From Ruminococcus sp. (lineage in GTDB: Bacteria; Bacillota; Clostridia; Oscillospirales; Acutalibacteraceae), in contig JAFQRC010000005.1 in assembly GCA_017410265.1 (NCBI GenBank), forward strand, positions 1 to 64,000: a DNA stretch of 64,000 nt, written 5' to 3'. Shown one piece after another: positions 1 to 64,000 of this stretch (position 1 is the first letter of the stretch; each line of letters starts with the position of its first letter). The position numbers and the translations under genes are program-made. The notes beneath the pieces are model-generated. The model worked only from the letters and a program-made list of their open reading frames with translations, ran no database searches and was not told the origin of the DNA.

Positions 1-83
1 GTAGACTACGAGGTTGATAGGCTGCGTGTGTACGCATGGTGACATGTTTAGCTTGGCAGTACTAATAGGTCGAGGGCTTGACC
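1..83 (+). rRNA. 23S rRNA, 3' end (partial)
   Basis: The first 83 bases match the conserved 3' end of bacterial 23S rRNA, including ACTAATAGGTCGAGGGCTTG near the terminus. The gene is cut by the window start. The 3' boundary is set by homology to the usual end and may be off by a few bases. The tRNA and 5S genes that follow place it at the end of an rRNA operon. Confidence 0.93.
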
Positions 84-181
84 ACATTGATTCTTTGGTC
101 AATTCCGCACTCTCTTTATCTCTTTACTCTTTATTCAGTTTTCAGGGTGTAAGCTTGTGCTTGCAACTTTGACAAACACTT

Positions 182-257
182 GCACCATTAGCTCAGTTGG
201 TAGAGCACCTGACTCTTAATCAGGGTGTCCCGGGTTCGAGTCCCTGATGGTGCACCA
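182..257 (+). tRNA. tRNA-Lys (CTT anticodon)
   Basis: A full cloverleaf is visible: acceptor GCACCAT, D-arm AGCTCAGTTGGTAGAGC, anticodon loop CTCTTAA with anticodon CTT, T-arm GGGTTCGAGTCCC, and an encoded CCA end. It reads lysine AAG codons. It sits between 23S and 5S rRNA, so it is probably part of the rRNA transcript. Confidence 0.96.
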
Positions 258-261
258 ATAT

Positions 262-336
262 GGCTCGTTGGTCAAGCGGTTAAGACACCGGCCTCTCACG
301 CCGGTAACGGGGGTTCGATTCCCCCACGAGTCACCA
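262..336 (+). tRNA. tRNA-Glu (CTC anticodon)
   Basis: A full cloverleaf with acceptor GGCTCGT, anticodon loop CTCTCAC (anticodon CTC), T-arm GGGGTTCGATTCCCC and encoded CCA. It reads glutamate GAG codons. Four bases separate it from the tRNA-Lys gene, so the two are surely co-transcribed. It also lies between 23S and 5S rRNA. Confidence 0.96.
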
Positions 337-372
337 TTTTGTTTGTCAGAGAGCCCTTTAATTAGTTAAATA

Positions 373-488
<116 letters not shown>

Positions 489-496
489 ATTTATAT

Positions 497-572
497 TCCT
501 CCATAGCTCAGTCGGTAGAGCACTCGGCTGTTAACCGAGTTGTCGTTGGTTCGAGTCCAACTGGGGGAGCCA
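497..572 (+). tRNA. tRNA-Asn (GTT anticodon)
   Basis: A full cloverleaf: acceptor TCCTCCA pairing with TGGGGGA, D-arm, anticodon stem CTCGG/CCGAG around loop CTGTTAA (anticodon GTT), T-arm and encoded CCA at 570-572. It is the last gene of the rRNA/tRNA cluster. A damaged second copy of its parts lies near 1928-2095. Confidence 0.96.
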
Positions 573-576
573 CATG

Positions 577-612
577 AAACGGATACTCAAACGAGTATCC
601 GTTTTCTTTTTG
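577..612 (+). terminator. Rho-independent terminator of the rRNA/tRNA operon
   Basis: A perfect 12-bp stem (AAACGGATACTC/GAGTATCCGTTT) with an AAAC loop, followed by a T-rich run. It lies four bases after tRNA-Asn. The same hairpin occurs again at 2101-2136. Confidence 0.93.
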
Positions 613-830
613 AAAAATATTTTTATATGGTGCAACTTTTTTGTGTTCTTAGGTGTTTTATATATGTAAGGAGTTTTAGTGATTATTCTTGAAAAGAAAC
701 AAACTAACCGTTTTTGCAGAGAGTCATACTGGTTTTAACATTTAGTTGATTATTATATTATCGGTTGCTAAAATTTAAGGGAAGAATAGTCCAAGCCTTA
801 ATTTATTATATAACTTCAGGAGGCGATTTT

Positions 831-1787
831 ATGAAAAAACTACTGGTATTGATAATTGCACTTGTACTAATTTTTGGCGTGTCCACAGTTGTTGTTGCTG
901 AAACTTCTGAGGAAGTAACTGGTTTTTCTGCAGAAGAGGAAACCGATGAGACTTTGCTCGAAGAGTCCGAAAAACTGGCGGCGGTCAGAGCTCAACTTAA
1001 ACAGTTTTTTGACGAAAAAAAGGCAGCCGGAGAACACGCTTTCAGAGAGGCATATGTTTGTGATTTTGAAGAAAGCTTCGACGAAAATTATGGCGTGGTC
1101 TGGATAGTATATTACTGGACAGATAGAGACGAAGTTGTTTCGGCTGTAAATGCCTTTCTTCAGGAAAACGGTATTGATCAAGACCTTGTTGCATATATGG
1201 AAAGTGAAGACGTCGCAGAAGAGCCAGCACCTTCAGAGACCGAAGCCTTGGTCAAAGCAATATTTGAAGCTAAGTATAGCAAAGAGATCGCCGAAAGCGA
1301 GTCCGGCTATTTGTGCAGCGTACTTTATGCCAACACGGATGAGAACGGAGAGCTTGAATGGGCGCTGTGCCGTGGATCCATTGACGAGACAGTAGAAGTA
1401 CTCGGATATGTAAAGTTGAGCAAGGTCTTTTTAACGACCGGAGACGCTGAACCATTCGGAACAGAATTTGCTGTCTATGACGCCGAAAAGGACGACTTTG
1501 TGCTTATGGACGATGACCTGAGCGCCTACAGAGGCCTTGAGGAGAAAATGGTCAAGCTCGGAATCGCATATCCCATAGGTGATGCGGACTACGACCGCAA
1601 GCTTACGATATCCGACGCGACGATCATACAGAGATATCTTGCAGGTCTGAACAATAAAAAAATAGATGAGTCTCTTTGCTATGTTGACGAAGATGATGAG
1701 ATAAGCATACTCGACGCCACAAAACTACAACGATATATAGCAAAAATGGACGACTCTTTCACTGATGCAGAAGTCATTGAACCGTGA
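831..1787 (+). CDS. Secreted dockerin-domain protein of unknown function
   Basis: A 318-residue protein. The ATG at 831 is chosen because AGGAGG lies about 8 bases upstream and the protein then opens with a standard signal peptide (MKKLLVLIIALVLIFGVSTV, then VVA). The middle is acidic and matches no family I recognise. Residues about 247-310 form a dockerin: two EF-hand-like segments, GDADYDRKLTISDATIIQRY and VDEDDEISILDATKLQRY, which would bind Ca2+ and a cohesin. By family knowledge it should dock onto a scaffold outside the cell; the cargo function is unknown. It stands alone, between tRNA-Asn with its terminator and a broken copy of that pair, so it may have arrived by insertion there. 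Confidence 0.85.
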   Translation: MKKLLVLIIALVLIFGVSTVVVAETSEEVTGFSAEEETDETLLEESEKLAAVRAQLKQFFDEKKAAGEHAFREAYVCDFEESFDENYGVVWIVYYWTDRDEVVSAVNAFLQENGIDQDLVAYMESEDVAEEPAPSETEALVKAIFEAKYSKEIAESESGYLCSVLYANTDENGELEWALCRGSIDETVEVLGYVKLSKVFLTTGDAEPFGTEFAVYDAEKDDFVLMDDDLSAYRGLEEKMVKLGIAYPIGDADYDRKLTISDATIIQRYLAGLNNKKIDESLCYVDEDDEISILDATKLQRYIAKMDDSFTDAEVIEP

Positions 1788-1927
1788 TAACAACTGAATA
1801 TATAAAGCTCTGATTTATACTCAGGGCTTAAAGTTTATAGCATTTGTATTATAATATTTATTAATTTCAGAAGAAAGATTAATGAAATAAAAAGTGATTT
1901 AATTTCTATGCTATTTCCTTACACTCG

Positions 1928-2095
1928 CCAGAGCACTCGGATGTTAACTGCATAGAGTCCGACCGCTGCCAGTGACAGATGTAGGGAGGACGAAATGGCG
2001 CCGCGGTCAAAATCATAAGCGACATATAGGAGCTATTAATGATTTTGGGCACCGCAAGAGCAGTTGTCGTTGGTTCGAGAAAACTCGGGGAGCCA
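1928..2095 (+). pseudogene. Broken duplicate of tRNA-Asn
   Basis: Positions 1928-1948 resemble the D-stem/anticodon part of the intact tRNA-Asn (GAGCACTCGG, then ATGTTAAC). Positions 2062-2095 repeat its T-arm and 3' end (AGTTGTCGTTGGTTCGAG ... GGGGAGCCA). About 113 bases of unrelated DNA separate the halves, the anticodon stem is disrupted, and the T-stem no longer pairs. It cannot make a tRNA. The likely history is a duplication or integration scar involving tRNA-Asn. Confidence 0.75.
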
Positions 2096-2100
2096 TAATG

Positions 2101-2136
2101 AAACGGATACTCAAACGAGTATCCGTTTTCTTTTAT
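2101..2136 (+). terminator. Second copy of the rRNA/tRNA operon terminator
   Basis: The stem AAACGGATACTC/GAGTATCCGTTT with AAAC loop and T-run is identical to 577-612 and follows the tRNA-Asn remnant with the same spacing. A second hairpin, AAAGCCAAATG/CATTTGGCTTT, follows at 2145-2176. Apart from these and the tRNA remnant, I see no gene in 1788-2326. Confidence 0.85.
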
Positions 2137-2232
2137 TTAATAATAAAGCCAAATGTTGTATTTAGCATTTGGCTTTTAATAATTATGTGGATTTTATCAA
2201 AGTGAAAACTTTTGATCATGATGAAAAATATG

Positions 2233-2261
2233 TTGTAAAACTATTATTTTTGCGGTATATT
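2233..2261 (+). promoter_or_regulatory. Possible sigma-A promoter for the GLUG/dockerin gene
   Basis: TTGTAA at 2233-2238 and TATATT at 2256-2261 are separated by 17 bases, about 65 bases before the ATG at 2327. The match to consensus is moderate. Confidence 0.45.
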
Positions 2262-2326
2262 TATTAAGGAGGGCAGGTTATCTTATTAGATGACTATGTA
2301 CATATTAATTGAACGGAGATGATAAT

Positions 2327-5300
2327 ATGAAGAACAAAATCGTAAAAAGTATTATGTCGCTGATGCTAATACTGGTTATGGTTATCTCTATGCTCAGCGT
2401 GTCTTTTGTATCGGCAGGTGCTGTGCAGGCTGATGTTGCTACTACCTCAGGTGTTGGCAAAAAGGTTGCAGAACGCTTGCTAGAGCAAGGTGTACGTGCG
2501 ATTTGCGAACTGACACTACAGCTCGGAGAACACATTGGAGGAGAGGGAGAAGAGAAGGTAGAGTCCTTTGCGAAATGGTTCTTGATGGATGCATCAGAAG
2601 CTGCAGCTTATGATGCTAAACAGTTGTGTTACGATATTCTCAATGAGCTTATTGTACTTGAAGAAAAAATCGCTGACTATACTACTGAAATTTCTACACA
2701 AATTGAAAAACAAAATGCCTCAAAAGAGCTTGATGATTATTCAGATGCATTAACAACCGATGTTACAGATGTTATGAAAAACAACGGCGTTTTAAATGCA
2801 TTCGATTGCTATTATAAATACTTCCTCATTACACACTTGAACGAGAGTGGTTTACCCGAAGATAAAAGTGAGCTTGATGCTATAAATTCTATCTGGCACG
2901 AAATAACAGGTAGCACATTGAATATTACAACAGATGATATAAGTGATGAAGCGTGTGATAACGCAAGAGAAGCACTTGATAAGTCTTTTCTCTACATCAG
3001 AAGCTCTACTGGTAATAGCGAAGAAGCTGTGTATAAAAGTGCTTTGACTAATGAGCACTTTGCAAAAGCCATTAATGAATTATCTACAAATTTTGTTTAT
3101 ACAGGTTTGGCATATGATGATTCTCAGCTAAGCGTAGTAGAGTCTGCTGCAACCTACGCATACTTTGCGCTTCCTTACAGCCATCAGCAGTATGAGTTTG
3201 TTAAGAGCGTTGCGGATAAGCAAGTGTTAGTGGCAATGATTCTTCAAATGACATACAATGAGTTCCTTGCAAAACAAGGTGAGTATCTTGAAGAATACTA
3301 CAAAAATAAACCTATTGAAAGCGGTTCATGGAATACTCAGAATGCACTTTTTAATGGTAGTGGACGGCAAAGTTATGAAGGGTTAAAAACAAATGCTATC
3401 GAATTACTTGAGTATACAGGTGATGAAGCTGCAAAACTTTATGATGCTAAGCTTGATATAGATACATCGAATTATCTGTCCGGTCAGAATTATGATATGA
3501 CCCTTAATAGCTATATGAAGCCTGATGATGCTGTTGTAGATACTCTTTCTATCAGTGGCTTTTCAAGTACCCGTGATTATACAAACGAACTTAAAGCCGA
3601 GAATGCATTCTCACATATAGATAACAACTCACATATCAGTAACTCGAAATACATAACCTCACAGAATGTTGAGTTTTGCAGAGTTATGTCAGGTGGTGTA
3701 GCAAACGAGGTTTACTATATTCTTTCTCCAAAGCAATTTGAAACTGATGGAGTAGAGAGTAACGCTACTGCTATAGGTATTGTTGACCACAATATCAGCC
3801 GTGGAGAAACTGATTTGGTAGATTTATACGGTAATATCCATGTAGCTTCATGTGACTACATAAATCTTATCAAGAATATTTCTGATGGTACTAATACATT
3901 TTCTTGTCCGAGTGATAGTGAGATTTCAGGAAAGACGGGCGCTTTAGCAAGCTTGTTTGATACACCGGCGTTTGCTTTTTCTAACTATATTCCGGAGAAT
4001 TACCTTTCATCATATATTCCTGACAAGAGATCAAGCGATACTTATATTATGACATCCACCTACTCAAATGATTTTGATGGTGGTGCGGCTATCCCACAGT
4101 ATGCAACTATGAAACTTGTTAAAGCTGGAAAAGGTGTTGGTAATACAAAAGATGTTTCAACAGAATCATACAGCTTTGAAAATCTTAAATTTAATGTAGA
4201 TGGCGGTAATCATAGCTACATTTTGGTGATTGAAAATAATTCAGATGAGTATTTACAGAAGGCTTCTATCGAAGCTGTTGACAACGGTTATTCAGTAGAA
4301 GATATAGAGTTAGTTAATAATGGTAATCCGCTGAAGGATTATCAGATATTAAGCTCAGAGTCCTCGTCAGTATCAGTTTCTTCAAGTGGTACAATTAAAC
4401 CGGGAAATAGAGTGACAGTAAAGTTCAAACTTGTTGATGATGATACTTTTGTTTCTCTCAAGTGTGTGAAGAACAATACCAATCAGACTCAAACAGTACT
4501 TATCGAAGGTGCAGAAGAACTTGAGAGTATCTCAAAGAACCTCGAGGGATATTACGAGTTTGATTGCTATATGCCTTACTCAGAATCAACCTTTGTTATA
4601 GAAACTGAAAATCACGAAGTTCCTTTGGAGGTTGATGAGAACGGGAATTATCTTATCAAAACTTACAAAGATCTTACTCTTATGGCTGAGAAAGTAAATA
4701 GTGCTGACAGCGATTATGTTAGTGCAAGTTATATTTTGGCTAACGACATCACTTGCCCAATAGGTTCAAAATGGGTAAATCCAATTGGCGAAAATGACGA
4801 TGTTTATTCTACTAGCGCTTCTACTTTTAGAGGTGTATTTGATGGACAGGGTTATACTATTAGTAATCTGCATATAACAAATGGCGAAACTGTACACAAT
4901 CGTTACGGCTTGTTCGGCCAAATATCCAATGCAACGATCAAAAACTTGAATCTTGAAAATGTTTCTATGGATAGTAGCGGAAATTATGCTGGTGCTATTG
5001 TTGGTTCTATTGCAGATGGTTCACTTGTTTCTAACTGTACAGTGAGCGGATATATAGATAGCGATTGCAAGTATCACATTGGTGGTATTAGCGGTTACTC
5101 TTACGATTCAATAATCGAAAAATGTATCAATTATTGCGATGTTACATCGTCTGCTGATTATATAGCCGGTATATGTGGAACGAATAGAGGTACAGTAAAC
5201 AACTGTGCAAACTTCGGTTCAATCGTAGCTGAAGATGCTTCTCGTTGTGGCGGTATTGTAGGCGGAGATGTTTCAGGTAATATCGTTACCAATTGCTTTA

Positions 5301-5821
5301 ATGCTGGCAATGTTAGTGGCAAAGCATCTATGGGTATGGGAAGTGTTTCAGGTTATGAATCAAGTGACTGCAAAAACAATTACTATCTCGATACTACAGG
5401 TACAGATGCCAAAGCTGTTGCTAAGACAGCTGAGCAGTTTGCAAGCGGTGAGGTTGCTTATCTCTTGAATAATGGCGAATTCTTAGGTCTTCAGGCTTGG
5501 TATCAGAATCTTGATAATATCAAGTTTGAAAATGATGCTTATCCTACACTTGTGAATAACGGCTGGAACACTGTATACAAGGTTGACAGAGAAGACAGAG
5601 TTTACTCTAACCAATACTTTGATTATCTGCTCGGTGATGTTAATAACGATGGCTCAGTAACCGTCATTGATGCTACTTTAATTCAGATGCATCTTGTTAA
5701 ACTTTATACAATAACAGGACCTCAGCTTCTTGCGGCTGATACCGACAAAGACCACACGATCAGTATCTCAGACGCTACGAGAATTCAGTTTTTTGTTGCG
5801 AAGCATGTCTCGGAATTCTGA
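2327..5821 (+). CDS. Large secreted GLUG-repeat protein with C-terminal dockerin
   Basis: A 1164-residue protein. The ATG at 2327 has GGAG 8 bases upstream and opens with a signal peptide (MKNKIVKSIMSLMLILVMVI, ending near SAGA). Residues about 30-700 match nothing I recognise. Residues about 855-1020 contain repeated glycine-rich units such as YGLFGQISNATIKNLNLENV and HIGGISGYSYDSIIEKCINY, which resemble GLUG repeats of beta-helical adhesins. Residues about 1100-1160 are a dockerin (GDVNNDGSVTVIDATLIQMH and ADTDKDHTISISDATRIQFF). No catalytic domain is evident, so an adhesive or substrate-binding component of a cohesin-dockerin complex is the best inference. It is followed by a strong hairpin and stands as a single gene. 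Confidence 0.85.
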   Translation: MKNKIVKSIMSLMLILVMVISMLSVSFVSAGAVQADVATTSGVGKKVAERLLEQGVRAICELTLQLGEHIGGEGEEKVESFAKWFLMDASEAAAYDAKQLCYDILNELIVLEEKIADYTTEISTQIEKQNASKELDDYSDALTTDVTDVMKNNGVLNAFDCYYKYFLITHLNESGLPEDKSELDAINSIWHEITGSTLNITTDDISDEACDNAREALDKSFLYIRSSTGNSEEAVYKSALTNEHFAKAINELSTNFVYTGLAYDDSQLSVVESAATYAYFALPYSHQQYEFVKSVADKQVLVAMILQMTYNEFLAKQGEYLEEYYKNKPIESGSWNTQNALFNGSGRQSYEGLKTNAIELLEYTGDEAAKLYDAKLDIDTSNYLSGQNYDMTLNSYMKPDDAVVDTLSISGFSSTRDYTNELKAENAFSHIDNNSHISNSKYITSQNVEFCRVMSGGVANEVYYILSPKQFETDGVESNATAIGIVDHNISRGETDLVDLYGNIHVASCDYINLIKNISDGTNTFSCPSDSEISGKTGALASLFDTPAFAFSNYIPENYLSSYIPDKRSSDTYIMTSTYSNDFDGGAAIPQYATMKLVKAGKGVGNTKDVSTESYSFENLKFNVDGGNHSYILVIENNSDEYLQKASIEAVDNGYSVEDIELVNNGNPLKDYQILSSESSSVSVSSSGTIKPGNRVTVKFKLVDDDTFVSLKCVKNNTNQTQTVLIEGAEELESISKNLEGYYEFDCYMPYSESTFVIETENHEVPLEVDENGNYLIKTYKDLTLMAEKVNSADSDYVSASYILANDITCPIGSKWVNPIGENDDVYSTSASTFRGVFDGQGYTISNLHITNGETVHNRYGLFGQISNATIKNLNLENVSMDSSGNYAGAIVGSIADGSLVSNCTVSGYIDSDCKYHIGGISGYSYDSIIEKCINYCDVTSSADYIAGICGTNRGTVNNCANFGSIVAEDASRCGGIVGGDVSGNIVTNCFNAGNVSGKASMGMGSVSGYESSDCKNNYYLDTTGTDAKAVAKTAEQFASGEVAYLLNNGEFLGLQAWYQNLDNIKFENDAYPTLVNNGWNTVYKVDREDRVYSNQYFDYLLGDVNNDGSVTVIDATLIQMHLVKLYTITGPQLLAADTDKDHTISISDATRIQFFVAKHVSEF

Positions 5822-5873
5822 TGTCAAACATTGGTTTAGTCTTAAATCACAAGAGAATAGATTGAAATAAGAA

Positions 5874-5922
5874 AAACCACCCGATTATTAGTTGAACTTG
5901 CCAACTAATAATCGGGTGGTTT
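5874..5922. terminator. Bidirectional terminator between convergent genes
   Basis: A 21-bp stem (AAACCACCCGATTATTAGTTG and its complement) around a short loop, with A-rich sequence on the left and T-rich on the right. It can serve both the dockerin gene and the convergent glutamine synthetase gene. Confidence 0.85.
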
Positions 5923-5933
5923 GTTGTTAAATA

Positions 5934-7358
5934 TTAAAGATTATAGTATTTATCAAACTCTGCAGGGTGTGGAATCTTTGAAAGCTCACTGCATTCAGCG
6001 CGCTTTGTTTTGATGAAGTTTGTGATGAGTTCTTCAGGGAATACACCGCCTGCTGTGAGGTAATCGTGGTCAGCTTCAAGCGCATCGAGGGCATCTTCAA
6101 GACGAGTCGGCAGCCCCTTGAGCTTTGCTTTTTCTTCATCGCTTAAGTGGAAGAGGTTCATGTCATATGGACCCCAGCCGTTTTCGTGTGGGTCAATTTT
6201 GTTCTTGATACCGTCTAAGCCTGCCATAAGAATAGCAGCATAGCAGAAATATGGGTTACAGGTAGCGTCAGGGTTTCTCAGCTCAAAACGACGCTTGTCA
6301 GGACTCTTAGCGTATGCAGGAATACGGATAACTGCACTACGGTTTGAAGTTGCATAACCAACAGTAACAGGAGCCTCGAAGCCCGGTACTAAGCGCTTGA
6401 ATGAGTTAGTGCTTGGGTTAGTGATAGCGCAAAGTGAGCTGATGTGCTTGAGTAGTCCGCCCATAAAGTAGTGAGCTTCTTTAGATAGATTTGAGTAGCC
6501 GTTATCATCAGAGAAAACTGGCTGTCCGTCTTTCATTAAAAGCATATGCACATGCATACCACTGCCTGCTTCGCCGTAGATTGGCTTTGGCATAAATGTC
6601 GCTGTTTTGCCGTGTTTCATAGCAACATTGTGAATGATATATTTAATCATCATTGACGCATCAGCCATCTTAGTCATTTCGCCGAGCTGTGGCTCGATTT
6701 CAAACTGACCTGAAGCCGCAACTTCAGGGTGCTGATAGTTGATTTCAATGCCCATTTCTTTCATCAGTAAGCACATCTCAGAGCGAATATCGTAGGAAGT
6801 GTCAAAAGGCTTTGCAACATGGTACGCTTTCTGATAAGGTACCACACAGCCTTTACCCTGAGTTGCACTGTTCCAGTATGACTGGTCAGTGTCAACAAAA
6901 GCGGATACCTCGTTAGCCTGAACTGCCCAACCAACCTGATCAAAGAGATAAAACTCAAACTCAGGGAGGATGTACATAGTATCAGCAACACCGCTCTGTT
7001 TCATAAAATCAACAGCAGCCTTAACGATATTTCTCGGATACTGCGCAAGAGGTCTGTTTTCAGGATTGTCGATAATCATCGCGTTACCTGTCATAGACAG
7101 TGTAGGAACCTCACAGAATGGGTCGATATATGCAGTGTCAGGGTCTGGAATGAATACCATATCGCTCTTTTCAACAACAGCGTAGCCGTAGTTAGAAGCA
7201 TCAAACCCGATACCGCTCTTCATAGTTTCTTCACTGAAGTTTTCAGCAAGGATAGAAACGTGTCTGTACTGACCGTTGATGTCAACCATCTTGAAGTCAA
7301 CCATCTTGATGTCGTTGTCTTTGATGAGTTTAATGATATCTTTCACTGTTTTAGCCAT
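5934..7358 (-). CDS. glnA: Glutamine synthetase, type I
   Basis: A 474-residue cytoplasmic enzyme that forms glutamine from glutamate, ammonia and ATP. It has the beta-Grasp start (VKDIIKLIKDNDIKMVDFKM), the metal/glutamate region LPEFEFYLFD, the ATP-site segment GSGMHVHMLL, the NRSAVIRIP segment and RRFELRNPDATCNPY. Length and C-terminus (GGVFPEELI ... PHPAEFDKYYNL) match the GSI family. At the loop where enterobacterial enzymes carry the adenylylated tyrosine (NLYDLPPEE), this protein reads NLFHLSDEE, so that tyrosine is a phenylalanine. Adenylylation control is therefore unlikely. It is monocistronic, with a near-consensus promoter at 7395-7423 and a GAGGTG ribosome site before the ATG. 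Confidence 0.95.
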   Translation of the reverse strand: MAKTVKDIIKLIKDNDIKMVDFKMVDINGQYRHVSILAENFSEETMKSGIGFDASNYGYAVVEKSDMVFIPDPDTAYIDPFCEVPTLSMTGNAMIIDNPENRPLAQYPRNIVKAAVDFMKQSGVADTMYILPEFEFYLFDQVGWAVQANEVSAFVDTDQSYWNSATQGKGCVVPYQKAYHVAKPFDTSYDIRSEMCLLMKEMGIEINYQHPEVAASGQFEIEPQLGEMTKMADASMMIKYIIHNVAMKHGKTATFMPKPIYGEAGSGMHVHMLLMKDGQPVFSDDNGYSNLSKEAHYFMGGLLKHISSLCAITNPSTNSFKRLVPGFEAPVTVGYATSNRSAVIRIPAYAKSPDKRRFELRNPDATCNPYFCYAAILMAGLDGIKNKIDPHENGWGPYDMNLFHLSDEEKAKLKGLPTRLEDALDALEADHDYLTAGGVFPEELITNFIKTKRAECSELSKIPHPAEFDKYYNL

Positions 7359-7394
7359 AAAAGAACACCTCTTTAGTCAAATTTATACAAATAT

Positions 7395-7423
7395 AGTATA
7401 ACCTAGATTCAAGACAGTGTCAA
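7395..7423 (-). promoter_or_regulatory. Sigma-A promoter of glnA
   Basis: On the minus strand, TTGACA (7423-7418) and TATACT (7400-7395) are separated by exactly 17 bases, close to consensus, about 37 bases upstream of the glnA ATG. No glutamine riboswitch or obvious GlnR palindrome was recognised between promoter and start. Confidence 0.85.
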
Positions 7424-7436
7424 TCAAAGCCTTTTG

Positions 7437-7850
7437 GGGTTCAAGTCCCGCATCCCTAGTATAATACAAAACAAAAGGTACATCAAAAGATGTACCAAAA
7501 AATCGGGGATAGGAGGAGCGACGGATAGGTCAGGAAGCGATTTTATATTAAAAATCGCCGCAGACTACATAGGTCTGCGACGACGATGGTGCGAGTGACG
7601 GGTTCAAGTCCCGTACCCAAAGTATATGACCAAACAAAAAAGGTTCACCATTTGGTGAACCTCATTTGTTTGGTGCGAGTGACGGGCGTTTAATATTCAT
7701 TAAGAGTTACCTCGTCTTACCCTCATTGTTTGTCAGAAGAGTATCATCTTCGCTCTCGCTAAAAACGCTCCAGTGGAGCGTTTTTACCTTCGTCGATGCG
7801 TACCACATCTCCTCGGCGCACTCGCCTTCAAGTCACCGTCACTAGCACAA
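7437..7850. repeat. Field of decayed tRNA-Leu 3' ends and hairpins
   Basis: This gene-free stretch holds repeated pieces of the neighbouring tRNA-Leu. GGGGTTCAAGTCCCG lies at 7437-7452. TGGTGCGAGTGACGGG occurs at 7587-7602 and 7671-7686, the same as the 3' end of the intact gene at 7895-7910. A plus-oriented relic (TTCAAGTCACCGTCACTAGC) lies near 7827-7846. On the minus strand two relics are followed by different hairpins (7559-7579 and 7630-7672), just as the intact tRNA is followed by its own. Other hairpins are at 7474-7501 and 7761-7785. It looks like repeated duplication of the tRNA 3' end plus terminator, followed by decay. Confidence 0.7.
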
Positions 7851-7857
7851 AAAATAA

Positions 7858-7887
7858 GAAAAGGGATACCTAAAATGGTATCCCTTA
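7858..7887 (-). terminator. Terminator of tRNA-Leu
   Basis: On the minus strand the stem AAGGGATACC/GGTATCCCTT follows the tRNA 3' end by 8 bases, and the sequence after it is T-rich (TTTCTTATTTTTT). Confidence 0.85.
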
Positions 7888-7894
7888 ATTCTTA

Positions 7895-7978
7895 TGGTGC
7901 GAGTGACGGGACTTGAACCCGTACGTCGAAGACACACGCCCCTCAAACGTGCCTGTCTGCCTATTCCAGCACACTCGC
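7895..7978 (-). tRNA. tRNA-Leu (GAG anticodon)
   Basis: An 84-base class II tRNA on the minus strand: acceptor GCGAGTG pairing with CACTCGC, anticodon stem CACGT/GCGTG around loop TTGAGGG (anticodon GAG), a variable arm, T-arm ACGGGTTCAAGTCCCGT and encoded CCA at 7897-7895. It reads CUC/CUU codons. Confidence 0.94.
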
Positions 7979-8153
7979 GAATATTCAATTTCTCGAACAG
8001 TGGCTATTATAACACTAAAGTTGCGGTTTGTCAATAATAAAAAATAAGTTTTGCGACAAAATATTTTATATACAAATTCTTTTAGTTGTGGTACAATTAA
8101 AAAATATAGCATAAACATTGTGATTTTTGCCAAATTTATTTTTGGAGGACAAT

Positions 8154-9437
8154 ATGAGCAAACTTATCAGAAAGCAAATTGCTGAAAATATTGCGTTCAA
8201 TGCGGTCAAAGAAAGCCGTTTCAAAACCATGCGTATTTCTGTGACCGCATATTTACCGCTTTTAGAAGAAACCGCATCTGTTAACGCCCTTATGGCGCTT
8301 GTTATGACTCGTTCATGTGAGAAGTATCCTGACTTTACCGAACTCTCTAAAAAGCTTTCATATCTTTATGGTGCGTCTCTGTCATCAGGTTTTTCGAAAA
8401 TCGGTGATATTCAATCCCTAACATTTTCGATTTCAGGTATAGATGACCGATATGCGCTTGATGACGATGTTATATCAAAGGAGTTATCAAATCTCTTATG
8501 TGAGGTTATTTTTAATCCGCTTGTTAAAGATAACACTTTTGATGCTGTAGAATGCGAACAGGAGCGTCGCCAGCTTATTGATATGATAGATTCTGAGTTT
8601 AACGAAAAGCGTATTTATGCCAGAAACAGCGCACTTGAGCTGATGTGCAAAGACGAAGCTTTCGGTATCAAACGCTACGGCGACAAGGACAGCGTTAGTA
8701 AAGCTGATGCAAAAGACTTATATGTTGCGTGGCAGAATATGCTGAAGAATGCTCGTTTTGAGATTTTATACATCGGGGATTCAGACTATTCAACAGCGTT
8801 TGAAGTGTTTGATAAGAGATTTAACGAAATCTCCCGTACACCGCTTGAACTCAAAACTGATGTTTTAAGAAAAGCAGATGATGTTAAACACGGCAACGAG
8901 GATATGGAGCTTTCACAGTCAAAGATGATTCTGGGATTTAGAACTGCTGTGGCTGCACCCGATGAAGATACAATGGCAACTCGTGTTATGTGTGCGCTTT
9001 TGGGTGGTACCGCTCATTCTAAGCTTTTCTGTAATGTAAGAGAAAAGCTCAGCCTTTGCTATTACTGCTCGTCATCATATATCCGCCAGAAGGGCATCAT
9101 GCTCATTGAAAGCGGAGTAGAGAAAGAGAATATAGAAAAAGCAAAAGAAGCTATCTTAGGAGAAATCAAAGCTATGCAAAACGGAGATATCACCGACGAA
9201 GAGCTTATCGCTACAAAAATGTCTATGTCAAACGCATTTGTGTCTTCATACGACACAGTTGGCGGAATAAACGGACACTATCTTTCACAGATGTTTGACA
9301 GCGAGCTGTTAACACCTCAGGAATGTGTAGAAAGAGTAAACGCAGTTACAAAGGAAGATGTTATCCGCTGTGCTAATATGCTCACGTTGGATACAGTTTA
9401 TACACTTACAGGTGTTTCAAATGAAGAGGAGGGGTAA
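8154..9437 (+). CDS. M16-family peptidase-like protein (YfmF-type)
   Basis: A 427-residue cytoplasmic protein, starting at the ATG at 8154 behind TTGGAGGA. The fold is M16 (insulinase-like), seen in YLYGASLSSGFSKIGDIQSL and the C-terminal half with REKLSLCYYCSSSYIRQKG, but it lacks an HxxEH zinc site, so it is probably the non-catalytic partner of the next gene. In Bacillus, YfmF and YfmH form such a pair and are linked to EF-P modification; that link is family knowledge and not shown here. Two bases separate it from the YfmH-like gene, so it is translationally coupled. Lgt and folD follow in the same direction. Confidence 0.85.
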   Translation: MSKLIRKQIAENIAFNAVKESRFKTMRISVTAYLPLLEETASVNALMALVMTRSCEKYPDFTELSKKLSYLYGASLSSGFSKIGDIQSLTFSISGIDDRYALDDDVISKELSNLLCEVIFNPLVKDNTFDAVECEQERRQLIDMIDSEFNEKRIYARNSALELMCKDEAFGIKRYGDKDSVSKADAKDLYVAWQNMLKNARFEILYIGDSDYSTAFEVFDKRFNEISRTPLELKTDVLRKADDVKHGNEDMELSQSKMILGFRTAVAAPDEDTMATRVMCALLGGTAHSKLFCNVREKLSLCYYCSSSYIRQKGIMLIESGVEKENIEKAKEAILGEIKAMQNGDITDEELIATKMSMSNAFVSSYDTVGGINGHYLSQMFDSELLTPQECVERVNAVTKEDVIRCANMLTLDTVYTLTGVSNEEEG

Positions 9438-9439
9438 CT

Positions 9440-10714
9440 ATGGATATAATAGAAATCAAGTCGGACTCTTTAGCTGAAAAGTATTATAAAGTCAAGCACG
9501 ATTCAGGACTTACAATCTACGTTTATCCCAAAGACGGTTACAGCTCAACTTATGCCATTTTTGGTACGAAGTACGGTAGTATTAATAACACTTTTAGAGT
9601 AGATAACGGTGAAGTAGTCAAAGTGCCTGATGGTATCGCTCATTACTTAGAGCATAAGCTTTTTGAGTCAGAAGATGGCGATGCTTTCTCCCGTTATGCA
9701 AAAACGGGAGCTAACGCAAATGCTTACACAAGCTTTGATAAAACCTGCTATCTGTTTTCCTGCACGGACAACTTTGAGGAGAGCTTAGAGATTCTGCTCG
9801 ACTTTGTTCAGTCACCTTATTTTACGAAGGAAACTGTTGCAAAAGAGCAGGGAATCATCGGTCAGGAAATCAAGATGTATGACGATTCACCGGCGTGGAG
9901 AGTAATGTTCAATATGTTGATGAATATGTACAAAAATCATCCTGTCAGAATCGACATCGCAGGTACAGTTGAGTCAATCGCTGAGATTACTCCTGAGTAT
10001 CTTTACACCTGCTACAACACCTACTACAATCTGAATAATATGGTGCTCTGCGTAGCAGGTAATACATCTGTGGATACAGTGCTCAAAATAGCTGATAAAA
10101 TGCTCAAAAAATGTGACTTTCACGAGATTGAAAATATATTTGAAGAAGAGCCAGAGGGAGTGCTGTCACCATTTGTTGAGCAGAAGCTTCCTGTCGGTTT
10201 ACCGCTCTTTAATTTAGGTTTCAAGGAAACTGCACCTAAAAAACGAGTTGATGAAAAAACGCTTGCTTGCTCTGAGATTTTACTGTTCCTTTTAGCTTCG
10301 TCTACAAGTGCACTATACAGAAAGCTTATGGACGAAAATCTTATCAATGTGAGTTTTTCTTACGAGTTTTTTGAAGGCGAGGGTTTTTTGGGAACTATAT
10401 TCTCGGGTGAATCCCGTGACCCTGAAAAGGTAGCTGAAATTATCAAAGAGTATATTGAAGATTTGAAAAAATCAGGTATCGATAAAGATGAGTTTGAGAT
10501 CGCAAAACGCGCTACCTACGGTGATGCTATCTCGGGACTCAATTCAACTGACAATATTGCTAATATCATAACTGATTTCGATTTTTCTGATAGAGAATTA
10601 TACACCTACATTGACGCTATAGCTAACACCACCTTAGAAGAGGTCGAAAAAAGGCTATGTACTATGCTGGATGTTGAGAAAACTACTCTGTCGGTTATCA
10701 GAAATGTTGAGTGA
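9440..10714 (+). CDS. M16-family zinc protease-like protein (YfmH-type)
   Basis: A 424-residue partner of the preceding gene. Here the inverted zinc motif is present: HYLEH at about residues 69-73, in the context DGIAHYLEHKLFES, with a downstream glutamate region (KEQGIIGQEIKMYDD). The C-terminal half includes LASSTSALYRKLMDENLINV. Length and motifs fit the YfmH branch of M16 peptidases. The start ATG at 9440 follows GAGGAGGGG, which overlaps the end of the upstream gene. It probably acts as a heterodimer with the upstream non-catalytic subunit. The substrate cannot be told from sequence. Confidence 0.87.
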   Translation: MDIIEIKSDSLAEKYYKVKHDSGLTIYVYPKDGYSSTYAIFGTKYGSINNTFRVDNGEVVKVPDGIAHYLEHKLFESEDGDAFSRYAKTGANANAYTSFDKTCYLFSCTDNFEESLEILLDFVQSPYFTKETVAKEQGIIGQEIKMYDDSPAWRVMFNMLMNMYKNHPVRIDIAGTVESIAEITPEYLYTCYNTYYNLNNMVLCVAGNTSVDTVLKIADKMLKKCDFHEIENIFEEEPEGVLSPFVEQKLPVGLPLFNLGFKETAPKKRVDEKTLACSEILLFLLASSTSALYRKLMDENLINVSFSYEFFEGEGFLGTIFSGESRDPEKVAEIIKEYIEDLKKSGIDKDEFEIAKRATYGDAISGLNSTDNIANIITDFDFSDRELYTYIDAIANTTLEEVEKRLCTMLDVEKTTLSVIRNVE

Positions 10715-10724
10715 GGGGTAGAGT

Positions 10725-11573
10725 ATGTTTAATGTATCTTTCCCGGGACTCGGGCTCGAATTTACAATAAATCGTGTTGCCTTTTCTATCGGCGATTTCT
10801 CGATTTACTGGTACGCTATCTGTATCGCAACAGGTGTTGTCTTAGCGCTTGTTTACGCTTATTTTAATGCCAAGAGATTTAATGTCGATGTTGACAAACT
10901 TGTCAATTGTTTCATTGTCGGCGTAATTACGGCGATTTTAGGCGCCAGAATCTACTATGTAGCGTTCAAATGGGATTATTTCTCAAATAATCTCGACCAG
11001 ATACTGAATATACGCGATGGTGGTATCGCTATTTACGGTGCGATTATTGGTGCTTTACTTGGCGGACTTATAGTTGCGAAGATTCAGAAAATGGAGCTTC
11101 TTCCTGTCCTTGATTTGACTATGATTTGCTTTCTTATAGGACAGGCAGTCGGTCGTTGGGGCAATTTTATGAATCAGGAAGCTTATGGTAGCGAAACTGA
11201 TTCACTTTTCAGAATGGTCAGCGAGGGCACAGGCGGTGTAGCCGTACACCCTTGCTTCCTGTATGAATCGGTATGGTGTGCGCTAGGAGTGCTTGCGCTA
11301 CATATATTCAGTAAGAAGTGGCAGAAATACTACGGTCAGATAACCTTCCTTTATATGGTATGGTACGGCTTTGAAAGAATGATAGTCGAAGGCTTGCGTA
11401 CTGACAGCCTTTATCTGCCGTTTGCAATCTGTGGTTATCAGATAAGAGTATCACAGATTTTGTCAGCGGTTATAGTTATAGCAGGTATAGTTCTGCTCAT
11501 AGTTTTCAGAAATAAAAACAACTTTAAAAGAGAAATAAAAGAAGAGGTAATACAGGAGGCAGAAAATGTATAA
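10725..11573 (+). CDS. lgt: Prolipoprotein diacylglyceryl transferase
   Basis: A 282-residue polytopic membrane protein that moves diacylglyceryl from phosphatidylglycerol to the lipobox cysteine of prolipoproteins. The signature GRWGNFMNQEAYG is present at about residues 142-154, with several hydrophobic segments and the C-terminal motif FLYMVWYGFERMIVEGLRTD. The start at 10725 follows GAGGGG. It overlaps folD by 8 bases, so the two are coupled. It would service lipoproteins such as the one at 61151-61510. Confidence 0.95.
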   Translation: MFNVSFPGLGLEFTINRVAFSIGDFSIYWYAICIATGVVLALVYAYFNAKRFNVDVDKLVNCFIVGVITAILGARIYYVAFKWDYFSNNLDQILNIRDGGIAIYGAIIGALLGGLIVAKIQKMELLPVLDLTMICFLIGQAVGRWGNFMNQEAYGSETDSLFRMVSEGTGGVAVHPCFLYESVWCALGVLALHIFSKKWQKYYGQITFLYMVWYGFERMIVEGLRTDSLYLPFAICGYQIRVSQILSAVIVIAGIVLLIVFRNKNNFKREIKEEVIQEAENV

Positions 11574-12417
11574 GATTATTGATGGTAAATTAGTATCACA
11601 GAGCGTTAAGGATGAAGTGAAAGCTGAGGTTGAAGTGTTAAAAGAAAAAGGAGTAGAGGTTACCCTCGCTGTTATTATTGTCGGCGACGACCCTGCGTCC
11701 AGAGTTTATGTTAATAATAAGAAGAAAGCCTGCGAGTATGTCGGCTTTAAGAGTCTTGAGTATGCACTCCCTGCAGAAACTACACAGCAAGAGCTTATGA
11801 CTTTAGTCGATGAGCTTAACAATAGGAAAGATGTAAACGGCATTTTGTGTCAGCTTCCTTTACCTAAGCATCTTGATGAAAAAGCTGTTATAGAAGCTAT
11901 TTCACCCGAAAAAGATGTCGATGCTTTCCACGCAGTGAATGTCGGCAAAATAATGATTGGCGATTACGATTTTCTACCTTGCACACCTGCAGGTGTTATG
12001 GAGATGCTTTCGTATTACGATATTGATGTAACAGGCAAGAACTGTGTAGTTATCGGCAGATCAAATATCGTAGGTAAGCCTATGGGAATGTTATTGCTTC
12101 ACAAAAACGGCACAGTTACCATTACTCACAGCCGCACAGTTGATTTGAAGAATGTCACAAACAAAGCGGATATTTTAGTTGCCGCAATCGGTAAAGCTAA
12201 GTTTGTGGGAGAAGATATGGTCAAAGATGGCGCTGTAGTAATTGATGTCGGTATGAACAGAGATGAAAATGGCAAGCTCTGCGGTGATGTAGATTTCGAC
12301 GCTGTTGCGTCTAAGTGTTCATATATCACCCCTGTTCCAGGTGGCGTAGGCCCGATGACAATCGCGGTACTTATGAAGAATACATTAAAGGCCTGCAAAC
12401 TCCAGAATAATCTGTAA
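11566..12417 (+). CDS. folD: Bifunctional methylenetetrahydrofolate dehydrogenase/cyclohydrolase
   Basis: A 283-residue cytoplasmic enzyme that interconverts 5,10-methylene-, 5,10-methenyl- and 10-formyl-tetrahydrofolate with NADP. Motifs: the catalytic-lysine region SRVYVNNKKKACEYVG, the substrate segment ILCQLPLPKHLDE, CTPAGVMEML, the nucleotide site VIGRSNIVGKPMGMLLL and the C-terminal TPVPGGVGPMTIAVLMKNT. It starts inside the lgt end (8-base overlap) behind CAGGAGG. It is linked by metabolism to the folate transporter at 50975 and the ZTP riboswitch at 61582. Confidence 0.96.
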   Translation: MYKIIDGKLVSQSVKDEVKAEVEVLKEKGVEVTLAVIIVGDDPASRVYVNNKKKACEYVGFKSLEYALPAETTQQELMTLVDELNNRKDVNGILCQLPLPKHLDEKAVIEAISPEKDVDAFHAVNVGKIMIGDYDFLPCTPAGVMEMLSYYDIDVTGKNCVVIGRSNIVGKPMGMLLLHKNGTVTITHSRTVDLKNVTNKADILVAAIGKAKFVGEDMVKDGAVVIDVGMNRDENGKLCGDVDFDAVASKCSYITPVPGGVGPMTIAVLMKNTLKACKLQNNL

Positions 12418-12425
12418 AAAACTTG

Positions 12426-12454
12426 TTGACAACGAAATTTCGTTGTGATATAGT
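12426..12454 (+). promoter_or_regulatory. Sigma-A promoter of the rplU-prp-rpmA operon
   Basis: TTGACA (12426-12431) and TATAGT (12449-12454) are separated by 17 bases. The spacer starts with the palindrome AACGAAATTTCGTT, overlapping the -35 end, which could be an operator or chance. Confidence 0.85.
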
Positions 12455-12459
12455 ATATA

Positions 12460-12534
12460 AGCCGCATATTGTGGGTCACAAGCGAGTTTATCTCCACCCA
12501 CTAGTAGCGAGTCTAATAAAAAGGAATGAATTTA
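12460..12534 (+). promoter_or_regulatory. Probable L21 autoregulatory mRNA leader
   Basis: The 75-base leader between promoter and rplU contains GTGGGTCACAAGCGAG and CCACCCACTAGTAGCGAG, with GTGGGT able to pair with ACCCAC. Position and size fit the L21 leader found before rplU in many Firmicutes. I infer the class from context and the short complementary blocks, not from a covariance match. Confidence 0.55.
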
Positions 12535-12843
12535 ATGTACGCAGTTATCGAAACAGGCGGTAAGCAGTACAAGGTAGCTAACGGCGATGTTATCTACGTA
12601 GAAAAGCTTAACGCTGAAGACAATACTACTGTTGACTTCAAAGTAGTTGCTTTGTCAACAGAAGACGGTCTCAAGGTTGGTGCTCCATATGTTGAGGGCG
12701 CAACAGTAACAGGTGAGGTTGTAAAGAGCGGTAAGGGCAAGAAGATTATCGTTGCTACTTACAAGCCAAAGAAGGGCGAGAAGAGAAAGCTCGGTCACAG
12801 ACAGCCATACACAAAGGTTGAGATCAAGTCTATTGTTGGCTAA
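12535..12843 (+). CDS. rplU: 50S ribosomal protein L21
   Basis: A 102-residue ribosomal protein that binds 23S rRNA. It starts [20 protein letters not shown], the family N-terminus, and ends with the basic [20 protein letters not shown]. The ATG at 12535 is preferred over one nine bases upstream because of family length and the AAAAAGGA site at proper spacing. It is first in the canonical rplU-prp-rpmA operon; two bases separate it from prp. Confidence 0.97.
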
Positions 12844-12845
12844 TT

Positions 12846-13163
12846 ATGATTAATGTCGAAATTTTCGGTTCAAAGCCTGTCTATGGATTTGAAATCAAGG
12901 GTCACTCGGGATACGGTGAAGAGGGCAGTGATATAGTTTGCTCGGCGGTGTCGTCGGCTACTTATATGATAGCTAACACAATCACTGATATCGTTTGTGT
13001 GAAACCTGAGGTTTTAATCTGTGAAGATGGTTTTTTGAAACTGAAGCTCGATGAATCATCGGCACGAAAGTGTTCGGATATTTTAGACGGTTTTGTGCTA
13101 CACATAAAAGCCTTATCAAAGGACTACAAAAAGTATATGAAAGTAACTATTTCGGAGGTGTAA
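12846..13163 (+). CDS. prp: Ribosomal-processing cysteine protease Prp (YsxB-type)
   Basis: A 105-residue protease that trims the N-terminal extension of ribosomal protein L27 in Firmicutes. The family catalytic pair is visible in GHSGYGEEGSDIVCSAVS: the histidine at about residue 20 and the cysteine at about residue 32. Its substrate is the very next gene, whose product has the required extension ([10 protein letters not shown] before HKKG). It lies between rplU and rpmA, its normal place. Confidence is high from motif and context together. Confidence 0.94.
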   Translation: MINVEIFGSKPVYGFEIKGHSGYGEEGSDIVCSAVSSATYMIANTITDIVCVKPEVLICEDGFLKLKLDESSARKCSDILDGFVLHIKALSKDYKKYMKVTISEV

Positions 13164-13166
13164 GTT

Positions 13167-13451
13167 ATGCTTAAAATAAACATTCAGTTATTCGCTCATA
13201 AAAAAGGTATGGGTTCTACAAAGAACGGTCGTGACAGCGAGTCTAAGCGCCTTGGCGTTAAGCGTGCTGACGGTCAGTTCGTTCTCGCTGGTAACATCCT
13301 TGTTAAGCAGAGAGGTACTCACATTCACCCAGGCCAGAACGTAGGTCGTGGTTCTGATGACTCTTTATTTGCTAAGGTTGACGGCGTTGTTCGTTTTGAG
13401 CGCGTTGGCAAAGACAGAAAGCGCGCTAGCGTTTACCCTGTAGAGCAGTAA
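13167..13451 (+). CDS. rpmA: 50S ribosomal protein L27 with cleavable N-terminal extension
   Basis: A 94-residue protein of the peptidyl-transferase region of the 50S subunit. The N-terminus [10 protein letters not shown] precedes [14 protein letters not shown], matching the Firmicute pattern in which Prp cuts after the FA. The core [20 protein letters not shown] and [18 protein letters not shown] is typical. The ATG at 13167 follows GGAGGTG. It is last in the operon, followed by a terminator. Confidence 0.97.
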
Positions 13452-13457
13452 TTTTTT

Positions 13458-13487
13458 AGGGCGGATTCTTATCCGCCCTTGTTTTTT
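13458..13487 (+). terminator. Terminator of the rplU operon
   Basis: The stem AGGGCGGAT/ATCCGCCCT around a short loop is followed by TGTTTTTT, just after rpmA. Confidence 0.88.
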
Positions 13488-13507
13488 ATAATTATTTGGT
13501 GCATACT

Positions 13508-15105
<1,598 letters not shown>

Positions 15106-15116
15106 CAGAGGGCTTT

Positions 15117-15518
15117 ATGGGTAATTTACTTGATAAAAATTGTGATATCCACTCGCTTTCACCGCTGACATTGGCTTTTGTCGGCGATTCAGTATACGAC
15201 CTTCTGGTGCGTCAGCACTTAGTGAGTCTTGCTAACCGCCCTGTCAAAGAGCTAAACGCTATGAAAGTCACGCTTGTCAACTGTAAAAGTCAGGCTGACA
15301 GCGCAAAAGCGATTATCAATGCGCTCACAGAAGATGAGCTCGATGTTTACAAACGCGGTAGAAATGTGAAAGTAAATTCCGCCTCAAAGCATTCATCACT
15401 CGCTGATTATCATTCAGCAACAGGCTTAGAGGCACTTTTTGGATATCTTTATCTTTGCGGAAAAACTGACAGAATAAAAGAACTTTTTATGCTTATACTT
15501 CAAAACACAGAGGTGTAA
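15117..15518 (+). CDS. mrnC: Mini-ribonuclease III
   Basis: A 133-residue RNase III-like nuclease lacking the double-stranded-RNA-binding domain; in Bacillus it matures 23S rRNA ends. Visible motifs are LAFVGDSVYDLLVRQHL (the RNase III signature with catalytic acids), the KVNSASKHSSLADYHSATGL region and the second acidic motif EALFGYLYL. The start at 15117 follows CAGAGGG close behind obgE. Two bases separate it from the YitT-family gene. Confidence 0.92.
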   Translation: MGNLLDKNCDIHSLSPLTLAFVGDSVYDLLVRQHLVSLANRPVKELNAMKVTLVNCKSQADSAKAIINALTEDELDVYKRGRNVKVNSASKHSSLADYHSATGLEALFGYLYLCGKTDRIKELFMLILQNTEV

Positions 15519-15520
15519 AA

Positions 15521-16387
15521 ATGAAGAAAAAGGTTTTTAATACCGTAGTTGATTATTTGATTATTTTCGCAGGGGCATTGTTATATGCACTGGCGGTCAA
15601 TATTTTTACTTCACCTAACGATATAGCCCCCGGTGGACTTACCGGTGTCAGCACTATGCTGAATCATATTTTTAATTTGCCGATTGGTATTATGATTTTA
15701 GTGCTTAATATCCCTCTTTTTATCTGGGGAGCTGTCGAAAACGGCAAGAAGTTTCTGACTAAAACGATAATAGCAACCGTCTTTGTGTCGGTTATTATCG
15801 ACGCTACCGCTCCGTTTGTTTTTAAATACGAGGGTGACACCCTGCTTGCCGCACTTTTTGGTGGTTTGTTATCTGGTGTCGGACTTGCATTTATTTTTTA
15901 TAGAGGCGGTACAACGGGTGGTACGGATATCATTGCGCGAAATCTGCATAAGCGTTTTCCGCATATTTCAATGGGTACGGTTATTTTAGCGGCAGATGCT
16001 GTTATCATTGTAGCTGCAGCACTTGTGTACCACAGCATCGAAAGTGCACTTTACGCGGTAATTACCGTGTTTGTTTCTACTAAAGTTATTGATACTATCG
16101 TCTACGGCGTAGCTCACGATAACGGAAAGCTTATGTTCATCGTCACCGATAAGTACGAAGAGCTCTCACTTGCTATTATGGAGCAGATAGGCAGGGGAGT
16201 CACCCAGCTTGACGCTCACGGAGCTTATAACAACGATTCCAAAAAGGTGCTCCTTTGCGCAGTTAGACCGTCGCAGGTGCACAAAACAAAGGTGCTGGTC
16301 AATACAGTTGACGAAAACGCCTTTATTATCGTCACAACCGCGAATACAATCAGCGGTCGAGGCTTTATTTCGACAGAAAATTCTTGA
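15521..16387 (+). CDS. YitT-family membrane protein (DUF2179 C-terminus)
   Basis: A 288-residue protein with about five membrane helices, first seen in VDYLIIFAGALLYALAVNIF, and the family motif SPNDIAPGGLTGVSTMLNHI. GGTTGGTDIIARNL follows. The cytoplasmic C-terminal third (about 215-288) is a DUF2179 domain. Function of the family is unknown; some members are thought to be transporters. Its stop codon lies inside the -35 box of the rpsF promoter. It is probably co-transcribed with obgE and mrnC. Confidence 0.88.
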   Translation: MKKKVFNTVVDYLIIFAGALLYALAVNIFTSPNDIAPGGLTGVSTMLNHIFNLPIGIMILVLNIPLFIWGAVENGKKFLTKTIIATVFVSVIIDATAPFVFKYEGDTLLAALFGGLLSGVGLAFIFYRGGTTGGTDIIARNLHKRFPHISMGTVILAADAVIIVAAALVYHSIESALYAVITVFVSTKVIDTIVYGVAHDNGKLMFIVTDKYEELSLAIMEQIGRGVTQLDAHGAYNNDSKKVLLCAVRPSQVHKTKVLVNTVDENAFIIVTTANTISGRGFISTENS

Positions 16388-16411
16388 CAATTTTCATATT
16401 TGTGTTATACT
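16384..16411 (+). promoter_or_regulatory. Sigma-A promoter of rpsF-ssb-rpsR
   Basis: TTGACA (16384-16389) and TATACT (16406-16411) are separated by 16 bases. The -35 box overlaps the stop codon of the upstream gene. Confidence 0.85.
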
Positions 16412-16417
16412 GACTCT

Positions 16418-16506
16418 GTTATGTGTGAAAGTTTGCGCATAACAGAGTTTTTAATTTTCCTTGCATCGAGTAATCGGTGCCAAATGTCCAGAAGGAGGTG
16501 CAACAA
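16418..16506 (+). promoter_or_regulatory. Leader of rpsF, possible S6:S18 autoregulatory element
   Basis: The leader holds a 7-bp hairpin GCATCGA-GTAA-TCGGTGC (16463-16480) just before the AAGGAGGTG ribosome site. Leaders before rpsF that bind the S6:S18 pair are known; this hairpin is in the right place, but I cannot confirm the conserved bulge. A second pairing, AACAGAG with CTCTGTT, lies at the transcript start. Confidence 0.4.
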
Positions 16507-16887
16507 ATGGCAATTACAGCTAACTATGAGACAGTCATGGTTATCTCAATGAAACAGGGCGAGGAAGGTATCCAGGCTCTTATTGAGAAATTCAAGGCTC
16601 TCATCGAGAAGCATGCTACTTTGCAGAGCGTTGACGAGTGGGGTAAGCGCAAGCTTGCTTATCTTATCAACAAAGAGTCTGAAGGCTACTATGTTCTTAT
16701 GAACTTTGAGTCTGAGGCTTCATTCCCTGCAGAGCTCGACCGTATCTACAAGATTACTGACGGCATTATGCGTTCTCTTATCATCAGAAAAGACGACGAT
16801 GCTGAAGTAGTAGCTAAAGAAGAAAAGGTTGAGGAAGCTAAGGAGGAAACTCCTGTAGAAGCTGCAGCTGAAGAAGCAGCAGAATAA
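16507..16887 (+). CDS. rpsF: 30S ribosomal protein S6
   Basis: A 126-residue ribosomal protein that pairs with S18 on the 30S platform. It begins MAITANYETVMVISMKQGEE and contains the core VDEWGKRKLAYLINKESEGY; the C-terminus is a long acidic alanine/glutamate tail. The ATG at 16507 has AAGGAGGTG at good spacing; in-frame codons further upstream would add non-family residues. Followed by ssb and rpsR, the standard trio. Confidence 0.96.
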   Translation: MAITANYETVMVISMKQGEEGIQALIEKFKALIEKHATLQSVDEWGKRKLAYLINKESEGYYVLMNFESEASFPAELDRIYKITDGIMRSLIIRKDDDAEVVAKEEKVEEAKEETPVEAAAEEAAE

Positions 16888-16940
16888 TTAACGAATAATC
16901 ACATTTTCGGTTTTATACCGAGTACGAAAGGATGACACTT

Positions 16941-17387
16941 ATGTTAAACAGAGTTGTATTGATGGGCAGACTCGTATCTGACCCTGAGCTTAAGACCACT
17001 ACCAGCGGAATCAGCGTTACATCATTCCGTATTGCTGTTGACCGCTCTTACGTTAAAGCAGGCGCTGAGCGTCAGGCTGATTTCTTTGACATTGTTGCGT
17101 GGCGCAACACAGCAGAGTTTGTTTGCCGTAATTTCGGCAAAGGCTCATTGATTGCTGTTGATGGCCAGCTCCAGTCAAGACAGTATCAGGCTAAAGATGG
17201 CACTAACCGTACAGTTGTTGAGGTAGTTGCTGATAATGTTTCTTTCACTGGTGAGCGCAGAGATGCTTCCGCATCTTACTCTGCTCCGCGTGACAGCTAC
17301 TCTCAGATTCCGCAGGCTCCGTCATATTCAAACGGCACTGTGGACGACTTCCAGGAGATGCCACTCGACGATGATTTACCGTTTTAA
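16941..17387 (+). CDS. ssb: Single-stranded DNA-binding protein
   Basis: A 148-residue protein binding single-stranded DNA in replication, repair and recombination. The OB fold is clear: MLNRVVLMGRLVSDPELKTT, FRIAVDRSY, then FFDIVAWRNTAEFVCRNFGK. A disordered linker ends in the acidic partner-binding tip MPLDDDLPF. The ATG at 16941 is chosen for the nine-base spacing to GAAAGGA; one at 16932 is too close. It lies between rpsF and rpsR. Confidence 0.96.
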   Translation: MLNRVVLMGRLVSDPELKTTTSGISVTSFRIAVDRSYVKAGAERQADFFDIVAWRNTAEFVCRNFGKGSLIAVDGQLQSRQYQAKDGTNRTVVEVVADNVSFTGERRDASASYSAPRDSYSQIPQAPSYSNGTVDDFQEMPLDDDLPF

Positions 17388-17416
17388 TATAACGGCATTG
17401 CGCGCCTAATACCCTA

Positions 17417-17441
17417 TGTAGGGGCGACCATTGGTCGTCCG
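17417..17441 (+). repeat. Dispersed repeat, TGTAGGGGCG type, copy 1
   Basis: TGTAGGGGCG followed by a short hairpin, CGACCA-T-TGGTCG. It lies inside the ssb-rpsR gap. Related copies are at 17976, 31923 and 35920. Confidence 0.75.
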
Positions 17442-17475
17442 TCTACTTCCTAAATTACGAAAGGAGTAATCTACA

Positions 17476-17712
17476 ATGGCTGATAGACCAAATAACCACA
17501 GAAAACCTCGTAGAAAGGTATGCGGTTTCTGTGTAGATAAAGTTGAGAATATCGACTACAAAGATATCGCAAGACTTCGCCGCTATATGTCAGAGCGTGC
17601 TAAGATTTTGCCAAGAAGAGTTACAGGCACATGTGCAGCTCACCAGAGAGCTCTCACAGTAGCTATCAAGCGTGCTCGTCACCTTGCTCTTCTCCCATAT
17701 ACATCTGATTGA
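17476..17712 (+). CDS. rpsR: 30S ribosomal protein S18
   Basis: A 78-residue ribosomal protein that binds with S6 on the 30S platform. It contains [20 protein letters not shown], then the family core [20 protein letters not shown] and the C-terminal [13 protein letters not shown]. The CxxC pair suggests a zinc-bearing (C+) form. The ATG at 17476 follows AAAGGAG. The gap to ssb is widened by a dispersed repeat, and a terminator follows. Confidence 0.97.
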
Positions 17713-17723
17713 TGATATGATTT

Positions 17724-17750
17724 GCCTCCCCAAACGGGGAGGCTTTTTTT
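17724..17750 (+). terminator. Terminator of rpsF-ssb-rpsR
   Basis: GCCTCCCC-AAAC-GGGGAGGC followed by seven T residues, 11 bases after rpsR. Confidence 0.93.
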
Positions 17751-17831
17751 GTATAACGAAAACCACGCGATAGTCGCGTGGTTCAAAAAAGGTTAACCTA
17801 TAAACAATATAAAATATTAAATTTGCTGTTT

Positions 17832-17946
17832 GCCTCCCTCTGATGAGGGAGGTGGATTTTGCGTATGCAAAAGACGGAGGTAGAGAAGACCTGTTAATTA
17901 TATCGTTGTATTTTTTCTCTCCCTCAGTCACTCGTCAGAGGGAGCC
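17832..17946. repeat. MITE-like element with terminal inverted repeats
   Basis: Left end GCCTCCCTCTGA and right end TCAGAGGGAGCC are inverted with 11 of 12 matches, enclosing about 115 bases and no gene. The left end continues into the internal hairpin CCTCCCTC-TGAT-GAGGGAGG. Size and ends fit a non-autonomous mobile repeat; no target duplication was established. Confidence 0.6.
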
Positions 17947-17975
17947 TTTTTATTTATCAACCCATATGTATCAAT

Positions 17976-18000
17976 TGTAGGGGCGATTATCAATCGTCGG
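17976..18000 (+). repeat. Dispersed repeat, TGTAGGGGCG type, copy 2
   Basis: TGTAGGGGCG followed by CGATT-ATC-AATCG, the same layout as 17417-17441 with a different stem sequence that still pairs. Confidence 0.7.
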
Positions 18001-18122
18001 AAGGCTTCTCCTCGAGTAGAAGCTGTCAGCGAAAGCTGACTGATGAGGTGTAGAACACATCGTGTTCGTGCTCTTTACAACACCGCCTAAAGGAGGGGGA
18101 CCGCGAACAGCGGTGGGAGGAT
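18001..18122 (+). repeat. GGCTTCTCC dispersed repeat, copy 1
   Basis: Starts AAGGCTTCTCCT, then a variable hairpin part (GTCAGC-GAAA-GCTGAC) and TGATGAGGTGTAGAACAC. A second part has ACCGCCTAAAGGAGGGGGAC and a GC-rich end with CCGCGAACAGCGG. Copy 2 at 18582 shares the outer blocks but has a different internal hairpin. Confidence 0.65.
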
Positions 18123-18386
18123 TTTCAGAAAATGATTGATGGATTTTTATATATTCACGCGTTTATCATCATTCCTCTTGTGCATACTGCTGACCACAAC
18201 CCCAATATTTTGTATATATTTTCTATATAAATTTTTAAATCTAAACTATATAGAGTGTAATTACCCGTATAATGCTATATTAGAAAATAAAATTCTACAT
18301 AATGCACAAACGAACGCTGTTCGAAGAGCAAAAAATGAACAAATCGATGAAAAGTTATTAACAATTTCTTTAATTTCTCAATTCTA

Positions 18387-18415
18387 TTGACTCAAAATTA
18401 CCATTTTGGTATAAT
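18387..18415 (+). promoter_or_regulatory. Strong sigma-A promoter upstream of the giant secreted protein
   Basis: TTGACT (18387-18392) and TATAAT (18410-18415) are separated by 17 bases. The next gene on this strand starts at 18841, so the transcript would have a leader of about 420 bases containing a dispersed repeat. Confidence 0.75.
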
Positions 18416-18581
18416 GTCATTAATAATAATAGCGGGAGTAGTATGCTCTTTTCTCGATTATTCACCTAAAAAAGCTAGTTTTCTGCGCCTCGGCGTGGTA
18501 TGTCCTTTTTTACAAAACATCTCCTTTGTGTAAAGGGTGGAGGGATTTTATTATTCTTGTAAAACGCGATTGATCTACGCG

Positions 18582-18648
18582 AAGGCTTCTCCTTGAGGAG
18601 AGGCTCCGCCGAGAGGCGGTGGTGAGGTGTAGAACACTTGTGTTCGTT
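18582..18648 (+). repeat. GGCTTCTCC dispersed repeat, copy 2
   Basis: AAGGCTTCTCCTTGAGGAG, then the hairpin CCGCC-GAGA-GGCGG, then TGAGGTGTAGAACACTTGTG. It matches copy 1 in its outer blocks. Confidence 0.65.
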
Positions 18649-18840
18649 GTAATAGCTCAGCTTTTTAGGTGCACTTTGGGGTCAGGCAAAGTGGTTATTT
18701 TATTTTATATTATTAATTAGTTTACATATGAATCAAAAAACAATGTGGTCGGGGAGTCAGCCCACCATTTATTATATATATTTTGAGGTGCTCGCACCTC
18801 GTGTACGATTCATAAATAATTTCTTAAGGAGGAATTTCCT

Positions 18841-21800
18841 ATGAAAACAAATTCGAAGCGTTTTCTCAAGGGCGGCTTAGCTATCTTGCTTGCTGTTACC
18901 ATGCTGTTTGGTAGTTGCATCTCGGGCATCGCCGCTGTTGTCGACAACGCTGAAACAAAAGCAAATGTTGATATTGCGGAAACTAGCGATAAAGCATTTG
19001 TTGCCGGTGAGTATCTTTATTTCAAGAACTCATATGTTTATGGTTGGAATAATACATTGTGGGTTGTAAGTGGTATGTACTTATGGGCTCATTTGTGGAA
19101 CGATAGTTCATCAACTGATATTAGAATGGACCTATATTCGGGTACCGCTAATACTGAAGGTGCTATCTACCGCTGTAAAATTCCATCAGCTGTTACATAT
19201 AACTATGTAATATTCTCTCGTTCGACATCTAGTTCTTCTAATAACTGGTCTTGGGGTCAGTCATATAATGTCCCTTTGGATTCAGCAAAAAACACATATT
19301 ACAACACATATGGTAATGGTAATGGTAGTGAGACTGGTACGACTTATACAGCTTCTACTCCTGCTACATGCACAGCTACTGTAACTAACGCTATCAGTGG
19401 TAGTGGTACATCATCTGATCCATATCTTGTATATGCTGGCGATAGCTTTACAGTACAGGTTAAGGCTACAAAAGATGATATGGGTAATGAAGGTTTTGGT
19501 TACAACATCAACTCTTCATCTTCTAAAGCTGCTAATAACACTACAGGCACATGGACTAAGGCGTATACAGCATCTACTACCGTTGGAAGCACATCTACCT
19601 ATACTGGTTATGCTTGGTGTTATGAGAATTCTACATCTTATTATTCAACTAACTATAAAGCTTCAAGTGCAATCTATGTAAGGACTGTTCCTAAAGGCTA
19701 CAGCTACACAGTAACAGCAGGCACTGGCGGTACAGTATCTCCTACAAGTGGTACTGCTACATCTGCTACTATCACAGCTACACCTGATACAGGTTACGAG
19801 TTTGCAGGTTGGCAAACAACTAACGGTACTGTTGATAACGAATCTTCTGCTTCTACAACATTTACACCATCTGCAAATGGTGCGAATGCTCACGCTACAT
19901 TTACTAAGAAAACTTACACAGTTAAGTTTACTGATATCAACGGCAACCAGATCGGTTCTACTCAGACAGTAGAACATGGCGCTACTCCAACTGCACCAAC
20001 CGCTCCTACAATCACAGGTAAGACTTTCACTGGTTGGAATCCGACAGTTGGTGCTGTAACTGATGATACAACTTATCAGGCTACTTACACAGACAACACT
20101 TACTCTATCACAGTCAATCAGACTGGCGGTACAGGTACAGTAACTTTAGGCAAAACTTCTGCTAAGTACGGCGACACAGTTACCATTTCTGTAACTCCGC
20201 CTACTAACTACAAGATTTCTTCTATCACAGGTGGCGGTCTGAATGTTGGTGAGTGCGAGTCATACAATGGCTCATTCACAATGCCTGCTTCTAATGTAAC
20301 TATCACAGTTAACTATGTTCTCGCAGGTACATGTGCACCTCACTTCGCTTATGGTGATCAGGAACTCGTTTTAGGCGCTACAGTTACAAACACAGCTTCT
20401 ACTAACGAGTACTGTGATGATGCCCCAAACAGCACATTTACTTATGTGTCATCTGACACAACAGTTGCTACAGTTAACGCTTCAACAGGTTTAGTAACAG
20501 CTAAAAAGCCTGGTACTACAACTATCACAGCTACTTGCGATTGCGGTACAACTGCTACATACACAGTTACTGTTAAATCTCCATCTGTTTCTGTTCCTGC
20601 ATTAACAGTTGCAGTTAACGGTACTGCTACAGCACAGCCTGCTATCACAGACGGCCCTTCAAGCGGCTATACTATTACATATAGTGATAGTTCAGATTAC
20701 TTCAATGTAACTGCTAATGGTACAGTTACTGCTGTTAAACCTGGCACAGGCACAGTGAACTTCACTATGACATACGGCGGTAACACTGTTGCTACTGGTT
20801 CATTCTCTGTTACAGTAAGTGAGCCTACATTCTCAATTCTTCCGCATACTGACAACCTTATCGTTGGTCAGACAATGACAGCGGATTTTGAAACAACTTC
20901 AACACCTGCTGCTCAGTCAGTAACTCTTACATCAGCTGATACAAGCAAGGTTACTATTTCAGGTAACAAGGCTACAGCTGTTGCTGCTGCTCCAGAGGGT
21001 GTTACTATCACTGCTGCTTTCAAGTACAACAACAACTACACAGCTTACGCTACAGCTAAAGTTATAGTTGCTGCTCCTGAGATTACAGCTGACCCAACAT
21101 CGGTAGCTCTTGAGCTCGGCGATGGTAGTACAAATACTTCAAATACTGTAACTCTTGATACAAACGCTGCTGCAGGAAACGGCACAGGCGACGATATCAC
21201 AGTAACAACTGCTAATACTAACGTTGCTACTGCTACATTAAGTGGTAATACTCTTACTATCACAGCTACAGGTCTCGGTTCAACAACAGTCACAGCTAAG
21301 TTCCACGACGCTGAGGTTGAAATCCCTGTTACAGTAACTAAGTACGACCCTTATGTGTATCTCTATGTAACCGACTCACAGGGTTGGGACAATATGTTCC
21401 TCCACTCCTGGAAGGGTTCAAACAGTAATGTTACTACTCTTGGAGAGTCTAACGCACAGATGATTTACATCGGTCGTAACGGCGATAATGCTAAGGTTTT
21501 TGCTTACAGATTCTTAAAGGGCACAGAGCCTGAAAAGGTCATCATGGTTAAGCAGAACTCATGGCCATCCGATAACTTAATTAGAACAGACGACTACGCT
21601 GTTGATTTCAGCAAGGGTTATGCAGCTCTGTATATCGATTCATCTACAAACAGCTCAGGCAGACGTAACACTGGCGACTGGACTGATGATTGCATGATCG
21701 TTCGTCCTACAGTTTCTGTCGCTGACGTAGTAGTTCCTGTTGCTCAAACAGCTACAGCTACTGCTACTGTAGAAAACGGCGGTGTTCTTTACTGGACAAC

Positions 21801-24800
21801 TGCTGACACAACTAAAGCTACTGTTGCTGATGTTACAACAGCTACTGCAACTGTAACTGGTGTAGCTGTCGGTGATACAACAATCAGCGCTCGTGCATTT
21901 ATCGACACTGCTAACTCTTCTATCAAGACACTTCCAAACAACTATAAGACAGATTCAACATCTTGGCCATTCATCTCTAATGAAGCTACAGCTACTGTAA
22001 CAGTTGGTTCTGTTGACTACACAGTTAATGTAAACGCACAGTACTCAAACGATGGTACAAACTACGTTGACGGTACAACAGGCGGTACAGTAAGAGCTAC
22101 TAAATCTGCGGCTGAAGGCTACGGTGAACTCACTCTCCCTGCACAGATAAGCCATGGTAAGACTATCGAAGTTGGCGCAACTGCTAAGAGCGGATACCGC
22201 TTTGTTGGTTGGTATAAGAACAACAACTTCACTACTTCCGTAGGCACATCAACTGGTCTTGCTACTTCAGCTATCACAGCTGATACAACATACACAGCTC
22301 GTTTTGTAAAGACTCATCAGGTTACTGTTAACTTTACAGACGGTATCGAATCCATTAAGTTCAACAATGTGAACTATACTGATAGCTTTGACAACATCAC
22401 AGTTGATGCAGGCGCAGACATTACAGTTTACGCTACACCGGCACCTGGATATAAGTTCGCAGACTGGACAGTACAGGGTGCAACAGTTGCTGATAACACA
22501 GCTGTTAACCTGACTGTATCTAACATTCAGTCAAGCGTTACTCTCACAGCTAACGCTGTTCCTGTATATACAGCTTCTGCTACTGCTACTACAAGATACA
22601 CTAGCACAGGCGGCAGTGTCACTGTTAACGGTCAGAATTCTCCGATTCAGGTGATTAACGGCGAGACAGTAACATTCGTGGCTAATCCTTCAACTACATT
22701 TAAATTTGTGGGTTGGTTCAGTGATGCAGAATTCACAAATCTTGTATCTACTAATACTACATACAAAGAAGAGATGACAGCAAGCGGTATCAACCTCTAC
22801 GCTCTGTTCGTTAAGGATATGGTGCTTTATGATACTGATACAAGCACTAAGTATGACCTTTATTACGACTATAAGACAGATACATATTCTTTAACTACTG
22901 CAGATCTCGGCTACAACTTCAAGGTTTCTGAAAACTATTACGGTAACAACGCAATCAATGCTACAGATGTAAATGTAATAGGCGGTACACACACAGGTGC
23001 TACTGTTACAGGTACTAAAGACAAATACACAATCGTACCTGACCTTGAAAACTACGACCCAACAAAGGGAGTAAACTACAAGCTCGTTGCTGATGGTGAT
23101 GGCACATACACAATGAACATCACTCTTGAGGAAGCTGACAAGGTTGATATCAGTGTGAACGGTACTAAGGTAGCTGAGAAGGCTGTTGGTACAACATTCA
23201 ACTACACAATTACACCACCAGATGGTCAGTACCTCTTAAATGTTACTACAACACCTGATGTTAATGCATCAATTACAGATAATACTGTAACATTCACAGT
23301 TCCTGAAACTAACGTAAACATCGTTCCTACATTTGCTAACTATTCATACGTTGAGTTCTCTAACGAAACAACAGGTCTTAATATCACAGGTCTTAAGAAT
23401 GGTTACAAGGCTGGTGAAGCAGTTACAATCACAGTAACTCCTACATCTGAACAGGTTACTATTTCAGAAATCGTTGCTGATAACGATGCTGCTGTTATCA
23501 CACAGAACGGTGACAACTGGACAGTAACAATCGCTTCAATGCCTGCTGATACAACAATCACACTTACAACAACAGTTGATGCTAAGTTTAAGATGGACTA
23601 CGAAATGGTTGCTATCGGTAACTATGGTTCAGGTTATACAACATACGGTACAGTCGCTCTGAATATCAACGGCACAGCTCTTGCTAAGGGTGGTTATGTT
23701 GATAAGACAGATACTGTTACATATACTGCTACAGCTGAGGATAACTTCATCTTCGATGGTTGGTATTCAGATGCAAGTTGTTCACAAGGTAGCCTCCTTA
23801 CAAGAAATACTTCTTACGATGTAACTCCTACTAAGGATACTACCCTCTATGCTCTCTTTGTTCCTAAGCATTATATCGCTGAAGATCAGGCTAATGTTTC
23901 TAGTCACCAAGAGATGACATACGACCCTGAAACTCGTTCATTCAAATATTCAACTTCTACTATTGCTAAGGACGCTTGGTTCAGAGTTTCTAATAACCCT
24001 ACTACAAGTTATTGGACTGACTCGAGCAGCTACTGTATTTTCGATTCAAGCTTTAACGTAACATTCAACGCTAATGCATATATGGTTACAGTTGGTTGGG
24101 GTACACAGTGTTACGCACTTACTTCCGACTCATCTGCTGAGCATCCATACGAGATTATCGTAGCTCTCAACGGCAACTCATCAATCGATGTTTCTTGTAA
24201 AGCTGCTGTTGATGGTATCGGTTCAGTATTCCTCTCATCAGGTCGTGGCGATATCGTAGAAGCTACTTCAATATTTACTACTGAGGGTATTACAGCTGTT
24301 GACAAGAACGCTCACCAAGACGGCACTGATGTGAGCATTCACGAATCTTATAAGGTTGCTAACTTGCAAGAACCACAGACAGTTTCTTTTGAAACTGAAC
24401 TTACTGGTGAGAATGCCGGCAACTATTATATTGATAGATATGTTGTTTACCATGTCAATACAGAAACATATACACTTATCACACCTAATACACTTGGTAA
24501 CAATAAGTATTCCGGTACTGTTTATGTAGATGGTCCATGTTACATTGTACCTATCTACCACCTTACACCGGAATACACAGCAGCTAACGGCTTAGTTGAA
24601 ATCGATATCTATTTCGACGCTACTGCTATTATGGATAAGAACTGGGGTCCATTCGTAGCATGCTACGCTTGGGGTTCAAATAATACAAATTACGCTGGTG
24701 GTTGGTCAGGTCAGCTGATGATTCCTACTGAAGACGGTTCATCATTCTATGCTATGATTGCTGTTCCTGACGGTGTAACTAACACATCATCAGTACCTAA

Positions 24801-27261
24801 CGGTGTTACATTCAACAACTACATGCAGGCAACCGTTCCTGGTCATAACGCTGGCGCATTCGGTATCTCTGCTACACAGTATCAGTGTTACGACTACCGT
24901 GAACCTATTACTCTTTACGAAGAGGGTTACGACGTTATTACCTTCGTAGCTAAAGAGTCAACCGACGGATACCACGGTGACAGAGCTAACGGTGTTACTG
25001 TAAACACAGTTACCACTGGTACAACTGATATTTTCAATAAGTATGATTTCGATTATCTTTACAACCGTAACGGCGATGTTCCTATGGACTTAAACGGTGA
25101 TGATATCGAAAATCCTGTTGATATCAGTGAAGCAAGAGCTGATTACTATATCATCGCAAAGGGTGATATCACTTACGATCCAAACGGCACTAAATATGTT
25201 GCTGATAATCAATTCGATGCTGACTGGGCAGTTGATTGGTATGTATTTGATAGTAACGGCACATATATAACACATATCCTTTCTGACGCAATGTATAATA
25301 AATACGCAGATGACGGAACAACATATCTAGAGAACGCTCTTGGCTTAACCGCTGCACAGGCTGCAGGAAAGACAATTGCTATCTCTTATGACCACGAGAA
25401 CAACGCTGGTCACCAGATTTCATACGACGGTCAGTGGTACGGTAACATGCTTGATGATACAATTATAGCTTCAGCTGTTGTTGGAATTATTGACGAAAAC
25501 GGTGAAATCACTATTGATAATGTTGATCCTAATAACGAAGCTGATTATGGTGAAGGCTGGATCGTAGCTAATGAAGAACTCGATGGTATCATAGTCGGAG
25601 ATAAGTACGCACGTCTTCCTATCACTCTTGATTATGGTGCAGTTGACCTTTCAGCTACTGTAAAAGACGGTTACCGCTTTGTCGGTTGGTATACATATAG
25701 TAATAATAAGTATTCTAAGATTACCGCTGCTGCTGATTACAACACATACATCAGTAATGATACAACCTACTACGCTATCTTCAAAGAAATTGGTGACGAT
25801 GAAGTAATTATCAACCACCTTGTTTACAACAACCCTGATGATCCTTTCATTCCTTCCCACGGCGGTGTATCCGAAATGCTGGTTGAAGTATATGACTCTC
25901 AGGGCAACCTTGTGAACACCGGTTCAACTCCAAGCACTTCTATTTCTACAGCTGCATTTGTACCTGACGATAATGAAGAATACAAAATCATAATTAAGAC
26001 AACACCTCTTATGAACGGTACATTCTTCGCTTGGTATACTGATTCTGATACAGTTGATGGTACTAAGACATACGAAGAAATCCTTGTTGATGATACTATG
26101 ATTGGTTCTGAAACTATGGTACAGTCAGAGTTTACATATGTTTACGATGTACTGGATCCTGTCAAGGTTATCAACATCTACTCAGATGTAACTCGTGTTT
26201 CCAATTATGCTAACATTTTCTACAAATACCTCAACCGTTTTGGTGAATGGCGTACAATCACTGTAAGAGATGTTCCACTTACAGATGATGAATGTATGGG
26301 CTACGCTGGTAACGGCTATATACCTTATGTTCCAACATACATAACTCAAACAATTGAAGTAGATGGTGCTACTAAGTCCTACAACTCTGTTCAGGAGCAT
26401 GCTCCAAATGCTGAAGTAACTGAAGTGTTTGATGGCGTGGTTGTATGGAGAGTTGAAGAGCAATACTTGACACCTACTGCATCAAATGTTACGGTTGTAG
26501 CATATCAGGATACACCTAATTATACCCTTACTTATGAACTCGCTGACGGAACCATTGATTCCGTGACCGGTAAGTACAATACATTAGCTGAGATTTCTGC
26601 TCCAGCTAAGGATGGTAACGGAAATAAATTCTCTTACTGGATAGACACTGAGTCTAAGGATATCATTTCATACAAGACTAACTACAATTACAGACTTGTA
26701 AATGACAGAAGCATCAAGGCTGTTTATGGTGACGACACTGCACCTGAGTGGTCTCTTATCATTGAGAATGTAGAAATAACTCGTGAGTATCAGGATAAAT
26801 CTGACTATGTCTACACTGACTACTTGATTGCATATCATAGTAAGCAGAATATCAGACTCGATGAAGATCCTGCTGACATCAGATATGGTTTGATAGTTCT
26901 TCGTGATAATAATTATGTAGATGCTTCATACCCATCACAAAATTATGCTGATCAGGCTTTACTTGAGAGCAGAGTTAAGAAGGTTGCTGAAAAAGCTACT
27001 AACATGAGAGATTCTGCTAACAACACTCTGTTCTATCACTACGATCTGACTGATAAGAACATCACTAACTTCAACCGTATTAACTACTATCTGCAGTATG
27101 ATAATAACTTCACAGAAGAAGTTAATGGTAAAACAGTTTACTTAAGAGATTATTCATACTCAGCTTATGCTTATTTGGTTGACGCAGATGGTGAAATATT
27201 CATTAGTAAAGTTTCTGATGTTAACTTCTATGACGAAGCTACAGCTAGTGTTAATCAGTGA
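18841..27261 (+). CDS. Giant secreted multidomain surface protein (Big-like and InlB-like repeats)
   Basis: A 2806-residue protein with a signal peptide (residues 1-33, hydrophobic LAILLAVTMLFGSCISGIAA). Residues about 55-150 and 836-950 look like beta-sandwich, possibly starch-binding, modules (YLYFKNSYVYGWNN; VYLYVTDSQGWDNMFLHSWK). Big_2-like domains lie near 496-575 and 957-1030. InlB B-like repeats with GYxFxGW cores recur: GYEFAGW, GYRFVGWYKNNNF, FKFVGWFSDAEF, FIFDGWYSDASC, GYRFVGWYTYSNN. Residues about 2081-2092 read DLNGDDIENPVD, like one dockerin Ca-binding loop. There is no full dockerin, LPxTG or C-terminal membrane helix, so its attachment is unknown. It is very rich in Thr, Ala, Val and Asn. 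The start follows AAGGAGG at 18825. Adhesion or substrate binding is inferred. A 50-residue peptide gene follows 15 bases later. Confidence 0.85.
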   Translation: MKTNSKRFLKGGLAILLAVTMLFGSCISGIAAVVDNAETKANVDIAETSDKAFVAGEYLYFKNSYVYGWNNTLWVVSGMYLWAHLWNDSSSTDIRMDLYSGTANTEGAIYRCKIPSAVTYNYVIFSRSTSSSSNNWSWGQSYNVPLDSAKNTYYNTYGNGNGSETGTTYTASTPATCTATVTNAISGSGTSSDPYLVYAGDSFTVQVKATKDDMGNEGFGYNINSSSSKAANNTTGTWTKAYTASTTVGSTSTYTGYAWCYENSTSYYSTNYKASSAIYVRTVPKGYSYTVTAGTGGTVSPTSGTATSATITATPDTGYEFAGWQTTNGTVDNESSASTTFTPSANGANAHATFTKKTYTVKFTDINGNQIGSTQTVEHGATPTAPTAPTITGKTFTGWNPTVGAVTDDTTYQATYTDNTYSITVNQTGGTGTVTLGKTSAKYGDTVTISVTPPTNYKISSITGGGLNVGECESYNGSFTMPASNVTITVNYVLAGTCAPHFAYGDQELVLGATVTNTASTNEYCDDAPNSTFTYVSSDTTVATVNASTGLVTAKKPGTTTITATCDCGTTATYTVTVKSPSVSVPALTVAVNGTATAQPAITDGPSSGYTITYSDSSDYFNVTANGTVTAVKPGTGTVNFTMTYGGNTVATGSFSVTVSEPTFSILPHTDNLIVGQTMTADFETTSTPAAQSVTLTSADTSKVTISGNKATAVAAAPEGVTITAAFKYNNNYTAYATAKVIVAAPEITADPTSVALELGDGSTNTSNTVTLDTNAAAGNGTGDDITVTTANTNVATATLSGNTLTITATGLGSTTVTAKFHDAEVEIPVTVTKYDPYVYLYVTDSQGWDNMFLHSWKGSNSNVTTLGESNAQMIYIGRNGDNAKVFAYRFLKGTEPEKVIMVKQNSWPSDNLIRTDDYAVDFSKGYAALYIDSSTNSSGRRNTGDWTDDCMIVRPTVSVADVVVPVAQTATATATVENGGVLYWTTADTTKATVADVTTATATVTGVAVGDTTISARAFIDTANSSIKTLPNNYKTDSTSWPFISNEATATVTVGSVDYTVNVNAQYSNDGTNYVDGTTGGTVRATKSAAEGYGELTLPAQISHGKTIEVGATAKSGYRFVGWYKNNNFTTSVGTSTGLATSAITADTTYTARFVKTHQVTVNFTDGIESIKFNNVNYTDSFDNITVDAGADITVYATPAPGYKFADWTVQGATVADNTAVNLTVSNIQSSVTLTANAVPVYTASATATTRYTSTGGSVTVNGQNSPIQVINGETVTFVANPSTTFKFVGWFSDAEFTNLVSTNTTYKEEMTASGINLYALFVKDMVLYDTDTSTKYDLYYDYKTDTYSLTTADLGYNFKVSENYYGNNAINATDVNVIGGTHTGATVTGTKDKYTIVPDLENYDPTKGVNYKLVADGDGTYTMNITLEEADKVDISVNGTKVAEKAVGTTFNYTITPPDGQYLLNVTTTPDVNASITDNTVTFTVPETNVNIVPTFANYSYVEFSNETTGLNITGLKNGYKAGEAVTITVTPTSEQVTISEIVADNDAAVITQNGDNWTVTIASMPADTTITLTTTVDAKFKMDYEMVAIGNYGSGYTTYGTVALNINGTALAKGGYVDKTDTVTYTATAEDNFIFDGWYSDASCSQGSLLTRNTSYDVTPTKDTTLYALFVPKHYIAEDQANVSSHQEMTYDPETRSFKYSTSTIAKDAWFRVSNNPTTSYWTDSSSYCIFDSSFNVTFNANAYMVTVGWGTQCYALTSDSSAEHPYEIIVALNGNSSIDVSCKAAVDGIGSVFLSSGRGDIVEATSIFTTEGITAVDKNAHQDGTDVSIHESYKVANLQEPQTVSFETELTGENAGNYYIDRYVVYHVNTETYTLITPNTLGNNKYSGTVYVDGPCYIVPIYHLTPEYTAANGLVEIDIYFDATAIMDKNWGPFVACYAWGSNNTNYAGGWSGQLMIPTEDGSSFYAMIAVPDGVTNTSSVPNGVTFNNYMQATVPGHNAGAFGISATQYQCYDYREPITLYEEGYDVITFVAKESTDGYHGDRANGVTVNTVTTGTTDIFNKYDFDYLYNRNGDVPMDLNGDDIENPVDISEARADYYIIAKGDITYDPNGTKYVADNQFDADWAVDWYVFDSNGTYITHILSDAMYNKYADDGTTYLENALGLTAAQAAGKTIAISYDHENNAGHQISYDGQWYGNMLDDTIIASAVVGIIDENGEITIDNVDPNNEADYGEGWIVANEELDGIIVGDKYARLPITLDYGAVDLSATVKDGYRFVGWYTYSNNKYSKITAAADYNTYISNDTTYYAIFKEIGDDEVIINHLVYNNPDDPFIPSHGGVSEMLVEVYDSQGNLVNTGSTPSTSISTAAFVPDDNEEYKIIIKTTPLMNGTFFAWYTDSDTVDGTKTYEEILVDDTMIGSETMVQSEFTYVYDVLDPVKVINIYSDVTRVSNYANIFYKYLNRFGEWRTITVRDVPLTDDECMGYAGNGYIPYVPTYITQTIEVDGATKSYNSVQEHAPNAEVTEVFDGVVVWRVEEQYLTPTASNVTVVAYQDTPNYTLTYELADGTIDSVTGKYNTLAEISAPAKDGNGNKFSYWIDTESKDIISYKTNYNYRLVNDRSIKAVYGDDTAPEWSLIIENVEITREYQDKSDYVYTDYLIAYHSKQNIRLDEDPADIRYGLIVLRDNNYVDASYPSQNYADQALLESRVKKVAEKATNMRDSANNTLFYHYDLTDKNITNFNRINYYLQYDNNFTEEVNGKTVYLRDYSYSAYAYLVDADGEIFISKVSDVNFYDEATASVNQ

Positions 27262-27276
27262 TAAGGAGGTAATTTT

Positions 27277-27429
27277 ATGAAAAAGTTTTATACAGAACCA
27301 GAAATTGAACTTGTTAATATTACTCTTGTCTCTGATGTGTTGACCCCTAGCTTTGAGGGCGATGTTGACCCTTCTCAGGGTACCGGTTTTAACCCAACCG
27401 AAAATGAATGGATAGAAGATTGGGACTAA
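27277..27429 (+). CDS. Small acidic peptide, possible precursor peptide
   Basis: A 50-residue protein with AAGGAGG ideally placed, 15 bases after the giant gene's stop, so it is surely co-expressed with it. It begins MKKFYTEPEIELVNITLVSD and ends in a Gly/Asp/Asn-rich acidic tail (FEGDVDPSQGTGFN, then NEWIEDWD). It has no cysteine and no hydrophobic signal. From memory, the opening pattern MKK-[FY]-xxPE is common in small gut-clostridial peptides of unknown role. A PqqD/RRE-like gene lies 1.1 kb downstream, so a modified-peptide precursor is possible. That is an inference; no modifying enzyme is visible here. Confidence 0.7.
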   Translation: MKKFYTEPEIELVNITLVSDVLTPSFEGDVDPSQGTGFNPTENEWIEDWD

Positions 27430-27448
27430 GATCAGATTTAAACAAAAA

Positions 27449-27480
27449 CATTCCCCACGGTGTTTTCACCGTGGGGAATG
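27449..27480. terminator. Perfect hairpin after the small peptide gene
   Basis: The stem CATTCCCCACGGTG with its complement around a short loop. On the plus strand no T-run follows; on the minus strand TTTTTGTTT follows. It may act as a 3' end stabiliser or partial terminator before the next gene. Confidence 0.65.
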
Positions 27481-27501
27481 CACTAACCGAAGGTGGTATT
27501 T

Positions 27502-28419
27502 ATGAAACTAATAAACAGAATTATATCTATGGTTCTTTGCATCCTGATGGTTTCTGCTATGGCTTGCCTTGTTGTTAGCGCAAAAACAATATTTCCGGTT
27601 GGTGACTGGGATTTAGAAAAGATTAATAATAATACAGAATTTGAAGTTGATGCATACAATGGCACTGCTTCAAGCGTTTCAACTCTGCATTATTTCAACG
27701 ATATTCCAATTACTTCAATCGGGACTCACGCTTTTAACGGTAATACAACTTTAACCAGTATCAAACTCAATAGTACTATTTCCTACATTCAAAACTACGC
27801 TTTTTTGAATTGTTCTAATTTGACTACGGTGAGATTTGAAGGCGAAGTAACTTTGATTGCTATGTGTGCTTTTGCTGGTTGTTCTTCTTTGTCTTCAATC
27901 AATCTCGAGGACACTTTTATTACGACAGTTTCTAATTCTTCTTTTAAAAATTGTGACGCTTTAGAAGAAATATCACTTCCTTCTACAGTTACTGTAATTG
28001 AATCAGAAGCATTTGCTTACTGCGACAGCCTTTCTAAGATTACTATCCCTGCATCTGTAACTTCTATTGATGAGAATGTTTTTAAGGATTCGAACAATGT
28101 GGTTATATACTGTTATGAGAATTCAACAGCTCACATTTATGCTGAAAATAACAGCATAGAGTATGTTTTGATTGATGAGACACCTGTTGAAACTTATATT
28201 CTGGGTGATGCAGACGGAGATGAATATGTGTCTGTACTTGATGCAACAACTATCCAGTTAGTCATAGCAAGTAAACTTGAGGACACAGATGGAAGAATTT
28301 CAATCAGAGGCGATGTTAATAGGGATGAAACTCTCTCTGTTATGGACGCTACGAATATCCAGAGATATCTTGCCGGCAATGATGTAGAGTATGATATCGA
28401 AGGCGTTTATGAATATTGA
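27502..28419 (+). CDS. Secreted leucine-rich-repeat (BspA-like) protein with dockerin
   Basis: A 305-residue protein. The ATG at 27502 has AAGGTGG upstream and begins a signal peptide (MKLINRIISMVLCILMVSAM). Residues about 55-210 are LRR_5/BspA-like repeats: SIGTHAFNGNTTLTSIKLNS, YIQNYAFLNCSNLTTVRFEG, VIESEAFAYCDSLSKITIPA. Residues about 230-298 are a dockerin (GDADGDEYVSVLDATTIQLV; GDVNRDETLSVMDATNIQRY). BspA-like repeats usually bind proteins or surfaces, so this is a non-catalytic binding component that could dock on a scaffold. It lies between the small peptide and the PqqD operon, which has its own promoter. Confidence 0.88.
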   Translation: MKLINRIISMVLCILMVSAMACLVVSAKTIFPVGDWDLEKINNNTEFEVDAYNGTASSVSTLHYFNDIPITSIGTHAFNGNTTLTSIKLNSTISYIQNYAFLNCSNLTTVRFEGEVTLIAMCAFAGCSSLSSINLEDTFITTVSNSSFKNCDALEEISLPSTVTVIESEAFAYCDSLSKITIPASVTSIDENVFKDSNNVVIYCYENSTAHIYAENNSIEYVLIDETPVETYILGDADGDEYVSVLDATTIQLVIASKLEDTDGRISIRGDVNRDETLSVMDATNIQRYLAGNDVEYDIEGVYEY

Positions 28420-28434
28420 TTAATGTAAATTTTC

Positions 28435-28466
28435 AGGGCTTCCGAGAGGGAGCCCTATAATTTTCT
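28435..28466 (+). terminator. Weak terminator after the LRR/dockerin gene
   Basis: The stem AGGGCT/AGCCCT with a 10-base loop is followed by ATAATTTTCTTC. Only six base pairs, so termination may be partial. Confidence 0.5.
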
Positions 28467-28515
28467 TCTCTGGCGTATATTAGTTTAGTTATGCTGATGT
28501 TTATACAATATTTTC

Positions 28516-28544
28516 TTGCAAACATAGCGTTGATAAGATATAAT
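28516..28544 (+). promoter_or_regulatory. Sigma-A promoter of the PqqD-S26-HprK-like operon
   Basis: TTGCAA (28516-28521) and TATAAT (28539-28544) are separated by 17 bases, 17 bases before the ATG at 28562, so the leader is very short. Confidence 0.8.
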
Positions 28545-28561
28545 TATTTACAGGTGATATT

Positions 28562-28825
28562 ATGAAAGTAAAAAAGGACTTTGTTCTCAAAGAAATTGCT
28601 GACAGCTTTCTTGTTGTGCCTTTAGGCTCACAGGTTGTGAACTTCGGCTGTATTATTAAACTTTCTGAAACTGGAGCTTTTCTCTGGAATCAGCTTGAGG
28701 AGGATAAAACCGAGAGCGAGCTTGTCAGTGCGTTGCTTAGCTTATATGATGTCGATGAATCAAAGGCGACAGCTGATGTTAGTAATTTTGTAAGAAAACT
28801 AAAGGAAGCCGACCTTCTTGAGTAA
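28562..28825 (+). CDS. PqqD-family protein (RiPP recognition element-like)
   Basis: An 87-residue protein with the PqqD pattern: MKVKKDFVLKEIADSFLVVP, the central IIKLSETGAFLWNQLEED and a C-terminal helix region ending VRKLKEADLL. PqqD-like domains bind the leader of a ribosomal peptide and present it to a modifying enzyme, often a radical SAM protein. None is visible nearby. It is first in a three-gene operon with its own promoter. Its last codons overlap the TTG start of the S26-like gene by 8 bases, showing tight coupling. Confidence 0.85.
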   Translation: MKVKKDFVLKEIADSFLVVPLGSQVVNFGCIIKLSETGAFLWNQLEEDKTESELVSALLSLYDVDESKATADVSNFVRKLKEADLLE

Positions 28826-29264
28826 TAAAATTTCAAAAGACGACTTTGTCATTCTGCTAAAAGAAACTTTTGCTTTGGGCAAGGACTTTTCTTTTAGTCC
28901 TACCGGTGATAGCATGAAGCCCATGCTCAACGGTACAACAGACACAGTCGTTCTGACTAAAAAGGGCGAGAAGCTCAAAAAATATGATGTCGCGATGTAT
29001 CACCGTCGCAGAGATAACGCGCTTGTACTTCATCGGGTTGTAAAGGTAACCGCTGAAAGTTACATCATGAGTGGTGATAACCAATACTACTTCGATTACG
29101 ATATCACACACAGTGATGTTCTAGCTGTTGTAAAGTCGTTTAACAGAAAAGGAAAAAACATTTCTGTTAGAGCTGTTTCTTATCGCATCTATATCCAGTT
29201 AATGCTTTTAAAGAAATATAGTCGCATTTTGTTTTCTAAAATATATCACAAGTTTTTTCGATGA
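28818..29264 (+). CDS. S24/S26-type peptidase, signal-peptidase-like
   Basis: A 148-residue protein, starting with TTG at 28818 inside the end of the PqqD gene, behind AAAGGAAG. It has the signal-peptidase serine box (FSPTGDSMKPML, Ser near residue 32), a second box NALVLHRVVKV where a histidine stands in place of the usual bacterial lysine, as in SipW/ER-type enzymes, and the GDN box (YIMSGDNQYYFDYD). There is no N-terminal membrane anchor, unusual for a signal peptidase. It may cut a small substrate, such as a leader peptide, inside the cell; this is inference from context. Confidence 0.8.
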   Translation: MSNKISKDDFVILLKETFALGKDFSFSPTGDSMKPMLNGTTDTVVLTKKGEKLKKYDVAMYHRRRDNALVLHRVVKVTAESYIMSGDNQYYFDYDITHSDVLAVVKSFNRKGKNISVRAVSYRIYIQLMLLKKYSRILFSKIYHKFFR

Positions 29265-29282
29265 TTCCCAAGGGGTGTTATT

Positions 29283-29957
29283 ATGGGACAGTACAGAATC
29301 GCAGAATTGAATCTGGAGATTGAAACAAATTCTAAAACACTGCAAAATAATCTGAAGGTTTATGAAACCAGTTTTGATTACATGCCGAATTTATCACTCA
29401 GTATCAGTGACGATATTTTGCTTCAACTTCTTAATGAATGTGAGGGTTATAGTGCAGATGTTGTTGAGTGCGAGTATCACTCTACTGAGTTTGCGCGGTC
29501 TATGTTTGATTACAACGGCTTTCCGATTAAAGCAACAGCTGTCGAATATGAAAACAGCGCTGTGCTTTTCTCAGCACCTTTTGAAGAAACTAGAGTTTTT
29601 GATTTCATTCCTGCTAAAAGGATTTTCGCTGTTGACTGCCCGGCTATCAGACTCATAAATTCTGTATTCTATGCATATGGCACACCGTTTGGTCAGTTTG
29701 GTGAAATGAGCAGAGATATCAAGTTGCCTGTGAAAAGCATCGTATTTGTAGATAACGAACGCTTTAATTCACTGAAAACGCTTGATACAAAAGATATGGT
29801 TTCAATGTTTATGCGAGCAGTCCATTTGAGCATGCACAGTGAGCGAATGAAGCACACGCTATATATGCTCGAAAAAGTTTCTAAATGCGTGAAATTTTAC
29901 GGAGTGAGCGATTTATCTGATGTAGATTTTATATTAGAGAGAGTAACAGAAGATTAA
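29283..29957 (+). CDS. HprK-like protein with lost P-loop (pseudokinase?)
   Basis: A 224-residue protein. Residues about 80-165 follow the layout of HPr-kinase-like proteins seen in some peptide-modification clusters: a strand before the P-loop (YENSAVLFSAPFEE), then VDCPAIRLINSVFYAYGTPF and LPVKSIVFVDN. In active members the first stretch reads like LFSGPSGTGKS; here it is LFSAPFEETRV, with no Gly-Lys-Ser/Thr, so ATP binding is unlikely. It is the last gene of the PqqD operon, 18 bases after the S26 gene, behind AAGGGGTG. A structural or peptide-binding role is possible. The family assignment is by pattern only. Confidence 0.6.
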   Translation: MGQYRIAELNLEIETNSKTLQNNLKVYETSFDYMPNLSLSISDDILLQLLNECEGYSADVVECEYHSTEFARSMFDYNGFPIKATAVEYENSAVLFSAPFEETRVFDFIPAKRIFAVDCPAIRLINSVFYAYGTPFGQFGEMSRDIKLPVKSIVFVDNERFNSLKTLDTKDMVSMFMRAVHLSMHSERMKHTLYMLEKVSKCVKFYGVSDLSDVDFILERVTED

Positions 29958-29964
29958 TACATAA

Positions 29965-29998
29965 AAAAGCCGACGGAAAAACCGTCGGCTTTTACTTT
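29965..29998. terminator. Terminator between convergent PqqD operon and rex
   Basis: AAAAGCCGACGG/CCGTCGGCTTTT with AAAAA loop; T-rich on the plus side and A-rich on the other, so it can serve both directions. Confidence 0.9.
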
Positions 29999-30013
29999 TG
30001 CAGTATAGTGGAG

Positions 30014-30649
30014 TTATTTGTTGTAGCTTTCGTTAATTCTGTAGCATAGCGTCATCAGGCTGTCACTGAGGTGAACATTCTCAACAATCGCATCTCTGTA
30101 GTCGTTTTTGATATCATAGTGACTGAAGTTCCAGAAGTTCTTGATTCCTAAACTGTAGAGCTTATCAATCAGCGGTTTTACTGAATTTCTCGGTAGACAA
30201 AGGAAAGCAGCATCAACCTTATTATTTCTGACATAGCTTTCGATTTCATCGTCTGACATAATAGTGATGCCTCGAAGCATACTGCCGACGATTTCCTCGT
30301 TTTTGTCAAAAACAGCTGTCATCTCAAAGCCCTGTCGTTGAAAATTCATATGTGTAGCAACGGCACGACCCAAATTACCCGCACCGAGCAAAATAGCATT
30401 CAGCTTTCTGTCAAGACCGAGAATCTTTCCGATTTCTTCCTTAAGCTGGGATACAGGATAACCATAGCCCTGCTGACCAAACCCGCCAAAACAGTTGAGG
30501 TCCTGTCTTATCTGAGAAGCTGTCGAGCGCATAATAGTCGCCAACTGATTTGAAGAAATTCTATCCACGCCCTGACTTTCAAGCTCAGATAAAAATCTGT
30601 GGTATCTTGGAAGTCTGCGGATAACCGGCATTGAAATTTGTTTAGCCAT
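30014..30649 (-). CDS. rex: Redox-sensing transcriptional repressor Rex
   Basis: A 211-residue dimeric repressor that reads the NADH/NAD+ ratio. It has an N-terminal winged helix (residues about 1-75, VDRISSNQLATIMRSTASQI) followed by a Rossmann fold with the NAD motif GAGNLGRAVATH and a C-terminal swapped helix. Length is normal. It lies 27 bases after isocitrate dehydrogenase on the same strand, so it is probably the last gene of an aconitase-idh-rex operon. A Rex operator of the TTGTTAA type was not found near pflB or this operon. Confidence 0.95.
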   Translation of the reverse strand: MAKQISMPVIRRLPRYHRFLSELESQGVDRISSNQLATIMRSTASQIRQDLNCFGGFGQQGYGYPVSQLKEEIGKILGLDRKLNAILLGAGNLGRAVATHMNFQRQGFEMTAVFDKNEEIVGSMLRGITIMSDDEIESYVRNNKVDAAFLCLPRNSVKPLIDKLYSLGIKNFWNFSHYDIKNDYRDAIVENVHLSDSLMTLCYRINESYNK

Positions 30650-30676
30650 AATAACTCCTCCGTGTAGTTGAGAAAA

Positions 30677-31888
30677 TCACAGTAACTCCTTGAGCTTTTC
30701 GTTAACAGCTTTCAGGAAATCTTCTGTGTTAACCTTGGTTTTGTTTTCGAGAGTAGAGAGCAGGTAAAGGTCACCTGTCATAATTCCGCTCTCAATTGTG
30801 TCGATAGTAGCTTTTTCGAGCTTGTCAGCGAAAGTACATAATTCAGGTGTATCGTCGAGCTCGCCACGCTTTCTCAGCGCTCCTGTCCACGCAAAGAGAG
30901 TTGCAACAGAGTTTGTAGATGTTTCTTCACCCTTCAAGTGCTTGTAGTAATGGCGCTGAACAGTACCGTGAGCAGCCTCGTATTCATAGATTCCATCAGG
31001 AGATACGAGAACACTTGTCATCATAGCGAGTGAACCAAAAGCAGTAGCGATCATATCGCTCATAACATCTCCGTCGTAATTTTTACAAGCCCAGATATAA
31101 CCGCCGTTAGAACGGATAACTCTGGCTACAGCGTCGTCAATGAGAGTGTAGAAGTATTCGATACCTGCTTCATCGAACTTTTCTTTGTATTCATTTTCGA
31201 AAATCTCTGCGAAGATATCCTTGAATGTATGGTCATACTTCTTTGAGATAGTATCTTTAGTAGCAAACCAGAGGTCAAGCTTCTGGTCTAAAGCGTAGTT
31301 AAAGCAAGCTCTCGCAAATGATGAGATAGAGCTATCGAGATTGTGCATACCCTGAATGATACCATCGCTGTTTTTGAAATCAAAGATGAGGTCGCGGGAT
31401 TCGCTACCATCAGCGTTTGTGACGCACAGCTCAGCTTTAGAGCCCTTTTCAACAACCATTTCAGTATTTTTGTAAACATCGCCGTATGCGTGTCTTGCAA
31501 TGCAGATAGGCTTTGTCCAGCTTGGGATATATGGAGTGATGCCTTTTACAAGAATAGGGGAGCGGAAAACTGTACCGTCAAGAAGAGCACGGATAGTACC
31601 GTTTGGTGATTTCCACATTTCCTTTAAGTTGTATTCAGTCATTCTAGCGGCATTTGGAGTGATAGTAGCACACTTAACAGCAACGCCGTATTTTTTAGTA
31701 GCTTCTGCAGAATCGATAGTAACTTGGTCGTTAGTTTCGTTTCTGTACTCAAGACCTAAGTCGTAGTACTCTGTCTTGAGGTCAATATATGGAAGCAGGA
31801 GGATATCCTTAATCATCTTCCATATAATTCTGGTCATTTCGTCGCCGTCCATTTCGACGAGCGGAGTTTTCATAATAATCTTATCCAT
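30677..31888 (-). CDS. icd: Isocitrate dehydrogenase (NADP type, eukaryote-like subfamily)
   Basis: A 403-residue enzyme that converts isocitrate to 2-oxoglutarate and CO2. The sequence follows the eukaryote-like NADP-IDH subfamily more than the E. coli type: [53 protein letters not shown], and the metal-site segment [20 protein letters not shown]. The cofactor region [20 protein letters not shown] agrees with NADP use. It lies between aconitase and rex, so its likely job is 2-oxoglutarate supply for glutamate, which feeds glutamine synthetase. Confidence 0.94.
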
Positions 31889-31922
31889 CTATAATCATCC
31901 TTTCATAAGTGAAACTCAAAAT

Positions 31923-31944
31923 TGTAGGGGCGAAAGCGTCGTCC
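31923..31944 (+). repeat. Dispersed repeat, TGTAGGGGCG type, copy 3 (degenerate)
   Basis: TGTAGGGGCGAAAGCGTCGTCC lies between aconitase and isocitrate dehydrogenase. It keeps the left block and the GTCGTCC end, with a shortened stem. Confidence 0.6.
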
Positions 31945-31960
31945 AAAAAATCATCAAATT

Positions 31961-33892
31961 TTAACCATTCATCTTTGTGTAGTTTAATAAACCACCACAA
32001 ACAGCGATATCCTTCTGACGCTGAGTGAGCTCGCATTTTGCAGTGATTGTCTCACCGGTAGTTTTGTTGAGAATAGTTACTGTGTCACCATTTAGGATTT
32101 CTTCCTTAACATTTGGAAGCTCTAATTCATCAAACAAACTAAGCTTGTCGTAGTCGTTTTCATTTATGAACTCGAGCGGAAGGATACCTGCGTTGATGAG
32201 GTTTGCTCTGTGAATTCTCGCAAAGCTCTTTACAAGCACAGCCTTAACACCTAAGTAGAGTGGAGCAAGAGCTGCGTGCTCACGGGAACTACCCTGTCCG
32301 TAGTTTGCACCGCCGACGATGATTGAGCTACCTAAAGTCTTTGCACGATTAGGGAACTCTGCGTCGCAAACAGTGAAGCAATGCTGAGATATAGCAGGAA
32401 TATTTGAACGCAGTGGTAGAATCTTAGCTCCTGCAGGCATGATATGGTCGGTTGTGATGTTGTCTTCAACCTTGAGTGAGCAAGTAGCCTTGATAGAGTT
32501 TTCCATCGGATATGTAGCAGGGAATTCTTTGATGTTCGGGCCACGAAGAACTTTGATATTATCCATCTCTTCTACAGTAGCAGGCTCAATAATCATATTG
32601 TCATTGATGAGGAACTTTTCAGGCATCTCAACCTTGTAAGCATCACCCAGTGTTGTAGGGTCTGTGAATACACCTGTTAGTGCTGATGCAGCAGCAGTTT
32701 CAGGAGAAACAAGATAAATCTGACCGTCTTTAGTACCTGAGCGACCTAAGAAGTTACGGTTGAAGGTTCTCAGCGAAATACCTGCACTGTTAGGTGACTG
32801 ACCCATACCGATACAAGGACCGCATGCAGACTCTAAAATTCTCGCACCTGCAGCAATCATATCAGCTAAAGCACCGTTTTCACTAAGCATAGTGAGTACC
32901 TGCTTAGAACCTGGAGCGATAGAAAGAGAAACATCAGGGTGAACAGTTTTGCCCTTTAAGATGTGAGCAACTGTCATAAGGTCAGCGTAGCTTGAGTTAG
33001 TACAGGAGCCGATGCAGACCTGGTCGATTTTCTGACCCTGAAGCTCTTTGATAGCTTTGATGTTATCAGGAGAGTGAGGGCAGGCAGCGAGAGCATCAAG
33101 CTCTGAAAGATTGATAACAATATGTTCATCATAAACTGCGTCCTCGTCAGCCTTGAGCTCGATGTAATCTTCCTCACGACCCTGAGCTTTTAAGAATTCT
33201 TTAGTTGTTTCGTCTGAAGGGAAGATAGAAGTAGTAGCGCCGAGCTCGGCACCCATGTTAGTGATAGTAGCACGCTGAGGAACAGAAAGAGTTTTTACAC
33301 CTTCGCCTGCGTACTCGATAATTTTACCGACACCACCCTTAACGCTCATAATTTCTAGAACTTTAAGAATGATATCTTTAGCAGAAACCCAGGGTCTGAG
33401 CTCGCCAACAAGCTCAACCTTGACGATATTTGGCATTGTTATGTAGTAAGCACCGCCACCCATAGCAACAGCAACATCTAAACCACCCGCACCGATAGCG
33501 AGCATACCGATACCGCCACCGGTTGGAGTGTGGCTGTCAGAGCCTATGAGAGTTTTACCGGGACGGGAGAATCTCTCTAAATGCACCTGATGACAAATTC
33601 CGTTACCGGGACGAGAGAAGTAGATGCCGTGCTTTTTACAAACTGTCTGAATAAATCTGTGGTCATCAGCATTTTCAAAACCTGTCTGTAATGTGTTGTG
33701 GTCGATATATGCAACGCTTCTTTCAGTCTTAACTCTTGGCACGCCCATAGCTTCAAATTCGAGGTATGCCATAGTACCTGTAGCGTCCTGAGTGAGTGTC
33801 TGATCAATTTTCAGACCGATGTCAGTGCCCTTAATCATTTCACCACTGACGATGTGTTCTTTGATAATTTTTTCAGCAATTGAATATCCCAT
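31961..33892 (-). CDS. Aconitate hydratase
   Basis: A 643-residue iron-sulfur enzyme that converts citrate to isocitrate. The cluster cysteines are visible in CIGSCTNSSYADL and SACGPCIGMGQSP. Substrate segments include IGSDSHTPTGGGIGMLAIGA, and the C-terminal swivel domain holds GGANYGQGSSREHAAL. Length about 640 matches the shorter, single-chain aconitase subfamily common in Clostridia. It has its own promoter (33940-33968) and is followed by isocitrate dehydrogenase 72 bases on, across a dispersed repeat. No citrate synthase gene is in the window. Confidence 0.94.
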   Translation of the reverse strand: MGYSIAEKIIKEHIVSGEMIKGTDIGLKIDQTLTQDATGTMAYLEFEAMGVPRVKTERSVAYIDHNTLQTGFENADDHRFIQTVCKKHGIYFSRPGNGICHQVHLERFSRPGKTLIGSDSHTPTGGGIGMLAIGAGGLDVAVAMGGGAYYITMPNIVKVELVGELRPWVSAKDIILKVLEIMSVKGGVGKIIEYAGEGVKTLSVPQRATITNMGAELGATTSIFPSDETTKEFLKAQGREEDYIELKADEDAVYDEHIVINLSELDALAACPHSPDNIKAIKELQGQKIDQVCIGSCTNSSYADLMTVAHILKGKTVHPDVSLSIAPGSKQVLTMLSENGALADMIAAGARILESACGPCIGMGQSPNSAGISLRTFNRNFLGRSGTKDGQIYLVSPETAAASALTGVFTDPTTLGDAYKVEMPEKFLINDNMIIEPATVEEMDNIKVLRGPNIKEFPATYPMENSIKATCSLKVEDNITTDHIMPAGAKILPLRSNIPAISQHCFTVCDAEFPNRAKTLGSSIIVGGANYGQGSSREHAALAPLYLGVKAVLVKSFARIHRANLINAGILPLEFINENDYDKLSLFDELELPNVKEEILNGDTVTILNKTTGETITAKCELTQRQKDIAVCGGLLNYTKMNG

Positions 33893-33939
33893 CTTTTACC
33901 TCCGTTTGCGTGATATAGAATTTTTGAAAATTTACAGTT

Positions 33940-33968
33940 ATTATATCAAATTTTGTTTATAAAGTAAA
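33940..33968 (-). promoter_or_regulatory. Promoter of the aconitase-idh-rex operon
   Basis: On the minus strand TTTACT (33968-33963) and TATAAT (33945-33940) are separated by 17 bases, about 48 bases before the aconitase ATG. Confidence 0.7.
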
Positions 33969-34035
33969 GCAAATTATGAGTGCACATATACGCTCTTTTT
34001 CAGTAAAATTTTACATAGTAATTGTAAAATAAAAG

Positions 34036-34044
34036 TGCTATAAT
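34036..34044 (+). promoter_or_regulatory. Extended -10 promoter of typA
   Basis: TGCTATAAT (34036-34044) is an extended -10 element 35 bases before the ATG. No well-spaced -35 box is seen; TTTACA at 34010 is too far away. Confidence 0.55.
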
Positions 34045-34079
34045 TTTTAATTGTGTAAAAACTATTTTAAGGTGATAAT

Positions 34080-35900
34080 ATGGGTAGCAGAGAAGACATC
34101 AGAAATATAGCTATTATTGCTCACGTTGACCACGGAAAAACCACGCTTGTTGACCAGCTTTTGAAACAGAGTGGTATTTTCAGAGCTAACGAAGCTGTAG
34201 CCGAGCGAGTTATGGACTCAAACGACCTGGAGCGTGAGCGTGGAATTACAATTTTATCCAAGAATACAGCTGTAATGTACAACGATATCAAAATCAATAT
34301 TGTTGACACCCCGGGACATGCTGACTTCGGTGGTGAGGTTGAGCGTATCCTCACTATGGTTGACGGCGTGTTACTTTTAGTAGATGCGTTTGAAGGCTGT
34401 ATGCCACAGACTCGTTTTGTATTAAAGAAAGCTTTGGGACTTCATAAGAAACCTTTGGTTGTTGTTAATAAAATCGACCGTCCGGGTGCTCGTCCTGAAG
34501 AGGTAGTAGACGAGGGGCTCGACCTCTTTATTGAGCTTGGTGCTGATGATGATCAGCTTGAGTTTCCTGTTGTTTACGCATCGGGTAGGGATGGCTTTGC
34601 ATCTTTAGATCCATACGAAGCCGGCACAGATATGAAGCCACTCTTTGAGAAAATCGTTACTGAAATACCTGCTCCACAGGGCGATGTTGACGGCGATTTA
34701 CAGCTTCTCATTTCTAATATAGACTATGACGATTATGTCGGCAGAATCGGTGTCGGCAGAGTTGAGCGTGGTAGCGTTAAGGTTAACCAGCAGGCTGTAC
34801 TTTGTAAGCGCAACGGCGAGAATGTTAAAGTCAAGATTTCGAAGCTGTATCAGTTTGAAGGTTTAAAGAGGGTAGAAACCGAAACCGCAAAAATGGGTGA
34901 TTTAGTCTGTGTCAGCGGTATCGCTGACCTCAATATCGGCGAAACCATCTGTGCTGTTGACGAGATTGACCCACTTCCGTTTATTAAGATTGATGAGCCG
35001 ACGGTTTCTATGAACTTTATCGTTAATAACAGCCCGTTTGCAGGCAGAGAGGGTAAATATGTTACTTCCCGAAACCTGCGCGACCGTCTTTTCAAAGAGG
35101 TTGAAACAAATGTCGCTATGCGAGTTGAAGAAACAGATTCTGCAGATACTTTCAAAGTATCCGGCAGAGGTGAGCTTCACCTTTCGATTCTAATTGAAAC
35201 TATGCGACGTGAGGGTTACGAATTCCAGATTTCCCGCCCGCAGGTTATCACTAAGCACATTGACGGAGTGCTCTGTGAGCCTATTGAATATCTTATGATT
35301 GAAGTACCTGACAGCTATGTCGGAGCGGTTATGGAAAAGCTCGGTTCTCGAAAAGCAGAGCTCATTAATATGGGAACTAGGGAGAGCGGAATAACTCACA
35401 TTGAATTTCGAATTCCGTCGCGTGGTCTGATGGGTTACCGTCCTGAGTTTCTGACCGATACCAATGGCAACGGAATTATGAACCATGTTTTCGATTCATA
35501 CGAACCATTCAAAGGCGAAATTGTTACCCGTCATCAGGGTTCTCTAATCGCTTTTGAAACAGGCGAAACAGTAACCTACGGTTTATACGCAGCTCAGGAG
35601 CGTGGCAGGCTTTTCGTCGGTGCAGGTGTTCCTGTATACGAAGGTATGATTGTCGGTGCTTGCCCGAAGGCTGAGGATATCACAGTAAATGTCTGCAAGA
35701 AAAAACACATCACCAACACCCGTGCTTCGGGCTCAGATGATGCGCTAAAACTCACTCCGCCGTCTATTCTCTCACTTGAGCAGTGCATCGAGTTTATTGC
35801 CGACGATGAGCTTGTTGAGGTTACTCCTGAGAACATCCGTATGCGCAAGGAGATTCTCTCCAAAGAACAAAGAATGAAAAAGCAATTCAAAAAGAATTGA
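34080..35900 (+). CDS. typA: Translational GTPase TypA/BipA
   Basis: A 606-residue ribosome-binding GTPase related to EF-G, involved in ribosome assembly and stress. The G domain has [19 protein letters not shown] (P-loop), the switch region [26 protein letters not shown] and [12 protein letters not shown]-like domains III and V and the BipA-specific C-terminal domain (about 480-606, [20 protein letters not shown]) follow. Full length and intact. It is preceded by AAGGTGATA and stands apart from the next gene, with a dispersed repeat between. Confidence 0.96.
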
Positions 35901-35919
35901 TGAAATCAATTTACCGATT

Positions 35920-35947
35920 TGTAGGGGACGGCGACCCCGATGTCCCG
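35920..35947 (+). repeat. Dispersed repeat, TGTAGGGG type, copy 4
   Basis: TGTAGGGGACGGCGACCCCG followed by ATGTCCCG; GGGAC can pair with GTCCC. Same left block as copies 1-3. It overlaps alternative upstream codons of the exonuclease frame, supporting the later start at 35985. Confidence 0.65.
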
Positions 35948-35984
35948 AAAGAATAAATGTAAATTCTATTTAGGAATTATAAAA

Positions 35985-36887
35985 ATGAATTTTGTTATCT
36001 TAGACCTTGAGTGGAACGGTGCTTATAGCAAGAAGGCGAAGAAATTCGTCAACGAAATTATCGAATTCGGCGCTGTTAAAACCGACGAACAATTTAATAT
36101 TATCGATACCTTCTCGATGCTCGTCACTCCACAGATAGGAAAGAAGCTTAATTCGCGGGTGGCAGCACTTACTCACATTACAAACGAAGAGCTTTTTGAC
36201 TCAAACAACACCTTTACCCATGTGCTGTCAAAGTTTAAGAAGTTTCTTTCGGATAGCGTATTGCTCACTTGGGGCACTTCCGATATACTGACACTCCTTG
36301 AAAATCACAAGTATTATTTAGGGGAGAAAAAGCTTCCGTTTCTGACTACCTACTGCAATCTTCAGGAGTACTGTGAGCATATGCTGGGACATACTGACAA
36401 GTCGCGTCAACTGGGACTGTCCACCTGCGCACAGATGCTCTCTATCGAGGTCGAAGGACTTGAGCTTCACCGTGCGTTTGAAGACTCTAAACTAAGTCTA
36501 TTGTGTTTGAAAAAACTCTACAACAGCGAGGCGTTTCTCGAATTTATCGAAGTAGCAAATGATGAGTTCTATCGAAAGATAACCTTCAAAAATACAGTTA
36601 TTTATGATATCAAAAACCCGCTTGTTGACAAAAAGGAGTTTTACATTTGTTGCGACAAGTGTGGTAAAAAAGCCCGTAAAAAATCCAAATGGATTACCAA
36701 AAACAGGTCCTTTCGAGCTCAGTTTAAATGCAATAAATGCAAACGCGATTTTGAAGGCAGACTCACATTCCGACTGAAATACGACGGTGTGAGTGTTGAC
36801 AGACGAATTGTTGAAATCAACAGGGAAGAGAAAAAAGAAAAGCGAAAAGGCATATTCGCTAAGACGAATAAGACCAATAATGATTAA
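35985..36887 (+). CDS. DnaQ-like 3'-5' exonuclease with C-terminal zinc ribbon
   Basis: A 300-residue protein. The DEDD-type exonuclease core is seen in FVILDLEWNGAYSKKAKKFV (first two acids), EIIEFGAVKTDEQFNIID, the middle LTWGTSDILTLLENHKYYL and HRAFEDSKLSLLCL (last acids). After residue about 225 comes a zinc-ribbon-like region with CDKCGKKARKK and CNKCKRDF. The ATG at 35985 starts the exonuclease fold and has TAGGA upstream; earlier in-frame codons run into a dispersed repeat. Related to KapD-like nucleases. The substrate, RNA or DNA, is not evident. Confidence 0.82.
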   Translation: MNFVILDLEWNGAYSKKAKKFVNEIIEFGAVKTDEQFNIIDTFSMLVTPQIGKKLNSRVAALTHITNEELFDSNNTFTHVLSKFKKFLSDSVLLTWGTSDILTLLENHKYYLGEKKLPFLTTYCNLQEYCEHMLGHTDKSRQLGLSTCAQMLSIEVEGLELHRAFEDSKLSLLCLKKLYNSEAFLEFIEVANDEFYRKITFKNTVIYDIKNPLVDKKEFYICCDKCGKKARKKSKWITKNRSFRAQFKCNKCKRDFEGRLTFRLKYDGVSVDRRIVEINREEKKEKRKGIFAKTNKTNND

Positions 36888-36896
36888 TTAAGCTTT

Positions 36897-36929
36897 ATGC
36901 GCACAGAGTTTTCTGTGCGCATTTTTTTC
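36897..36929 (+). terminator. Terminator after the exonuclease gene
   Basis: ATGCGCACAG/CTGTGCGCAT with a short loop, followed by seven T residues. Confidence 0.92.
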
Positions 36930-37071
36930 TAAAAATTCACCTTTTCTAATTTATTAATACTCTTTTGACAAAAATTGCATTGCGTATTTTGATATATCTT
37001 GTCTGATACCGAGTTTTTCTGTCCTTATTCTGTGAACTGTTTGTAAAATCGAACAAATATTCGAAAAACTA

Positions 37072-37100
37072 TTGAAACATGTGGAAATTTCTGCTAAAAT
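37072..37100 (+). promoter_or_regulatory. Promoter of the small sigma-like gene pair
   Basis: TTGAAA (37072-37077), 17 bases, then TAAAAT (37095-37100) with a TGC extension before it. The ATG is 77 bases further on. Nothing else is seen in the 36930-37176 gap. Confidence 0.65.
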
Positions 37101-37176
37101 ATAAATCGAAGTCAAGCCCCAGCTTCAACGAATAAGCCCCGAAAAATTTACTAAATGACGGAAAGGACGAAGATTT

Positions 37177-37392
37177 ATGGATTACATAAAATGGTCGCAG
37201 GAATATACAGACGAAGCGAAGAAGATTTTGAGGATTATCGAAAACAAGAAGAAAATGCTCAAAAATGTCACTCGTGACGAGCGGCATAGTCTCAACGCTG
37301 AAATCATCAATCTCAGAAATATTTATTATGAGTGTATGCTCACAGCAAAGCACCTGTACGAGCGCGCAGGAGAGATGTTAGATGCAGCTTGA
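37177..37392 (+). CDS. Small charged helical protein of unknown function
   Basis: A 71-residue protein, mostly helix-forming and rich in Lys and Glu (MDYIKWSQEYTDEAKKILRI, then NKKKMLKNVTRDERHSLNAE). I do not recognise the family. It follows GGAAAGGACG and a promoter, and overlaps the next gene by 11 bases, so the two are translated together. Such pairs of a small helical protein and a sigma-region-4 protein resemble regulators found in prophages and conjugative elements. No other phage gene is nearby. Confidence 0.7.
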   Translation: MDYIKWSQEYTDEAKKILRIIENKKKMLKNVTRDERHSLNAEIINLRNIYYECMLTAKHLYERAGEMLDAA

Positions 37393-37672
37393 TTGTATCA
37401 ACATCACACAGGAAAATTCAAATCTCGTGTCATACAGCGTGTATCAGTCAGCCGGTACTAATAAAACAGATTTAATGAAAATGAGACAGCTTTTAAATAT
37501 TGCGCTAAAAACCGAGTTGACAGATAGACAGCGGGAGTGCCTTGAGATGTATTACTACAAAAATCTGAAAATGGTCGAAATTGCATCACTTCTATCAGTT
37601 TCGCCGTCCACCGTTACCCGCCACATAAAAGCTGCTCAGAGAAAACTCAAAAATCTAGCTAAATATTGCTAA
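37382..37672 (+). CDS. Sigma-70 region 4-like DNA-binding protein
   Basis: A 96-residue protein. The C-terminal half is a sigma region 4 helix-turn-helix: LTDRQRECLEMYYYKNLKMV, then EIASLLSVSPSTVTRHIKAA. There is no region 2, so it cannot act as a full sigma factor by itself. It probably acts as a small regulator or antitermination-like protein. It starts inside the upstream gene (11-base overlap) and is followed by a terminator. Its closest relatives by pattern are phage or mobile-element regulators; this is inference. Confidence 0.78.
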   Translation: MQLDCINITQENSNLVSYSVYQSAGTNKTDLMKMRQLLNIALKTELTDRQRECLEMYYYKNLKMVEIASLLSVSPSTVTRHIKAAQRKLKNLAKYC

Positions 37673-37677
37673 AGAGG

Positions 37678-37702
37678 CGCCCCTTGTTTTAAGGGGCGTT
37701 TT
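37678..37702 (+). terminator. Terminator of the small sigma-like pair
   Basis: CGCCCCTT-GTTTT-AAGGGGCG followed by TTTTG. Confidence 0.9.
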
Positions 37703-37739
37703 GATTGCAAAAATTATATATATACATTTAAAATATATT

Positions 37740-37765
37740 TGAACCAAATATAAAGTTCAGTCGTA
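37740..37765 (+). promoter_or_regulatory. ECF-type promoter before the ECF sigma gene
   Basis: TGAACC (37740-37745), 16 bases, then CGTA (37762-37765). This resembles Bacillus SigW-type promoters (TGAAAC, N16, CGTA), suggesting autoregulation. It lies about 30 bases before the sigma gene start. Confidence 0.6.
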
Positions 37766-37795
37766 TATATATTGAAAGCTTTCAAGGAGGATGAA

Positions 37796-38293
37796 ATGAA
37801 CAAAAAAATTCTACCTTACATAAATGAATATTCATTGAGCCTGACAAAGCTGTGCAATTCGTTGTGCTGTAATTCCCACGATGCACAGGATTTGTTTCAG
37901 TCAACATGGGAGAAAGCGATTAGAAATTTTAAACGCTATAACCCCGAAAAATCTTTTGAAAAATGGCTCTTTACAATTTGTGTGAACACCTACCGCGATA
38001 TGCTAAAGCGCTTTGATAATAAAAAGGTTTTGCGCTTCAAAACGACTGAGGAAAAAGAAAAATTCTTAGGAGCAGTTTCGGACAATGTAGCTGAAAAAGA
38101 CGATTATATCGCACTGCATTCGGCGCTGAAAAAGCTTAAACCCGAACATCGAGAAGTATTAGTATTGCATTACTTCAGAGATTACCCGATAAAAGAACTC
38201 GCGTCGATACTAAGCATACCCGAAGGTACGGTGAAATCACGATTGCATTTAGCTCGAGAGCAGATGAAAAAGGAGATGAGCATTGATGAATAA
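37796..38293 (+). CDS. ECF-type RNA polymerase sigma factor
   Basis: A 165-residue sigma factor with region 2 (NSHDAQDLFQSTWEKAIRNF, then FEKWLFTICVNTYRDMLKR) and region 4 (LKKLKPEHREVLVLHYFRDY, then IKELASILSIPEGTVKSRLH). Region 3 is absent, as in the ECF group. The ATG at 37796 has AAGGAGG at good spacing. It overlaps the following anti-sigma-like gene by 8 bases, and an ECF-type promoter stands in front, so the pair is probably self-regulated. The signal is not known. Confidence 0.93.
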   Translation: MNKKILPYINEYSLSLTKLCNSLCCNSHDAQDLFQSTWEKAIRNFKRYNPEKSFEKWLFTICVNTYRDMLKRFDNKKVLRFKTTEEKEKFLGAVSDNVAEKDDYIALHSALKKLKPEHREVLVLHYFRDYPIKELASILSIPEGTVKSRLHLAREQMKKEMSIDE

Positions 38294-39059
38294 AAATGAT
38301 AGATTTGATGATATGATGCACTCTTACTGTGAGCGTGACACACATCCTTATGTGTATAAGAAGAAAAACACATTCAAATACACATCGCTTGTTGCGGTAG
38401 CACTTGTTTTTGCGATGTTGCTCAGCGTTTTGCTTATTCCATCAGGCGACAGCGACACAAACAGTTTTGTTCTTTCTGTGTCGGCAAGTGACGCGCTTGA
38501 TGACGCAACCTACCACGCTGTCAGCGCAAACAAAGTGTATGAAACAATCGGCGACGAGGTTGTTTATCGCGGACCTTCTTTAAAAGTCACAGGAGAAAAC
38601 ATCGAGAAAGTGCGTGCATACTGCACAGAAGGTTTTGTGAATCTTTCTTGCTTTGCAAAAGATTTCAACGTTACCGACAAACGCTTCTTCGAACTATATC
38701 CGCCTGCCGACCATGTTCCTGACCCGCTTTTTGTGTCGATTTATCTAGTAAACGATGAGGGCGAGTTTGAAGAAGTTATTGTAGACCCTCAAGAGTTTAT
38801 TGCCCCTGATTTGGACAGGGTTATCGACTACAACTGCATAGAAATCGTAGATGAAAACAAGCACCCTGAAGAGAAGTATATTTACATCGGGTGTAGTCCA
38901 CGAAAGGAAAACTTAAAAGATTTATTGCCTGAAGAATTTTCGCCTGCATATAACGATACGATTGTAGTAGAAGTGACATATTTAAACGGCGAAGTCGAGA
39001 CACAGACAGCATCGATTTCTTATGAGAACAAACAGGTTGTTTTTGAAATCACCCAATAA
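38286..39059 (+). CDS. Probable membrane anti-sigma factor
   Basis: A 257-residue protein with a short cytoplasmic N-terminus (residues 1-28), one membrane helix (FKYTSLVAVALVFAMLLSVL) and an extracellular domain of about 200 residues that I do not recognise. It is translationally coupled to the ECF sigma gene by an 8-base overlap, and this layout is typical of anti-sigma factors that hold the sigma at the membrane. The N-terminus contains HSYCERDTH but no full zinc anti-sigma motif. The anti-sigma role is inferred from position and topology. Confidence 0.75.
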   Translation: MNKNDRFDDMMHSYCERDTHPYVYKKKNTFKYTSLVAVALVFAMLLSVLLIPSGDSDTNSFVLSVSASDALDDATYHAVSANKVYETIGDEVVYRGPSLKVTGENIEKVRAYCTEGFVNLSCFAKDFNVTDKRFFELYPPADHVPDPLFVSIYLVNDEGEFEEVIVDPQEFIAPDLDRVIDYNCIEIVDENKHPEEKYIYIGCSPRKENLKDLLPEEFSPAYNDTIVVEVTYLNGEVETQTASISYENKQVVFEITQ

Positions 39060-39085
39060 ATTGAATGTTAGCATAATCCTAAATC

Positions 39086-39116
39086 AAAAGACCTACTCAT
39101 AACGAGTAGGTCTTTT
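39086..39116. terminator. Terminator after the sigma/anti-sigma operon
   Basis: AAAAGACCTACTC-ATAAC-GAGTAGGTCTTTT, symmetric enough to act in both directions. The convergent small gene ends at 39140. Confidence 0.88.
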
Positions 39117-39139
39117 GGTATATAAGTAGTAATATAATC

Positions 39140-39349
39140 TTAAATTGCAAAATCCTCTTCTTTAAACTTAGGTAGAGCGATTTGCCTTTTAGGTTCTCTC
39201 ATGATAGGGTTGTACTCAAACTTTCTGCATTTGCCGTTTTTGAGAACTTTGCTAATAGTGCAGAACTGAGTGCCATTATTTATCTGTGAGTGAGTGCAGT
39301 AATCACAGCTCACTTCTATGTTGTTACCAAAAAACTTGAATTTTTTCAT
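39140..39349 (-). CDS. Small cysteine-rich, probably zinc-binding protein
   Basis: A 69-residue protein that I cannot assign. Four cysteines in two groups (CDYCTHS and CTISKVLKNGKCRKF) suggest a bound zinc. The ATG at 39349 has TCGGAGGAATT just upstream; a longer frame reaching 39409 lacks such a site. It is a single gene on the minus strand, divergent from pgeF. Similar small CxxC proteins are common in Clostridia as uncharacterised genes. Confidence 0.72.
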   Translation of the reverse strand: MKKFKFFGNNIEVSCDYCTHSQINNGTQFCTISKVLKNGKCRKFEYNPIMREPKRQIALPKFKEEDFAI

Positions 39350-39454
39350 AATTCCTCCGATAGATTTATTATGTAGCTTAAGTATACCACGATTATTATC
39401 CACTTGCAAGCATAAGATAAGTGTAGTATAATTTCTTTGCTTTGAGGTGATTTT

Positions 39455-40279
39455 ATGAACATAAATTCAAAAACTATGACCCTGAACGAAAACGCAGGGG
39501 TGCATTACTTAACATACAACAGGCTAAGTGAAATTGATTTTATCAATCACGCTTTTTCTACCCGTTTAGGCGGAGTGTCAAAGGGCATTTTTGAGAGTAT
39601 GAACCTCTCTTTTGAGCACGATGATTTTGACTCCGTGACTGAAAACTACAAGCGTATCTGTAACGCCTGTTCATTTGATTATGACACATTGGTTGCCTCA
39701 TCTCAGGATCACCACACCTTTGTCAGAGTATGCACAAAGGAAAATTGCGGAATCGGCATTTATAAGAAGAAGGATATCGAGAGTGTTGACGCACTCGTTA
39801 CAAACGAAAAGGGAGTGACCCTTGTCACATATTATGCTGATTGTACACCTCTGTTTTTTGTCGATACAAAGAAGCACGCTATCGGCTTAGCTCACGCGGG
39901 TTGGCGTGGAACTGTAGGAAAAATCGGAGCAGAAGTTATAAGAACCATGACTACAAACTACGGCACTGACCCTGCCGATTTAGTCTGTGCGATAGGTCCC
40001 GCTATCTCAAAATGCTGCTACGAGGTTGATAAAGCCTGTGCTGAAAATTTCTACGAACTAAAGCTTGATGACAACAGATTTGTTTTCCCTAAAGAGGACG
40101 GGAAATTTATGATAGACCTGCTTGAAACAAATCGTCAGATTTTAGTGTCAGCAGGAGTAATGGAAGAAAATATAGTTCTTTCCGATTTGTGTACTAAGTG
40201 CAACAGTAAGCTACTCTGGAGTCACCGCGCAACAAATGGCAAACGCGGTACAATGGCAGCCTTTATGTGCCTGAAATAA
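39455..40279 (+). CDS. pgeF: Peptidoglycan editing factor PgeF / YfiH-LACC1-type purine nucleosidase
   Basis: A 274-residue protein of the multicopper-oxidase-like family that includes YfiH/PgeF and human LACC1. Conserved elements: HAFSTRLGGVSKGIFESMNL, SQDHHTFV, the metal histidine in LAHAGWRGTVGKIGAEV, and the cysteine motif IGPAISKCCYEV. Members remove wrongly placed amino acids from cell-wall precursors or act on purine nucleosides; the sequence does not decide which. The ATG at 39455 follows TTGAGGTGA. It is a single gene with a strong terminator. Confidence 0.9.
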   Translation: MNINSKTMTLNENAGVHYLTYNRLSEIDFINHAFSTRLGGVSKGIFESMNLSFEHDDFDSVTENYKRICNACSFDYDTLVASSQDHHTFVRVCTKENCGIGIYKKKDIESVDALVTNEKGVTLVTYYADCTPLFFVDTKKHAIGLAHAGWRGTVGKIGAEVIRTMTTNYGTDPADLVCAIGPAISKCCYEVDKACAENFYELKLDDNRFVFPKEDGKFMIDLLETNRQILVSAGVMEENIVLSDLCTKCNSKLLWSHRATNGKRGTMAAFMCLK

Positions 40280-40287
40280 CCATAAAA

Positions 40288-40326
40288 ATATGCACCCCAA
40301 AAGTGTCTAACTTTTGGGGTGCATAT
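40288..40326. terminator. Bidirectional terminator between pgeF and the thioredoxin gene
   Basis: ATATGCACCCCAAAAG and its complement around a 7-base loop, a 16-bp stem between convergent genes. Confidence 0.85.
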
Positions 40327-40345
40327 CAATTCAGCAGTGCTTTAT

Positions 40346-40927
40346 TTATTTTATCATATCAATACCTTGTTGAAGTTGTTCTTTGTTTAACGCACCTACA
40401 GCGTAGGTCACTAAATCTCCGTTTTCGTCTATAAAAATCGTCATCGGCAGAGAAGAAGCACCATAAACGCTTGCTGCCATACCGTCAGTATCGTAGAAAA
40501 CAGGGAAGGTGTAGCCCTGTTCTTCAATTAGCTTTTTAGCATCACCTTTACTGTCGCCCGAAGTCATATTGACCATCATAAACTGAATGTCCTCATTTTC
40601 CTTGTAAGCCTCTTCAAAAAACGGCATTTCCTGTTTACATGGTGAGCACCAGCTAGCCCACATATTCAGTACAATCGGCTTGCCGAAAAAACCGGATAGC
40701 GTTACTTCACTGCCGTTTTCATTTTCCACGACAAAGTCAGGGGCGGAGTAGTCAACATTTTCATCGTTTTTGTTGTTATCATTTTTAGCATCAGTGCTTT
40801 GTGAGGTGGTATCTGCAAGATTATCAGGCTCAAAGTTACTGCTTAAGTTGTTATAAAGTAATAAAACTCCAACAAATGCCACCACAAAAATTGCGATGCT
40901 TATAATAATTTTCATTTTCGTATTCAT
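40346..40927 (-). CDS. Membrane-anchored TlpA/ResA-like thioredoxin
   Basis: A 193-residue protein with an N-terminal membrane anchor (MKIIISIAIFVVAFVGVLLL), a polar linker rich in Asp and Asn, and a thioredoxin fold with the active site WASWCSPCKQEMPFF. It is extracytoplasmic. The ATG at 40927 has GAGGTG behind it; the TTG one codon earlier is less likely. It directly follows ccdA (9-base gap), which would supply electrons. Likely role: reduction of disulfides in exported proteins; no cytochrome c genes are nearby. Confidence 0.9.
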   Translation of the reverse strand: MNTKMKIIISIAIFVVAFVGVLLLYNNLSSNFEPDNLADTTSQSTDAKNDNNKNDENVDYSAPDFVVENENGSEVTLSGFFGKPIVLNMWASWCSPCKQEMPFFEEAYKENEDIQFMMVNMTSGDSKGDAKKLIEEQGYTFPVFYDTDGMAASVYGASSLPMTIFIDENGDLVTYAVGALNKEQLQQGIDMIK

Positions 40928-40936
40928 CAAATCACC

Positions 40937-41599
40937 TCAGGCTAAAACAGAAACAAACTTAGTGAGTAGTCCGCTCATCATCAGTATACCGACTAAAATA
41001 AGGATAGTTCCACAAATGATGTTAATAACTCTATAGTTTCTTTTTATGAAATCAAAAGCGCTCTTTAACTTATCAATCAGTACAGCGCTCACTATAAACG
41101 GAATTCCAAGTCCGAGTGAGTAAAATAACAGCATAATAATGCCTTTTACAGCTTGCCCTTGAGAAGAAGCCAGCATCAGTGCTGAACCTAAAAATGCACC
41201 TACGCACGGCGTCCAGCCGATAGAAAATACAACACCGAAAATAAACGAACTTAAAAAGCCTAAGTTGTCGGTTTTAGCGCTACCTCTCATACCTTTGAAA
41301 ATATTGAGTTTTAATACTCCGAGAAAGTTCAATCCGAAGAATATAACAACAAGTCCCGTAACGATATTAACAGCTACCTGATATTTTGAGAGGAAACTGC
41401 CCACAGTGCCCGCGAGTGCACCCATAGCAACAAAAACAACTGAAAAACCTGAAACAAAGCCTAAAGCGTTCTTCAGCGTTTTTCTGGTGTTTAGTTCATT
41501 TCCGCCTGCAAAGTAAGAAATATATACAGGTAGCATCGGCAGTAAACACGGCGAAATAAAGGTGATAATGCCCTCTAAAAAAGAGATGAAATATTCCAT
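40937..41599 (-). CDS. ccdA: Cytochrome c biogenesis/thiol-disulfide transporter CcdA
   Basis: A 220-residue membrane protein with six hydrophobic segments that carries electrons from cytoplasmic thioredoxin to outside partners. The family cysteines are in ITFISPCLLPMLPVYISYFA and SIGWTPCVGAFLGSALMLA. Length matches CcdA. It is followed by the TlpA-like gene and preceded by an RluA-type gene, all on the minus strand. AGGAGC stands ahead of the ATG at 41599. Confidence 0.93.
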   Translation of the reverse strand: MEYFISFLEGIITFISPCLLPMLPVYISYFAGGNELNTRKTLKNALGFVSGFSVVFVAMGALAGTVGSFLSKYQVAVNIVTGLVVIFFGLNFLGVLKLNIFKGMRGSAKTDNLGFLSSFIFGVVFSIGWTPCVGAFLGSALMLASSQGQAVKGIIMLLFYSLGLGIPFIVSAVLIDKLKSAFDFIKRNYRVINIICGTILILVGILMMSGLLTKFVSVLA

Positions 41600-41625
41600 G
41601 TTTTAGCTCCTGGTTCCAGTCTGTT

Positions 41626-42591
41626 TTATATATTTATTTTATTATCATTAACGAACCAAATTTCGTTTAAAGAAAAATCCTTTTCGTTCAGATAATTAAG
41701 CTCATCAGCACTTGTTTTAAAGTCAAAAACTAATTTGTAAGAGCATAACAGCTGATGATTCTGGTGATATCGTCTGTTGAGCGCTTTATCACCATATTTT
41801 TCGTCACCCAAGAGCGGGTGCCCGATATGCGCCATATGCGCTCTTATCTGGTGAGTTCTACCTGTCAGCAATTCAACTTCAATCAGCGAGAGATCACGCT
41901 CTTTGTCATAGCTGATAACTGAATATTTAGTGATGATTTCCTTGCTGTTTTTAGTTTCATTTTTGCTGACTCTTACTGTGTTTTTATTCTCATCTTTTGT
42001 GAGATAATCTTTGAGTGTATCGCACTTTTTCTTAGGACAACCCTTGATAATACACAGATAAAACTTTCGTATTTCTCTGGTTCTGACCTTTTCATTTAAC
42101 ACTCTCAGCGCCATCGCGTTTTTAGCTGCAATGATGATACCTCCCGTGTTTCTGTCGATTCTGTTAACTAGAGCAGGGGAGAAAGCTTTGTCCGCTTCAG
42201 GGTTGTATTCACCTTTTTCAAAGAGATAACGCTGAACTCTGTTTACCATACAGTCAGTATCATAGTTTTTATCCTGATGAACGATAACACCGGGCTTTTT
42301 GTTCAGTAGCATCAGATTATCGTCTTCATATACTATATCGAGTTTTTTCGATGCTTTCATAAACTCGTATTCTTTTTTAGTTTCCTCAAAGAACTCGTCT
42401 TTTATGTACAGCGTGAGCACATCGCCCTCATTTAAAAAAACTTCAGGGGTAGTTTTCTTGCCGTTGAGCTTGATGTACTTAGTGCGTATATATTTGTGCA
42501 TCAGCGATTTTGGCATAGTTTTGAAACGCTTGAGTATAAACTTGTCGAGTCGCTGATTTGAATCGTTTTTGTTTATCATAATCGTGCGCAT
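41626..42591 (-). CDS. RluA-family pseudouridine synthase
   Basis: A 321-residue RNA pseudouridine synthase. An N-terminal S4 domain (residues about 8-75, QRLDKFILKRFKTMPKSLMH) precedes the catalytic domain with the RluA signature VNRIDRNTGGIIIAAKN, holding the catalytic aspartate, and GRTHQIRAHMAHIGHPLLGD. The ATG at 42591 fits GGGTGGTG upstream and the family N-terminus. The target RNA (23S or tRNA) is not clear from sequence. Upstream of ccdA by 26 bases. Confidence 0.92.
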   Translation of the reverse strand: MRTIMINKNDSNQRLDKFILKRFKTMPKSLMHKYIRTKYIKLNGKKTTPEVFLNEGDVLTLYIKDEFFEETKKEYEFMKASKKLDIVYEDDNLMLLNKKPGVIVHQDKNYDTDCMVNRVQRYLFEKGEYNPEADKAFSPALVNRIDRNTGGIIIAAKNAMALRVLNEKVRTREIRKFYLCIIKGCPKKKCDTLKDYLTKDENKNTVRVSKNETKNSKEIITKYSVISYDKERDLSLIEVELLTGRTHQIRAHMAHIGHPLLGDEKYGDKALNRRYHQNHQLLCSYKLVFDFKTSADELNYLNEKDFSLNEIWFVNDNKINI

Positions 42592-42690
42592 ATAATCACC
42601 ACCCTGATTATACCACAAGAAAAATATTATTCAACAAACTTTCTGTAACACATTTATTTTGATTGTGTAATATGGTAGTGGGTGATGATT

Positions 42691-42831
42691 ATGAGATGCT
42701 GTCGCGAAAAAGTTTCTTCTGCCGTGTCATTCGGAGCGGGAGTGATACTATCGTGTGTACTGCCTACAAAGTGGGTGCTGTGTATAGCGGCTGCAACTAT
42801 TATCATCGTATGTTATAGTTGTAGGAGGTAG
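42691..42831 (+). CDS. Tiny cysteine-rich membrane protein
   Basis: A 46-residue protein: MRCCREKVSSAVSFGAGVIL, one membrane helix, KWVLCIAAATIIIVC, and a C-terminal CRR. GTGGGTGATG lies before the ATG. The pattern of a charged Cys-rich start, hydrophobic core and Cys/Arg tail recalls small clostridial proteins I have seen next to LysM genes, but I cannot name the family. Its stop overlaps the ribosome site (GGAGG) of the next tiny gene, so the two form an operon. Confidence 0.65.
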   Translation: MRCCREKVSSAVSFGAGVILSCVLPTKWVLCIAAATIIIVCYSCRR

Positions 42832-42833
42832 CT

Positions 42834-42920
42834 ATGAAAGTTGTACTTATCGAAAGACCGAAGTTTTTATCCTTTATACTTAGAAAAATCTACGGTATCA
42901 AAAAACTGCCACAGCAGTAA
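42834..42920 (+). CDS. Tiny basic protein
   Basis: A 28-residue protein, MKVVLIERPKFLSFILRKIY, then a short basic tail. The ATG at 42834 follows TAGGAGGTAG directly after the previous gene's stop. Sequence and context suggest a real, conserved small gene: ideal ribosome site, coupled to its neighbour, and a terminator immediately after. Function unknown; an amphipathic, membrane-associated peptide is plausible. Confidence 0.6.
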   Translation: MKVVLIERPKFLSFILRKIYGIKKLPQQ

Positions 42921-42927
42921 GTTAAGA

Positions 42928-42953
42928 AAGACCGCCTTGAGCGGTCTTTTTTA
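42928..42953 (+). terminator. Terminator of the two tiny genes
   Basis: AAGACCGC-CTTGA-GCGGTCTT followed by TTTT. A second stem, AACCGC/GCGGTT at 42966-42992, can serve the convergent LysM gene. Confidence 0.9.
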
Positions 42954-42994
42954 TATGTGTATGTAACCGCCTTGGAGAACCAAAGCGGTTTTTC

Positions 42995-43306
42995 TTATAC
43001 AAAAAGCTGAATTCTCTGTCCCGGGTAAATAGCGTTCGGGTCGTCAAAGTTGTTGATAGCAATAATGCTGTTAGGGTTGAGTCCATAGCGGTACGCGATT
43101 GCAAACACAGTATCACCCGGTCTTACGAAATAAAACTTAGGAGGTGTGACTTCCTCTACCGGGATTCTGAGTTTTTGTCCTGGATATATAGTGTAAGGGT
43201 AAACAATTCCGTTGTATCTTGCTATATCATTAGCAGTAGTGCCGTAAAGCTGAGCGATAGCAAACAGAGTGTTTCCTGGTCTGACAGTATAAATTACGGG
43301 TTCCAT
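42995..43306 (-). CDS. Protein of two LysM domains
   Basis: A 103-residue protein that is almost entirely two LysM modules: residues about 4-50 (YTVRPGNTLFAIAQLYGTTA ... IYPGQKLRIP) and 57-102 (YFVRPGDTVFAIAYRYGLNP ... IYPGQRIQLFV). LysM binds N-acetylglucosamine in peptidoglycan. There is no signal peptide, as in some spore-coat or spore-cortex LysM proteins of Clostridia. The role is therefore probably spore or wall related, but this is inference. Confidence 0.88.
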   Translation of the reverse strand: MEPVIYTVRPGNTLFAIAQLYGTTANDIARYNGIVYPYTIYPGQKLRIPVEEVTPPKFYFVRPGDTVFAIAYRYGLNPNSIIAINNFDDPNAIYPGQRIQLFV

Positions 43307-43408
43307 AGTTTTCCTCCTTTCTGTCTAATACCATAATATGCAGACTTTTAGAAAGTGAAATGAATATTTTTCCTGTATTTGCAAAACCTAGAGTCAGGAG
43401 GAATGCTT

Positions 43409-44665
43409 ATGAATACAAAGATAAAGACAATAATCGGTAGAGAGATAATTGATTCACGCGGTAATCCGACGGTTGAAGCACAGGTTGTGCTCCATAGCGG
43501 TGTGTCAGCGATTGCGTCCGTTCCGTCGGGAGCGTCAACGGGTGAGTTCGAAGCTGTCGAGCTCAGGGACAATGACAGCAGGTATTTTGGCAAAGGAGTT
43601 CAGAAGGCTGTTTCAAATATAGACACAATTATCCGACCTGAGCTTGAGGGGATATCTGTACTTTCACAGCGTAGAATTGACAGAAAAATGCTGAAGCTGG
43701 ATGGCACAGAGAATAAGAGTAACCTTGGAGCAAACGCAACGCTTGCTGTATCACTCGCCTGCGCAAAGGCTGCTGCAAAGCTTTTGAACATACCGCTCTA
43801 TCGCTATATAGGCGGAGTCGATGCCTGCACTCTGCCAGTGCCGATGATGAATATCTTAAACGGTGGAGCGCACGCGAGTAACAATGTGGATATTCAGGAG
43901 TTTATGATTATGCCTGTTGGCGCAAAATGTTTTAGCGACGGCTTACGTCAGTGCTGTGAAATCTACCACACTCTTGGCTCCATTTTAAAAAGTGAAAGTA
44001 AAGCAAGCGGAGTCGGTGATGAGGGTGGCTTTGCACCTGACCTTGATAGTGATGAACAGGCTATAGAGTATATTTTGCGAGCAATCACAAAAGCCGGTTA
44101 CAGTACTCATGATATAAAAATCGCGCTCGATGTAGCTTCTTCCGAGTGGTACAAAGACGATTACTATCATCTACCTAAACGCAACACCAGAATGAACAGT
44201 GATGATCTCATTGCATATATCGAAGACCTTTGTGTCAGATATCCGATTATTTCAGTCGAAGACCCGCTTTCTGAGCACGATTTTAAAGGCTTCGCAAAGC
44301 TTACCCAACGAATCGGCTCCCGAATTCAGCTTGTCGGTGATGATTTGTTTGTCACCAATACAGATAGACTTCGCAGAGGCATAGAGATGGGAGCGGCAAA
44401 TTCCATATTAGTAAAGGTGAATCAGATTGGCACATTAACAGAGGCGATAGAAGCAGTCCAGTGTGCCCACAGAGCAAGCTACACTGCCGTTATTTCTCAT
44501 CGTAGTGGCGAAACCGAGGATACAACCATAGCTGATTTGGCAGTAGCATTAAACGCAGGACAGATAAAAACAGGTGCTCCGTGTCGTACTGACCGCGTCG
44601 CAAAATACAACCGACTCATTAGAATTCAGGAAGAGCTAGGAGCGTCGTCGAGCTACGGTTTCTGA
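43409..44665 (+). CDS. eno: Enolase
   Basis: A 418-residue glycolytic enzyme that converts 2-phosphoglycerate to phosphoenolpyruvate. It has [19 protein letters not shown], the lid [15 protein letters not shown], the general-acid region [10 protein letters not shown], metal acids in [21 protein letters not shown] and GDDLFVTN, the catalytic lysine in [16 protein letters not shown], and [19 protein letters not shown]. The ATG at 43409 is preferred over 43403 because of spacing to CAGGAGGA. Full length and intact; a single gene closed by a terminator. Confidence 0.96.
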
Positions 44666-44699
44666 GTTGATTAATAAGTGAATACAGATAGATAAAAAT

Positions 44700-44725
44700 A
44701 AACCGCCCATCGTGGCGGTTTATTT
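44700..44725. terminator. Terminator of eno
   Basis: AAACCGCC-CATCGT-GGCGGTTT followed by ATTTCTTT. Confidence 0.87.
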
Positions 44726-44751
44726 CTTTATCGGAATTAAATGTATATGTG

Positions 44752-44768
44752 TGTTGTGCTAAAATTAC
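44752..44768 (+). promoter_or_regulatory. Promoter element of the pullulanase pair
   Basis: TGTTGTGCTAAAATTAC contains the extended -10 TGCTAAAAT (44757-44765). The same 17 bases occur at 60581-60597 before another gene. The -35 box is weak. Confidence 0.6.
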
Positions 44769-44803
44769 ACTGTATATAAATGCGCAAACTGGAGGCAAAA
44801 ACC

Positions 44804-47740
44804 GTGAAACTAAAAAGACTATTGGCAGGTGTACTTATTATGCTTATGATACCTTGCTCTTGTGCTATCAGTGCTTTCGCTACTTCTGGAAATTCTCAGA
44901 TAGCATCACCGACGGAAGAAGAAACCGAATCTCCTACAAAGCCACCTATCACATCGGCTGATGTCGGTATGAAGAAATATGTAGAAACACTCGAAAAAAC
45001 CTACTACAAAGGCAATCTCGGTGCTACTTATTCAAAGAAAGAAACCACCTTCAAGGTATGGTCACCTTTGGCTACTTCTGTCAAAGTCCGTATTTATTCT
45101 ACGGGTACCGACGGCGAGGACGGCGCACAGATGTTGTCTGAAACCTCGATGAAGCTTGCTAAAAACTACGGAACCTGGGTTGCAACCCTGAAAGGCGATT
45201 ATAAGAATAAATACTACACATATGTAGTTACCGTTAACGGTAAAACGAGTGAAGTTGTTGACCCTTATGCAAAGGCTTGTGGCGCTAACGGAAACCGCGG
45301 AATGGTTGTTGACCTTGATTCTACTGACCCTGAAGGTTGGAAGGATGATAAGTTCAACCGTGTTGACAGTATTACAGATGCTGTTATCTGGGAAGTAAGT
45401 GTGCGTGATTTCTCAGCATCAGAAACTTCGGGTGTCAGCGAGAAAAACCGCGGAAAATTCCTTGCTTTCACCGAAGAAGGCACAGTAGTTGATTCTGTAG
45501 AAGGCTCTCTTTCAACCTGTGTTGATTATTTAAAAGAGCTCGGTGTTAATTATGTTCAGATTAACCCGTTTTACGATTTTGCTTCGATTGATGAAACTGA
45601 TACCACTAACCCTCAGTACAACTGGGGTTATGACCCGAAAAACTACAATGTTCCCGAGGGTTCTTATTCCTCAAATCCATATGACGGAAATGTCCGTATC
45701 AAAGAATGTAAGCAGATGATTCAGGCGTTCCACAAAGCGGGTATCGGCGTTATTATGGATGTTGTGTACAACCACACCTACGCTTCCTCTGACTCGTGGT
45801 TCAATCTCATCGTTCCTGACTATTACTATCGTATCGATGACAGTGGTAACTGGTCAAACGGCTCAGGCTGTGGCAACGACACTGCCTCAGAACGCATTAT
45901 GTTCAGAGAATTTATGAAAAATTCTGTGGTTTACTGGGCACAGGAATACCACATCGACGGCTTCCGCTTCGACCTTATGGGGCTTCACGATGTAGAAACT
46001 ATGAACTATATTCGAAAGAATCTTGATGCTCTTGAAAATGGCGGAAAGATTATTATGTACGGCGAAGCATGGCAGCTTGATACAAACTGCGATAGCGGCA
46101 CAGTGCTAGCTAATCAGAACAATCTGTCAAAGCTCTCAACCAGAATCGGAGCTTTTAACGATACAATCAGAGATGGATTAAAGGGTAATGTTTTTGACGC
46201 TAAAGATAAAGGCTTTATCCAGTCAGGCTCAAATAAAGCCAAAGTGAAATCAGGTATTGAGGGTATGGCAACCGCCGGCACCTGGGGCACACCTTCTCGA
46301 ATGAGCATAAACTACGCGTCCTGCCACGATAACTTATCTCTTTATGATAAGCTGGTCGAATCAGTTTATCATGATGAAGGAAAGTACAGAAAGCGCAGGG
46401 AAGACCTTGTTTCAATGAATAAGCTGTCTGCCGCTATTATTCTCACTTCGCAGGGTGTTCCGTTTATGATGGCAGGTGAGGAAATGGCTCGCTCTAAAGA
46501 CGGCGACGAAAACTCCTATAAATCCCCTGTTGAGGTAAACCAAATTGACTGGAATAATATCAACCAGTATGCAGACCTCACTGAATATTACAAAGGCTTG
46601 ATTGATATCAGAAACACCGTTGATTTGCTCAGAGATGGAACCGGCGATGTTGCTAAACAAATTAGCTATATCAGTGGTTTAGACGACGGAGTTATCGCTT
46701 ACACACTCAAAGGCAGCGGCAACACTCAGGCTTTTGCTGCGGTATTTAACGGTTCTGATGAGAAAACAACCGTGACACTTCCGAGCGGTCTTTGTCTTAC
46801 CTGGGTGGTTGTAGCGAATAACCAGCAAGCAGGTATTATGAACCTTGGTGAAATATCTGACAACAAAATCACTGTGCAGCCTCATTCCTGTGCTATTTTA
46901 GTTAATAAAAGCAGCTTTGATGCTTATTCAGATATCGATACCACAAAGCGTGTAATTGTAAAGTACTATGATACCGAAAACGACGAAGTGGTTTATGAGC
47001 AGGTGCTCAAAGGCGAGCTTGATGAAAGCTTTACTGTTTACTATCCTAATACCCTTGTATATAACTACAATGTCAGCGGTTACACAGGCTCGAAAACAGG
47101 AAGGTTTGCTAATGAGTTACAGGAAATCACTATCAACTGTACAAAATACGATGGTGACTATTCTGGCGTTACAGTTCGTTTTGTAAACGAAAACGGTGAA
47201 GATATAGCTAACTCTATTGCTATGACTAATCAGGTTGGGCAGCGATACACAACACCGAGAATTCCGGGAGTGGAAGGCTACCGTCTGGATTTAGAAAAGC
47301 TCCCTGATAACGGTGCGGGTAAGTACAGTAAGGATGATACTACCGTCACTTACTACTATAAGCCGCTTGATGAATCCGGTGAGCTTGATGAAATTGAAGC
47401 TCTGTCTACCTGTGTTGCCAATGTAATCTATATGGGCAATAGCGGAGAGATTCTCGAAACCAAAAGCTATGCCGGAGATATCGGCTCTGAAATTGCCGTT
47501 GAGTTTCTTGAATTTGACGGCTATACCTATATTTCAGATTCTGCTAATAACGCAGTTTTTGATACTATAGAAACTAACATAATCGTAAATTACAGCAAGG
47601 AGTCAAATCTGGTTATGATTTTACTTATCACAGGTGGCTGTGTTTTACTGCTGATTGTAGTAGCAGCGATTATTGTTTCAAAAAAGCGTAAATTTGGCGT
47701 CGGCGGAGATAATGAAGCTGACGACCTGTTTATAGAATAA
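44804..47740 (+). CDS. Secreted type I pullulanase, membrane-anchored
   Basis: A 978-residue GH13 enzyme that cuts alpha-1,6 bonds in pullulan and branched starch. The GTG at 44804 is chosen because CTGGAGG is 8 bases upstream; it opens a signal peptide (LKRLLAGVLIMLMIPCSCAI). Residues about 60-150 are a CBM48-like domain (YSKKETTFKVWSPLATSVKV). The catalytic barrel has the type I marker YNWGYDPKNYNVPEGSY, DVVYNHTYAS, the nucleophile in GFRFDLMGLHDVE, the acid in YGEAW and CHDN. C-terminal MucBP-like repeats (GVTVRFVNENGEDI) and a final membrane helix (VMILLITGGCVLLLIVVAAI) with a basic tail show it is held at the cell surface. It lies 18 bases before a second pullulanase. Confidence 0.93.
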   Translation: MKLKRLLAGVLIMLMIPCSCAISAFATSGNSQIASPTEEETESPTKPPITSADVGMKKYVETLEKTYYKGNLGATYSKKETTFKVWSPLATSVKVRIYSTGTDGEDGAQMLSETSMKLAKNYGTWVATLKGDYKNKYYTYVVTVNGKTSEVVDPYAKACGANGNRGMVVDLDSTDPEGWKDDKFNRVDSITDAVIWEVSVRDFSASETSGVSEKNRGKFLAFTEEGTVVDSVEGSLSTCVDYLKELGVNYVQINPFYDFASIDETDTTNPQYNWGYDPKNYNVPEGSYSSNPYDGNVRIKECKQMIQAFHKAGIGVIMDVVYNHTYASSDSWFNLIVPDYYYRIDDSGNWSNGSGCGNDTASERIMFREFMKNSVVYWAQEYHIDGFRFDLMGLHDVETMNYIRKNLDALENGGKIIMYGEAWQLDTNCDSGTVLANQNNLSKLSTRIGAFNDTIRDGLKGNVFDAKDKGFIQSGSNKAKVKSGIEGMATAGTWGTPSRMSINYASCHDNLSLYDKLVESVYHDEGKYRKRREDLVSMNKLSAAIILTSQGVPFMMAGEEMARSKDGDENSYKSPVEVNQIDWNNINQYADLTEYYKGLIDIRNTVDLLRDGTGDVAKQISYISGLDDGVIAYTLKGSGNTQAFAAVFNGSDEKTTVTLPSGLCLTWVVVANNQQAGIMNLGEISDNKITVQPHSCAILVNKSSFDAYSDIDTTKRVIVKYYDTENDEVVYEQVLKGELDESFTVYYPNTLVYNYNVSGYTGSKTGRFANELQEITINCTKYDGDYSGVTVRFVNENGEDIANSIAMTNQVGQRYTTPRIPGVEGYRLDLEKLPDNGAGKYSKDDTTVTYYYKPLDESGELDEIEALSTCVANVIYMGNSGEILETKSYAGDIGSEIAVEFLEFDGYTYISDSANNAVFDTIETNIIVNYSKESNLVMILLITGGCVLLLIVVAAIIVSKKRKFGVGGDNEADDLFIE

Positions 47741-47758
47741 AACTTATGAGGTGAAAAA

Positions 47759-50700
47759 ATGAAAAAGTTCAGAAGAATTTTATCCATTGTTATGGCTTTA
47801 CTGATGTTAGTAAGCGTAACAACAGTTGGCGCTTTTGCTGAAGAAGCTGAGGAAGAGCCTGCTAACCCTAATCCTTACTCAGCAGCAGCGATGGCACTTG
47901 ATGATGAGTATGCATACGACGGCACTCTCGGTGCTACTTATACTAAGGAGTATACTACATTTGAAGTATGGGCTCCTACAGCAACCGCGGTATCAGTTAA
48001 CCTTTATGCAACCGGCTCTGATGAAGAAGAAGGTGCTGAAGATTTAGGTACCTATGAAATGAAAAAGTATAACGATATCAACGGTGATTTTACAGGTGTG
48101 TGGAATGTTGCTGTTAAAGGTGATTACCTGAACAAATATTACACTTACACTATTACTTCACCATCATCAATCATTGGTGGCGAAGAGACAACCAGAGAAT
48201 CGCAGGACGTTTACTCATTCGCTACAGGTGTTAACTCTGACCGTTCGATGGTTGTAGATCTTGACTCTACTGATCCTGAAAACTGGGAAAACGACAAGCA
48301 TGTTTTTGTTGAAGAGCAGTCCGATGCAGTTGTTTGGGAGCTTCAGATTAAGGACTTCTCATACAATCCAAACTCAGGCGTAAGCGAAGCAAACCGCGGT
48401 AAGTATCTTGCTTTCACAGAAACCGGAACTACCTTAAACGGCGAGGGTGAAATCGCAACTTGTATTGATTATCTCAAAGAGCTTGGTGTTACTCATGTTC
48501 AGATTAACCCATTCTATGATTTCGGCTCTATTGATGAAACAGGTGACGACACTCAGTTTAACTGGGGTTATGACCCTATGAACTATGGTGTTCCTGAGGG
48601 TTCATTCTCATCTAACCCATATGATGGTAATGTCAGAATCAAAGAGTGCAAGCAGATGATTCAGGCTTTACATAATGCAGGCATCGGTGTAATTATGGAC
48701 GTTGTTTATAATCACACATATAAAACAGACTCTTGCTTTAACCGCATAGTTCCTGAGTATTACTACAGAATGAATCCTGATGGTACATATTCAAACCAGT
48801 CTGGTTGTAGCAACGATACTGCTTCTGAGCGTTATATGTATCGTAGATTTATGATGGATATGATTCAGTACTGGGTAGACGAGTACCACATTGACGGTTA
48901 TCGTTTTGACCTTATGGGTATCCACGATGTAGAAACAATGAATCTTATCCGTGAGATGCTTGACGAAACAGATGAGCGTATAGTAATGTACGGTGAAGGC
49001 TGGTCAGGTAATACAAGATTCGACCCTGTTTCCTGTACTGATACACCTGTTAAGGCTTGTACACAGGGTAACGCTTCACTTGTATCAGATCGTATCGGTT
49101 TCTTTAACGACCAGATGCGTGATGCATTAAAGGGCGGTGTGTTTGACGGCCCGACAGCACCTGGTTTCCTTTCAGGTACTATGACATTAGCTCCTGGTGT
49201 ATCATACGGTATCCGTGCTAATACATTCGGTAAGGGTTGTAACTGGGAGGCTTTGAACCCTCAGCAATGTGTATCTTACGCTTCCTGCCACGATAACAAC
49301 ACACTTTACGATAAGCTTGTCAGCATCAACCACGGTGCATCGGCTGATTTCAGAGCTCGTTATGATGATGCTATTGAGCAGAACAAGCTCTCTGCTGCTA
49401 TCACACTTTCTTCACAGGGTATCAACCTCTTCTTAGCAGGTGAAGAAATGGCTCGTTCAAAGGACGGCGACGAGAACTCGTACCGCAGTGCTGCTACTCT
49501 CAATATGATTGACTGGAGTCAGCTCGTAACTAACGCTGACCTTGTATCCTACTATAAGGGTATGATGGAAATCAGAAGAACTTTCTCTCCGTTCACAGCA
49601 GCACAGAACGATACTGATGATGATACATATAAGTACAACTTCATCACATCAATGGCTAAAGCTTCAAAAACTATCGCTTATACTGTAGATAATGCAGCTG
49701 AAGGCGAGTGGGGGAAGGTAGCTGTTATCTTCAATGGCTCAAATAAAGATGATATTTCAGTAGAACTCAAAAAGACTGTTGATAAGTCACTCACGGATGA
49801 TATGGAGTGGGTAATTATCGCAAATGACAAGTCCGCAGGCATCAAGAAGCTCTCGGAGGTACAGGGTCTTACATTTACTGTTCCTGCTTCTTCAGCTATC
49901 ATTGCTGTAGAAAAGTCAACTTATGAAGCTTGTGCGATTGAGTCAGAATACTCAACAATTACAATAAATTCTGTTGATACCTCAACAGGTAAGGTTTTGA
50001 AGACTAACTCAATCATCGGTAAGGCTGGCGAAAAGTACAGCGTGGCTCCTGATTCTTCAATTTCACTCAAATATGAACTTGAGAGTGTTGATGGCGAGGA
50101 AAAAGGCACATTTACAGAAGAAGATGAAGTGATAACATATAATTACGGTCTCTATGTTCCAACAACATTCCTTAGTGAAAACGGCGATGTTAATGATGAC
50201 GGTGAAGTAAGCGTAATGGATGCAACTGCTATCCAGATGCATATCGCAAAAATCACTACTCTTGATGAAGAACACCTCAGTCGCGGTAACTATGACTATA
50301 GTGAAGTAACTGATGTTCACGACGCAACATTATTACAGAGATACATAGCTAAACTCAATGTTTCTGTATGTACATTAACTGTTAATTATCTTGCTGATAC
50401 AGGCAATACTATTTCAAGCCCTGTAACCAGAGAAGTACGTCTTGGTTATGAATATACAACAGAGCCTAAGGAAAATGTGTTCTATGTATCAGATGGTACA
50501 CCTGAGAATGCGAGTGGTATCGTTACAGGTGATACAGTAGTAACATATCATTACTCCTATAATGCTGATATGATAACAGCTCACATCAAGCACAACGGCG
50601 AACTCACATGGACACCGTTCTTGTGGGCATGGGCTGATAACGCTGAAGCTACAAAGTCAGTTAACTGCTTTGACGCTTGGCCGGGCGTTGAGGTGAAGGA

Positions 50701-50917
50701 AGTTGACGAAAACGGTTGGTTCACAATTGAATTCGGTGTACCTGTAGACTATATCTACAGCCTCATAGTTAACAATGGCGGTTCTGTACAGACAGAAGAC
50801 TATACAGATCTCACAGCTTCTGAAATCTGGATCGTTATCGACGATGAAAGAGCAGTTGCAACAGGCGATTGGGTTGCAATTTACGACGATGCAGAACTCA
50901 CAAATCAGATAGCATAA
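47759..50917 (+). CDS. Secreted type I pullulanase with internal dockerin and C-terminal starch-binding-like module
   Basis: A 1052-residue paralogue of the preceding enzyme with a signal peptide (MKKFRRILSIVMALLMLVSV). CBM48-like domain at about 45-150; GH13 core with FNWGYDPMNYGVPEGSF, DVVYNHTYKTD, nucleophile GYRFDLMGIHDVE, acid in YGEGWSG and CHDNNTLYDKL. Residues about 808-867 are a dockerin (GDVNDDGEVSVMDATAIQMH; DVHDATLLQRYIAKL) whose second loop is unusual (YDYSEVTDVHD). A MucBP-like segment and a CBM26-like module (about 937-1050, TPFLWAWADN, FDAWPGVEV) follow. The dockerin is therefore internal. It is expected on a cohesin scaffold (amylosome-like). The start follows GAGGTG, coupled to the upstream gene. 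Confidence 0.93.
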   Translation: MKKFRRILSIVMALLMLVSVTTVGAFAEEAEEEPANPNPYSAAAMALDDEYAYDGTLGATYTKEYTTFEVWAPTATAVSVNLYATGSDEEEGAEDLGTYEMKKYNDINGDFTGVWNVAVKGDYLNKYYTYTITSPSSIIGGEETTRESQDVYSFATGVNSDRSMVVDLDSTDPENWENDKHVFVEEQSDAVVWELQIKDFSYNPNSGVSEANRGKYLAFTETGTTLNGEGEIATCIDYLKELGVTHVQINPFYDFGSIDETGDDTQFNWGYDPMNYGVPEGSFSSNPYDGNVRIKECKQMIQALHNAGIGVIMDVVYNHTYKTDSCFNRIVPEYYYRMNPDGTYSNQSGCSNDTASERYMYRRFMMDMIQYWVDEYHIDGYRFDLMGIHDVETMNLIREMLDETDERIVMYGEGWSGNTRFDPVSCTDTPVKACTQGNASLVSDRIGFFNDQMRDALKGGVFDGPTAPGFLSGTMTLAPGVSYGIRANTFGKGCNWEALNPQQCVSYASCHDNNTLYDKLVSINHGASADFRARYDDAIEQNKLSAAITLSSQGINLFLAGEEMARSKDGDENSYRSAATLNMIDWSQLVTNADLVSYYKGMMEIRRTFSPFTAAQNDTDDDTYKYNFITSMAKASKTIAYTVDNAAEGEWGKVAVIFNGSNKDDISVELKKTVDKSLTDDMEWVIIANDKSAGIKKLSEVQGLTFTVPASSAIIAVEKSTYEACAIESEYSTITINSVDTSTGKVLKTNSIIGKAGEKYSVAPDSSISLKYELESVDGEEKGTFTEEDEVITYNYGLYVPTTFLSENGDVNDDGEVSVMDATAIQMHIAKITTLDEEHLSRGNYDYSEVTDVHDATLLQRYIAKLNVSVCTLTVNYLADTGNTISSPVTREVRLGYEYTTEPKENVFYVSDGTPENASGIVTGDTVVTYHYSYNADMITAHIKHNGELTWTPFLWAWADNAEATKSVNCFDAWPGVEVKEVDENGWFTIEFGVPVDYIYSLIVNNGGSVQTEDYTDLTASEIWIVIDDERAVATGDWVAIYDDAELTNQIA

Positions 50918-50937
50918 ATAATGTGAATTTATAAAAA

Positions 50938-50973
50938 TAACCCCTGCAGTTTAATTAACTGCAGGGGTTATTA
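50938..50973. terminator. Bidirectional terminator between pullulanase and folT-like genes
   Basis: AACCCCTGCAGTT-TAATT-AACTGCAGGGGTT between two convergent genes, with A-rich and T-rich flanks. Confidence 0.9.
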
Positions 50974-50974
50974 T

Positions 50975-51532
50975 TTATCTTATTCTCTTTAGAATTGGTA
51001 CTTTATCTACCGCTTTCAATATCAGAAAGCTCATTGTTATCTCAACTACTGAAAATGGAATGAGTATAATTGATCTGTAAAATAAGAGCTCTGTGTATGG
51101 TATATTCATCATAAAATGAAGCACAAGTGTGTTGAGCGGTAGCCTGCAAAGAGCCAGACACAGCACAAAGGCAAGAATAATGCGTTTTAGCTGAGCGTTT
51201 TCAAAAAGTACAGCACCTAAAATGACACCTTCAAAAATATAGCACAGTGTGATTCCGGGCATAATAGAAAACGCAGTCGGATTACTCAGAATTATAGAGA
51301 GTATATCACCTGCGCCTGACACAAGAGCCGCACATACCGGACCGTACAGGTAAGCCACAATTACAATAGGCAAAAAAGAAAATCCGATTTTTACAAAAGG
51401 CATGAAAGACAGCGTGAAATTACTGAACATTCCGAGCACTATTCTTAGTGCCAGCATCATTGAACAAACACATAGTGGCGCAATTTTAGATAAATAATGC
51501 GATGATTTTCTGAACATTTCTGAAAAAGACAT
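50975..51532 (-). CDS. folT: ECF transporter S component, folate type (FolT-like)
   Basis: A 185-residue membrane protein with about five or six helices, the substrate-binding subunit of an energy-coupling-factor transporter; it needs the shared EcfA/EcfA'/EcfT module, not present here. Sequence such as ALRIVLGMFSNFTLSFMPFV and VKIGFSFLPIVIVAYLYGPV fits the FolT family. The THF riboswitch directly upstream supports folate as substrate. The ATG at 51532 is five bases after a GGGAGG site that is buried in a hairpin. Confidence 0.88.
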   Translation of the reverse strand: MSFSEMFRKSSHYLSKIAPLCVCSMMLALRIVLGMFSNFTLSFMPFVKIGFSFLPIVIVAYLYGPVCAALVSGAGDILSIILSNPTAFSIMPGITLCYIFEGVILGAVLFENAQLKRIILAFVLCLALCRLPLNTLVLHFMMNIPYTELLFYRSIILIPFSVVEITMSFLILKAVDKVPILKRIR

Positions 51533-51534
51533 AA

Positions 51535-51567
51535 AAACCTCCCTATCTCGTTATCACATAGGGAGGT
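51535..51567 (-). promoter_or_regulatory. Hairpin covering the folT ribosome site (riboswitch output)
   Basis: On the minus strand ACCTCCCTAT ... ATAGGGAGGT pairs the Shine-Dalgarno GGGAGG, six bases before the ATG, and is followed by five T residues. This suggests control of translation, with termination also possible. Confidence 0.75.
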
Positions 51568-51569
51568 AG

Positions 51570-51668
51570 TATCCGAATGCAACAGCGGGATGCAAAGATA
51601 GCACCGCAGGTTTCCCTTTCGTTTCCACAGCAACTCCCCGTCTGTGAAACACTTGACGCGCTACCTTT
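51570..51668 (-). promoter_or_regulatory. Tetrahydrofolate (THF) riboswitch
   Basis: The minus strand has the ordered THF-aptamer blocks: GGTAGCGCGTCAAGTG, GGGGAGTTGC, GAAACGAAAGGG, CTGCGGTG and GCATCCCGCTGTTGCATTC. They match my memory of the class in sequence and order. It stands before a FolT-like gene, the expected target. Ends are approximate. Confidence 0.88.
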
Positions 51669-51710
51669 TACTCTGTATTTTCTCTAGTATATATATTAAT
51701 TATTCTTCTG

Positions 51711-52313
51711 TCAACCTTTAGGATGAATGATTCTCGAGAGCGGTTTGTAAATCAGCGTAGTGATTATTGAAACCAGCACACCTTTTATCAGGTTAAACGG
51801 AGCGACGCAAAAGATACAGAAAGTCAGAGTATCCTTAATCAGCGGTACAATATCTTTTCCCATCTGTATTATCTGCTCTAGCGGCATGAAATTCGAGTAA
51901 ATCGGAATCATTACATACGCGTTGATAAAAACACTCAGTACAGCCATAACTACTGTCGCGACAACCATCGCAAGGATTGCATTTTTCTTTGTCTTTCTGT
52001 GTTTATAAATAAGTGACGCAGGCAAAACATAAGCACAGCCTATAACAAAGTTTGCTATTTCACCGACGCCACCCGTCGTAGAGCCATTAATTATGAAGTT
52101 TAGCAGTATTTTTATCGCTTCAATTACAACACCAGCTACAGGGCCCAGAGAAAACGCTCCGATTAACACAGGTACCTCGGAAAAATCGATTTCATAAAAC
52201 GGCGGAGCGATGAAAGGAAGAGGTATCTCAAATAGCATCAGCACTGTCGCTAAGCTACCGAGCATCGCTGTTACCACGAGCTTTCGTGTTTTAGTCATTT
52301 TTGAGTTTGTCAT
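51711..52313 (-). CDS. ribU: ECF transporter S component, riboflavin type (RibU)
   Basis: A 200-residue membrane protein, the substrate-binding subunit of an ECF transporter for riboflavin. It has the S-component N-terminus TRKLVVTAMLGSLATVLMLF and a RibU-like segment FYEIDFSEVPVLIGAFSLGP, then about six helices. An FMN riboswitch with a terminator lies immediately upstream, which fixes the substrate with good confidence. The ATG at 52313 follows AAGGAGATTTT. The ECF ATPase module is not in the window. Confidence 0.94.
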   Translation of the reverse strand: MTNSKMTKTRKLVVTAMLGSLATVLMLFEIPLPFIAPPFYEIDFSEVPVLIGAFSLGPVAGVVIEAIKILLNFIINGSTTGGVGEIANFVIGCAYVLPASLIYKHRKTKKNAILAMVVATVVMAVLSVFINAYVMIPIYSNFMPLEQIIQMGKDIVPLIKDTLTFCIFCVAPFNLIKGVLVSIITTLIYKPLSRIIHPKG

Positions 52314-52329
52314 AAAATCTCCTTAACAA

Positions 52330-52358
52330 AAAATCCCCGATGAAAAACATCGGGGATA
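52330..52358 (-). terminator. Terminator of the FMN riboswitch
   Basis: On the minus strand ATCCCCGATG/CATCGGGGAT with TTTTT after it, between the FMN aptamer and the ribU ribosome site. This indicates control by premature termination. Confidence 0.9.
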
Positions 52359-52377
52359 TAATTATAGCATAATCGCT

Positions 52378-52484
52378 TATCTTCTTTCATCCGGACTATA
52401 CCGTCGGTTTCGGAATTTCACCGAATCAGCTTGCGCTCGTGGACTTTGACCACCGGTGGGGAATCGCACCCCGCCCCGAAGATG
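52378..52484 (-). promoter_or_regulatory. FMN riboswitch (RFN element)
   Basis: On the minus strand all RFN blocks are present: ATCTTCGGGGCGGGGTG, ATTCCCCACCGG, AGTCCACGAGCG, GCTGATTCGGTGAAATTCCG, CCGACGGTATAGTCCGGATG and AAAGAAGATA. A terminator follows, then ribU. Confidence 0.97.
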
Positions 52485-52520
52485 TTACTATTATATATTT
52501 GTTTATAGAAAGTGTCAATA

Positions 52521-53366
52521 TTATACACACGGTTTATCTAAATCAAGTTCAACCAAATCGTGATGTGGAACACGCTTTTCTTCTGGCGGAAGCTCCATAT
52601 AGTCACCGAATGCTATGGTTAGATACTCGTGATATCCCTGCATAACAGGTAGCTGTAACCCCTCGAATTCAAGGTATGTTTCCTTAGCAAACGCTTTTTG
52701 CGGATACTTCTTTTTCATATAATATGGTCCCGCATAAAGTTCTGTGCTGTATTCGTGAGTTTCAAAGTCATATTTTTTCAGTTGCTTTTCAGCAAACTTC
52801 CATACTTTAGTTCTCGCTTTTCTGCTTCTTACGATTTTGAGCATTACCTTGCTCGCAAACGCGACAAGACCACCGTGCTTTTCAGGAACAAATTCCGAGA
52901 TGAATAGCGAGTAGATTAGTGTCCACATATACTGCATATATCGCTCGAATTTTGAGTCAGGACAGCCATCAATAGGGAAGATGTCCGTAACTATTCCGTG
53001 CGGAACATCGATATCTTTCTGGTTATCCTTAACCATAGTTGCTGATGTGTCAACAAGAGTCGCAAAGATGTTACCTGTGAAGATTTCGCCCTCGTCGGTT
53101 TTTAGCATCAGAAATCTTTCTGAGTCAACCTGCTCTTTCCACAACTTGAGCATTCTCTCCCAATCAGGTCTTGGCATAATGATGTCGATATCATCGTCCC
53201 ACGGTATAAACCCTTTGTTTCTGATTGCGCCGATTACACAACCGCCGAGCAAATACCACTGAAGGTCGTTTCTTTCGCAGAAATCTTTGAAGAAAAGTAG
53301 CGATTCGAGCTCTTTTAGCTGGAGCTTTCTGAGAGTTTCATTATCAATTTTAATAGTTTCGGACAT
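52521..53366 (-). CDS. LicD-family phosphotransferase
   Basis: A 281-residue protein of the LicD nucleotidyltransferase-like family, which adds phosphocholine or related groups to surface glycans. The signature is LGGCVIGAIRNKGFIPWDDD, then DIDIIMPRPDWERML. No signal peptide. It lies 14 bases after a glycosyltransferase on the same strand, so the two probably act on the same cell-surface polymer. Choline or another substituent cannot be told from sequence. Confidence 0.92.
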   Translation of the reverse strand: MSETIKIDNETLRKLQLKELESLLFFKDFCERNDLQWYLLGGCVIGAIRNKGFIPWDDDIDIIMPRPDWERMLKLWKEQVDSERFLMLKTDEGEIFTGNIFATLVDTSATMVKDNQKDIDVPHGIVTDIFPIDGCPDSKFERYMQYMWTLIYSLFISEFVPEKHGGLVAFASKVMLKIVRSRKARTKVWKFAEKQLKKYDFETHEYSTELYAGPYYMKKKYPQKAFAKETYLEFEGLQLPVMQGYHEYLTIAFGDYMELPPEEKRVPHHDLVELDLDKPCV

Positions 53367-53380
53367 AAACTCACCTAAAA

Positions 53381-54493
53381 TCAGTCTTCTAAATGAAATT
53401 CATCTTTCTTTACGGTGTTTTTCCTGATAGCTTCTTTGACCATCTCGATTCTTTTCTCAGAAGTATCATCAAGCTTCTTTCTCCAAAACGGCATTTGTAC
53501 AAGACCGACTAAAGTGCCGATGCCGTAAGAAATATGGAGAATAGGGAAGATGAACGGTAACAGTAAAAACAGCCAGTTCGGCTTTTTGAGCATAATACAA
53601 CCGACAGTGTTAACGAGATTAAACATCGAGTACATAGCGATAATAACCGCAAACAAAGTCGGGTTGCCTAAAACCCATAGCAGTAAGCTGAACAGCACCG
53701 CCATAACGAATACAAACGGAATGAAATGGAAGTAGTTGAAACACTTAAAGCAGACACCCGATGTCAGACCAATCCAATATCCGTTTCCATATTTCTGCTT
53801 TATCATCTTTCTTAAGGTGTTTCTTGTGTGCTGAAAAGAGATGATTTCAGGACAACAGCAGAATCTGTAGCCTGCCATTCTCATTCTGTAGTGTAGCTCG
53901 TTGTCTTCAGTACGACCCAAATCCTCGTTGAAGCCGCCGACCTTTTCGAAAACCTCGCGTTTATAAGCGGCGTGAAAAAGGCTGTCCAGATAGATTTTCT
54001 GACCGGGAGCTCGTCTGTAGTCAGCAACCGATGAGCCGAAAAGCGATTCTTCAGCCGCGAGTAAAGTCAGCTTCCATCTTGTCATACCGTCTGTAGTGTT
54101 TGGTCTGCCACCACCGACGATGTCTTCGCCCTCGTTGATTTCAAATACATTCTTAGCAACGAAGTAACGCGGAATTTTAGAGTGAGCATCGACTCTGATG
54201 ATGATATCACCGGTAGCGTGCATCAGCGCTTCATTCCACGCTGTAGCCTGATTTTTATTTGTACTGTCAACTAACTTTACAGATTCAAAGCCATAGTCGG
54301 TTTTAGAAAACTCCTCCATCATAGCTCTGGTGTTGTCGGTTGAAGCGTTGTTGACCAAAATTATTTCAATTTTATCGTGAGGATAGCTTTGTTCAGAGAA
54401 ATCTCTGAAAAGACCGTTTAAGACAGATTCCTCATTGTACGCAATTGTACAAAGTGAAACCCTCATATCTTCGTGGGTGCTAAAGTAATTCAT
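53381..54493 (-). CDS. Membrane-bound family 2 glycosyltransferase
   Basis: A 370-residue enzyme. The GT-A domain has VSLCTIAYNEESVLNGLF, LVNNASTDNTRAMMEE, the DxD-like RVDAHSKIP, and GGFNEDLGRTEDNELHYRMR with the ED catalytic motif, then QHTRNTLRKM. The C-terminal third has three or four membrane helices (FIPFVFVMAVLFSLLLWVL). Probably makes a surface glycan with LicD next to it. Start at 54493 follows AGGAATGG and nearly overlaps the upstream membrane gene. Confidence 0.9.
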   Translation of the reverse strand: MNYFSTHEDMRVSLCTIAYNEESVLNGLFRDFSEQSYPHDKIEIILVNNASTDNTRAMMEEFSKTDYGFESVKLVDSTNKNQATAWNEALMHATGDIIIRVDAHSKIPRYFVAKNVFEINEGEDIVGGGRPNTTDGMTRWKLTLLAAEESLFGSSVADYRRAPGQKIYLDSLFHAAYKREVFEKVGGFNEDLGRTEDNELHYRMRMAGYRFCCCPEIISFQHTRNTLRKMIKQKYGNGYWIGLTSGVCFKCFNYFHFIPFVFVMAVLFSLLLWVLGNPTLFAVIIAMYSMFNLVNTVGCIMLKKPNWLFLLLPFIFPILHISYGIGTLVGLVQMPFWRKKLDDTSEKRIEMVKEAIRKNTVKKDEFHLED

Positions 54494-54496
54494 TGT

Positions 54497-55261
54497 TTAT
54501 CCATTCCTTGATATTTGAGTAATCCATTTTGCGCTGATACACATAGCCTGCGTATAGTACGGCAAAACATATAGCAGCGGCAGCACAGTGATACACAGCA
54601 CTATCCAGCCTGAAAAGGTGTTAGAAAGCTTTACCACATCTTTCTCGCGATTACGCATTACAATTTTTGATACGGTAAAGTAGTAGGAAACAGGTTTATC
54701 TTCGTCTTCACACAAAAGATAAAAGCTCACAAAGTACCTTGTCGCATATCTGAGTGTAAAAATAAAAGCTGTGATAATAAATAAGACCAGCATAACCTGA
54801 TATTCAGTGTCACCTATCGAGTCTTTTAGAAAGAAAGCTTTGACGCAAACGAGAATGATAACAAGCGAGAAGCAAAGTATACTTGGCAGTATCATACGCA
54901 AAGTAAAGCCCAGTACAAACGACAGCGCTTTTGTGTATCTTTCAAAGCTTGAAAAATAGTAGACAACATCGTTTGTGTCGTATTCCTTGTTGTCGTTGCA
55001 CAGCATTCTGAAAAAGCCAAGCAACGCAGGACTTAACAAAAATGTAGTCAGTACAACAAGTGACCCGCACGAAACTTTTACAACAAACTCAGCAGCTTCA
55101 GTCAGAGTGAAAGCATCAGTTATGATGTACTCTAAGGTTGCCACGCATTCTATTATCATATAAAACATAGCGATAACCGCAAGAGCGATTAACACCCTGC
55201 TCCAACCGCCGTGTTTTAGTTTTTCTCTCGCCTGAGAGCGGATGATTTTTTCAGCAGACAT
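54497..55261 (-). CDS. Polytopic membrane protein, DUF975-like
   Basis: A 254-residue protein with about six hydrophobic segments. The layout resembles DUF975: an N-terminal REKLKHGGWSRVLIALAVI, and a conserved end with YYFTVSKIVMRNREKDVVKL, then a SGWIVLC segment and YVLPYYTQAMCISAKW. Function of the family is unknown. It precedes the glycosyltransferase by 3 bases and may take part in the same surface-polymer process. The start at 55261 has AAGGAG upstream. Confidence 0.75.
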   Translation of the reverse strand: MSAEKIIRSQAREKLKHGGWSRVLIALAVIAMFYMIIECVATLEYIITDAFTLTEAAEFVVKVSCGSLVVLTTFLLSPALLGFFRMLCNDNKEYDTNDVVYYFSSFERYTKALSFVLGFTLRMILPSILCFSLVIILVCVKAFFLKDSIGDTEYQVMLVLFIITAFIFTLRYATRYFVSFYLLCEDEDKPVSYYFTVSKIVMRNREKDVVKLSNTFSGWIVLCITVLPLLYVLPYYTQAMCISAKWITQISRNG

Positions 55262-55273
55262 AAATACTTCTCC

Positions 55274-56632
55274 TTATTCTGCTGTGTACATTCTGTACAT
55301 AGCCTCTAAGCAGATCTGGGCATGCTCAAAGAACTTTTCGATATTTATGCACTCGTTGGCGTTGTGAATATTTGACACTTCATCTTTGAAGACAGGTCCG
55401 AAAGCAACACCCTTACCGCCCAGAACTCGTGCATATGTACCGCCACCGGTTGAATATATGTCAGGCTTTTCGCCCATAATCTCCTCATATGAATCTGAGA
55501 GAAGCCTGATAAGCTCGCTGTCTTCCGCAACATACAGAGGCTCTGAGTGTTTCAAAACCTTAACATTCAGGTTTTCGTTAGCAGCAGCCATCTTAACTAC
55601 ATTGAGAACATTCTCACCCTGCATTGTAACAGGGTATCTGATATCAACCGTGCAGGTAGCATAGCCGTCGTCGATATGTACAGTGCCGACGCTGATTGAG
55701 AGCGGACCTGATTCCGCATCTCTTGTTTTAAGACCCATCTTGACACCTGTATTGTCTAGTCCGATACAAGACTCGATAAACGAACAGATGCTTCCAAGGG
55801 ATGGGAGAGAGAAGTTTGAGGTGAGCAGGTCAATTAGTGCAACAGCAGCGTTGAGTCCTTTCTGAGGCTCGCACGCGTGAGCGGCTTTACCACGGCTTAA
55901 TACCATCATGCCGTCGATTGTATAGTAAAATTCGAAATTTCCGTTTTTAGCATCTGCTAGTCTGAGCAGCTGGTGGTCCTCAGTTTCCGAGCAGTCAAGA
56001 AGAGCGTATGCAGTGTCAGGAACAGCGTTAACCGCCTTGCCTGAGTGAAGCTGAGTGAGAGTTGTTCCGTCGTGAGTGTCAGCATAAAGCTCGAGTTGTA
56101 AAATACCCTTCTCGCATCTGCAGATGCCGTATCTGTTGTCAGGGGTGAATGACATATCCGGTACAGGCTCGTTTTCAAAGTACAACTCAATATCGTGCAT
56201 ACCTGTTTCTTCACAGGTGCCGAATATCGCACGCATTCTGTTTTTACCCACAACGCCAGAATCCTTGAGAGCTTTGAGACAGTAGAGGCTTATAAGTGCC
56301 GCACCCTTGTCGTCAGCGATGCCTCTGCCATACATATATCCGTCACCGACAGATAGCTCGAATGGTAGCGAATTCCAGTTGTTACCCTCCGGTACAACAT
56401 CCAGGTGTGAAAGTACACCGCAGATTTTTTCGCCATCGCCAATCTCAGCGTGACCTGCTAAACCATCATATGTTTTTGTGGTAAGACCGAAGCTTTCTGC
56501 TTTTTTCATCATCCAGTCGAGAGCTTCAGTACAATCAGCTTGAAAACCTGAAACAGATTTAATAGCGATAAGCTCAGATAAGTCAGCAATAATGTCGGAT
56601 TTATATTCTAAAATTTTCTCACCAAAACTCAT
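55274..56632 (-). CDS. pepV: M20 dipeptidase (PepV/Sapep family)
   Basis: A 452-residue zinc dipeptidase. Zinc-site motifs are visible: VLSHLDVVPEGNNW, GRGIADDKGAALISLYCLKA, FGTCEETGMHDIELYF (catalytic glutamate), SFTPDNRYGICRCEKG, and the late STGGGTYARVLGGKGVAFGP with SNIHNANECINI. The length and inserted lid domain fit the PepV/Sapep group. Cytoplasmic. It is first on the minus strand ahead of the surface-polymer genes, with GGAGGTAAAT at the start; functional linkage to them is not evident. Confidence 0.93.
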   Translation of the reverse strand: MSFGEKILEYKSDIIADLSELIAIKSVSGFQADCTEALDWMMKKAESFGLTTKTYDGLAGHAEIGDGEKICGVLSHLDVVPEGNNWNSLPFELSVGDGYMYGRGIADDKGAALISLYCLKALKDSGVVGKNRMRAIFGTCEETGMHDIELYFENEPVPDMSFTPDNRYGICRCEKGILQLELYADTHDGTTLTQLHSGKAVNAVPDTAYALLDCSETEDHQLLRLADAKNGNFEFYYTIDGMMVLSRGKAAHACEPQKGLNAAVALIDLLTSNFSLPSLGSICSFIESCIGLDNTGVKMGLKTRDAESGPLSISVGTVHIDDGYATCTVDIRYPVTMQGENVLNVVKMAAANENLNVKVLKHSEPLYVAEDSELIRLLSDSYEEIMGEKPDIYSTGGGTYARVLGGKGVAFGPVFKDEVSNIHNANECINIEKFFEHAQICLEAMYRMYTAE

Positions 56633-56723
56633 AATTTACCTCCAAAATATCAGCAAATATCTTTCGATATATAAGTTCATTCTCAGAACAAGATGACCTT
56701 TTTCCTGAATTTTAAAATAGTAC

Positions 56724-56752
56724 TTTAAAAATAGTACACTTTTATGTATAAT
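56724..56752 (+). promoter_or_regulatory. Promoter of the YfbR-like gene
   Basis: TTTAAA (56724-56729), 17 bases, then TATAAT (56747-56752). A pair of direct repeats AATAGTAC lies at 56717 and 56730 and overlaps the -35 box. Confidence 0.6.
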
Positions 56753-56843
56753 ATAACTAGTATAGTATATCACATTAGTTTCTAAATTGCACTATATATT
56801 TTACATTTATATGTAAAATTTCTTAAATTACGGAGGAAATGAT

Positions 56844-57425
56844 ATGAAAAGCCATTTTTTTGCGTTGATGTCCAGAATGAAATATATCAACCGCTGGGGT
56901 CTTATGAACAATACAAAGAACGAGAATATCAGTGAACACAGTCTGATGGTCGCGATGCTTTCTCATGCACTTGTAGTTATCAGCAACAAGCGTTTTGGCA
57001 CAACACTTAATCCTGAGCATGCTGCGATGCTCGGTATATATCACGACGCTTCTGAAATAATAACAGGAGATATGCCTACTCCTATTAAGTATTTTAATCC
57101 GAAAATTTCTGATGCCTATAAGCAGATTGAGCGGATTGCTGAGGAAAAGCTGGTTTCTTATCTGCCCGAAGACTTGCGTGATGAGTTTGCACCGCTGCTT
57201 ACTATTTCAGAGGATGATAAGGAGTACATACCATTTGTTAAAGCGGCTGATAAGCTTTCTGCTCTTATCAAATGTATTGAGGAAGAGAAGATAGGAAATG
57301 TCGAGTTTTCAAAGGCTCACACTGCCACTGAAATAGCCCTTGAAAATATGAATCTTCCTTATGTAGATGTCTTTATGGATGAGTTTTTGCCATCGTTTTC
57401 TCTTACGCTGGACGAACAGGACTAA
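56844..57425 (+). CDS. YfbR-like 5'-deoxynucleotidase (HD domain)
   Basis: A 193-residue HD-domain phosphohydrolase acting on deoxynucleoside monophosphates. HD motifs: SEHSLMVAMLSHALVV (first His), YHDASEIITGDMPTPIKYFN (HD pair and the TGDMPTP signature of YfbR) and VKAADKLSALIKCIEEEK (final Asp). Length is normal for the family. Starts behind CGGAGGAAATG. It is a single gene with its own promoter. Confidence 0.92.
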   Translation: MKSHFFALMSRMKYINRWGLMNNTKNENISEHSLMVAMLSHALVVISNKRFGTTLNPEHAAMLGIYHDASEIITGDMPTPIKYFNPKISDAYKQIERIAEEKLVSYLPEDLRDEFAPLLTISEDDKEYIPFVKAADKLSALIKCIEEEKIGNVEFSKAHTATEIALENMNLPYVDVFMDEFLPSFSLTLDEQD

Positions 57426-57611
57426 GTTTTATTTATATAATCGTCACAATATATACGCCTATTTTCGCTCTATTTCACAACAAGTTGTGAATATTTGTTG
57501 AATTTTGGCGTATATTTCTTTTGTAGAAAATAAATCGTTTTTATAGGTGTATAATAAGAATGTTTTATTGTGTGTAACTGCGTATGTTACACAGTAAGAA
57601 AGGTGGTTTGT

Positions 57612-58742
57612 ATGGCACGAAACAACGATGATTATGTTGATATCAATTCCTCAAGCCAGGTAAATAAAGTATTCAAAAAGAAAAATACAAAAGGCAGAGT
57701 CCTTCGTACCGTATCACTGGTTTTATCAATTATTATGCTTTTATTTGGTACAGGTATGGTTTATTACTATTCCGTTCTCGATAGTCTGAATTTCGAGGAT
57801 ATTGATAACGATATGCCTACAGATAGCGAAGCTGATGGAACAAATGCTGTGAAGACCGACTCACTTTTAGCTAATGAATATGTCCTCAACATCCTGCTTT
57901 TCGGACAGGATGCTCACGGTAGCGGAGAAAACGACTATGGTCGAAGCGATACTATTATCCTTCTTTCGCTTGATAATCTTCACAAAAAGATTAAGCTCAC
58001 ATCTTTCCAGCGTGACACCTATGTTTACATTCCTGGTTATGGCGATGGAAAATTAAACTCAGCGTTCAGTCTGGGCGGTGTTCCACTTTCCATAAAGATG
58101 ATTGAAGCTAACTTCGGTATTCAGGTGGATAAATACGCCTGCGTAGATTTTAACTCTTTCAGAAAAATTATCAATGTCTTAGGTGGCGTTGATATGGAGC
58201 TTTCTATCGACGAGATTGAGTATATTAATGCACAGATTGATGTTAATAATCAGGAGAAATACACTGACTTTTTGGAAATTGACTATACTCAGGAAACTCA
58301 GGTTGTTCACCTTGATGGCTATCAGGCTCTTTGGTATGCTCGTAACCGTGGTGCTGAATCCCTTGGCGGGGTCGCTTCATACAGCTTTTCGGGTGACGAC
58401 TGGGATAGAACCGAGCGTCAGCGTAAGCTTCTCGAAACCATTATGCTCAGCTTAAAGGAAGAAGCTTCACTTACTGACATCGTTGAGATTGTTAACGAAA
58501 TCGGTCCGCTTGTTACCACTAACCTCAAAAAGAGTGATATCACCTTCCTTGTTTCCAACTGTATGACCTATCTTGACTATGATATGAAGGAAATGAGCAT
58601 TCCTACAGAAGGCAACTGGAGCTACGGCAGAACTGATGATATGCAGTCAGTTATTGTTATCAATGATTGGGATCAGGTCAGATACGACCTCGCATCATTT
58701 GTGTATGAAGAATTAGTCAGCTCAAACACAACTGCTCAATAA
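57612..58742 (+). CDS. LytR-CpsA-Psr (LCP) family glycopolymer ligase
   Basis: A 376-residue protein: short cytoplasmic N-terminus, one membrane helix (VLRTVSLVLSIIMLLFGTGM) and an extracellular LCP domain. LCP motifs: LLFGQDAHGSGENDYGRSDT, FQRDTYVYIPGYGDGKLNSA, VDKYACVDFNSF, LDGYQALWYARNRG, and DWDRTERQRKLLETIM. Such enzymes attach teichoic acid or capsule polymers to the cell wall, which fits the nearby LicD/glycosyltransferase genes. The ATG at 57612 follows AGAAAGGTGG. Confidence 0.93.
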   Translation: MARNNDDYVDINSSSQVNKVFKKKNTKGRVLRTVSLVLSIIMLLFGTGMVYYYSVLDSLNFEDIDNDMPTDSEADGTNAVKTDSLLANEYVLNILLFGQDAHGSGENDYGRSDTIILLSLDNLHKKIKLTSFQRDTYVYIPGYGDGKLNSAFSLGGVPLSIKMIEANFGIQVDKYACVDFNSFRKIINVLGGVDMELSIDEIEYINAQIDVNNQEKYTDFLEIDYTQETQVVHLDGYQALWYARNRGAESLGGVASYSFSGDDWDRTERQRKLLETIMLSLKEEASLTDIVEIVNEIGPLVTTNLKKSDITFLVSNCMTYLDYDMKEMSIPTEGNWSYGRTDDMQSVIVINDWDQVRYDLASFVYEELVSSNTTAQ

Positions 58743-58747
58743 AAGCA

Positions 58748-58776
58748 AAACCGCTGTTTTTACAGCGGTTTTTTTA
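58748..58776 (+). terminator. Terminator of the LCP gene
   Basis: AAACCGCTGT-TTT-ACAGCGGTTT followed by TTTT. It faces the convergent GH13 gene. Confidence 0.9.
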
Positions 58777-58785
58777 TGTCGTTTT

Positions 58786-60414
58786 TCAGATTTTAGTAAA
58801 GCGTCTGAGCTTTTTTCCGTCACGCTCGATTATTTCCCTGAACATATTGTAAGGTCTGACCCAGAGCTCCTGCTTTCCGTAAAGAGCCTTGTAGATAACC
58901 AGTTTTTCAGTTGTTTCGCTATCTTTAGCAAAGCCGACAACTTCGTATTCGTTGCCTTTGAAATGTCTGTATTTTCCGAGAACAATTTCTTCTTCATAAA
59001 GTTCTTCAACAGCAGTTTTCTCGATTTTTTCTATAGGCTTATTTTTTATTTCATCAGAGAAATCTATTGAAATATTGTGACCGTTTGATACTAAAATCAT
59101 CGAGCTTTTCGGGGAAACATCTATGCTTACATATCCGTCGCACGGATATGTTTTTTTGTCGTTTAATACATCTGTCAGAACTCCGCAAAAGCCTGAGTTA
59201 AAGCCGATATTTCTTGTTTCATTGCTCTGGTTTAAGAGCACGAAAACACTCTGTTCATTGTTCTTCCTTGAGAAACAGAAGTGCTCAAGCTGAATATTTT
59301 CGTTTTTGTATCTGCCATCCTTTAAAGCTGATAGAGCGTGTCTTATTTTTGACAGCTTTATGATGTGGTTTTCAAGTTTTAAGTTTGGGTTTTCCACTTC
59401 GCCTAAAGTCAGACACGGACGCAAATCGTAGTCGCAGTGAGGGGTACGGGTACCTTTAATGCCAAATTCGCTTCCATAGTAAAGGGAAGGAGCACCCGGC
59501 ATAGTAAACAGCAGGGTGTGAACATTGAAAAGCAGGTTTTCGTCTTTTAAGCTGCTTGCGATTCTGTTGACATCGTGGTTGTCAACGAAGTTATATAAAT
59601 AGAGATTTTTGTAAATTCCGTAGTCGCCGAATTCTCTGTCCATTGAGTGAGCGAATTCAAAGTAGTTTCTGTCATTATGGCACGAGTAAAGAGCCTTGTA
59701 AGCCTCGTAGTTGGTGACAGAATCAAGTGTTGACTCGTTAGCCCAGCGATTGTATTCACCACTGGTAATTTCGCCGTAAAGCCAGAAATCAGGCTTTTTG
59801 TTCTTACATGTTGTGCGCAGTTTTTTGAAGAATTCAATATCAACACAGTCAGCAGCATCAAGTCTTAAACCGTCAATGTCGAATTCGTCAATCCAGAATT
59901 CAACGGCCTCGAGCAGATGAGATGTGACATTTTCGTTGTGAAGATTTAGCTTGACTAAATCATAGTGACCTGCCCAGCCTTCGTATGAGAAGTTGTCGCC
60001 TTTCGGACTTTGTCTGTCAAAGCGGACATTATGGAACCAGTTGCAGTATATTGAGCTCATGCCGTTTTGCTGCAAATCCTTGAACGCAAAGAAATCTCTG
60101 CCAACATGGTTGAAAACACCGTCTAAGAGCACTCTGATTCCGTTTTGATGGAGAGTGTCGCAGATTTTTTTGAACGATTCATTATCGCCGAGTCTGCAAT
60201 CGATTTTTTTGTAGTCGATTGTATCGTAGCCGTGACAGCTGCTCTCAAAAACAGGATTGAACACTATTGCGTTTACCCCGAGTTTTTTGAAGTGGTCGAT
60301 AAAATCATACATTTTATCAAGACGGTAGGTGAGTATCCCGTCGTTTTTCTTAGGTGCTCCGCAGAATCCCAGCGGATAAATGTTGTAGAACACCGCGTCT
60401 TTAATCCAATCCAT
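58786..60414 (-). CDS. Intracellular GH13 alpha-glucanase fused to a DUF1653 domain
   Basis: A 542-residue protein with no signal peptide. The GH13 core has GVNAIVFNPVFESSCHGYDT, LLDGVFNHVGRDF, the nucleophile in FDIDGLRLDAADCVD, the acid in WLYGEITSGEYNRW and NFVDNHDVNRI, and resembles cyclomaltodextrinase/neopullulanase-like enzymes without their N-terminal domain. Residues about 478-535 form a DUF1653-like unit (GKYRHFKGNEYEVVGFAKDS, then ELWVRPYNMFREII), normally a free-standing 70-residue protein. The fusion is unusual. Likely role: breakdown of imported malto-oligosaccharides. The ATG at 60414 is preferred to a GTG three codons earlier because of spacing to GAAAGGG. Confidence 0.87.
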   Translation of the reverse strand: MDWIKDAVFYNIYPLGFCGAPKKNDGILTYRLDKMYDFIDHFKKLGVNAIVFNPVFESSCHGYDTIDYKKIDCRLGDNESFKKICDTLHQNGIRVLLDGVFNHVGRDFFAFKDLQQNGMSSIYCNWFHNVRFDRQSPKGDNFSYEGWAGHYDLVKLNLHNENVTSHLLEAVEFWIDEFDIDGLRLDAADCVDIEFFKKLRTTCKNKKPDFWLYGEITSGEYNRWANESTLDSVTNYEAYKALYSCHNDRNYFEFAHSMDREFGDYGIYKNLYLYNFVDNHDVNRIASSLKDENLLFNVHTLLFTMPGAPSLYYGSEFGIKGTRTPHCDYDLRPCLTLGEVENPNLKLENHIIKLSKIRHALSALKDGRYKNENIQLEHFCFSRKNNEQSVFVLLNQSNETRNIGFNSGFCGVLTDVLNDKKTYPCDGYVSIDVSPKSSMILVSNGHNISIDFSDEIKNKPIEKIEKTAVEELYEEEIVLGKYRHFKGNEYEVVGFAKDSETTEKLVIYKALYGKQELWVRPYNMFREIIERDGKKLRRFTKI

Positions 60415-60497
60415 GGTTATCACCCTTTCGAAAATATGATTATATCATAAACATGAAAAAAATATATACATAAAAATCTGTTTATGATTCAATGTTC

Positions 60498-60546
60498 TCC
60501 CAGACATCAAAAGGCTCCTCACAAGGCTTTTGCTTATGTCGTGAGG
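60498..60546. other. Two mutually exclusive hairpins in the divergent gap
   Basis: GACAT-CAAAAG can pair with CTTTTG-ATGTC, or CCTCAC with GTGAGG; the two use overlapping bases, so both cannot form. It lies between divergent promoters, and could be an attenuator or decayed repeat. Confidence 0.35.
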
Positions 60547-60565
60547 TTAGTATATCATAATTATA

Positions 60566-60594
60566 TTGAAAAGTAAAATCTGTTGTGCTAAAAT
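60566..60594 (+). promoter_or_regulatory. Promoter of the 60624 membrane protein gene
   Basis: TTGAAA (60566-60571), 17 bases, then TAAAAT (60589-60594) with TGC before it. It shares a 17-base block with the pullulanase promoter. Confidence 0.7.
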
Positions 60595-60623
60595 TACTGT
60601 ATTATTTAAAGTGAGGTTTTATT

Positions 60624-61076
60624 ATGTCTTATAGTAGCGAAAAGAGTAAGATAGTCGAGTCTAAAAAGGCGAAAAGACTGCGTATAACTCTGGCAGTTTT
60701 GTATTTTATTCAGGTTGTCCTCACCACATTTCCTTTCACATGGATAGTTGATGAAAGCGGAAATGTAAAGGAGTTTACCGCTTTTGAAATGGCAATCAGA
60801 CCATCGGGCTACGAAACAACACAGGAGCTGAAACTTGCTGTTTTGTTTGGAATATTCGTGTTGTTTCCTATTGTTTGTTTCTTTTTTTGTTGCCTTGATA
60901 AATCTTTCAAGAAGAACTTTGTCAGCTTTGCGTGCTGTATAGTTTGCGCTTGTCTGATTACCTTTGGAATCGGTGCAACTGTAGCGATGGGAGCGATTGT
61001 TTCGCTTTTACTTTATGTTTTGATTTTATTCTTTACCAGCCAGAGTCTGCTTGTTTCGGTTTCGGATAATAAGTAG
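60624..61076 (+). CDS. Membrane protein of unknown function
   Basis: A 150-residue protein that I do not recognise. It has a charged N-terminus (residues 1-22) and about four hydrophobic segments (ITLAVLYFIQVVLTTFPFTW; LAVLFGIFVLFPIVCFFFCC; NFVSFACCIVCACLITFGIG; MGAIVSLLLYVLILFF). The ATG at 60624 follows GTGAGGTT. It is a single gene ended by a small terminator and may share a regulator with the pullulanase pair, given the common promoter block. Confidence 0.75.
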   Translation: MSYSSEKSKIVESKKAKRLRITLAVLYFIQVVLTTFPFTWIVDESGNVKEFTAFEMAIRPSGYETTQELKLAVLFGIFVLFPIVCFFFCCLDKSFKKNFVSFACCIVCACLITFGIGATVAMGAIVSLLLYVLILFFTSQSLLVSVSDNK

Positions 61077-61080
61077 CTAA

Positions 61081-61107
61081 AAACACCGCTATCGGCGTTT
61101 TTTTTAT
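61081..61107 (+). terminator. Terminator of the membrane protein gene
   Basis: AACACCG-CTAT-CGGCGTT followed by a T-rich run. Confidence 0.8.
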
Positions 61108-61150
61108 TCATAATACACCTTTGTGTTTCATATTGTATATCGGTGATATT

Positions 61151-61510
61151 ATGAATAAACTCAGAATATCTGCGTACTGTTTGGTGCTCATATTTGTGCT
61201 TTTTACTTTTAGTGCATGTACAAAGGCTGTTAATAACAGCGCTGACGAGTTAAAGCTTAATAAGTGGAGCGCACAGCTTGATAACGGTGGTGTCGTTACA
61301 CTTTCGTTTTCAGGGGATTATGCTACTTTGAAGCTTACAGACAGTGAGCTTAAAACTTATGAGATAAGTGGTTTGTGTGAGATTTCAGCCACCACTTTTG
61401 TGATACACGATGAGCTTACAGAAATGCCGTTTGCGTTTACTTACATCGTGCATTTTGACAGTGTGGAAATCGTTTGCGACGGAAATACTGTATCTTTGAA
61501 CAAATTGTAG
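61151..61510 (+). CDS. Small lipoprotein of unknown function
   Basis: A 119-residue secreted lipoprotein. The ATG at 61151 has CGGTGAT upstream and gives a lipoprotein signal peptide ending in the lipobox FSAC (MNKLRISAYCLVLIFVLFTF, then SAC). The mature part is about 95 residues, beta-rich, with NKWSAQLDNGGVVTLSFSGD. The family is not recognised. Lgt for its modification is encoded in this window. No partner genes are evident. Confidence 0.78.
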   Translation: MNKLRISAYCLVLIFVLFTFSACTKAVNNSADELKLNKWSAQLDNGGVVTLSFSGDYATLKLTDSELKTYEISGLCEISATTFVIHDELTEMPFAFTYIVHFDSVEIVCDGNTVSLNKL

Positions 61511-61539
61511 ATTACCACAATATTTTGTGTTGGTTTTTG

Positions 61540-61568
61540 TTGACAACTGGAATATCTTGTAGTAATAT
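61540..61568 (+). promoter_or_regulatory. Promoter of the ZTP riboswitch-pfl operon
   Basis: TTGACA (61540-61545), 17 bases, then TAATAT (61563-61568), about ten bases before the riboswitch. Confidence 0.8.
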
Positions 61569-61581
61569 AAGTATACACACT

Positions 61582-61660
61582 TATGCAACTGACGGATGAT
61601 GCGAAATAACGCAGGGGAGCATGGGTGATTATAGCCGACCGTCTGGGCAGTTCGCTTTAT
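61582..61660 (+). promoter_or_regulatory. ZTP (pfl-motif) riboswitch
   Basis: The pfl-motif blocks occur in order: GCAACTGACGGA, GCGAAATAACGC, GGGGAGCAT, and TATAGCCGACCGTCTGGGC. They match the ZTP aptamer as I remember it. GGGCAG can pair with the later TTGCCC, followed by TTTTCTT (to about 61680), a possible weak terminator. Target: pflB. Confidence 0.9.
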
Positions 61661-61710
61661 TGTGGATTGCCCTTTTCTTATACATAGATTACGAAAAGGA
61701 GGAGTAAAGT

Positions 61711-63942
61711 ATGAAGCATGAAAGTTGGAATGGTTTTAAAGCAGGTGCTTGGTGTGACGAAATCAATGTCCGCGATTTTATCCAGACTAATTACCGCGAG
61801 TATAAAGGTGATAGCGAGTTTTTAAGTGGTGCAACCAAGCGTACCACAGAAATGATGAAAAAGGTTGAGTATCTGTTTAAGTTAGAACGTCAGTACGGGG
61901 GAGTTCTTGATATTGACACAGACACTGTATCATCTCTTACCAGCTATTCACCGGGTTACATCGACAAAGAAAACGAACTTATAGTCGGTTTGCAGACTAA
62001 CCGTCCACTAAAGCGAGGAGTCAACCCGTTTGGTGGTATCCGTATGGCAAGACAGGCTTGTAAAGCCTACGGCTACGAGCTCGGTAAAAAGATCGAAGAT
62101 GAATTCAGATACAGAACCACTCACAACGACGGAGTTTTCAGAGCATATACCGACGAAATGCGCGCTGCCCGCCACTGTCATGTTATTACAGGTCTGCCTG
62201 ATGCTTATGGCAGAGGCAGAATCATCGGCGACTACAGAAGAGTTGCGCTCTACGGTGTGGACAAGCTTATCGAAGAAAAGAATAAAGACAGAGCAAAAAT
62301 ATCTAAAGGTACACTAAACGCTGATGAAATTCGACTTTATGAGGAGCTTTATAAGCAGATTTCCTTCATGGAATTTCTCAAAGAAATGGCGTTAATGTAC
62401 GGTTACGATATCTCAAAGCCTGCCAAAAACGCAAGAGAAGCTATTCAGTGGACATACTTTGCTTACCTCGGAGCAATCAAGGAGCAAAACGGTGCAGCTA
62501 TGTCTTTAGGCAGAGTCAGCACATTTTTTGATATCTATATTGAGCGCGATATGAACTACGGTATTCTTACCGAGGAAACTGCTCAGGAACTTATCGATGA
62601 TTTTGTTATCAAGCTCAGAATGGCTAGAATGCTTCGAACACCTGAGTATAACGACCTGTTCGGCGGTGACCCGATGTGGATTACCGAAGCTATCGGTGGT
62701 ATGGGAGAAGATGGCAGAACTCTTGTTTCGAAAAGCTCTTTCCGTATGCTCAACACCCTCTACACGCTCGGCTCTTCACCTGAGCCTAATCTGACTGTTT
62801 TGTGGAGCAAAGACCTACCTGATGGCTTTAAGCATTTCTGCGCAAAGGTTTCTAAAGATACAGACTCTATTCAGTACGAAAACGATGACCTTATGCGCCC
62901 GATTTACGGCGATGATTACGCTATTGCTTGTTGTGTATCGGCTATGAAGGTTGGTAAGCAGATGCAGTTCTTCGGAGCTCGCTGTAATCTGGCAAAGCTG
63001 TTACTAATCGCTCTTAACGGTGGATATGATACCACCAGCGGTATGCACATCGGACCTCAGATGCCTGTAATAGAGTCACCTAAGCTGGATTACTACGAGG
63101 TGATGGAGCGATATGATATCTATATCAAGTGGCTCGCAAATCTCTATGTTAATACGATGAATGTCATCCACTATATGCACGATAAGTATGCTTATGAGAA
63201 GACCCAGATGGCGCTCCACGATACAGATGTTGAGCGTCTGATGGCTTTCGGTGTTGCAGGTCTTTCGGTTGTAGCCGACTCTCTGAGTGCTATCAAACAC
63301 GCATCAGTATATCCTGTTACGGATGAAAATGGCTATATTGTTGAGTTTACTACAAACGGAGATTTTCCGAAATATGGCAACGATGACGATAGGGTAGATC
63401 TTATCGCTAAGGATATGACCCACAGATTTATCACAGAGCTCAGAAAAACTCCGACATACCGCAACGCTGTGCACACACTTTCCGTGCTTACAATTACATC
63501 GAATGTAATGTATGGCAAGCACACGGGAGCGACTCCTGATGGCAGAGCGGCTGGCTCTCCTTTTGCACCTGGTGCTAACCCGATGCATAACCGTGAAGAA
63601 AACGGCGCTTTGGCGTCTCTTAACTCTGTTGCAAAAATCAGCTATGATGATTGCAGGGATGGTATTTCAAACACATTCTCTATCACTCCTGATGCACTCG
63701 GTAAAACCGATGAAGAGCGTATTGAAAACCTCGTTTCCATTTTAGACGGCTATTTTGCAAAGGACGCACACCACATCAATGTAAATGTGCTTAACCGTGA
63801 AACTCTGATGGAGGCGTACGAAAATCCTGAGGCTTATCCTAACCTCACTATCCGAGTATCAGGCTACGCTGTTAATTTCCACAAGCTTTCAAAAGAACAG
63901 CAGCGCGAGGTTATCAGCCGTACATTCCACGACGCGCTATGA
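61711..63942 (+). CDS. pflB: Pyruvate formate-lyase
   Basis: A 743-residue glycyl-radical enzyme that splits pyruvate with CoA to acetyl-CoA and formate. Signs: the start [20 protein letters not shown], the active-site cysteine pair in [14 protein letters not shown], and the C-terminal glycyl-radical motif [15 protein letters not shown] with the ending ISRTFHDAL. Normal length. A ZTP riboswitch stands in front; ZTP rises when 10-formyl-THF is short, and formate from this enzyme can replenish it. The activating-enzyme gene overlaps its stop by 4 bases. AAAGGAGGAG lies before the ATG. Confidence 0.97.
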
Positions 63943-64000
63943 GTGAGATGAAGGGAAGAGTCCATTCTATCCAGAGCTTAGGCACAGTTGACGGACCGGG
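63939..64000 (+). CDS. pflA: Pyruvate formate-lyase activating enzyme (partial, 5' end)
   Basis: Only the first 20 or so codons lie in the window. The ATG at 63939 overlaps the pflB stop (ATGA), and the product reads [21 protein letters not shown] second in-frame ATG at 63948 is possible. [16 protein letters not shown] is the usual start of the radical SAM activase that places the glycyl radical on PflB. The radical SAM motif lies beyond the window end. Confidence 0.9.

Follow-up and report, generated by a model that had tools for sequence, protein, structure and literature searches.

The closest described system is that of the linear polyphosphorylated peptides (LPPs) (Popov et al., 2026, Nat Commun; PMC13381572). 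According to the main text of that report, the LPP core set consists of the RRE LppB, the SipW-like protein LppS, the HprK-like protein LppK, an MsbA-like exporter, and an NTP transferase, and a lasso cyclase is not needed. LppB binds a leader with a YxxP motif, which is essential. LppS carries the residues S29, H68, and D93, and leader removal is observed only in combination with LppB. LppK places several phosphates onto a conserved serine of the core, Ser3, which is the third residue past the cut.

Here, we describe a locus from a Ruminococcus-type bacterium that resembles the LPP loci, as these are presented in that main text, in most of its parts. It encodes a short precursor with a YxxP leader and a conserved serine, a discrete RRE, a SipW/archaeal-type peptidase with a Ser-His-Asp triad, and an HprK-like protein. 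Its sister loci carry an MsbA-like exporter and an NTP transferase (PF14907), and there is no macrolactam cyclase. The differences are also substantial. The leader of the window family contains DV[LI]xxS where the LPP leader has FETxxS, the kinase is a pseudokinase, and the operon has neither an exporter nor an NTP transferase. Precursors of this type are encoded at scattered sites, in pairs with large surface proteins, and the host belongs to the Clostridia, whereas the main text of PMC13381572 analyses Bacilli. We do not file the locus as a strict LPP locus, because an active kinase and an exporter are missing from it. Lasso peptides of the paeninodin and pseudomycoidin type (PMC8498205) likewise have a PqqD-like B1 protein with an HprK-like kinase and a nucleotidyltransferase as accessory set. 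The locus differs from them in that it has no lasso cyclase and no transglutaminase-type B2 protein, and its leader has a tyrosine in place of the tryptophan typical of paeninodin.

Results

The window analysed is a stretch of 64,000 nucleotides from a 1.97-Mb draft genome in 17 contigs that is 97% complete. The named relatives of the genus are Ruminococcus-type MAGs, chiefly from the guts of ruminants and other herbivores. A preliminary description of the window had listed a small peptide with a strong ribosome site 15 bases past a giant gene, an LRR/dockerin gene, and genes for a PqqD-like protein, a soluble Ser/His signal-peptidase-like protein, and a dead HprK-like protein, and every one of these is found there. 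Its suggestion that the set might be unexplored, with no described function known for it, does not hold, since the LPP family has the same parts with functions that are demonstrated in the main text of PMC13381572. A literature search returned no paper that combines PqqD and dockerin, and none with broader terms. The leader motif, the gene order, and the neighbours all recur across dozens of species, so the arrangement lies far beyond chance. Genes were called with a simple script, and many of the relatives' loci are truncated at contig ends.

The gene for the precursor peptide (27277–27429, plus strand) starts 15 nucleotides past the stop codon of the giant gene and is preceded by the Shine-Dalgarno sequence AAGGAGG at 27263–27269. 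It encodes an acidic peptide of 50 residues without cysteine, MKKFYTEPEIELVNITLVSDVLTPSFEGDVDPSQGTGFNPTENEWIEDWD, which belongs to a family of 48 unique peptides. Conserved columns in the alignment of this family occur only within the first 25 residues, where the leader has the form MKKxYxxPxIE...DVLxxS. The tyrosine is nearly invariant, the proline is present in 35 of the 48 peptides, and the serine (Ser25 in the window peptide) is again nearly invariant. The C-terminal core is variable and acidic, with a median length of about 26 residues and a net charge of -6 across the family. Global pairwise alignment gives an identity of 0.61 for the leader versus 0.51 for the core, a comparison that carries little information since gaps in the short acidic cores inflate the identity, so that the column conservation is the better guide. 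The YxxPx[hydrophobic] motif is of the type bound by lasso-type RREs. When compared with the LPP consensus YxxPxVLxHQxIxFETxxS, YxxPx[IVLF] and the final xxS fit, but HQ and FET are replaced, and the spacing between tyrosine and serine is one to two residues longer.

Folding reveals a strong stem-loop without a T-run directly 3' of the peptide gene (27449–27480, plus strand). Strong stem-loops are present at the equivalent place in all 14 loci folded, with z values from -2.9 to -7.7 and with differing stem sequences. The stem-loop is possibly an element for mRNA processing or partial termination. The next gene (27502–28419, plus strand) encodes a secreted BspA-type LRR protein (LRR_5, E 4e-33) with a C-terminal type I dockerin (dockerin_1, E 1.5e-5), and it is a recurrent neighbour 3' of the peptide in many relatives.

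The first gene of the peptide cassette (18841–27261, plus strand) encodes the giant, a secreted protein of 2806 residues in which Pfam identifies InlB-type repeats and Big_2 domains. In relatives, a homologous large gene stands directly 5' of the peptide. The neighbouring gene could be read for 66 peptides. Of these, 63 share the strand of the preceding gene, and 46 follow directly after a gene of at least 600 residues, usually at a distance of 11–30 nucleotides, against a background of 6.7%. The bodies of these large partner proteins vary between LRR, InlB, beta-helix, and Big types. Their C termini are far more uniform, as the last 260 residues of 43 of 44 partner proteins fall into four homology clusters (of 22, 14, 5, and 2 members). 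In the giant, the region common to other peptide-associated surface proteins comprises about 150 residues (26809–27258, plus strand), as judged by the C-terminal clusters and alignment. A model of this domain is of low confidence (pLDDT 69), and no match in the Protein Data Bank was found under E 0.001.

In six genomes, a peptide lies directly downstream of 15 of the 17 C-terminal domains of the window type and of 23 of the 44 domains of a second type. For 3 of 20 domains examined in detail, the next gene encodes a further large surface protein instead. Up to 12 dispersed copies of the surface-protein-plus-peptide pair are present per genome in related rumen and gut bacteria, and the same arrangement occurs in a complete genome from another family of the order (L046). 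What constantly accompanies the peptide is the large upstream surface protein, not the downstream operon. Sortases are present, and the idea that the peptide anchors these proteins for want of sortases is therefore not forced.

The preliminary description had suggested a search for PqqD and S26 together across gut Firmicutes, to see whether the peptide family travels with them. Among 59 related genomes, the peptide family is present in 33 of the 42 with PqqD and in none of the 17 without it (Fisher p=1e-8), absence counts that are affected by MAG incompleteness. A broader profile detects peptides in six of the nine remaining PqqD genomes at E<0.001, and also, at E 1e-5, in an 81%-complete MAG with no PqqD detected (G004). 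The peptide profile was built from loci near PqqD genes, and dispersed peptides were found genome-wide, irrespective of their neighbours. Some genomes contain 11–12 peptides and one or two PqqD genes, and in certain genomes the majority of the peptides have no PqqD gene anywhere near them. Because up to 12 peptide cassettes are dispersed over a genome, it is probable that a single RRE/peptidase set processes many precursors in trans. An operon without a peptide, or the reverse, is encountered at individual loci, as with the GroEL-linked PqqD-S26 genes described below, but not at the level of genomes. The proposed link between peptide and operon is thus sustained in one respect and altered in another: co-occurrence places both in one RiPP-like system, whereas the constant partner of the peptide lies upstream. 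The assignment of the operon to the recognition and cleavage parts of such a system is well supported by this co-occurrence and by the YxxP motif.

The PqqD-like protein (28562–28825, plus strand) is a discrete RRE of the LppB/lasso B1 type. With the PqqD of PQQ biosynthesis it has the RRE fold and a match to PF05402 (E 1.8e-17) in common, but the score with the NCBIfam PQQ_PqqD model is far under its cut-off. When a profile of window-type PqqD proteins was searched against solved structures, the matches with E<0.01 were lasso and LPP RREs only, among them the LppB structure 9x8z (E 9e-5), which rules out a PqqD of the PQQ type. The residues that line the leader pocket of LppB are kept: D70 corresponds to D72 in 21 of 22 sequences, Y60 to Y62 in 20 of 22, and F74 to F76 in 19 of 22. 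The position of N33 is an asparagine in most relatives and a serine in the window RRE. The residues of LppB in contact with LppS, E11 and L22, are not kept.

The S26-like gene (28818–29264, plus strand) encodes a protein that matches the archaeal-type signal peptidase I model TIGR02228 at 5e-8, below its cut-off. Residues Ser32, His72, and Asp87 are conserved in 31 aligned sequences. There is no transmembrane-like stretch in the protein, with a maximum hydropathy over 19 residues of 0.8, in agreement with a soluble enzyme. This LppS-like protein is the probable leader peptidase. The cut may fall near D-V-L-x-x-S25, and alignment to the LPP precursors would make the serine the third core residue, an assignment that is uncertain.

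The HprK-like protein (29283–29957, plus strand) takes the position of LppK. It lacks the P-loop, through a deletion of about 7 residues, as well as the histidine and the NDDKP motif. All three are absent in 34 of 34 members of its clade, which consists of the window protein and 33 aligned Ruminococcus-type relatives collected from a scan of 84,980 genomes, and the earlier call of a dead protein is thereby confirmed. The motifs are intact in 14 of 14 proteins of the sister group. These are mostly encoded before PqqD, and the dead form is encoded after the S26 gene. In a phylogenetic tree, the dead proteins form one clade with a support of 100/100. The clade evolves under purifying selection, with a dN/dS ratio of 0.07–0.15, based on the few pairs with unsaturated dS, as most pairs are saturated. 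Identity between near relatives is 66–72%, at least equal to that of the RRE and peptidase neighbours. The conserved clade and the low dN/dS rule out a chance or decayed HprK gene.

Neither Pfam nor a phmmer search against Protein Data Bank sequences gave a match for this protein. However, its structure model has a pLDDT of 93.6, and a structure search with the model returned PEPCK and HprK, with a Z of 12.2 and an rmsd of 3.4 over 207 residues for PEPCK (2pc9). From the model, an HprK/PEPCK-type fold is predicted with confidence. The place of the pseudokinase in the operon suggests that it is probably a scaffold or a subunit that binds and holds the substrate. Peptides from loci with a pseudokinase still have the precursor serine. 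On another contig, the window genome encodes a single intact HprK-like kinase (G000:C2:239525), which carries GTGKS and NDDKP motifs and is not adjacent to any PqqD gene. Judging by its motifs, phosphorylation of the serine in trans by this paralogue is possible.

A second locus in the same genome (L086:7373-9780, contig C8) encodes a large surface protein, a small lipoprotein-like protein, a dockerin protein, a peptide that begins with MKEIYEKLSIDIEFINKDDVITTS..., PqqD, S26, and a PF14907 NTP transferase, and no HprK. Beside it, on the minus strand (L086:9883-11352), lies a gene for a 489-residue protein with a C-terminal LuxR-type DNA-binding domain, a possible regulator. An orphan family peptide of 86 residues (L087:8166-8423; G000:C2:166165) has no PqqD nearby and is positioned tail-to-tail with genes for a 1977-residue surface protein and an LRR/dockerin protein. 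Elsewhere, PqqD and S26, often with an NTP transferase, are found right after groES-groEL (L037, L041-L044, L048, L096, and L100), and these loci have no recognisable local peptide.

In the same genus, sister loci additionally encode an ABC exporter, a PF14907 NTP transferase, and an intact HprK. The exporter is absent from the window operon, and no close orthologue was found in the genome (best identity 28%). Two ABC exporter matches on separate contigs (G000:C4:79179-82539 and G000:C12:3179-6539) agree exactly in score and spacing, which reflects either a duplicated stretch or assembly redundancy. There is no NTP transferase in the window operon; a PF14907 protein is encoded at the second locus (C8).

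Discussion

We consider the locus, with a probability of roughly three in four, to represent a Ruminococcus-type pathway that is related to, but divergent from, the LPP RiPP pathway, and in which leader removal by S26 is guided by the RRE, the pseudokinase serves as a scaffold, and precursors are processed in trans. The peptide and its large partner would be made from one transcript. The PqqD-like RRE would bind the N-terminal leader at Y5xxP8xI and present it to the S26 peptidase, a soluble enzyme with a Ser-His-Asp triad. Removal of the leader near D-V-L-x-x-S25 would release an acidic core some 25 residues long. Phosphorylation of the serine, if any, would occur in trans through the intact HprK-like paralogue on the other contig. 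At the sister loci, the adjacent ABC transporter is expected to export the core, and the window lineage has lost that exporter. In relatives, one RRE/peptidase set would serve several surface-protein-plus-peptide cassettes. Most likely, judging from the pairing in shared, repeated cassettes, the mature peptide and its partner protein act together at the cell surface. Several observations count against an LPP-like reading: the altered leader consensus and spacing, the dead kinase and the missing exporter and NTP transferase, the RRE positions N33, E11, and L22 that differ from LppB, a serine that might instead be recognised by the peptidase, the GroEL-linked loci that have no peptide of their own, and the peptides of G004.

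It is conceivable, if doubtful, that phosphorylation has no part in the pathway, which would then be reduced to recognition and leader cleavage, with the serine as the P1 residue of the S26 cut or as a recognition residue. Signal peptidases favour small residues at position -1, and the retention of the serine in peptides that are encoded beside a pseudokinase fits such a role. An intact kinase nevertheless remains in the window genome, and the equivalent serine of the LPPs is the third residue past the cut and the phosphate acceptor, according to the main text of PMC13381572.

We regard it as rather unlikely that the locus belongs to a canonical LPP pathway that relies on a kinase, an NTP transferase, and an exporter encoded at other loci and acting in trans, with the pseudokinase as a dispensable leftover. 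The same genome does encode an intact kinase (C2:239525) and an NTP transferase (C8), and the precursor serine is kept. However, the pseudokinase is retained in 34 loci at a dN/dS of 0.07–0.15 and is conserved at least as well as the RRE and the peptidase, and therefore it is no leftover.

That the peptide belongs to the giant gene only, next to an unrelated PqqD/S26 operon, is very improbable, even though most peptides in some genomes are distant from any PqqD gene. The genome-level co-occurrence (p=1e-8) and the RRE-binding motif in the peptide argue against it, as does the fact that several unrelated loci, among them the second one of the window genome, preserve the gene order. The reading as a lasso peptide cluster whose cyclase is encoded elsewhere is rejected in spite of the resemblance of the RRE profile to lasso B1 proteins and a leader motif shared with many lasso precursors, as the full-length PF00733 matches in the genome are only glutamine-type AsnB enzymes with the ordinary N-terminal cysteine (Cys2), and no PF13471 (Transglut_core3) peptidase scores over the cut-off.

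Beyond the divergent LPP-like pathway itself, we tentatively propose a companion system, in which each large secreted protein with such a C-terminal domain has its own acidic peptide, encoded by the next gene and matured by RRE-guided proteolysis, that would act on its partner extracellularly by binding, tethering, or switching it. The whole repertoire would be served by a single RRE/peptidase set, with the pseudokinase as a scaffold in the window clade. Compared with the main text of PMC13381572, whose supplementary tables may list Clostridial members, the conserved pseudokinase, the tracking of PqqD and peptide across genomes, and the pairing with surface proteins are new.

The replacement of the modifying kinase by a conserved pseudokinase amounts to a natural experiment on the role of the kinase beyond catalysis. 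The peptides constitute a repertoire in Ruminococcus-type species of the herbivore gut that would probably escape RiPP mining based on clusters, because most precursors are encoded far from the enzymes. LPP-like precursors are paired with large surface proteins over and over within a genome, and this pairing is a concrete and directly testable hint at the targets of LPPs.
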